DNA from: a virus
Reading direction: 5' to 3' (one strand)
IMG/VR virus record: IMGVR_UViG_3300040801_001886
Location: 1 to 27,733 of that record
DNA: 27,733 nucleotides
Shown: piece after piece, positions 1-27,733 of the stretch
Layout: each line of letters opens with the position of its first letter
Numbering within the stretch: position 1 is the stretch's first letter
Translations under genes and position numbers: made by a program
The notes under the pieces: generated by a model
Told to the model about the DNA's origin: nothing
What the model saw: only the letters and a program-made list of their open reading frames with translations
The model's database searches: none

Positions 1-1725
1 GTCCAGACCGTCGAGATCTCGGGGAACGTCCAGCGACTCACGGCCGACGAGATCATGGGTCTGCCTGTCGATGACTGGTACAAAGAGATTATCGTCCAGG
101 GCTACTCGGAAAACTACAACCTCAACTCCGACGACGTCTCCCCGTCCGCGTGGCAGTGGGCGCTATCCTGCGAACTCGTCCGGAAGGGGATCGACGACGA
201 CACCCACTACGCGATCCTGATGGACCCCGACCTGGGCATCTCGAAAACGATCTACAAAAAGGGCTCCGGCGCGGACCGCTACGCTCGGAAACAGATCGCG
301 CGGGCGAAGGAAGAAGTCGACGAACCTCGGCTCGCGGAGATGAACGACGAGTTCGCGGCGGTCGAATACCTCGACGGACACTTCCGGATCATCCGAGAAG
401 TCCAGTATCCCGGCGAGGACCGGCCGACCCTCCAGGTGATGTCGAAACAGACGTTCCTCGACGCGGTCGCGAACCGTCCGGACTATCTGGAGCCGGTGGT
501 CGACAACGAAGGAAACACGAAGATGAAGAAGATGAAGGTCGGGAAATGGTGGATCGAGAACTCCGGCCGCCTGACCTACGAGACGATCCTGTTCCGCCCA
601 GGACAGGACCTCGGCGCCGACATCTACAACCCCTGGAAGGGGTTCGCGTGCGACGCGATACCGGGCGAGTGTTCGCTCTACCTCGACCATCTCCGGGACG
701 TGATCTGTTCGGGGAACGAGGAACACTTCGAATGGCTCCTCGACTGGATGGCGCGGGCGGTCCAGAAACCGTACAAACAGGCCGAGACGGCGGTCGTCCT
801 TCGCGGCGGACAGGGAAGCGGAAAGGGGACCGCGGTCTCCTACTTCGGCGGCCTGTTCGGTCATCACTACCTCCAGGTCACGGACCCGAAGCGCGTCACC
901 GGCAATTTCAACGGACACCTACGCGACTGCGTCGTCCTGTTCGCCGACGAGGCGTTCCACTCGAACGACCGGAAGGCGTCGGTCGGTGCCCTGAAGGGAC
1001 TCGTCACCGAAGAGACGATCGCCTATGAGGCGAAGGGTCGAGACGTCGTCCACGGGAAGAACTACATCCATCTGATAATGGCATCGAACGAGGACTGGGT
1101 CGTCCCTACGGACATCGACGACCGCCGGTTCTTCGTCCTGAACGTCTCCGAGTCGAAGGCCCAGGACCTCGGCTACTTCCGGAAGATCCACGAACAGATG
1201 CGGTCGGGCGGGCGCGAAGCTCTCCTCCATCTCCTGATGAGTCGAGACATCTCCTCGTTCAACCATCGACAACCTCCCCGGACCGAGGGTCTCGCGGACC
1301 AGAAGGAACAGTCCCTCGAACCCGATGTCGCATGGTGGAAGGATCGACTCGTCGAGGGTAAACTTCTCGCGGAGAAGGACTGGACCGATCGGATCTACAA
1401 GCGCGAACTCGCCTACGAGTTCAAGTCCGCGACAGGTCGAGACGGGTCGCGGAAGTCGATCGAGACCACACTGGGCCGACTCGTCAAGCGGTTCGCCCCC
1501 GGCGCGAAGGGGGAAGGGAAGGTCGTCGCGATCGCTCGCGAGGTCCGCGACTTCGACGGGGTTCCGAAGGACCAGAAGAACGCCCGATACTGGGATTTCC
1601 CTCCCCTCGAAGAGTGCCGCGCGAGATTCGACGAACTGACGAAAACGAGATGGGACTGGCCGGACGTCGCCGTCGACCCGACCGAAGATCCCGACACTCC
1701 AGACGACGGCGGAGGAAACTTCTGA
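1..1725 (+). CDS. Phage primase/helicase, DUF5906-type SF3 ATPase (5' partial)
   Basis: This is the C-terminal part of a phage replication primase-helicase. The frame is open to base 1 and the ATG at 55 has no Shine-Dalgarno (SD) sequence, so the true start, and probably a primase-polymerase domain, lies upstream. Numbered from that ATG, residues 249-259 form a Walker A loop (GGQGSGKGT, Lys257), 292-299 a Walker B strand (VVLFADEA), and N345 in the segment MASNEDW fits the SF3 sensor/motif C position. An arginine-rich DRRFFVL follows. The N-terminal part carries the 'ILMDPDLGIS...YARKQIARA' linker that I associate with these phage proteins. The family loads and unwinds DNA at phage origins, usually as a hexamer. 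The stop overlaps the next start (TGATG). Confidence is high for the ATPase and moderate for the missing primase domain. Confidence 0.85.
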   Translation, partial: VQTVEISGNVQRLTADEIMGLPVDDWYKEIIVQGYSENYNLNSDDVSPSAWQWALSCELVRKGIDDDTHYAILMDPDLGISKTIYKKGSGADRYARKQIARAKEEVDEPRLAEMNDEFAAVEYLDGHFRIIREVQYPGEDRPTLQVMSKQTFLDAVANRPDYLEPVVDNEGNTKMKKMKVGKWWIENSGRLTYETILFRPGQDLGADIYNPWKGFACDAIPGECSLYLDHLRDVICSGNEEHFEWLLDWMARAVQKPYKQAETAVVLRGGQGSGKGTAVSYFGGLFGHHYLQVTDPKRVTGNFNGHLRDCVVLFADEAFHSNDRKASVGALKGLVTEETIAYEAKGRDVVHGKNYIHLIMASNEDWVVPTDIDDRRFFVLNVSESKAQDLGYFRKIHEQMRSGGREALLHLLMSRDISSFNHRQPPRTEGLADQKEQSLEPDVAWWKDRLVEGKLLAEKDWTDRIYKRELAYEFKSATGRDGSRKSIETTLGRLVKRFAPGAKGEGKVVAIAREVRDFDGVPKDQKNARYWDFPPLEECRARFDELTKTRWDWPDVAVDPTEDPDTPDDGGGNF

Positions 1726-1886
1726 TGGACAAGCTACTCGGACTCCTGATCTCGGTCGCCCTCGTGGGCGGCGTCTATCTCTGGCTCGACCCCTCGTCCT
1801 ACTGGGAGAAGGCGTCGTTTCCGTTCATCGCCGCGTTCCTGGTCCTGGGCATCGCGCGTGGGATCGTCAACCTCCTGGAGGACTGA
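1725..1886 (+). CDS. Small two-helix membrane protein, 53 aa
   Basis: I do not recognise this gene. The 53-residue product has two hydrophobic segments (about residues 3-21 and 32-50) joined by a short polar stretch with WLDPSSYWEK, so it should be an integral membrane hairpin. The ATG at 1725 overlaps the preceding stop and its own stop overlaps the next start, both as TGATG, so it is probably translated by coupling. A longer in-frame start upstream would add an arginine-rich stretch copied from the previous gene's shadow frame and is rejected. A holin-like, antiholin or superinfection-exclusion role is possible, but nothing in the sequence decides this. Confidence 0.7.
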   Translation: MDKLLGLLISVALVGGVYLWLDPSSYWEKASFPFIAAFLVLGIARGIVNLLED

Positions 1887-2182
1887 TGGGCCGTGAAGTC
1901 GTCGACATCCCCGGGTACGGGGAAGTGAAGGCGGTCGTCACTACCGGGAGGGAACGGGACCTCCCGTCGCCGCAACCGGGACTCCTGGCCGTCCACCGCG
2001 TCCTCGGGGACGGGAAGGGCTACTCCGTGACCCACGTCCCCACGGGGAAACACGTCGCCTGGTCGAAGACCGAAACAGCGGCGAAGGGTCTCCAGCGGCG
2101 CCTCGAACAGTTAGACTGGGAGAAGGACCTCGACGAGGTCCGCCGCCAGGTCGAGGAGTTCCAGGCGGAGAACCTACCGTAG
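1886..2182 (+). CDS. Hypothetical protein, 98 aa
   Basis: The function is unrecognised. The soluble 98-residue product has a beta-rich first half that includes GYSVTHVPTGKHVAW, and a strongly charged helical tail (about residues 64-96, LQRRLEQLDWEKDLDEV) that may form a coiled coil. It starts at ATG 1886 through a TGATG overlap with the membrane peptide upstream and is the last gene before the terminator at 2221. It therefore closes the primase transcription unit. The 'read-out of a short beta domain, then helix' pattern is common among small phage proteins and does not specify a role. Confidence 0.7.
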   Translation: MGREVVDIPGYGEVKAVVTTGRERDLPSPQPGLLAVHRVLGDGKGYSVTHVPTGKHVAWSKTETAAKGLQRRLEQLDWEKDLDEVRRQVEEFQAENLP

Positions 2183-2193
2183 ACGGCGCGAGA

Positions 2194-2208
2194 TCCCCGG
2201 AACGGGGA
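2194..2208 (+). other. Short GC hairpin before terminator
   Basis: TCCCCG and CGGGGA pair around a GAA loop in the 3' UTR, 13 bases ahead of the terminator stem. It could act as an RNA stability element or an accessory to termination. This is a weak call because short GC hairpins are frequent in this GC-rich DNA. Confidence 0.35.
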
Positions 2209-2220
2209 ACTCGCTACCTG

Positions 2221-2250
2221 GGCCGGAGGTTGGTTACCTCCGGCCTTTTC
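2221..2250 (+). terminator. Rho-independent terminator of the primase unit
   Basis: A perfect 9-bp GC stem (GGCCGGAGG with CCTCCGGCC) encloses a 7-base loop TTGGTTA and is followed directly by TTTTCTTC. It lies 38 bases after the last stop codon and just before the first copy of the regulatory module, so it separates two transcription units. Confidence 0.88.
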
Positions 2251-2253
2251 TTC

Positions 2254-2317
2254 ACTTACGCCGAATCTATAGTCCTGACGTGGCCGAAGGCGGCGCTATG
2301 GTGTAGTCTATAGTGTC
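2254..2317 (+). promoter_or_regulatory. Regulatory module, copy 1 (probable promoter/operator)
   Basis: This is one of three near-copies in the window (others at 2678 and 26556). It starts with ACTTACGCCGAATC, has a GTGGCC in the middle, and ends with CTATGG, TGTAGT, then CTATAGTGTC (2296-2317). The two CTATRG hexamers are 12 bases apart. TATAGT at 2309-2314 resembles a bacterial -10 box, but no good -35 sits at the expected spacing, so a phage-specific activator, an atypical sigma factor or an operator may be involved. The second hexamer lies 44 bases before the ATG of the next gene. An extra CTATAG occurs at 2267. Confidence 0.65.
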
Positions 2318-2351
2318 GCCAATAGGGGCGGCGCGAGCGAAAGGGCCCACC

Positions 2352-2660
2352 ATGAACAACCAGATCACCGACCTCCGCGAAGTGTTTGTCCCGGGCGAGG
2401 GCGCGACCTACCAGATCGGGACCGACCAGTATCCCCAGACCGTTCTCAAAGTCACGGCGAAGACCGTCACCGTCCGCGAGGACCGCGCGGTCGTCGAGTC
2501 CGGCTCCGACTTCACGGGCGACGCCGTCTACTCGTTCTCGCCGAACCCGGCGGGCCGCGTCGAGACGTTCCGCCTCGGGAATGACGGCGCCGTTCGCGGG
2601 AAGGGCCGCGTCGGCCGCCTGTCTCCGGGCCGCGCGGCGTACCGCGACCCGTCGTTCTAA
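2352..2660 (+). CDS. Conserved phage small protein, 102 aa
   Basis: The 102-residue soluble basic protein has the pattern I associate with a widespread unnamed phage family: ATYQIGTDQYPQTVLKV near the N terminus, a central VYSFSPNPAGRVETFRL, a G-x-G-rich turn, and a terminal AYRDPSF. It is most likely a small beta-rich domain of unknown role. ATG 2352 is chosen over an in-frame start at 2313 because it follows AAAGGG with good spacing and the leader ACCATGA is shared with the other module-driven genes. It sits alone between regulatory modules 1 and 2, as a one-gene transcription unit, which suggests early expression. Confidence 0.8.
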   Translation: MNNQITDLREVFVPGEGATYQIGTDQYPQTVLKVTAKTVTVREDRAVVESGSDFTGDAVYSFSPNPAGRVETFRLGNDGAVRGKGRVGRLSPGRAAYRDPSF

Positions 2661-2673
2661 GTCGAGGGAACGG

Positions 2674-2708
2674 GGCCACTTATCGCGAATCACTCGTGAT
2701 AGGTGGCC
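2674..2708 (+). other. Long 15-bp hairpin overlapping module 2
   Basis: The arms 2674-2688 and 2694-2708 pair over 15 positions, with two G-U wobbles if read as RNA, around the loop ATCAC. The 5' arm contains the conserved ACTTATCGCGA block of the regulatory module. No T-run follows, so it is not a classical terminator. It could end transcription of the 2352 gene inefficiently or be a DNA site for a dimeric regulator. Confidence 0.55.
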
Positions 2709-2740
2709 GGATCGAGATCTATAGGGTAGTCTATAGTGTC
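2678..2740 (+). promoter_or_regulatory. Regulatory module, copy 2 (probable promoter/operator)
   Basis: This copy contains ACTTATCGCGAATC (2678-2691), GGTGGCCGGATCGAG, then CTATAG at 2719-2724, GGTAGT, and CTATAGTGTC at 2731-2740. The spacing between the first block and the hexamers differs by one base from copies 1 and 3. It lies 48 bases before the ATG at 2779 and heads the unit that runs to the terminator at 6948. TATAGT at 2732-2737 is a plausible -10 box. Confidence 0.65.
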
Positions 2741-2778
2741 CGTCGCGCGTCGCGGCGGCAAACGAAAGGTGACCGACC

Positions 2779-2940
2779 ATGAAGAACCTCGTCCGAATCG
2801 CGCTCGTCGTCGGAGTCTTCTCGGCCCTCGTCTGGGGCGCCTGTCAACTCGGGAACGCCGTCAACTCGATCGCGGACGCGAAAGAAAAGGGGAACGTGGT
2901 CGGGACGATCGGATGCCTGACGATGGCGGAGGCGGAGTAA
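2779..2940 (+). CDS. Small membrane or lipoprotein-like peptide, 53 aa
   Basis: The product is 53 residues: a basic start (MKNLVR), a hydrophobic stretch to about residue 21, then a polar C-terminal part with a second cysteine. Cys22 follows VWGA, which fits a loose lipobox, so it could be either a lipoprotein or a single-pass membrane peptide. AAAGGTG lies upstream of the ATG, with the ACCATGA leader typical of module-driven genes. Its size, lipobox-like cysteine and signal resemble the entericidin/small o-spanin type, but no partner is evident. It is the first gene of the unit under module 2, and TAATG couples it to the next gene. Confidence 0.7.
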   Translation: MKNLVRIALVVGVFSALVWGACQLGNAVNSIADAKEKGNVVGTIGCLTMAEAE

Positions 2941-3068
2941 TGAACGACGAGAAATTCTTCACGGCGTCGCGGGTGATCCTGATCGTGATGGTCGCCGGAC
3001 TGATCTGGTTCGGATGGACCATTCTCTCCGCGGTCGTCGACCTGGTCGAGACGGGAGTGTCGGGATGA
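2940..3068 (+). CDS. Single-pass membrane peptide, 42 aa
   Basis: The 42-residue product has one clear transmembrane segment (about residues 12-33, with VILIVMVAGLIWFGW) flanked by a charged N terminus MNDEKFF and an acidic tail. I chose the ATG at 2940 because it overlaps the previous TAA as TAATG. An upstream in-frame start would give an arginine-rich artefact. Its stop overlaps the ATG at 3065. With its neighbour it forms a pair of tiny membrane genes at the head of the early unit. The function is unknown. Confidence 0.7.
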   Translation: MNDEKFFTASRVILIVMVAGLIWFGWTILSAVVDLVETGVSG

Positions 3069-3643
3069 GGGAATGGGACCTGGACGAGACGTTCTACGAG
3101 GTCGGCGGCGGGCTAGTGTTGAGCCCCGCGGCAGTCGCCCACGCGATCCTCTACGACGGCGGCGCGGAGGCGAAACGTCGCGGATACCGATGCCGGATCG
3201 TCGAGGACGACAGTCACTACTGTCGAACGATCCACATCGACCAGACACCGATCGACGAGGACGGACGGGTCGACTCAGGCCGGTTGATGTTCAACTTCTC
3301 GATGTGTTTCCTGGCATCGGAGACCTGGGCGCGGTATGCCGCGGCGCGGGCGTTCCACGAACTCGCGAAATCGGGGACTCCGATGGATTGGAAGGTCGAT
3401 GGCCGGTCCTGGTTCGAGAGCACAATGGACAAGTTCATGATGGGGGAGAGATCCCGCGCGACCGCCTTGGGCTACAACCATCACCTGGGAGGGTTCGACG
3501 GGGACGATCTCGGAGACGAGAACGACGCGCTCGACGACGACGAGACGAAGGAGATCGAGCCTGTTTGTGAGTGCGAGAAACCCTGGAACTTCGGCCACGC
3601 GGCCGAGTGTCCCTGGAAGAAGTGGAAGGATGCGAAGAAATGA
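3065..3643 (+). CDS. Hypothetical protein with Cys/His tail, 192 aa
   Basis: No function is recognised. The 192-residue soluble protein has a mixed alpha/beta N-terminal two-thirds, with motifs such as YRCRIVEDDSHYCRTIHIDQ and FNFSMCFLASETWARYAA. A highly acidic linker (about residues 146-166, DDLGDENDALDDDETK) leads to a short cysteine cluster, CECEKPWNFGHAAECPW. The cluster could bind zinc (C-x-C...H...C) but is too short to assign to a known ribbon. ATG 3065 overlaps the previous stop (ATGA), and its stop overlaps the lipoprotein start in the same way, so it belongs to the module-2 operon. Confidence 0.75.
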   Translation: MREWDLDETFYEVGGGLVLSPAAVAHAILYDGGAEAKRRGYRCRIVEDDSHYCRTIHIDQTPIDEDGRVDSGRLMFNFSMCFLASETWARYAAARAFHELAKSGTPMDWKVDGRSWFESTMDKFMMGERSRATALGYNHHLGGFDGDDLGDENDALDDDETKEIEPVCECEKPWNFGHAAECPWKKWKDAKK

Positions 3644-3978
3644 TTCGTTTCGTATTACTGGCGGGAGTCCTGTTCCTGGGCTCCGGATGCGTGAACTGGG
3701 CCGACAGGCGGGCGGAAGTGTTCGCCCACGAGGGGACGAGCCCAGTCAATCAACGCCTGATCGAGGAAGGTCGACTCTACGAGGGGATGACGTTCCTAGA
3801 GGCGTGCGTCGCGGTGAAGTCCTACGGAAGTCCGGTCGGGTTCAACGGTAACCCGGGGATCGACCGCGGGAACCTGATGATCGCCGGCGTCGTGACTCGG
3901 GTCGTCGAGATCCCGAACTTGCGACTCACGATGTACTTTCAGAACGGGAGACTCGTTTCGTACGTTCAGATTCGATAG
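3640..3978 (+). CDS. Lipoprotein, possibly BamE/SmpA-like fold, 112 aa
   Basis: The N terminus MIRFVLLAGVLFLGSGC is a signal peptide II with Cys17 as the likely lipidated residue. The mature part of about 95 residues has 'GRLYEGMTFLEACVAVKSYGSP' spacing followed by strands ending in YFQNGRLVSYVQI. This loosely follows the SmpA/BamE layout: a 'G-M-T' turn, a helix, then strands ending in 'xFxxGxLVxY'. Such a protein would be exported and anchored in a membrane. Encoded by a phage, it could alter the envelope, for example in superinfection exclusion, but that is inference. It starts by an ATGA overlap with the preceding gene. Lipoprotein confidence is high; fold confidence is low. Confidence 0.75.
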   Translation: MIRFVLLAGVLFLGSGCVNWADRRAEVFAHEGTSPVNQRLIEEGRLYEGMTFLEACVAVKSYGSPVGFNGNPGIDRGNLMIAGVVTRVVEIPNLRLTMYFQNGRLVSYVQIR

Positions 3979-4008
3979 ACGGTAGACGTCCAAGGGAAGG
4001 ACTGTACA

Positions 4009-4362
4009 ATGGCGAACACGACCTACATCGTCAAGCTCTACAACGGGAGAAAAGGCATCGTTCACGTCGGGGAGAATGGGTCCCTCGCGGTTCCGATGTC
4101 GAAGTGGAATCACCTTCGCGCGATCTGTGCGATGGCGCCGACCGAGAACGCGATCGACTTTTTCATCAAGCTCAACATCGAGGACCTGGACGATCCGCGG
4201 GACGACCGCGATCTCCGCGTCTCGCAGATCCGTAGCCTGATCTTCGATGACGAGGAAGTCCTGGAGATCGTCGAACTCGAAGAACGACCGAAGACACTAA
4301 CAATCCTGGAGGATGAGGACTTCTCGGATGAGGACATCCGGGAGACGATCCTCCGAACCTGA
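4009..4362 (+). CDS. Hypothetical acidic protein, 117 aa
   Basis: No function is recognised. It is 117 residues: an N-terminal basic beta-like section (TTYIVKLYNGRKGIVHVG) followed by a very acidic second half (IEDLDDPRDDRD, FDDEEVLEIVELEE, EDEDFSDEDI). AAGGA precedes the ATG at 4009 with correct spacing after a 30-base gap. The acidic character would suit a DNA-mimic or a protein-inhibitor, but many host-range and early phage proteins look like this. It lies mid-operon under module 2. Confidence 0.72.
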   Translation: MANTTYIVKLYNGRKGIVHVGENGSLAVPMSKWNHLRAICAMAPTENAIDFFIKLNIEDLDDPRDDRDLRVSQIRSLIFDDEEVLEIVELEERPKTLTILEDEDFSDEDIRETILRT

Positions 4363-4373
4363 AAGGGCCAACC

Positions 4374-4769
4374 GTGGACAACACGACGCCACTCATCGGA
4401 CTCCCCTACGGGGAAGAATCGCAACGCGCGATGGTCTACATCGACCCGACCGACGTCTCGGTCGTCCTGGAGCAGTTCCAGGAAGGCCGGAAGAACGACG
4501 ACGACGGGAACGAGATCAAGGTCACCCGGACCCGGACCGTCATCTTCCTGAAGTCGCAACCGGAGAAGTCGGTCCACACGGCCGCAACGATCACGGACGT
4601 CCTCCGCGCCCTGGGCCGCGAGGTCACTTCCCCGGAGGTTTCGGAGTACCAGGACACGGAGGAAGTGTTCCGGACGGCCGAGGAGATCCGGGCGGAGCAG
4701 GACGCCGCGCGGGCTCGACTAGAAGCCCAGGCGATGGCCGCCCAGGAGACCGAGGACGATGAATCGTAA
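4374..4769 (+). CDS. Hypothetical protein, 131 aa, GTG start
   Basis: No function is recognised. GTG 4374 is the start: GAAAGGG lies 7 bases upstream and no ATG is in the right place. The product begins with a beta-rich section (MVYIDPTDVSVVLEQF, TRTVIFLKSQPEKSVH) and ends in a long charged helix (about residues 95-131, rich in Glu, Ala and Arg). The hydrophobic pattern in the first half suggests a small sensor- or OB-like sheet, but no motif identifies it. Its last 11 bases overlap the next start. Confidence 0.72.
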   Translation: MDNTTPLIGLPYGEESQRAMVYIDPTDVSVVLEQFQEGRKNDDDGNEIKVTRTRTVIFLKSQPEKSVHTAATITDVLRALGREVTSPEVSEYQDTEEVFRTAEEIRAEQDAARARLEAQAMAAQETEDDES

Positions 4770-5037
4770 GGAAGTCGCCGCGAAGGTCGAAGAGCAGGAC
4801 CAGAAGATCCGGGAACTCCGGATGGAGGTCGCGGCACTGAAGGCCCTCCATCACCCGTCCCTCGCTGGGGACTCAACGATGGAAGTGGTCATCGACGACG
4901 CGGGAACAGTCGAGAAGGTCTCGACCATCGACCCGTGGCGACAGATGCTTCTTCGCGAGTTCCGTATCCTCCGCGGCGCTCTCGAAGTCCAGGACGAACT
5001 GATTCGTCGACTCATCAAGGAAGTGAAAGGGGACTGA
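4759..5037 (+). CDS. Coiled-coil protein, 92 aa
   Basis: The 92-residue product is mainly helical. Residues 3-30 (EVAAKVEEQDQKIRELRMEV) form a heptad-like coiled coil, a short acidic/glycine break follows (VVIDDAGTVEKV), and the C terminus is another amphipathic helix (LRGALEVQDELIRRLIKEV). No catalytic motif is present. Translation is probably coupled to the preceding gene by the 11-base overlap. It would be a dimerising adaptor or regulator; the partner is unknown. Confidence 0.7.
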   Translation: MNRKEVAAKVEEQDQKIRELRMEVAALKALHHPSLAGDSTMEVVIDDAGTVEKVSTIDPWRQMLLREFRILRGALEVQDELIRRLIKEVKGD

Positions 5038-5330
5038 TGCCCAGTCCAGCGGAGACCTACTACGCGCACCTGATCGGGGTCCAACAACTCCTGTTGATGG
5101 ACCCCGTTCCGAAACCCGTCGTGAAGATCATGTTCGAGACCGCGATCATCCCGAACGTCGAGGACGGCGTCTCGGGGCTGAACCCGGCCGCGTCGGCCGT
5201 CGCGATCGAGAACATCTTCCGGAAGACGGTCCACCACTCGTTCGAACTGTTCGAGAACGGTCATCTCGTATCGTGCGAGATGCTGATCCGGGCGGCTCGG
5301 TCCATGATGGAAGAAATCGGCGGACTGTGA
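5037..5330 (+). CDS. Hypothetical helical protein, 97 aa
   Basis: The start is ATG 5037, which overlaps the previous TGA (TGATG); the longer in-frame upstream extension is rejected because it only reads a shadow frame. The 97-residue product is predominantly helical with moderately hydrophobic faces (YYAHLIGVQQLLLMDP, AASAVAIENIFRK, SFELFENGHLVSCEMLIRAA). No signal or transmembrane segment is convincing. No function is recognised. Confidence 0.7.
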   Translation: MPSPAETYYAHLIGVQQLLLMDPVPKPVVKIMFETAIIPNVEDGVSGLNPAASAVAIENIFRKTVHHSFELFENGHLVSCEMLIRAARSMMEEIGGL

Positions 5331-5479
5331 TCTCGATCGAGGGCCTGTTCGATGTTCTCCAGTCGATCCAGGAACGTCTCGCGGTAGCGCGGGCGGTCCA
5401 GGACAAGGAACTCGTCCAGGTCCTCGAAGAGTTCGAACAGAAAATCCGGCGTATGCTGGGAAAGAGACTACTGCAATGA
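5327..5479 (+). CDS. Short helical peptide, 50 aa, GTG start
   Basis: The proposed start is GTG 5327, which overlaps the previous stop (GTGA), the junction used throughout this operon. The 50-residue product is almost all amphipathic helix (FDVLQSIQERLAVARAVQDK, VLEEFEQKIRRMLGKR), consistent with a small coiled-coil dimer. An in-frame ATG at 5273 is possible, but it would extend into the previous gene with a low-complexity sequence. No function is recognised. Confidence 0.6.
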   Translation: MISIEGLFDVLQSIQERLAVARAVQDKELVQVLEEFEQKIRRMLGKRLLQ

Positions 5480-5745
5480 CAGACACGACGACAAAGACCA
5501 TCTTCGACGGACGCGCGATGGACGAAGCGGACCGTCCCATCGGCGGCGACAACTATCTGACGGTCATCGACCGCGGATCGACGCGCTCCTGTCTTCCGAT
5601 CGTCGACATCACCTTCGAAGGCGAAATGATGTCGATGTCGGACCACGAACTCCCCGACACGATCCGAATCATCGGGAACTGGGAGATGAAAGAGTTCGCG
5701 GCCCAGATGGTGAAGTTCTTCGAAGAGAACGGCCTGATGCCGTGA
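5476..5745 (+). CDS. Hypothetical protein, 89 aa
   Basis: ATG 5476 overlaps the previous stop as ATGA. The 89-residue acidic product looks like an antiparallel beta domain (NYLTVIDRGSTRSCLPIVDI, TFEGEMMSMSDHEL) with a C-terminal helix (WEMKEFAAQMVKFFEENGLM). Its stop overlaps the GTG of thyX. Its position immediately before thyX does not by itself imply a nucleotide role. No recognised family. Confidence 0.7.
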   Translation: MTDTTTKTIFDGRAMDEADRPIGGDNYLTVIDRGSTRSCLPIVDITFEGEMMSMSDHELPDTIRIIGNWEMKEFAAQMVKFFEENGLMP

Positions 5746-6674
5746 CGATTGCCGCGACACTGATCGAGAACGGACCGGACGACGGGGACCTGATCGTCGT
5801 CAACGCCGCCCGCGTCTCGTTCGACAAGATGAAGACGGTCGAGACGTTCGATATGGCGCGGGACGGTCGCCTGATCGAATACCTTGCTCGACATCGGCAC
5901 TGGACGCCGTTCGGCCATCACCGTCTCGCCTTCCGGATGGACTTGGATTTCGGCCCCTCCTACGAAGCGGCGCTCGCGATGACGACCTGGGCGGCCCAGT
6001 CACCGGGCGTCGAACTCCGCGAGGTCGACGACTACTCCGGGAAGATGGTCATCGAGGACTCGATCTGGGGATGGATGACGAATCCGCCTCCGGGGATGGA
6101 CTTCGAGGTCCTGGAGGAGTGTCGCCGTTCGGCGCCGCTCGCCTATGGGGCGATCCTGAACGAACCGGGATGTCCGTGGGAGGACCGGTCGGCGGACAAC
6201 AAGGCGCCGATGCTATCGGTCGTCGAGCGGGTTCCGGTCACGTCTACGACTTTGCTCCTGGAGTGTCCGGTCTTCGTCGCGCGTCAACTGATGCGGTCGA
6301 ACGTGGGCATCGTCTACAACGAAGTCTCGCGCCGTTACGTCGACGACGCGCCGATGTTCTGGCGGCCGGAAGTCTGGCGCAGTCGACCCGATGGCTCGAT
6401 CAAACAGGGATCGGGCGAGGGGGTCGTCCAGGGCGCCGAAGGATGGGCCTACGTCGTCGAGGCGTACGCGAACCACGCCTACAAGCGGATGATCGACCTG
6501 GGCGTCGCGCCGGAGATGGCTCGGACTGTTCTTCCCCAGTCCATGATGACGAAGATCTGGATGACCGCAACGGCGCCCGCACTGGAGCGGGTCCTCGGTC
6601 TCCGTGAAGACTCCCACGCCCAGAAGGAGATCCAGGATCTCGCGAGGGCGATGCGAAAGGCGGTAACGAAGTGA
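5742..6674 (+). CDS. thyX: Flavin-dependent thymidylate synthase ThyX, enlarged
   Basis: ThyX makes dTMP from dUMP using FAD, NADPH and methylenetetrahydrofolate. Recognisable blocks are: NAARVSF (21-27), YLARHRHWTPFGHHRLAFRM (47-66), FVARQLMRSN (178-187), VYNEVSRRYV (191-200), SIKQGSGEG (219-227) and the C-terminal helix region GVAPEMARTVLPQSM (254-268) followed by LRED and AQKEI. The signature RHRxxSxNxxSxRY is degenerate here (RSN...NEVSRRY, residues 185-199) and lacks the usual His. About 105 residues (67-173) separate FRM from CPVFVARQ, where typical enzymes join them directly. This explains the length of 310 residues against roughly 220-250. The start is GTG 5742, overlapping the previous stop (GTGA). 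The family is confident; activity is less certain. Confidence 0.88.
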   Translation: MTIAATLIENGPDDGDLIVVNAARVSFDKMKTVETFDMARDGRLIEYLARHRHWTPFGHHRLAFRMDLDFGPSYEAALAMTTWAAQSPGVELREVDDYSGKMVIEDSIWGWMTNPPPGMDFEVLEECRRSAPLAYGAILNEPGCPWEDRSADNKAPMLSVVERVPVTSTTLLLECPVFVARQLMRSNVGIVYNEVSRRYVDDAPMFWRPEVWRSRPDGSIKQGSGEGVVQGAEGWAYVVEAYANHAYKRMIDLGVAPEMARTVLPQSMMTKIWMTATAPALERVLGLREDSHAQKEIQDLARAMRKAVTK

Positions 6675-6913
6675 CCGTTCGAGCGCGGATCGAGGACGGC
6701 GAACTCGTGATCGAGACCGACGACGTTCGGCCGGAGGTCATCGATCTCCTGACGATCGCGGAACCTCGCGAGGACGGGATCGTCGAGATCTCCCTCCCCA
6801 ACGACCAGGCGGTCGTCCGGGATCTCATCAATAGTTTGGTGCCGGTCCTGACCCGGCTCCAGTTCATCGATCGAGTGGGGATCGGCGAGGCCGTCGGACC
6901 GGAGGGACTGTAG
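6671..6913 (+). CDS. Hypothetical acidic protein, 80 aa, GTG start
   Basis: The start is GTG 6671, overlapping the thyX stop (GTGA). The 80-residue acidic product alternates short strands (VRARIEDGELVIETDD, DGIVEISLP) with a helix (NDQAVVRDLINSLVPVLTRL). It is the last gene before the terminator at 6948, so it closes the module-2 operon. No family is recognised. Confidence 0.68.
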   Translation: MTVRARIEDGELVIETDDVRPEVIDLLTIAEPREDGIVEISLPNDQAVVRDLINSLVPVLTRLQFIDRVGIGEAVGPEGL

Positions 6914-6920
6914 TTCCGAG

Positions 6921-6935
6921 GTCTACAGTGTAGAC
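6921..6935. promoter_or_regulatory. Palindromic operator-like site
   Basis: GTCTACAGTGTAGAC is an inverted repeat with 6-base arms around AGT. Its core CTACAGTGTAG is the exact reverse complement of CTACACTGTAG at 7445-7455, at the other end of the non-coding region. It is two changes from the first half of each regulatory module (for example CTATAGGGTAG). A dimeric DNA-binding protein is the simplest explanation. Confidence 0.55.
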
Positions 6936-6947
6936 AACACTGGACGC

Positions 6948-6984
6948 GGGTCGCGTGGTCTCTATAGACTGCGCGGCCCTTTTT
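6948..6984 (+). terminator. Rho-independent terminator of the module-2 operon
   Basis: Arms 6948-6961 (GGGTCGCGTGGTCT) and 6966-6979 (AGACTGCGCGGCCC) pair over 14 positions with three G-U wobbles, around the loop CTAT. TTTTT follows at 6980-6984. It lies 35 bases after the last stop codon and separates the early/middle genes from the non-coding region. Confidence 0.9.
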
Positions 6985-7146
6985 GCATCCACCTACGACC
7001 TACCGTTCGAAAGGCATCGACGTTGCGCCGTCGTAAGTCCTTTAGTGGCCCAGGGTTCATCAGCACATCGACTACATCGACCGAAAACGTCGATGTTCCC
7101 CCACGCCACGCGCCAGGCCCCTATACGATGTGTGTATGTACATAGG

Positions 7147-7162
7147 TATATATATATATATA
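7147..7162. repeat. (TA)8 microsatellite
   Basis: Eight uninterrupted TA units lie inside the AT-rich segment 7120-7190, in an otherwise strongly GC-rich genome. This is the lowest-melting DNA in the window and a candidate unwinding element. Confidence 0.9.
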
Positions 7163-7270
7163 TTGATGAAGATGATGATGCTGATAGAGATGGGTAACCG
7201 TACGGACTTACGACTCGTGACCTCATCGCAACCTACCCCCGAAACATCGACCTCCCACTTCTGCCCCCTT

Positions 7271-7314
7271 CTGGGCTCCCTGGGGTCGCGCGCTGGGCTC
7301 CCTGGGGTCGCGCG
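7271..7314. repeat. 22-bp direct tandem repeat, two copies
   Basis: Two identical 22-base units (7271-7292 and 7293-7314) begin CTGGGCTCCC and end GGTCGCGCG. The perfect identity and lack of a spacer suggest either a recent slippage duplication or a protein-binding array. The CTGGG core recurs at 7409 and 7419. Confidence 0.92.
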
Positions 7315-7404
7315 CCGCGCCGCCGCCCTCGTGCCGCCGCTATTCGCCCCACAAAACGCCTCGCCGCTCCCGCCCCACTCCAAGGCCCTTCCGCCGACCG
7401 CGTC

Positions 7405-7424
7405 GATTCTGGGCGATTCTGGGC
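7405..7424. repeat. 10-bp direct tandem repeat, two copies
   Basis: GATTCTGGGC occurs twice in tandem (7405-7414 and 7415-7424). It shares TCTGGGC with the sequence at the start of the 22-bp repeat (7270 onward), so the two arrays may bind the same factor. Confidence 0.85.
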
Positions 7425-7444
7425 ACACTCCCGGCCCTTCGCCG

Positions 7445-7455
7445 CTACACTGTAG
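7445..7455. promoter_or_regulatory. Palindromic operator-like site before terS
   Basis: CTACACTGTAG has 5-base arms and is the reverse complement of the core at 6923-6933. It ends 4 bases before the AAGGAG ribosome-binding site of terS, so a bound protein could block transcription of the late genes. TACACT inside it might also serve as a poor -10 box. Confidence 0.5.
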
Positions 7456-7471
7456 ATAGAAGGAGCCGATG

Positions 7472-7981
7472 ATGGCCGATGACAAACCGGAACCGATTGA
7501 TAGTTCGACGTTCGTCCCCGCCTCGGTGGCGGGCGACCAGACCCTCGTCGCGTATCTCGAAGCCCTGTCCCAGACCGGCCGCGTGATGGAGTCCTGTCGC
7601 GCCGCGGGGTTCACCTGGGACCAGATGAACAAACATCGCCAACGGACGAAGGGGTTCGCCGATCTCGAAGACGCCGCGATGGAGGTCTATAGAGACACGC
7701 TCCGACGGGAAGTCCACCGTCGCGCGGTCGAGGGGATCGAGAAACCGGTCTATTACCGCGACCAGCGGATCGACCAGCCGGGCGAGTCGAAGGTGTTTTC
7801 CGACAAGCTCCTGGAGATGCTCGTGAAGCGGCACTGTCCCGAATTCCAGGAGAAAGTCCAGGTCGACCACAATGTCCGCGGCGGCGTCCTCGTCGTCGGC
7901 GGTACGATGGGGACGATCGAGAACTGGGCCACAAAACACGGAGGAACGATCGATGCCGAACGAGAAGAACCCGACGCCTGA
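7472..7981 (+). CDS. terS: Terminase small subunit
   Basis: TerS recognises the packaging site and hands DNA to the large subunit. The 169-residue product has an N-terminal helix-turn-helix (about residues 25-56, AYLEALSQTGRVMESCRAAG) and a middle helical section (DAAMEVYRDTLRREVHRRAV). It then has FSDKLLEMLVKRHCPEF (109-125), the pattern usual in small terminases ('SD-LL-LLK...PEF'), and a beta-rich oligomer/portal-binding tail. ATG 7472 is preferred over 7469 because AAGGAG then sits 6 bases away. Gene order (terL, portal, minor head and coat follow) supports the call. Confidence 0.8.
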   Translation: MADDKPEPIDSSTFVPASVAGDQTLVAYLEALSQTGRVMESCRAAGFTWDQMNKHRQRTKGFADLEDAAMEVYRDTLRREVHRRAVEGIEKPVYYRDQRIDQPGESKVFSDKLLEMLVKRHCPEFQEKVQVDHNVRGGVLVVGGTMGTIENWATKHGGTIDAEREEPDA

Positions 7982-8243
7982 CGAGATCTCCCTTCTGGAG
8001 GCCGCGTCGATGGACGAAATCATCGACGAACTGAAGAAGCGGTTCCCGAAGGGGTTCCTCCTGACCGCCGCCGGCCGATGTGAGTGCGGCCGGCCCGACT
8101 GTGACGACGGCGCGATCCGGTCCTTCTGCGGGGGTCACCCGGCTACGATCCTCGGACTCGCCGCCCTGGTCGAGGACGAAGTGAAGGACGCCTTCCGCGT
8201 GAAGATCGAGATCGACGTGGACGAACTGGAGGGCGAGGACTGA
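7953..8243 (+). CDS. Cys-rich small protein, 96 aa
   Basis: No function is recognised. The start at ATG 7953 is set by GGAGGAAC upstream and lies inside the end of terS (29-base overlap). Residues 1-38 are an acidic helix. Then comes CECGRPDCDDGAIRSFC, four cysteines in a C-x-C-x5-C-x8-C spacing that could bind zinc, and an acidic amphipathic C terminus (KIEIDVDELEGED). It is the first gene of the cassette between terS and terL and its stop overlaps the SPFH gene start (TGATG). Confidence 0.72.
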   Translation: MPNEKNPTPDEISLLEAASMDEIIDELKKRFPKGFLLTAAGRCECGRPDCDDGAIRSFCGGHPATILGLAALVEDEVKDAFRVKIEIDVDELEGED

Positions 8244-8800
8244 TGGAGGGTTTATTCGCCTGGGTCCAGCAACTCTGGGAGTTCCTCGTCTCCCTGATCC
8301 CGCATCTCGACCTGATGCAAGCGAACTATTCCGGGGTCAAGTTCAAAAGGGGCGGGAAGGTCGTCGAGATCAAACCCGGCCTGTTCTGGTACTGGCCCAT
8401 CGTGACGAACGTCCAATCCCTCCCGACCGCGAGACAGACGATGACCCTCGCCTCCCAGACCCTCCAGACCAAGGACGACTACACCGTGACCGCGTCCGCC
8501 GTGGTCGTCTACGAGGTCAACGACGTCCGGAAGGCGCTCGTCGACACCTGGGACGTCGAGGACACGATCTCCGACGTCGCCCTCCGGGCGGTCACTGTGG
8601 CGATCGCCTCCCGGGACTACGAGGCGGTCCGCGCGGCGATGGTCGGGGAGATTCCGACCGAGGTCAAGAATCGATGCAAGAAAGACCTTCGACAGTTCGG
8701 TATCCTTGTGAAAGACGCCTTCCTGTCGGACTGCGCGTCGACGACCGCCTACCGTCTCATGGGAGACGGGGCCGTTCTGCCAACGGGGGAGCCAGACTAG
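8243..8800 (+). CDS. SPFH/band 7 domain membrane protein, 185 aa
   Basis: This is a minimal member of the stomatin/prohibitin/flotillin/HflKC superfamily, which forms membrane-bound cages or scaffolds and often controls membrane proteases. A hydrophobic N-terminal helix (about residues 4-20, LFAWVQQLWEFLVSLIP) anchors it. GVKFKRGGKVVEIKPGLFWY (31-50) is the classic opening of the domain. LQTKDDYTVTASAVVVYEVND (74-94) is the 'T-K-D-x-x-x-V' strand pair, followed by VEDTISDVALRAVTVAIASR and a closing helix with FGILVKDAFLSD (152-163). The long C-terminal coiled coil of flotillins and HflK is absent. TGATG couples it to the upstream gene, and the secreted protease follows after 22 bases. It is rare next to phage packaging genes. 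Confidence 0.85.
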   Translation: MEGLFAWVQQLWEFLVSLIPHLDLMQANYSGVKFKRGGKVVEIKPGLFWYWPIVTNVQSLPTARQTMTLASQTLQTKDDYTVTASAVVVYEVNDVRKALVDTWDVEDTISDVALRAVTVAIASRDYEAVRAAMVGEIPTEVKNRCKKDLRQFGILVKDAFLSDCASTTAYRLMGDGAVLPTGEPD

Positions 8801-8822
8801 GGCCGAAACGAAAGGGGGCGCG

Positions 8823-9506
8823 ATGCGCCCGATCGTAACATTCGCCCTCGTGGCCGTCGTGATGGTTCTCGGGGTCCCGTACCTCGACAGCGTCGGCTCG
8901 GAGCCCCAGATCCACACTCTGGAGCGCGTGATCTTCCGCGACGTCGCGCCGGACGAACCGGCCTGGGACGAGATCTCGAACTCCTGGCTCCTCGAATTCG
9001 GGAACGGCTCCGGGACCGCCTGGCCGGTCGATTGCATCGACACTGGGCGCGGGTTCTACGAGATCCGGTTCGTGACCGCGGGACACTGTGTCGACCACGC
9101 CTCCCCGTTCCAGGCGTCCGGCCCCGAAGGGGGATGGGCCGCCGGCCCGGCCGGTTCCTTCCGCCGCCACTCCGAACTTGACCTCGCGGTCGTCACCCTC
9201 TACAGTCAACGACCTGTCGCCGTTCGGCGACTCGCAACCGAGATGCCGTCGACCGGCGACAAGCTCTACCTGTCGAGCTACCCGACCGGGACCGGCCCGT
9301 TCATCACCGAAGGATACTACAGCGGCGACAACCGATCGACCGCGCAAGGCTATCCCGGGTCGAGCGGCGGCCCTGTCTCCCTGGCGGACGGTTCCGTCGT
9401 GGGCATCCTGGTCTCGGGTCGCGGGAACGGATTCGACTTCGTCACCTTCGCGACCTACCTCGTTCTCCTCCCTGACCTTCACGAATGGATTTACGCCGAT
9501 GCCTGA
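8823..9506 (+). CDS. Secreted trypsin-like (S1/chymotrypsin-fold) serine protease
   Basis: The 227-residue protein has an N-terminal hydrophobic signal or anchor (residues 4-19, IVTFALVAVVMVLGV) and a complete-looking catalytic triad. His88 lies in VTAGHCV, Asp120 in ELDLAVV and Ser181 in YPGSSGGPV. Cys71 and Cys89 could form the usual disulfide beside the histidine. This layout matches exported trypsin-fold proteases (V8/DegP-like) without a PDZ domain. It should act outside the cytoplasm or at the membrane face. AAAGGGGG precedes ATG 8823. The SPFH gene upstream and a membrane coiled-coil gene downstream suggest a joint envelope role. Head-maturation proteases are cytosolic and unrelated, so that reading is unlikely. 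Confidence 0.85.
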   Translation: MRPIVTFALVAVVMVLGVPYLDSVGSEPQIHTLERVIFRDVAPDEPAWDEISNSWLLEFGNGSGTAWPVDCIDTGRGFYEIRFVTAGHCVDHASPFQASGPEGGWAAGPAGSFRRHSELDLAVVTLYSQRPVAVRRLATEMPSTGDKLYLSSYPTGTGPFITEGYYSGDNRSTAQGYPGSSGGPVSLADGSVVGILVSGRGNGFDFVTFATYLVLLPDLHEWIYADA

Positions 9507-9789
9507 AACCCATCCGGACCAGTCCGCTCGTATCCTCGATGCTGTGTTCAAGGTCGCGACCGGTCTCATCCTTCTCGCGGTAGGATGGGTCGCGAACGAA
9601 CTGAACGATCTCCGCGCCGATCACGCCGCCCTCGATGCGAGGGTTCGCGTGATCGAGTCGACCTCCTACTCCCCGTCCGACGCCCTGGAGGCCGAACGAC
9701 GGGTCGACCGGCGGATCGACGTCCTGGAGAGTGAACTCCGCGTGATGCGCGAGATCCTCGAACGAATCGAAGAGGGCCTGAAGCAGTGA
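9499..9789 (+). CDS. Membrane-anchored coiled-coil protein, 96 aa
   Basis: ATG 9499 overlaps the protease stop by 8 bases. Residues 12-34 form one transmembrane helix (AVFKVATGLILLAVGWVANE). It is followed by an uninterrupted charged coiled coil (35-95, with ERRVDRRIDVLESELRVMRE). The order 'TM then coiled coil' resembles XhlA-type holin accessory proteins or an i-spanin, but the orientation and partner are unknown. It completes the SPFH-protease cassette, and its stop overlaps the terL GTG. Confidence 0.75.
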   Translation: MPETHPDQSARILDAVFKVATGLILLAVGWVANELNDLRADHAALDARVRVIESTSYSPSDALEAERRVDRRIDVLESELRVMREILERIEEGLKQ

Positions 9790-11306
9790 CCGAAGACCTC
9801 GTCCTCGACTGGAGGGTTCACGACGAAGAGATGCGCGCCGTCCTGATCGACCGGGACGGCGAGATCGATTCCTTCCCGGCCTGGGCTCCTATGCCCGGGT
9901 CCCAGGCGGCGTTCCTGGAGTGCCCTGTCTTCGAGGTCCTCTACGAGGGGACGCGAGGCCCAGGGAAGACGGACGCCCTCCTGATGGACTTCGCCCAACA
10001 CGTCGGCCGCGGATACGGCGCCGACTGGCGGGGGATTCTCTTCCGGAAGACCTACAAGCAACTCGTGGACGTAGTCGCGAAGTCGAAGAAGTGGTTCGCG
10101 CGGATCTTCCCTCACGCGACGTTCAACGAATCGAACATGACCTGGACCTGGCCGACCGGGGAACAACTCCTCCTCCGGTACATGGAACGCCCGTCCGACT
10201 ACGATAACTACCACGGCCACGCCTACCCCTGGATCGGGTTCGAGGAACTCACGACCTGGTCCTCCCCCGACTGCTACGTCGTGATGATGTCCTGTTGCCG
10301 ATCGACCCGGCCCGGGATGCCTCGGAAGTACCGCGCGACGACGAACCCATACGGCGTCGGTCACAACTGGGTCAAGACCCGGTTCGGACTCCCCGTCCCC
10401 GAGACCCGGATGGTCGGCGAGATCATCGCCGGCGAGGGCGAGACCCGGGACGAGCGGATGCGGAACGCCCGCGTCGCGATCCGGGGGCGCCTGGCCGAGA
10501 ATATCGTCCTCCTCCACGCCGACCCCGACTACCCGAACAAGCTCCGACAGGCGGCGCGGAACCCCTCCGAACTGGCGGCCTGGCTCGACGGCTCCTGGGA
10601 CATCACCGCCGGCGGGATGTTCGACGACATCTGGGACCCGAAGATCCACGTCGTCGAACGGTTCCCGATCCCGAAGTCCTGGAAGATCGACCGGACCTTC
10701 GACTGGGGAAGCTCGAAGCCCTGGAGCGTCGGATTCTGGGCCGAAAGCGACGGGTCGACTGTAGAATACAAAGGCCGGACGATCCAGACTGTTCGAGGCG
10801 ACCTGTTCCGGGTCGCCGAACTCTATGGATGGACCGGCGTCCCGAACGAGGGAACGAAGGAGACCGCGCGGCAGATCGCCCGCAAGATCCGCAAGGCCGA
10901 AGAAAAGCTCTTCCCGAAGCGGAAGGTCAAGGCCGGCCCGGCGGACTCCTCGATCTTCTCGGTCGAGAACGACAACGACATCTCGCGGGATATGGCTCAG
11001 GAGAAGATCCGATGGGTCCCCGCGGACAAGCGGCCCGGTTCGAGGAAGCTCGGATGGGAGAAGATCCGCGAACTCCTGATGTCGGCGAAGCCCAACGAGG
11101 ACGGGACCCCGCGCGAAGAGCCCGGGATTTTCGTCTTCACGAACTGCCGGCAGTTCATCCGGACCGTTCCGGTTCTGCCGCGAGACGACAAGGACCTAGA
11201 CGACGTGAACACGGACGCGGAAGACCACATCGCGGACGAAGTCCGCTACAAGGTGTTCAACCGCAAGACCGGGGCCGCGTCGGCTAAAGAAATCCGAGGA
11301 CGCTGA
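9786..11306 (+). CDS. terL: Terminase large subunit
   Basis: TerL is the ATP-driven DNA packaging motor and headful or site-specific nuclease. In the 506-residue product the ATPase has Walker A GTRGPGKT (55-62) and Walker B PWIGFEE (148-154, Glu153/154 catalytic). The RNase H-like nuclease shows DWGSSKPWSV (306-315), GPADSSI (384-390) with Asp387, and a closing acidic patch TDAEDHIADEVRY (477-489). The start is GTG 9786, overlapping the preceding stop (GTGA). The length is within the usual range. It is separated from terS by four intervening genes, which is uncommon. Confidence 0.95.
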   Translation: MTEDLVLDWRVHDEEMRAVLIDRDGEIDSFPAWAPMPGSQAAFLECPVFEVLYEGTRGPGKTDALLMDFAQHVGRGYGADWRGILFRKTYKQLVDVVAKSKKWFARIFPHATFNESNMTWTWPTGEQLLLRYMERPSDYDNYHGHAYPWIGFEELTTWSSPDCYVVMMSCCRSTRPGMPRKYRATTNPYGVGHNWVKTRFGLPVPETRMVGEIIAGEGETRDERMRNARVAIRGRLAENIVLLHADPDYPNKLRQAARNPSELAAWLDGSWDITAGGMFDDIWDPKIHVVERFPIPKSWKIDRTFDWGSSKPWSVGFWAESDGSTVEYKGRTIQTVRGDLFRVAELYGWTGVPNEGTKETARQIARKIRKAEEKLFPKRKVKAGPADSSIFSVENDNDISRDMAQEKIRWVPADKRPGSRKLGWEKIRELLMSAKPNEDGTPREEPGIFVFTNCRQFIRTVPVLPRDDKDLDDVNTDAEDHIADEVRYKVFNRKTGAASAKEIRGR

Positions 11307-12778
11307 TGCCTGTCGATTCAAGACATCCCCAGTTCGAAGCGAACATGAAGAAGTGGGAGATGGTTCGCGATGCCCTCGACGGCGAAGACGTCGTGAAGGG
11401 GAAGAACCAGAAGTATCTCCCCATCCCTCCCGGGATGTCGCCCGGCCTGAACGAGGTCATCGAGAATGGGAAGCGGACGACCGGCGACCGCTACCACTTC
11501 TACCTCCAGTTCGCGGAGTTCCCCGAGATCGTCGCCGCCGCGGTGAACGGGTTTCAGGGGATCATCCACGAGAAGGCCCCGACGATCAACCTCCCCGAGT
11601 CGATGGAGTACCTCCGCGAGGACGCCACGCCCGAAGGCGCGCCCCTCGAAGTCCTCTGGCAAGCGATGACGCGCGAGATCCTCCAGACCGGACGGATCGC
11701 CCTTGTTTGCGATGTCAACGACCTGAACGACCAGATCCGAATCGCCCCCTACGTTACCGAAGCCCTCATCAACTGGCGCCTCCAGGCGGCCCGCGACGGC
11801 GGGAATCCGGACTTCGTCGTCCTGAACGAGACTCGAACGATCGAGGACCCGGACGACCCCTTCCGAACGAAGGATCAGGACGTCTACCGGGAACTCCGGA
11901 TGGTCGACGGGAACTACGCCGTCCGGACCTGGGCGACCCCAGTCAACGGCGGGAAGGCCGAGATCGAGGAAGACTTCGTCCCGGTCCTCCGGTTCGGTTC
12001 CGGCCTCGAAGCGGTCCCGATCACGGTCATCAACGCGACGGACACGGGGTTCGCCTACGGACCCATCCCGATCATGCCGATGGTTCGACGCGCGTTCTCG
12101 ATCTACCGACTCACGGCGGACTACCGCCGCGCCCTCTACATCAAGGGGGACCCGCAACCGTACATCACCGGGATCGACCCCGATGACGCGCCGACCGCGA
12201 TCGGCGGACAGGCAATCTGGGCGTTCGACTCCTCGGACGTCCGCGTCGGATACCTGGACGTCGACGGGAAGGGCATCCCACTCACGAAGGAAGCCCTCGA
12301 TGCTGAATACGAGCGATTCCACGACGAAGGCGGGAAGCTCCTGTCCGACAGCGACCGCGGGGCGGAGTCCGGAGAAGCCCTCCGCCGACGCGCCGCGTCG
12401 AAACAGGTCACGCTAAAGGGCATCGTGATGAACGCCGCGGACGGTCTCCAGGACGTCCTCCGGAAGATCGCCGACCTCCTCGGGGCCGACCCCGAGGCCG
12501 TCGAGTTCATCCCCGACCTCGACTTCTCGGAGCCGACGATGACCGGCGAGGAACTGATGAAGCTCATCACCTCGAAGAACTCCGGCGCGAAGCTCTCCCA
12601 CCGGTCGATCCACGAACTCGCCCGCCGCGGCGGCCTGACCGAACTCTCCTACGAGGAAGAACTCGAAGAGATCGAGGATGAGCCCGAGGAGATGCCGCTC
12701 CCGGAATCAATCGGATTCGGTGAAGATGAGCCGGATCAACCCGAGGAGGATGAGGAAGACGAGGGGGCCGACGAGTGA
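11306..12778 (+). CDS. Portal protein, DUF4055 type
   Basis: The dodecameric portal forms the DNA entry vertex and docks TerL. The N terminus HPQFEANMKKWEMVRDALDG (7-26) followed by GEDVVKGKNQKYLPIPPG matches the DUF4055 phage portal family. RYHFYLQFAEFPEIVAAAVN and IHEKAPTINLPE continue its characteristic opening. The middle contains the wing/stem region, and the last about 40 residues are very acidic (GEDEPDQPEEDEEDEGADE). TGATG joins it to terL. The length of 490 is normal. Confidence 0.9.
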   Translation: MPVDSRHPQFEANMKKWEMVRDALDGEDVVKGKNQKYLPIPPGMSPGLNEVIENGKRTTGDRYHFYLQFAEFPEIVAAAVNGFQGIIHEKAPTINLPESMEYLREDATPEGAPLEVLWQAMTREILQTGRIALVCDVNDLNDQIRIAPYVTEALINWRLQAARDGGNPDFVVLNETRTIEDPDDPFRTKDQDVYRELRMVDGNYAVRTWATPVNGGKAEIEEDFVPVLRFGSGLEAVPITVINATDTGFAYGPIPIMPMVRRAFSIYRLTADYRRALYIKGDPQPYITGIDPDDAPTAIGGQAIWAFDSSDVRVGYLDVDGKGIPLTKEALDAEYERFHDEGGKLLSDSDRGAESGEALRRRAASKQVTLKGIVMNAADGLQDVLRKIADLLGADPEAVEFIPDLDFSEPTMTGEELMKLITSKNSGAKLSHRSIHELARRGGLTELSYEEELEEIEDEPEEMPLPESIGFGEDEPDQPEEDEEDEGADE

Positions 12779-13314
12779 TCGTCTACCTTCTGTCCTCCCC
12801 ATCGGGGAAGAACTACGTCGGCATCGCCCACGACCTACCGAGGCGACTTCGAGAACACAAGGCGCGGGGACACGCCCTCCACGCGGCCATCTCGAAGTAC
12901 GGGATCGAGAACTTCGCGACCTACGTCCTCCACGAGGTCGACTCCTGGGAGGAGGCGGCCAGACTCGAACGCGAGGAGATCGCCGCCCGAGACACGATCG
13001 CGCCGAACGGTTACAACCTGACCGAGGGCGGGGATGGCCGATACGGCGAGGTCCACTCCGAGGCGATCCGCCGATCCTGGGAGGACCCCGAGGTCCGCGA
13101 CCGACGACTCGCCGGACAGCGGAAGGTCCGCCATCTCCTCCAGGAGAACGGACGGCGACAGGGACTCCGGAATCGGAAACTCTCCCGGGACCAGGTCGAC
13201 GAGATCCGTCGATTCCCGAAGACCCAGGTCGAACTCGCGGCGGAGTTCGGAGTCTCCCAGTCGACCATCTCGAACGTCCAGAAAGGCGTAACCTATGGCG
13301 ACAATAAACGATAG
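12775..13314 (+). CDS. GIY-YIG endonuclease with C-terminal HTH
   Basis: The 179-residue product opens with a GIY-YIG nuclease core: VYLL (3-6) and YVG (14-16) stand for the two signature strands. Arg24 and the Glu pair at 66-67 are at the usual catalytic positions, and NGYNLTEGGDG (78-88) is the family's typical follow-on loop. A basic linker leads to a helix-turn-helix (about 155-175, VELAAEFGVSQSTISNV), a DNA-binding domain common in homing endonucleases. It overlaps both neighbours: the GTG start lies in the portal stop (GTGA) and its last 20 bases hold the MuF start and ribosome-binding site. It therefore looks long settled in the operon. It could act in homing, packaging or exclusion of rivals. 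Confidence 0.88.
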   Translation: MIVYLLSSPSGKNYVGIAHDLPRRLREHKARGHALHAAISKYGIENFATYVLHEVDSWEEAARLEREEIAARDTIAPNGYNLTEGGDGRYGEVHSEAIRRSWEDPEVRDRRLAGQRKVRHLLQENGRRQGLRNRKLSRDQVDEIRRFPKTQVELAAEFGVSQSTISNVQKGVTYGDNKR

Positions 13315-14545
13315 GTACGCCGATGAACTCATCCGCCATGCGATCGAACTCGAACGCTACAAAAACGGGGCCGCCGCCCGCGCGATCGAGATCCTGAACG
13401 AGGTCGAGGAAGACCTGGAGGATCTGATCCGCCGCCGGATGCGGCGTCTGACCCCTGGCCGGTTCGACGCCCAGGCAAAACGCCTCGAACAATTCCTGAA
13501 GGCCGTCCGCGACCAACGCGCCGCGGTCCATCTCGCGATGCGGAAGGCCGTCCGCGGGGAACTCCTCGAACTGTCGGCCGACGAGGTCGCCTTCCATCAG
13601 AACGCCTTCGTCCGCGCCGCCCAGATCGACGACCTCGCCCTCGTGGCGCCGGTCGCCCGCGCCGTCCGCCAGGCGGTCACGGGGAAGCCCTTCCTGGGCC
13701 AGACCCTCCAGGGATGGTTCCAGGGTCTCGAACAGGCGGACTACCGGCGCCTCGAATCGGCGATCCGGACCGGGTTCATCGAAGGCGAGACGGTCGACCA
13801 GATGGTCCGCCGCGTCCGGGGGACCAGGGCGAACGGATTCCGCGACGGCGTCCTCCAGGTCACCCGGCGACAGGCGGAGACCGTGGTCCGGACCGGCGTC
13901 CAACACGCCGCGAACCAGGCGCGACAGGAACTCTTCCGCGAGAACGCGGACATCATCCAGTACGAGAAATGGATGGCGACCCTCGACGGCCGGACTACGC
14001 TCCTTTGCGCCGGCCGCGACGGGAAGATCTCCCCGACCGACGGATCGGCGGACGTCCCGCCCGAACTGGGCGAACCCCTCGATCCTCCGGGGGCCAGGCC
14101 GCCGGCCCATCCGAACTGCCGGTCCCTGATGGTCGCCGTGATCTCCCCCGAAGGACTGATCGGGAACCGCCCGTTCGTCGTCGACACTTCGAGACCCCAG
14201 GCCCGCGAAGTCCGGTTCCGGACCCTCGCCCGGGAGAAGGCCGGTTCTAAATGGTCTGACCTTTCGGAAACGCAACGCCGACGACTCATCAAGGCGGAGC
14301 GGTCGACCTGGGCTCGCGAACGAGTGGGCCAGGTCCCGGCCGAGACGACCTACGACCAGTTCCTCCGGCGGCAGAATGCCGGATTCCAGGACGAGGTCCT
14401 GGGCCGGACCAGGGGCGCCCTCTTCCGGCGCGGAAAACTTTCGGTTGATAGATTCACCGACAGAACCGGGAGACGCTACACTTTGGATGAGCTACGTCGC
14501 CGCGAGCCCCAGGCGTTCGAGGCGGCAAACATAACCCAGGAGTGA
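13295..14545 (+). CDS. Minor head protein, SPP1 gp7/MuF-like
   Basis: MuF-type proteins sit at the portal and help head assembly and DNA ejection. The 416-residue product has a helical N-terminal half, then the conserved segment ETVVRTGVQHAANQARQELF (195-214), WMATLDGRTTLLCAGRDG (226-243) and PPAHPNCRS (269-277), the last two being the hallmark. A 130-residue C-terminal extension follows, with no recognised toxin motif. AGAAAGG at the end of the endonuclease gene provides its ribosome-binding site. Gene order fits: portal before, scaffold and coat after. Confidence 0.9.
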   Translation: MATINDRYADELIRHAIELERYKNGAAARAIEILNEVEEDLEDLIRRRMRRLTPGRFDAQAKRLEQFLKAVRDQRAAVHLAMRKAVRGELLELSADEVAFHQNAFVRAAQIDDLALVAPVARAVRQAVTGKPFLGQTLQGWFQGLEQADYRRLESAIRTGFIEGETVDQMVRRVRGTRANGFRDGVLQVTRRQAETVVRTGVQHAANQARQELFRENADIIQYEKWMATLDGRTTLLCAGRDGKISPTDGSADVPPELGEPLDPPGARPPAHPNCRSLMVAVISPEGLIGNRPFVVDTSRPQAREVRFRTLAREKAGSKWSDLSETQRRRLIKAERSTWARERVGQVPAETTYDQFLRRQNAGFQDEVLGRTRGALFRRGKLSVDRFTDRTGRRYTLDELRRREPQAFEAANITQE

Positions 14546-14558
14546 TAGGAATCACTCC
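14539..14558 (+). other. Hairpin spanning the MuF stop codon
   Basis: GGAGTGAT (14539-14546) and ATCACTCC (14551-14558) pair perfectly around AGGA; the TGA stop is inside the 5' arm. No T-run follows. It could stabilise or mark a processing site for the more abundant scaffold/coat transcript. Confidence 0.5.
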
Positions 14559-14584
14559 GAATCGGAAAGACAGGAGTCACACCG

Positions 14585-15376
14585 ATGTCCGATGACGTAC
14601 AGGCCCAGGAGGGCGCATCCCAGGAAAGCGGCGGAGAAGTCGACGTTCAGTCCCAGATCCGCGCGGCAGTCGAGCAGGCGACCGCGTCGATCAAGACGAA
14701 CCGCGACGAGATCCTCCAGGAGAAACGCGAACTGAAGGACCAACTCCAGAAGGCGGTCGACCGGTTCGAGAAGCTCGGCGGAGATGAGGGAGTGGCCTCC
14801 CTGATCGAACTGAAGACGCGACTCGAAAAGGACGAACTCGGGAAACTGGTCGCAGAAGGCAAACATGATGAGTGGTTCGACAAGCGAACCGCGAAGATGC
14901 GCGCCGACTTCGAGAACCAGACCCAGGGGTTCCAGACCCAACTGGAGGAAGCCACGAAGCGCGCCGAACAAGCGGAACAGCGATACACCGGTCTCAAGAT
15001 CGAGAACGAAGTCCGCGCCGCGTGTTCATCTTCTGAAGGGTTCGTCGACACGGCCATCGCCGATGCACTAGCCCGCGCCAGTTCCGCCTTTGAGTTCGAC
15101 TCCGAAAAGGGCGTCGTGATGAGGGATGAGAACGGCGGCATCGTGCTCGGCAAAGATGGAGCGACCCCCCTTTCGGTTTCCGAGTGGCTGGAAGAACAGA
15201 AGAAGACTTCCCGTCACTGGTGGGGCGCAAGCCAAGGCGCAGGCGTCAACGGTGCGGCCGGTGGTCGGTCGCCCGATGCTTCGATGGAGGCCATCTCGAA
15301 GATGAGCATGGCCGACTACCGCGAAATGCGGAAGAAAAAAGGTCTGTCGAGCGGATTCGGTGCCCACAACATTTGA
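14585..15376 (+). CDS. Scaffolding protein
   Basis: The 263-residue charged protein lies directly upstream of the coat gene. It has an acidic start (MSDDVQAQEGASQES), a long coiled-coil core (about 25-145, with EKRELKDQLQKAVDRFEKLG and QTQLEEATKRAEQAEQRY), a small domain with FEFDSEKGVVMRDENGG, and a conserved-looking tail (MSMADYREMRKKKGLSSGFG). The 'coiled coil plus terminal M-x-DYR-x-MR' form is typical of scaffolds for P22-like coats. CAGGAGT lies upstream of ATG 14585. It is expected to be expelled from the mature head. Confidence 0.85.
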   Translation: MSDDVQAQEGASQESGGEVDVQSQIRAAVEQATASIKTNRDEILQEKRELKDQLQKAVDRFEKLGGDEGVASLIELKTRLEKDELGKLVAEGKHDEWFDKRTAKMRADFENQTQGFQTQLEEATKRAEQAEQRYTGLKIENEVRAACSSSEGFVDTAIADALARASSAFEFDSEKGVVMRDENGGIVLGKDGATPLSVSEWLEEQKKTSRHWWGASQGAGVNGAAGGRSPDASMEAISKMSMADYREMRKKKGLSSGFGAHNI

Positions 15377-15422
15377 TACAACGGGTGCCCCGCGAGACGA
15401 AAACAGAAAGGTCCATTGAGAG

Positions 15423-16583
15423 ATGGCAAACGTTTTTCTCACCCCGGACGTGATCGCTCGCGAGGCTCTCGTCCTTCTCCAGTCGAACCTGGTCGCGACG
15501 CGGCTCTTCGACCGTCGATTCGAGCGCGACCTGAACGGCGCGGCGAAGGTCGGCGACTCGGTTCGCGTTCGTCGTCGTTCCCAGGGCGTCGTCGATGAGT
15601 ACAACGGTTCGACCGTTACCATCCGCGACATCCAGGAGTCCAGCTACAACATCGTGCTGGAGAAGCACTTCGACGCGACCATCAAGATCACGTCGTCGGA
15701 ACTCACCCTCGACCTTCTCGACTTCTCGGAGCAAGTCCTCGCTCCGCGGATGATCGAGATGGGCGAGAAGATCGACTCGTACGCCCTCGGGAAGCTCCTC
15801 GACATCCCGAACGTCGCCGGTCCGTCGGAGTCCGCTCCGGCCGCCCTCCCGGACTCGATCGCCGATATGGCGCTCGTGGAGAAGACGCTGAACGACCAGA
15901 AGGTCCCGATGCGTCCTCGTTTCCAGATCGTCTCGACCGAGTACAAGGCGACCCTCCTCGGGGTCGACTCGTTCGTCGAGGTCGACAAGTCCGGCGCGGA
16001 GGATGCCCTCCGCGAGGCGGAGATCGGTCGAATCATGGGATTCGATTCCTTCATGGGACAGAACGTCCCGACCTCGACGCACACTTCGGGAACTCAGACC
16101 TCGGCGGCCTTCTCGGCCGCGGTGGAGAAGGGTGCGACTTCGATTCCGTACGACTCCGGCGCGGTGGCTTCGGGAACGCTCCTCGAAGGCGACATCCTGT
16201 CGATCGCCGGCTACGGTAACGTAGTCGTCGCCGCGACCTCGACCGCGTCTTCGGGCGCCGGTACGGTCACCATCAAGGAGCCGCTCCGCGAGGACGTCGC
16301 CGATACGACCGCCTTCACCGTCTACGACGGTGGCGGGAATACGCGACAGTGCCACGGCGCGGTTTTCCATCCCCAGTGTCTCGCCTTCGTGGCGGTTCCC
16401 CTGGAACTTCCGATCGGAACTCCGGGAGCCTACATGCAGGACGATTCGACGGGTCTCGCGATCCGCGCGGTCTACGACTGGGATCGCGACCTCAAGTCCG
16501 ATGTTCTCTCGCTCGACATTCTCGTCGGTGCCCGGATGATCGACGGCCGCCTCGGCGCCCAGATCGTGAAGGACATCGCCTAA
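15423..16583 (+). CDS. Major capsid protein, P22 coat-like
   Basis: The 386-residue HK97-fold coat resembles the P22 gp5 family. The N terminus FLTPDVIAREALVLLQSNLV, the early loop RVRRRSQGVVDEYN (E-loop region) and the helix-rich DATIKITSSELTLDLLDFSE fit. The inserted beta domain (about residues 240-310, GATSIPYDSGAVASGTLLEG and VVVAATSTASSGAGTVTIKE) corresponds to the P22-type insertion. The C terminus DVLSLDILVGARMIDGRLG is characteristic. AAAGG precedes ATG 15423. It lies between scaffold and small head genes, as expected. Confidence 0.92.
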   Translation: MANVFLTPDVIAREALVLLQSNLVATRLFDRRFERDLNGAAKVGDSVRVRRRSQGVVDEYNGSTVTIRDIQESSYNIVLEKHFDATIKITSSELTLDLLDFSEQVLAPRMIEMGEKIDSYALGKLLDIPNVAGPSESAPAALPDSIADMALVEKTLNDQKVPMRPRFQIVSTEYKATLLGVDSFVEVDKSGAEDALREAEIGRIMGFDSFMGQNVPTSTHTSGTQTSAAFSAAVEKGATSIPYDSGAVASGTLLEGDILSIAGYGNVVVAATSTASSGAGTVTIKEPLREDVADTTAFTVYDGGGNTRQCHGAVFHPQCLAFVAVPLELPIGTPGAYMQDDSTGLAIRAVYDWDRDLKSDVLSLDILVGARMIDGRLGAQIVKDIA

Positions 16584-16610
16584 TCTAGGGGGTGATCTCC
16601 GTCTAGGAAA

Positions 16611-16655
16611 CCCGACCTTCCCGCCCACCTGGGCCGGAGGGTCGGGACCTTCCTT
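16611..16655 (+). terminator. Terminator-like hairpin after the coat gene
   Basis: CCCGACC (16611-16617) pairs with GGTCGGG (16640-16646), continuing inward through TTCC/GGAG and GCCC/GGGC with one C-C mismatch. This gives about 15 paired positions around ACCT. A pyrimidine-rich tract (CCTTCCTTCC) rather than a clean T-run follows, so partial termination is likely. That would favour coat over downstream messages. Confidence 0.6.
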
Positions 16656-16682
16656 CCTCCCCCACCCGAAAGGAAACTCTCG

Positions 16683-17036
16683 ATGCCGTACGTCAAGAAA
16701 GGCGACCGGGTCGTCCTCGCGGACGAAAAGCAACTCGAACAACTCGCCCTCGATGGCTGGGAACGGTGCGAGGCGCCCGAAGGTGCGGAGGAAGCTCCCC
16801 AACCTCGCGGCCGTCTGTTCGAACCGAAACCCACGCAACACAAACTCTTCAGGGACGGCAAGTCCATCCTGGTCGACTCGAAGCAACTCCAGACCTTCCA
16901 GGACCTCGGATGGTCCCTGGACGGCGCGCCCGAAGAAGAGCCCGCCGAAGAGCCGGAGCCCGGAGAAGAGCCGGTCGAGGAAGACGAAGATCTCCGGGAC
17001 CTCGAATCCCTGGAGCCGGAAGAAGACGAGGAGTAA
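16683..17036 (+). CDS. Head-region protein with internal duplication, 117 aa
   Basis: No named family is recognised. Two similar units occur: residues 8-32 (DRVVLADEKQLEQLALDGWE) and about 56-82 (DGKSILVDSKQLQTFQDLGW). They share the pattern 'V/ILxDxKQLxxxxxxGW', followed by about 30 acidic residues (EEEPAEEPEPGEEPVEEDED). AAAGGAAA precedes ATG 16683. Placement right after the coat suggests a capsid accessory or connector-associated role; the acidic tail may bind a basic partner. Confidence 0.72.
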   Translation: MPYVKKGDRVVLADEKQLEQLALDGWERCEAPEGAEEAPQPRGRLFEPKPTQHKLFRDGKSILVDSKQLQTFQDLGWSLDGAPEEEPAEEPEPGEEPVEEDEDLRDLESLEPEEDEE

Positions 17037-17039
17037 TCG

Positions 17040-17360
17040 ATGACGAATCAACGAGTCTTTTCGCCGAAAGCCGAAGACGGTCGCCCGGCGGTTCACCTCC
17101 GACCAGGGGCGGCGGTTGCCGACTTCCCCGTGACCGCCCAGACTGGGCACGTCACGAGTTCGGCGGCGGTTGCCGAGGACGGCGCGGTCCTGATCTTCTC
17201 GACCCAGGACTTCTACCTGACTCTCGACGGTAGCGACGCAACTACTACGGATATGCGGTATCCTGGGAGTCAACTCGTCGTCGTCGCCGTGAAGTCCGGG
17301 GACGTCGTCTCGATCGAACCTACGGCGTCGGCGGACATTCACGCCCACTACGCCGCCTAA
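17040..17360 (+). CDS. Possible capsid decoration protein, 106 aa
   Basis: The 106-residue product is beta-rich, with small side chains and no transmembrane segment (SPKAEDGRPAVHLRPGAAVA, DGAVLIFSTQDFYLTL, QLVVVAVKSGDVVSIEP). Size, composition and place just after the coat gene fit a small head-decoration protein. I see no decisive motif, so this is positional inference. ATG 17040 lies 3 bases after the previous stop. Confidence 0.65.
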   Translation: MTNQRVFSPKAEDGRPAVHLRPGAAVADFPVTAQTGHVTSSAAVAEDGAVLIFSTQDFYLTLDGSDATTTDMRYPGSQLVVVAVKSGDVVSIEPTASADIHAHYAA

Positions 17361-17377
17361 AGACCGACGGGGGCGCC

Positions 17378-20300
17378 TTGTCCGCGATAATTGCCGATTC
17401 TGGCTTTTGTTGGATTCATCCAAGTGGAACGAGTGGTCTCTCCCTGACCGCCTACCTCCTCTCGGATACGGGCGCCTCCGTCGCCTCCTTTACCCTGTCC
17501 GCCGCGGCCGGATACAGTGGCGCGTATACGGGGACCTTCCCCACCGGAACGGCCGCCGGTCACTACAAGGTCGTCATCCGAAACACCTCCGGCGGCGCGT
17601 ACCAGGGCCAGACCGAGGTCGACTGGATGGGCCAGCAAGACGGCTATCTGGTTTCGAAGGCCCACATCTACGACCTTCTCGTGAAGGGTCTCATCACCGA
17701 CGCCTATCCCATTCTTTCGGGATCGACCACGGTCGAGGTTTTCATCCAGACCTCGACGTCGATCGCGCCGTTCGGATCGACCTACCAGGCCGACGGCCGG
17801 AAGCTCTACCAGACGATGGTCTTCTGGGACTCCTCGACGAACGAATACCACGAGCGGGTCATCGACAACTGGGACTACCAACTGTCGAGCCTCGCCGCGG
17901 TACGGTTCGACGAAGACCCGCGCGGACCCCTTCCGTTCACTCCGGTCTCCGGAGATCGCGCGTACCTCCGAACCGGTGGCGCAGTGATGGGACAGGCCGC
18001 GGACGACTCGATCGACTCGAACGCGATCGCCGCCTCGGCCATCGGCGCGACGCAAATCGCGACGAACGCGATCACCTCGACGAAGATCGCATCCTCCGCG
18101 ATCGGCGCGACCCAGATCGCTGCGAATGCCATCGGCTCCTCCGAACTCGCCTCGACGGCCGTGAGCGAAATCGCCGCGGCCATCTGGGACTACTCGACCG
18201 CGTCCGCCGTCTCCGGCGGTTCGTTCGGGCGGGAGTTCAACGAGAAGATTCTCCGGACCTACGAGGTCGGATCGGTAACCTCCGGATCGAATACCAAAGA
18301 GGTCGAGGTCTCCGGACTGACGGTCACGAACAGCAGGATGTTCGAGGGACAGACCCTCGCGGTCTACGACGCGAGCCAAGGCTACAGCGAAGCCCGAAGG
18401 ATCATCGAGTGTTCCGACCAGGGATCGACGGTCATCCTGGTCGTCGATCGCGCGTTCACCTTCAACCCGACGACGGGCGACATCGCCACGGTCATCCCGG
18501 GAGTATGGGGATACGCGAAGACCGCCGACGGTCTGGACTCCGCGGACCTGTCCTCCGACGTCCGGTCCGCGATGACGACCCAGGGATACACGACGACCCG
18601 CGCGCCCTACCTCGACCTCCTGAACACGAACCTCGACGCCGCGATCTCGGGACTCCCGACCGCCGCCGCGATAGCGGACGCCGTCTGGACCGAGGCCCTC
18701 GCGGACCACTCCTCCGACCCCGGCTCGACGGCCGAAGCCCTGAAGGACGCCTCCCAGGTCACCGCCTCCGTGATCGCCGACGCGGTCTGGGACGAGGCCA
18801 CTTCTGGGCACACTACCGCCGGGACCTTCGGAGAACAGGCCGCCCAGATCGACAGTCGGTTCGACATCAACGAATCGAACCAGGGGTCGATCGTCTCGAA
18901 CCAGGCGATCATCGACGCAAACGTGGACGCGATTCTGGTCGATACGGGAACCACGATCCCGAACCAGATATCCGCCCTGAACGACCCGACCGCCGCCGCG
19001 ATCGCGGATGCAGTCTGGGATGAAGCCCTCGCCGGCCACGCAATCGCCGGCTCGACGGGCGAGGCCCTGACCGACGCCGCCTCCGGTGGAAGCGCGCCCA
19101 GTGCCGCCGACATCGCCGACGCGGTCTGGGACGAAGCGGTATCCGGACATACCGGCGCCGGCTCCTTCGGAGAACTTCTCGACACGAACGTAGATGCTAC
19201 AATCGGGAGCAGAGCGACCCAGACTAGCGTCGACAGTCTGAATGACATTTCAACGGCGGATGTCCAAACCGCGCTAACCTCCCAGGGTTACACGGTCGGA
19301 CGAGCCGGAAACCTTGATAACCTGGACGCCTCCGTCTCCAGCCGCTCTTCTCAATCCTCCGTCGACACGATCGACGGAATCGTCGATTCGATCCTCGTCG
19401 ACACGGGGACCACGATCCCGGGTCTGATCTCGGGTCTGAACGATCCGACCGCCGCGGCAATCGCGGACCAGGTCTGGGACGAAGCTCGCGCCGGCCACGT
19501 CGCCGCGGGCTCGTTCGGTGAATTCATCGACGCCGCGATCTCCTCGCGATCCTCCCACGCCGCCCCCGACCTGTCGAACCTCGACGCGACGATCTCTTCC
19601 CGCGCCTCCCAGACCTCCGTCGATACCGTGGACACGAACGTCGACGCGATCCTCGTCGACACCGGAACGACCATCCCCGGCCTGATCTCGGGACTGAACG
19701 ACCCCTCGGCCGCTGCCATCGCCGACGCCGTCTGGGACGAGGCGATCGCCGATCACCTGGGCGCCGGCTCGACCGGGGAAGCCCTGAACGCCTCCGGCGG
19801 GGGAGCAACGCCCGCCGCGATTGCGGATGCGGTCTGGGACGAAGCGGTCTCCGGTCACACGACCGCGGGTTCCTTCGGCGAACTCCTGGACACGAACGTC
19901 GACGCGACGATCTCCTCGCGATCCTCCCACGCCGCGCCGGACCTGTCGAACCTGGACGTCGCCGTCTCGACGCGCGCCTCCCAGACCTCCCTCGACACGG
20001 TCGACGGAATCGTCGACGACATTCTGGTCGACACCTCGACCACGATCCCCGCCCAGATCGCCGCGCTACCGGCCGCGCCCTCCGCCGCCGACATCGCCGA
20101 CGCCGTCTGGGATGAAGCGGCCGCGGACCATACGACCGCCGGGTCCTTCGGGGACTACCTCGACGCGGAGGTCTCCTCCCGCGCGACCCCGGGGGACATT
20201 CCGACCCCGCCGACCGTGGGCGCGATCGCCGACGCGGTCTGGACCGAAGCCCTCGCGGACCACTCGGGAACCGCGGGATCGACGGCCGAGGCCCTCGACG

Positions 20301-22126
20301 CGGCGGACGCCGTCGCGGATGTGTCTGGGCTCGCGACCTCCGCGGAGATCGCCGCCCTGAACGATCCCTCGGCCGCCGACATCGCCGACGCGGTCTGGGA
20401 CGAACCGAAGGCCGGCCACGTCGCCGCGGGTTCCTTCGGTGAAGAAGTTCAGACCCACGCCCTAAGTTCTGAAGTCGCCGCGCTCAACGACATTTCCTCG
20501 GCGGACGTCCAGGCCGCACTGACGGCCCAGGGGTACACCTCGCCGCGTGCCGCGAATCTGGACAACCTCGACGCCGCGATCTCGACCCGATCGACCTTCG
20601 ACTTCTCCTCCGAACAGGTCCGGATCGACGCGACCTCCGTCGACCTGGTCTGGAACGAGGACACCGCCTCCCACTCGGTCGCCGGAACCTTCGGCGAACT
20701 CCTGGGCGACAACCTGGACACGACCGTCTCCTCCCGGGCGTCCTCCGCGGAGATCGCCGCCCTGGAGAACCTGTCCTCCGCCGACGTCCAGGCCGCCCTG
20801 ACCGCGCAAGGCTACACCGCCGGCCGCGCCTCGGGACTGGACAATCTGGACGCGGCGATCTCGACCCGCTCGACCTTCGACAATTCGACCGACGAAGTCC
20901 TCCTCGCCGCCTCCGAGGCCGGGGAGATCGCCGACGCGGTCTGGGATGAACCCCTCGCCGGCCACCTTGCATCCGGGTCCACGGGGGAAGCACTGGATGG
21001 GGCCGCGGCCCCGACTGCCGGACAGGTGGCCGATGCGGTCTGGGACGAAGCGGTCTCCGGGCACACGGGACCCGGGTCTTTTGGAGCCCTCCTCGACACG
21101 AACATCGACGCGACGATCGGTTCGAGGTCGACGTTCAACCCCGCGACCCAGACGGTCGACGTGGGCGAGATCGCCGGGACCTCGGTCTCCGGACCCGACG
21201 ACCTGAAGGCGGACATCTCGACCCTCGCGACCCTCGCCTCGATCGCGGCCCTGAACGATCTCGACGCGACGGAAGTCGCCGACGCGGTCTGGAACGCGGC
21301 CCAGTCGAGCTACACCGCCGCCGGTTCCACCGGGGAATCCCTCGACGACGCGGCGGCCGCCGGCGCCCCCGACCCCGCCCCGATCGCCGACGCGGTCTGG
21401 GACGAGGCCAGGGCGGCCCACACGACCGCCGGGTCCTTCGGTGAAGCCCTCGACGCTACGATCTCCTCGCGCGCCTCTGGCGCGGCCCTGGCGGCCCTGA
21501 ACGATCTCTCCCAGGCGGACGTCCAGGCGGCCCTCGACGCGCAAGGCTACACGACCGCGCGGGCCGTCCTCCAGGACAACCTCGACGCGGCCGTCTCTTC
21601 CCGGTCGAACTTCGACTCCTCGACGGACCCGGTCCTCCTCGCCGGTTCCGCGGTCGATGCGATCTGGGACGAGGCGATCGCGGACCATCTCACGGTCGGA
21701 TCGGCCGGACGCCGGCTCGCGGATACCGCCCTGTCGTTCGAGATCGCCGCCCTGGAGAACCTGTCCGCCGCGGATGTCCAGGCGGCCCTGACCGCCCAGG
21801 GATACACAGCCGGACGCGCGGCCCTCCTCGACAACCTCGACGCGGCCGTCTCTGGGCTTTCGACCTTCGACCCTGGAGCCCAGGAGGTCATCCTGTCCGC
21901 CGCCTCGCGCGCCGCGGTCGCCGACGACGTCTGGGACGAGGCCGCCTCCGGACACTCGACCGCCGGCTCCTTCGGGGAACGCCTGGAGACCGCGCGGAAG
22001 CATCTCACGAACCGGGCGACGATCTCGGGCGCCGGTCCGTTCACGACGACCATCTTCGAGGACGACGGGACGACCCCGCTCAAAACCTTTACAGTCTCCG
22101 CCGACAAACGCGATCGGAGTCCGTGA
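17378..22126 (+). CDS. Giant repeat protein, probable head or tail fibre, 1582 aa
   Basis: The start is TTG 17378, with GGGGG 5 bases before it; the next in-frame ATG would lose 88 conserved-looking residues. Domains in order: an N-terminal beta domain (1-95, LSLTAYLLSDTGASVASFTL); a second beta section (to about 205); a short repeat of the form 'AIGATQIATNAI' (about 210-260); then 18 copies of a unit centred on IADAVWDEA-x-GHTTAGSFGE, interleaved with TNVDAILVDTGTTIP, ISSRASQTSVD and DVQAALTAQGYT blocks. It ends with a beta cap (TISGAGPFTTTIFEDDGTTP). No enzyme motif was seen. Such repeats occur in long trimeric phage fibres. Its place between coat and connector genes hints at a capsid-attached fibre, but a tail fibre is possible. 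Confidence 0.85.
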   Translation: MSAIIADSGFCWIHPSGTSGLSLTAYLLSDTGASVASFTLSAAAGYSGAYTGTFPTGTAAGHYKVVIRNTSGGAYQGQTEVDWMGQQDGYLVSKAHIYDLLVKGLITDAYPILSGSTTVEVFIQTSTSIAPFGSTYQADGRKLYQTMVFWDSSTNEYHERVIDNWDYQLSSLAAVRFDEDPRGPLPFTPVSGDRAYLRTGGAVMGQAADDSIDSNAIAASAIGATQIATNAITSTKIASSAIGATQIAANAIGSSELASTAVSEIAAAIWDYSTASAVSGGSFGREFNEKILRTYEVGSVTSGSNTKEVEVSGLTVTNSRMFEGQTLAVYDASQGYSEARRIIECSDQGSTVILVVDRAFTFNPTTGDIATVIPGVWGYAKTADGLDSADLSSDVRSAMTTQGYTTTRAPYLDLLNTNLDAAISGLPTAAAIADAVWTEALADHSSDPGSTAEALKDASQVTASVIADAVWDEATSGHTTAGTFGEQAAQIDSRFDINESNQGSIVSNQAIIDANVDAILVDTGTTIPNQISALNDPTAAAIADAVWDEALAGHAIAGSTGEALTDAASGGSAPSAADIADAVWDEAVSGHTGAGSFGELLDTNVDATIGSRATQTSVDSLNDISTADVQTALTSQGYTVGRAGNLDNLDASVSSRSSQSSVDTIDGIVDSILVDTGTTIPGLISGLNDPTAAAIADQVWDEARAGHVAAGSFGEFIDAAISSRSSHAAPDLSNLDATISSRASQTSVDTVDTNVDAILVDTGTTIPGLISGLNDPSAAAIADAVWDEAIADHLGAGSTGEALNASGGGATPAAIADAVWDEAVSGHTTAGSFGELLDTNVDATISSRSSHAAPDLSNLDVAVSTRASQTSLDTVDGIVDDILVDTSTTIPAQIAALPAAPSAADIADAVWDEAAADHTTAGSFGDYLDAEVSSRATPGDIPTPPTVGAIADAVWTEALADHSGTAGSTAEALDAADAVADVSGLATSAEIAALNDPSAADIADAVWDEPKAGHVAAGSFGEEVQTHALSSEVAALNDISSADVQAALTAQGYTSPRAANLDNLDAAISTRSTFDFSSEQVRIDATSVDLVWNEDTASHSVAGTFGELLGDNLDTTVSSRASSAEIAALENLSSADVQAALTAQGYTAGRASGLDNLDAAISTRSTFDNSTDEVLLAASEAGEIADAVWDEPLAGHLASGSTGEALDGAAAPTAGQVADAVWDEAVSGHTGPGSFGALLDTNIDATIGSRSTFNPATQTVDVGEIAGTSVSGPDDLKADISTLATLASIAALNDLDATEVADAVWNAAQSSYTAAGSTGESLDDAAAAGAPDPAPIADAVWDEARAAHTTAGSFGEALDATISSRASGAALAALNDLSQADVQAALDAQGYTTARAVLQDNLDAAVSSRSNFDSSTDPVLLAGSAVDAIWDEAIADHLTVGSAGRRLADTALSFEIAALENLSAADVQAALTAQGYTAGRAALLDNLDAAVSGLSTFDPGAQEVILSAASRAAVADDVWDEAASGHSTAGSFGERLETARKHLTNRATISGAGPFTTTIFEDDGTTPLKTFTVSADKRDRSP
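18179..21990 (+). repeat. Array of 18 degenerate VWDEA repeats in the fibre gene
   Basis: The protein motif (I/V)ADAVWDEA recurs 18 times. Intervals alternate between about 33-45 residues and 80-115 residues, depending on which linker blocks intervene. DNA copies are sometimes nearly identical over about 50 bases, for example 19537-19587 and 19908-19958. This allows recombination between copies and length variation among relatives. Confidence 0.9.
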
Positions 22127-22392
22127 TGCCACTGAACGGAATCTTCCCGGACTGGATGCTCCCCGTTACCACGGGGGACGCGATCTCCCAGGTCGTGAAC
22201 CAGGGGGACCTCGTTCTACAGACCCAGGCGATCGAGGTCGAGGTCTTCCAGACCCCGGTCGACATCGCCCTTCCGGACGACGTCCAGGTCGTTACAATAG
22301 AGACGGCGCCGGAGATCACCGTAGAGACGACTCCGGTCGAGGTCACCTTCTCGCCCGCGAACGACATCGTCGTAGAAAGATGCACTGACTGA
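22126..22392 (+). CDS. Small beta protein, 88 aa
   Basis: ATG 22126 overlaps the fibre stop (TGATG); a GTG one codon earlier is equivalent. After an N-terminal GIFPDWMLPVTTGDAI segment, the rest is repeated short strands with alternating Val/Thr/Glu (QTQAIEVEVFQTPVDIALP, ITVETTPVEVTFSP). The function is unknown; it may be a small virion protein that associates with the fibre. Two downstream genes follow by overlap or short gaps. Confidence 0.7.
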   Translation: MPLNGIFPDWMLPVTTGDAISQVVNQGDLVLQTQAIEVEVFQTPVDIALPDDVQVVTIETAPEITVETTPVEVTFSPANDIVVERCTD

Positions 22393-22742
22393 TGGCAGCC
22401 CCGACCAGTATCACCATCTCCCGGACGAAGGGGGACACCTACGCCGAGGAGTTCACCGTGAAGGACTCCGCCGGCGCCGCCATCGATGTGACCGGGTTCT
22501 CGTTCCTCCTGTCGGTCGACCCGAACCCCGACCCCTCCGACGATACGACGCGACTCTTCCAGATCACGGGAGTCCTCGTCGACGCGGCGAACGGTCGGAT
22601 CTCGTTCGCGCCGTCCGCGCTCCAGGCGGACCAACTCGAACCCGATACCTACTTCTTCGACATCCAGCAAACCGATGGCGCCTCCGCGGTCCGAACGATC
22701 GCAAAAGGCGAATACATCGTTCTGCCTCAGATCACCCAGTAA
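22392..22742 (+). CDS. BppU N-terminal-like beta domain protein, 116 aa
   Basis: The 116-residue product shows the order I associate with phage BppU-N-like domains: ISRTKGDTYAEEFTVKDSAG, then DVTGFSFLLSV, an ANGRISFAP turn, EPDTYFFDIQQTDG and TIAKGEYIVLP. These domains are small beta sandwiches in receptor-binding or virion decoration complexes. TGATG overlaps the previous gene. Next to the giant repeat protein, it may be a fibre-associated or head-surface component. Assignment is by pattern only. Confidence 0.75.
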   Translation: MAAPTSITISRTKGDTYAEEFTVKDSAGAAIDVTGFSFLLSVDPNPDPSDDTTRLFQITGVLVDAANGRISFAPSALQADQLEPDTYFFDIQQTDGASAVRTIAKGEYIVLPQITQ

Positions 22743-22752
22743 AGGAGACACG

Positions 22753-22803
22753 ATGCCGGGTAAGCCCAAGCCACGTCCGAGACCTCGACCCCGGAGGAAG
22801 TGA
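22753..22803 (+). CDS. 16-residue Pro/Arg/Lys peptide
   Basis: The complete reading frame encodes MPGKPKPRPRPRPRRK. AAAGGAG stands at a normal distance (22742-22748) before ATG 22753, and the stop overlaps the next start as TGATG. These two signals support real translation, despite the tiny size. The peptide is alternating Pro and basic residues, similar in style to proline-rich peptides that bind ribosomes or acidic surfaces. It could equally be a leader whose ribosomes feed the next gene, or a packaged DNA-binding peptide. Nothing else identifies it. Confidence 0.65.
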   Translation: MPGKPKPRPRPRPRRK

Positions 22804-23324
22804 TGGCGTTCACCGTAGAAACCGGGACCGGACTCCAGACCGCGAACGCCTACATCACGGTCCAGGAATTCAAGGACTACCACGCCGACCGCGGGAACGA
22901 TCTCGGCGGCGCGTCCTCCGGTGACATCGAGAAGTCCATCGTCAAGGCGAGCGATTACATCGACCGCCGATGGCGCGGGAAGTTCGTAGGCATCCGCCTC
23001 CGTCCGCCGAACACTCAGCGGATGGAATGGCCGAGGACGAATGCGTTCTACCTCGACGGGTCGAACGTCCTGGGCGTCCCGATCGAGATCAAAGAAGCGA
23101 CCGCGGAGTACGCCCTTCGCGCACTGTCCGCCGAACTCGCCCCCGATCCAACCTACGATGATCGGAACCAGCGCGTCCAGTCGAAGACCGAACGCATCGG
23201 TCCGATCTCCGAGTCGACGACCTACGCCGCCGGCGGCGCGACGTTCAAGTTCCGGAAGTACCCCGAAGCGGATGAACTCCTCCGCGAACTCGTTCGCTCC
23301 GGACGGGAGATCCAGCGACTATGA
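22803..23324 (+). CDS. Head-tail connector (adaptor), DnaT-like family
   Basis: The 173-residue product has the opening TANAYITVQEFKDYHADRGN, then DIEKSIVKASDYIDRRWRGK, RMEWPRTNAFYLDG and VPIEIKEATAEYALRAL. This is the signature of phage adaptors that are often annotated 'DnaT-like ssDNA-binding'. They form the ring under the portal in siphoviruses. Overlap with the peptide gene (TGATG) suggests coupled translation. Head completion and tail terminator genes follow. Confidence 0.85.
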   Translation: MAFTVETGTGLQTANAYITVQEFKDYHADRGNDLGGASSGDIEKSIVKASDYIDRRWRGKFVGIRLRPPNTQRMEWPRTNAFYLDGSNVLGVPIEIKEATAEYALRALSAELAPDPTYDDRNQRVQSKTERIGPISESTTYAAGGATFKFRKYPEADELLRELVRSGREIQRL

Positions 23325-23704
23325 CCGCCGGCCGATTCTCTAACGCCCAGGCCCTCGCCCTTCGCCTGATCGCGAAGAACGGCGAAGTCGCGACCCTGAA
23401 GACACGGGTCGATGGGACTCCGTCGGATTCGACGAAGCCCTGGGAACCGGCCACGCCGACGACGACTTCCCAGTCGGTGAACGCCGTCTTCCTGGGCGAC
23501 ACCGAAGCCCGCGGGGAGGGTCTCGTAGAGCGGAAGGTCCAGGAGGTCTGGATCGCCGCGACCGACCCCGGCCTGACCGCCGCCCCCGAGGCCAACGACT
23601 CCCAGATCGTCCGCGCGTCCGGGGAAACTTTCGAGGTCGTTCTGGTCGAGATCATCGCCCCGAACGAGGACATGATCGTCTATAGACTGGAGGTCACCCG
23701 ATGA
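23321..23704 (+). CDS. Probable head-tail stopper / head completion protein
   Basis: The 127-residue product starts at ATG 23321, overlapping the adaptor stop (ATGA). The beta-barrel-like content (VNAVFLGDTEARGEGLVERK, VQEVWIAATDPG, SGETFEVVLVEIIAPNED, MIVYRLEVTR) matches stopper-type proteins of about 110-130 residues. They lie between adaptor and tail terminator genes. Identity rests on gene order and size more than on motifs. Confidence 0.7.
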   Translation: MTAGRFSNAQALALRLIAKNGEVATLKTRVDGTPSDSTKPWEPATPTTTSQSVNAVFLGDTEARGEGLVERKVQEVWIAATDPGLTAAPEANDSQIVRASGETFEVVLVEIIAPNEDMIVYRLEVTR

Positions 23705-24153
23705 CGGCGACCTTCTCAGAAGCCCGCGACCAGATCCTCGGCACGTTCAAAACGGCCTGGGACGCGAACTCCGGCGCCGTGAACGGCGGGGCGGTTCCCT
23801 CCCTTCACTACGAGGGACTGAAGTTCGATCCCCCGAAGGACGCCGCCTGGGCTAGAATTACCATCAGACATTCGACGGCCGGACAGGCAACGCTCGCGGG
23901 AGATCCCTCCTTCGGTCGACGCCGGTTCGAGAAGTTCGGAGTCGTTACCGTCCAGATTTTTCAGCCGCTCAGTTCGGGCGGCGGTCTGGTTCTCGCGGAG
24001 AATCTCGCGCAAGTCGCGAAGGCCGCGTTCGAAGGTAAGGCCACGACGGGGCAGGTCTGGTTCCAGAACGTGGCCATCAACGAAGTAGGGGTCGACGGCC
24101 CCTGGTTTCAGATGAACGTCGTCGCATCTTTCCGCTACGACGAGATCGTCTAA
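23701..24153 (+). CDS. Tail terminator protein
   Basis: The 150-residue product has an N-terminal helix (EARDQILGTFKTAWDANSG), a strand PAAWARITIRH-like section (WARITIRHSTAGQATL), RRRFEKFGVVTVQIFQPL and a final GPWFQMNVVASFRYDE. This is the usual pattern of DUF4128-like tail terminators that cap the tail tube. The ATG overlaps the previous stop (ATGA). It precedes the tail tube gene, as expected. Confidence 0.8.
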   Translation: MTATFSEARDQILGTFKTAWDANSGAVNGGAVPSLHYEGLKFDPPKDAAWARITIRHSTAGQATLAGDPSFGRRRFEKFGVVTVQIFQPLSSGGGLVLAENLAQVAKAAFEGKATTGQVWFQNVAINEVGVDGPWFQMNVVASFRYDEIV

Positions 24154-24168
24154 GAAAGGACGCCCAAC

Positions 24169-25716
24169 ATGGCGCAACTGTCCAAAATCGACAGCAACGC
24201 GACCGGGCTCCGCTACGCCGAAGAAGACAGCCTCGGAGTCGTTTCAGGCGATGAGGTCTGGCGGCCGCTCGAACCGAATTCCTACGCGGACTTCGGCGGC
24301 GAGATCTCGACGGTAGCGCGGAACCCGATCAACCCTAGTCGACAAAGGAAGAAAGGGGTCACGGTTGACCTCGATGCATCCGGGGGATTCAACACGGATC
24401 TTACACAGACGAACCTACAGGACCTCCTCCAGGGGTTCTTCTTCGCATCCCTTCGCCGTAAGGGGGAAGCGACTGCGGCCAATGCGACCGGGACCACGGA
24501 CCTGTTTGCGGTCGCGGACACGACGGGTTTCGTCGTCGGAAGCATCGTCCTCGCATCTGGATACGCCGAGTCCGGAAACAACGGACTCCACATCGTTACC
24601 GCCGTGAACACGAACGTCTCGATCGAAGTTCTCGGGTCGACCCTTGTCACCGAAACCGCCCCCTCCGACGCGACCCTCGTCGTCGTGGGCTACGAGTTCC
24701 CGGCCGACGATCTCGACGTCGTCACGACCGGCGACTTCGCGAGCTACGTCTCCGCCACGATCGACCCGACGACCCTCGGCCTGATCCCGGGCGAGTTCAT
24801 CTTCGTCGGTGGCGACGCCGCCGGGGAAGCGTACGCCGGCAACACCGTGAACAACGGGTTCAAGCGCGTCCGCTCCGTCTCCGCGACGACGATCGTCGTC
24901 GACAAGTCCGACTCCGATATGGTCGCCGAAACCATCTCGGGCGGAGAGACCATCCGGATGTTCTTCGGGCGCGTCCTGAAGAACGAGAACGGAACCGAGG
25001 CGTCCTTCCCGATCGTCCGCCGGTCCTACCAACTGGAGCGGACCCTGGGCGCGCCTGACGATGCCCAGCCGACCCAGATCCAGGCCGAGTACATCGAAGG
25101 CGCGATCCCGTCGGAACTGACCCTGAACGTCGCGACCGCGGACAAGATCACGGCAGACCTTTCGTTCGTCGGAACGAACTCGTCCACGATCGACGCCGCG
25201 ACCTCCCTCAAGGCCGGAACTCGTCCGGCCCTCGCGGAGGCCGACGCCTTCAACACGTCCTCGGACTTCTCGCGGGTGAACCTCGCGGTCGTCTCGACGT
25301 CGGACGAGGCGCCGGACAAACTGTTCGCGTTCCTCCAGGAAGTTTCCCTGACGATCAACAACAACCTGACGCCGAACAAGGCCATCGGGACCCTCGGCTC
25401 GTTCGAGGTCACCGCGGGAACCTTCGGAGTTAGCGGGTCGATCACCGCGTATTTCGCCGACGTCGCCGCGATCAACTCGGTCCGGAACAACTCGGACGTG
25501 ACTCTCGACTTCGCGATCGTCGCCTCGAACGCCGGCCTCGTCTTCGACGTGCCGCTCCTGTCCCTGGGCGACGGACGCCCGACGGTGGAGCAGGATGCGC
25601 CGATCACGATCCCGGTCTCCCTTGAAGCGGCCACGGGTGCGAAGGTCCTCTCGACCCTCGACCACACTCTGATGGCGGTCTTCTTCGACTACCTTCCGGA
25701 TCTCGCGGATAGCTGA
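24169..25716 (+). CDS. Major tail (tube) protein, 515 aa
   Basis: The N terminus GLRYAEEDSLGVVSGDEVWR and RNPINPSRQRKKGVTVDLDA are typical of siphovirus tube proteins. Further blocks are FNTDLTQTNLQDLLQGFFFA, RSYQLERTLG, GAIPSELTLNVATADKITAD and SLTINNNLTPNKAIGTLGSF. At 515 residues it is larger than common tube proteins of about 200-350; the extra part (about 105-245, VVGSIVLASGYAESGNNGLH, GEFIFVGGDAAGEA) looks like an inserted beta domain exposed on the tail surface. AAAGGA precedes ATG 24169. Confidence 0.85.
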   Translation: MAQLSKIDSNATGLRYAEEDSLGVVSGDEVWRPLEPNSYADFGGEISTVARNPINPSRQRKKGVTVDLDASGGFNTDLTQTNLQDLLQGFFFASLRRKGEATAANATGTTDLFAVADTTGFVVGSIVLASGYAESGNNGLHIVTAVNTNVSIEVLGSTLVTETAPSDATLVVVGYEFPADDLDVVTTGDFASYVSATIDPTTLGLIPGEFIFVGGDAAGEAYAGNTVNNGFKRVRSVSATTIVVDKSDSDMVAETISGGETIRMFFGRVLKNENGTEASFPIVRRSYQLERTLGAPDDAQPTQIQAEYIEGAIPSELTLNVATADKITADLSFVGTNSSTIDAATSLKAGTRPALAEADAFNTSSDFSRVNLAVVSTSDEAPDKLFAFLQEVSLTINNNLTPNKAIGTLGSFEVTAGTFGVSGSITAYFADVAAINSVRNNSDVTLDFAIVASNAGLVFDVPLLSLGDGRPTVEQDAPITIPVSLEAATGAKVLSTLDHTLMAVFFDYLPDLADS

Positions 25717-25727
25717 TAGAATCGAAC

Positions 25728-25796
25728 CCGCCGCGGAACGGATCATCTCTGATCGGTTCCGCGGCGGAACTTCTACCATAGGATCACATCTGATCC
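25728..25796 (+). other. Two hairpins with related stems after the tube gene
   Basis: Hairpin A (25728-25767) has a perfect 12-bp GC stem (CCGCCGCGGAAC), a G-G mismatch, then a GATCA/TGATC stem with loop TCTC. Hairpin B (25781-25796) is GGATCA/TGATCC with loop CATC. No T-run follows A, so termination may be inefficient or factor-dependent. B ends 3 bases before the AAAGGG ribosome-binding site of the chaperone gene. They may adjust the ratio of tube to chaperone message. Confidence 0.7.
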
Positions 25797-25814
25797 GAGA
25801 AAGGGCCACCCCAG

Positions 25815-26219
25815 ATGAGTCTCTACTCCCAGTTCTCTACCGACAAGGATGCCGAACGCGATGGCGTCTGGCTCGACTACGGTCCCGGCGGCCGCATCAA
25901 GATCGCCCGCGCCGGCGGATCGAACGTCCGCTATCAGAAGCGACTCCAGGCGTTCTCGAAACAGTACCGCCGACAGATCGACCTCGAAATCCTCGAAGAC
26001 GAAGTCGCGGAGCGCGAACTCGCCGACATCTACGCCTCGACCATCCTCCTCGCGTTCGAGGACGTGAAGGATCGAGACGGCCAGGAGATCCCGTTCTCGC
26101 GTGAGTCCGCGCGGAAGATCCTCCTCGACCTCCCGGACCTCTTCGCCGACATCCGCGCCCAGGCGACGAACCTCGCCCTCTTCCGCGAACTGGAGCGCGA
26201 GGAAGACGCGGGAAACTGA
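25815..26219 (+). CDS. Tail assembly chaperone, short form (gpG-like)
   Basis: The 134-residue product follows the tube gene, where siphoviruses encode gpG-type chaperones that coat the tape measure during tail assembly. It begins SLYSQFSTDKDAERDGVWLD, has DYGPGGRIKIARAGGSNVRY (typical of short-form chaperones that state substrate-like beta strands) and is helical afterwards. It ends with EREEDAGN at a TGA that comes directly after the slippery heptamer at 26210. AAAGGG precedes ATG 25815. Confidence 0.85.
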   Translation: MSLYSQFSTDKDAERDGVWLDYGPGGRIKIARAGGSNVRYQKRLQAFSKQYRRQIDLEILEDEVAERELADIYASTILLAFEDVKDRDGQEIPFSRESARKILLDLPDLFADIRAQATNLALFRELEREEDAGN

Positions 26220-26551
26220 CCGAGGTCCTCGAATACTGGCTCGACCACGGGAAGACCGAGAAGAAGGTCGCCGACCTGGTCCGGCGGGGGAACCTCCCCA
26301 GACTGCCGGACCGGGTCGCCAACGCTCCCCGACTGGACCCTGGGCTCTTCCTGTTCTGGACCGCCTACGCGGATCTCTCGACCTGTCGGCCGCCTTCATT
26401 CGGGGACCCTGTCCCGATCCCCTGGACCGCTATCGCCCAGTACGCCCAGATGTGGGACCTGTCCCAGGAGCAGTTCGCCGATCTCGTGTTCTTCACGAGG
26501 AGGATGGACGAGGTCGTCCTGGCATTTTCGAAGCGTAAGTCCAGCAACTAG
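25815..26551 (+). CDS. Tail assembly chaperone, -1 frameshift long form (gpGT-like)
   Basis: Bases 26216-26551 form a 111-codon frame in -1 register, with no useful start codon. It encodes LTEVLEYWLDHGKTEKKVAD... and ends ...LAFSKRKSSN. A -1 slip on G GGA AAC (26210-26216) joins it to the short form with no gap, giving about 245 residues. Tail chaperone genes in lambda-like phages are made exactly this way; the long form binds the tape measure and recruits tube protein. The frame uses the same GC-ending codons as its neighbours, so it is coding. Confidence 0.88.
26210..26216 (+). other. Programmed -1 frameshift site GGGAAAC
   Basis: The heptamer reads G GGA AAC in the zero frame, the canonical X XXY YYZ form, immediately before TGA. 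After a slip the ribosome reads CTG ACC GAG in the downstream frame. A strong 3' stimulator is not obvious; the sequence CGAGGTCCTCG just after can form only a tight small hairpin. Confidence 0.88.
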
Positions 26552-26555
26552 CGGA

Positions 26556-26619
26556 ACTTATCACGAATCCGCTCGTCTCACGTTGCCGGGTCGAGTTCTA
26601 TAGTGTACTCTATAGTGTG
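26556..26619 (+). promoter_or_regulatory. Regulatory module, copy 3 (probable promoter/operator)
   Basis: This copy contains ACTTATCACGAATC (26556-26569), a GTTGCCGGGTCGAG block, CTATAG at 26598-26603, TGTACT, and CTATAGTGTG at 26610-26619. The second hexamer lies 43 bases before ATG 26653, matching the geometry of copies 1 and 2. The upstream block sits mostly in the loop of a 6-bp hairpin, AGCGGA/TCCGCT (26550-26573). TCGAGT and ACTCGA flank the hexamers as an inverted repeat (26591-26596, 26620-26625). Confidence 0.65.
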
Positions 26620-26652
26620 ACTCGAACGCATCAACGAACGAAGGAGCCGACC

Positions 26653-26874
26653 ATGACGAACAAAGCAACCGACGCCCTGGACTGGAACGCCGTCGAAGAG
26701 CGCGCCCGCGAAATGTCGACCGCCTCGATCTACCACGCGATCCAGGACATCCGCGATACGCTCCCCCACGCGGACGCCCTCGACCGCGAGGACGGCGGGA
26801 ACCGCGGCGGTTACTACCGCGACGAGTCGTCCGTCCTTCACGCCGAACTCCGCCGCCGACAGGAGGCTCGATGA
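26653..26874 (+). CDS. Small conserved-type phage protein, 73 aa
   Basis: The 73-residue product includes STASIYHAIQDIRDTLPHAD and GGYYRDESSVLHAELRRRQE. That 'helix, short turn, G-Y-Y-x-D-E, helix, ELRRR' form recurs in small phage proteins of unknown role. ATG 26653 is chosen over an in-frame GTG at 26617 because AAGGAG lies just before it and the ACCATGA leader matches the other module-driven genes. Its stop overlaps the next start (ATGA). Confidence 0.78.
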   Translation: MTNKATDALDWNAVEERAREMSTASIYHAIQDIRDTLPHADALDREDGGNRGGYYRDESSVLHAELRRRQEAR

Positions 26875-26948
26875 AGATCTTCCGCTCGCGACAGGCGGCC
26901 GAGAACGAGGGCGAGGCCGCCTGGAAACTCGAAGGGACCATCGGATGA
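26871..26948 (+). CDS. Micro-ORF, 25 aa
   Basis: MKIFRSRQAAENEGEAAW followed by KLEGTIG gives 25 residues. Its ATG overlaps the previous stop (ATGA) and its own stop overlaps the next ATG (ATGA). This double coupling is the main evidence that it is translated. No function can be proposed; it may be just a bridge that carries ribosomes to the next gene. Confidence 0.55.
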   Translation: MKIFRSRQAAENEGEAAWKLEGTIG

Positions 26949-27172
26949 ACCTCGACGAGATCGTCTCCCTCCTCGACCGCGGCGCGGACCTGGTCGAGGA
27001 GTTCAAGGCCGCCGGATGGCGCCACGACCGAAGCGGCTCGACCCTGACCTCCGACCGATTCACGCGCGACGAGAACGCCGTCACGATCACGCGACACTAC
27101 AACCGGCCCGAGATCTCGATCGTCCTAACGTACGCGGACGGAAACCGAACGACGAACGAATGGAAACCATGA
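26945..27172 (+). CDS. Hypothetical protein, 75 aa
   Basis: The 75-residue soluble product has a helix (LDEIVSLLDRGADLVEEFKA), then a short beta meander (GSTLTSDRFTRDENAVTITR, PEISIVLTYADGNRTTNEW). No family is recognised. It lies third in the module-3 unit, starting and ending by ATGA overlaps. Confidence 0.7.
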   Translation: MNLDEIVSLLDRGADLVEEFKAAGWRHDRSGSTLTSDRFTRDENAVTITRHYNRPEISIVLTYADGNRTTNEWKP

Positions 27173-27733
27173 ACCCGATGAACTTCGACACGGTCCGGAC
27201 CGCCCTTGAAGGACGCGAGGGATGGGAGATCACCCAGGACGAGACCCGGGCGAACGGCGAACGCCGGGTCCGGTTCGTCTTCCAGGGACTAAAGTCCGCC
27301 GCGATCACGGTCCGCGACAACTGGGACACGCCGCGCGACTCCTCCGGCTACCCCTACTTGTTCGACAAGGCGAAGGATCTCAAAGACGCCCTCCGTCGGA
27401 ACCACTACCGCGGGGTCGCGATCCAGTACACGTCCGACAAACGCGGCAGGTACGGATGGAGTGATCGAACGACGACGGTCTCGAAGGACGCGACCGCGCC
27501 GAAGTCGATCCGCCACGCGGCCGAACAGGTCGAGAACCGGGTCCGGATTACCGACGCCTGGGCCGCCCAGGCGAACGCCCAGGAGGTCGTCCTGTCCGCG
27601 CTCCTGGAGGCCGGGTCCGTCGAGGCCCTCCCTCGATGGGAAGGCGATACGCGCCCCGTGACGACCTTCCGGCCGGACGCGAGACCGACCGAGGTCAAGG
27701 TCTCCGGGACTCGGGTCTCCGTGAACCTGGAGA
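27169..27733 (+). CDS. Hypothetical protein, 3' partial (at least 188 aa)
   Basis: The frame opens at ATG 27169, which overlaps the previous stop (ATGA), and has no stop up to the window end. The visible 188 residues include VRTALEGREGWEITQDETRA, VRFVFQGLKSAAITVRDNWD, YPYLFDKAKDLKDALRRNHY and a later Ala-rich helix (AWAAQANAQEVVLSALLEAG). Codon use matches the other genes. No family is recognised; it is the largest member of this small-gene cluster. Confidence 0.78.
   Translation, partial: MNPMNFDTVRTALEGREGWEITQDETRANGERRVRFVFQGLKSAAITVRDNWDTPRDSSGYPYLFDKAKDLKDALRRNHYRGVAIQYTSDKRGRYGWSDRTTTVSKDATAPKSIRHAAEQVENRVRITDAWAAQANAQEVVLSALLEAGSVEALPRWEGDTRPVTTFRPDARPTEVKVSGTRVSVNLE

Follow-up and report, generated by a model that had tools for sequence, protein, structure and literature searches.

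A 16-codon Lys/Arg-Pro micro-ORF ahead of a phage head-tail adaptor gene, a candidate member of a recurrent class of phage micropeptides

Introduction

Can a frame of only 16 codons, lying between two genes of a tailed-phage late operon, encode a peptide, and if so, what might that peptide do? The question is raised by positions 22753 to 22803 (plus strand) of IMG/VR virus record IMGVR_UViG_3300040801_001886, whose whole analyzed stretch of 27,733 nucleotides (27.7 kb, 64% GC, tailed-phage head and tail gene order) is referred to here as the window. A first-pass annotation, made from the sequence letters, described at this position a Pro/Arg/Lys peptide with its own ribosome-binding site, coupled to the downstream connector gene and too short for routine gene callers; it proposed an antibacterial-like peptide, a stalling leader, or a peptide packaged with DNA.

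The gene upstream of the micro-ORF (22392 to 22742) encodes a 116-amino-acid protein of PHROG 1084, a family of unknown function (E value of 1.5e-16). Downstream lie the connector gene, which encodes the 173-amino-acid head-tail adaptor Ad1 (PHROG 477; 22803 to 23324, ATG at 22803; E value of 3.5e-41), and the genes for head closure protein Hc1 (PHROG 161; 23321 to 23704) and the tail terminator (PHROG 179; 23701 to 24153), all on the plus strand. Elsewhere, the window encodes a 1582-amino-acid protein with many copies of a module like AIADAVWDEAxxGHTxAGSFGExLD (17378 to 22126), continued in the nearest relative and probably a tail fiber or similar structural protein. A GIY-YIG endonuclease (Pfam PF01541; 12775 to 13314), likely a homing endonuclease, is flanked by DUF4055 (portal-like) and Mu F-like genes, and a trypsin-like peptidase (PF13365; 8823 to 9506) is encoded directly upstream of the packaging genes. 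The window also carries the flavin-dependent thymidylate synthase ThyX (PF02511; 5742 to 6674) and, as unusual cargo, an SPFH/Band 7 domain protein (PF01145; 8243 to 8800).

Results

The micro-ORF starts with ATG at 22753 and ends with TGA at 22801 to 22803, and its translation, MPGKPKPRPRPRPRRK, is made up of M, P, G, K, and R only. A Shine-Dalgarno (SD) sequence, AAAGGAG (22741 to 22747, plus strand), is located 5 nt ahead of the ATG and overlaps the TAA stop codon (22740 to 22742) of the PHROG 1084 gene. At the other end, the stop codon overlaps the Ad1 ATG within TGATG (22801 to 22805, plus strand), as expected for translational coupling. The SD sequence of Ad1, GGAGG (22793 to 22797, plus strand), falls within the final codons of the micro-ORF and thereby partly dictates the basic residues at the C terminus of the peptide. 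With SD duplex energies of -8.7 kcal/mol for the micro-ORF and -9.5 kcal/mol for Ad1, both sites are among the better ones in the window. The ribosome-binding site, the coupling, and a length below the reach of gene callers were all described correctly by the first-pass annotation, and these signals suggest that the window copy is probably translated.

Because GC-rich DNA yields many off-frame readings rich in proline and arginine, chance had to be tested. In the window and its relatives (1.46 Mb, both strands), the micro-ORF had the highest Pro+Arg+Lys fraction among 19,614 unique small ORFs of 12 to 45 codons, and it contained the only (P[RK])x4 run present in any frame. When its 45 nt were shuffled by mononucleotide, at least 14 of 15 residues were Pro, Arg, or Lys in none of approximately 318,000 open frames; with codon-position composition kept, this result was obtained in 226 of 400,000 shuffles (about 0.06%). 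The micro-ORF uses a varied set of codons, some of them rare (CCA, CGT, AGA, CCT, and AGG), and is therefore not a simple DNA repeat; its codons are poorly adapted to the phage, with a codon adaptation index (CAI) of 0.40 compared to an expected 0.68 (P = 0.003). Altogether, the micro-ORF frame is not due to chance; its signals, composition, behavior on shuffling, and the class pattern described below indicate that it is real and most likely translated.

We then compared the locus with those of its relatives. The nearest, L001, is collinear with the window and 64% identical in Ad1, 75% in the PHROG 1084 protein, and 75% in the tail protein. It has no micro-ORF: the stop codon of the upstream gene is followed by GAAAGGAACACG and then by the Ad1 ATG. 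When the junctions were compared by eye, the counterpart of the AAAGGAG of the micro-ORF was the site used directly by Ad1 in L001 (GAAAGGAACACG-ATG). The distance from the upstream stop codon to the Ad1 ATG is 60 nt in the window, 12 nt in L001, and 10 nt down to an overlap in others; a PHROG 1084-like gene lies directly ahead of Ad1 in L059, L052, L016/L017, L034, L080, L021, L082, and L084, with gaps from 10 nt to a 4-nt overlap. The micro-ORF is missing in all collinear relatives, at least eight of which join the upstream gene straight to Ad1, and no similar SD-preceded micro-ORF was found anywhere in the 35 relative records scanned. A candidate homologue in L037, 'MPKSKKKPKPKPKSKKWKK', was rejected because it is an acidic repeat read out of frame within a 200-amino-acid ORF. 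Among cultured phages, YuA gp59 and its Sonora counterpart, which are small proteins of the same module, contain no KP/RP run, and no such micro-ORF precedes the Ad1-like gene in ten further phages. In Erythrobacter phage XM05, the only KPPKP-rich short ORF is found within the gene upstream of the Ad1-like gene and lacks a clear SD sequence.

The segment that distinguishes the window from its collinear relatives is the 50 nt between the two ATGs (22753 to 22802, plus strand). The simplest history looks like an insertion of 48 to 50 nt in the window lineage that left the micro-ORF downstream of the start signal ancestrally used by Ad1, with the direction of change resting on the agreement among other relatives, as the DNA is alignable in one relative only. 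The segment could be a lineage-specific insert or a vestige with no present function, e.g., the start and Pro-basic tail left behind by a small gene that was lost. Its absence from all collinear relatives and its unadapted codons fit such an origin, and in L140/L158, a Pro-basic tail is fused in frame to a small PHROG 1514-like protein. However, this explanation requires that an intact start, a strong SD sequence, an exact stop/start overlap, and an uninterrupted strict pattern have all survived by accident, and we consider it unlikely, while ranking it first among the alternatives to a functional micropeptide gene.

IMG/VR was searched with a pattern of GGAG, a spacer of 4 to 9 nt, an ATG, any two codons, and then four [K/R-like]-Pro units, using the same pattern with ATG changed to ATC as a control. 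The pattern SD+ATG+xx([K/R]P)x4 was found at 54 loci, compared to 4 for the ATC control. Strict ([K/R]P) micro-ORFs of 12 to 25 amino acids accounted for 25 of the 54 loci and for none of the 4 control loci, which contain Gln, Asn, or His; examples are MAKRPKPKPRPKPKPRPKGY, MPKKPKPKPRPKC, MAKKPKPKPKPPKPPRPY, and MGNKPKPKPRPKQA. Grouped by their neighbors, in a grouping of our own, the strict members fall into about 13 genomic niches, and many of them overlap or abut the start of the next gene. The window micro-ORF shares the GGAG located 4 to 9 nt ahead of the ATG, the two free residues, and the four [K/R]P units; like the IMG/VR micro-ORFs, it is intergenic, has a strong SD sequence, falls within 12 to 25 amino acids, overlaps the next gene, and lies near packaging, head, or neck genes, as most of them do. 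It differs in being Arg-rich, in lacking the C-terminal GY, PY, or C of many members, and in being missing at the same place in close relatives, which membership in the class does not require. A narrower pattern with Arg fixed gave no match in IMG/VR. Homology of such short repeats is not demonstrable, and the window copy may be convergent with the class. The proposed inspection of relatives for a basic Pro-rich peptide at the same position gave a divided answer: close kin lack the micro-ORF, whereas similar ones are present in many unrelated phages and, in the distant L140/L158 family, just upstream of Ad1.

A C-terminal Tyr (GY or PY) is present in many of the micropeptides, among them those of L115, L117, L120, L112, L118, and L131, and a C-terminal Cys in those of L110, L145, and L151; this shared C-terminal signature may matter for function. 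The 69- to 85-amino-acid MATQPKPKPKPEPEP family, which matched the same pattern, is longer and was set aside from the class. Besides the micropeptides, 14 records thus show a second recurrent family, of 69 to 85 amino acids, which starts with MATQPKPKPKPEPEPPEP and, where shown, ends with an APPVGIGRRP-like tail, giving a charge-alternating Pro rod like the TonB linker.

The class peptides had no PHROG match at a meaningful score. A scan of 398 bacterial genomes, a sample too small for a claim of phage specificity, returned a single match, to a repeat of Gln-Pro. Searches of the literature for such Lys-Pro repeats in phages and for small phage proteins rich in proline, in which journal coverage was incomplete, returned nothing relevant, and the Lys/Arg-Pro micropeptides are apparently an undescribed class. 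A large survey of small phage genes by Fremin et al. (2022), which PMC11323111 cites, may include some of its members. Tiny unannotated phage genes, such as the window micro-ORF, are the subject of a review of phage small proteins, in which proline is not mentioned (PMC11323111).

With regard to genomic placement, our impression is that the class is concentrated near packaging, head, and neck genes. In L140/L158, the peptide follows a major capsid gene (PHROG 283) and is encoded 25 nt upstream of a PHROG 477 Ad1 gene, in a module that also has PHROG 290 tail genes; it is possibly the tail of a 68-amino-acid protein or the product of an internal start with a strong SD sequence. Other members are located beside the terminase gene, between terminase and portal genes, after the portal gene, or before the head closure gene, and in L114/L153, the peptide is out of frame inside a longer ORF. 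The L127 micro-ORF lies in a replication region, beside primase and RusA.

Divergence between related members bears on whether the class is coding. The terminases of L110 and L154 share 74% identity, and both records have the core KKPKPKPRPKC, in which all 6 of 6 codon differences are synonymous, compared to about 21% expected for single changes made at random. The four members of the L118 family show up to 3 synonymous changes and no amino acid changes, with 36 to 48 of the next 60 nt differing in most pairs; the upstream gene and the peptide are retained, but the stop codon marks a break, beyond which the downstream gene has been replaced. Two amino acid changes, both Lys/Arg exchanges, set L142 apart from the other members of its family. 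In L115/L117/L120, the micro-ORF overlaps both neighbors (TAATG or TGATG), even though these are only 38 to 74% identical. The micro-ORF region of these three had no PHROG match; the flanking proteins of the L118 family gave four weak Rhizobium phage matches, and those of the L120 family gave none. Divergence was synonymous only between L110 and L154 and in most of the L118 family; the window copy has no homologue for such a comparison. Together, the L110/L154, L115/L117/L120, and L118 evidence shows that the class codes under purifying selection elsewhere than in the window.

The same data weigh on another possibility, namely that the micro-ORF is a coupling leader that keeps Ad1 translated across the longer gap by stop/start re-initiation and encodes a functionless peptide. 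The TGATG overlap, the Ad1 SD sequence within the micro-ORF, and the many class members likewise positioned against the next start are all consistent with such a role, but it leaves unexplained why the Lys-Pro codons of other members are under purifying selection. In the L118 family, the peptide persists next to a changed downstream gene, which speaks against a leader dedicated to a single gene; furthermore, relatives appear to express Ad1 without the micro-ORF, and a mere leader has no need of the KP/RP pattern. A functionless leader is, in our judgment, likewise improbable.

Proline-rich antibacterial peptides (PrAMPs), such as Bac7, oncocin, and drosocin, are short and cationic, with Pro-Arg-Pro repeats. 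The window peptide is also short, cationic, and Pro/Arg-rich, and its repeats are like the Bac7 and oncocin cores (PMC11484942), in line with the antibacterial resemblance originally proposed; such a peptide would block the ribosome exit tunnel. Some PrAMPs have Arg at one ribosome contact site. The likeness ends with the Pro-Arg-Pro look, however, as the peptide lacks the aromatic or large hydrophobic contact residues, and short PrAMPs (oncocin and Bac7[1-16]) are intolerant of changes at conserved sites (PMC11484942). Nothing points to export, PrAMPs bind in the orientation opposite to the nascent chain, and the gene lies in a late structural operon, when host translation is still required, all of which make this function very unlikely. 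No more credible is a polyproline stalling leader that sets adaptor dosage, also suggested at first: the rare codons and basic residues could slow ribosomes, but EF-P-dependent pauses occur at PPX (PMC4140641), the peptide has no Pro-Pro dipeptide, the arrangement is not conserved in kin, and the L118 family keeps its peptide while the downstream gene is replaced. Least probable of all is an assembly error of one base that conceals a basic extension at the N terminus of Ad1, since the segment, although one base off an in-frame fusion, has no homopolymer longer than four, and Ad1 has its own strong SD sequence and starts at MAF as in L001.

Discussion

The explanation that we favor, albeit with a little less than even confidence, takes the window frame to be a micropeptide gene that is translated and belongs, as a member specific to the window, to a recurrent M-x-x-([K/R]-P)n class of 12 to 25 residues. 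Counted against it are the absence in collinear relatives, the low CAI, the possible convergence, the missing C-terminal Tyr or Cys, the members outside the head/neck module, and the ambiguous frames of L140/L158 and L114/L153. According to this explanation, an insert of about 50 nt would have taken over the ancestral Ad1 start signal, and Ad1 would now be started from the new SD sequence inside the micro-ORF via TGATG coupling.

By analogy with TonB, whose Lys-Pro repeats form polyproline II rods (PMC10771500), the alternating Lys/Arg-Pro sequence would be an extended rod of this kind with a strong positive charge, although the TonB linker is a segment of a periplasm-spanning protein, whereas the window peptide would be a free 16-mer without a signal peptide. 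Made alongside packaging and neck proteins, such a free peptide may take part in assembly, most simply by binding to DNA or to acidic surfaces of proteins. More tentatively, the product could be a cationic polyproline II peptide that serves in trans as an accessory in packaging or in head or neck assembly; the suggestion that the peptide is packaged with DNA is one form of this explanation. It is conceivable, though somewhat doubtful, that free Lys/Arg-Pro micropeptides are widespread trans-acting, DNA- or portal-binding packaging or neck accessories that have arisen repeatedly in unrelated tailed phages, with the window phage having acquired one.

The class is of more interest than the window copy. 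With 12 to 25 codons and low complexity, its members would be passed over by gene callers and by the low-complexity filters of similarity searches, and if our explanation is true, phage late operons hold a recurrent kind of gene that annotation has missed. The marks of selection make the class testable in any cultured phage carrying a member, and if the peptide is needed in packaging or neck assembly, it would be a new cationic component of a well-studied machine.
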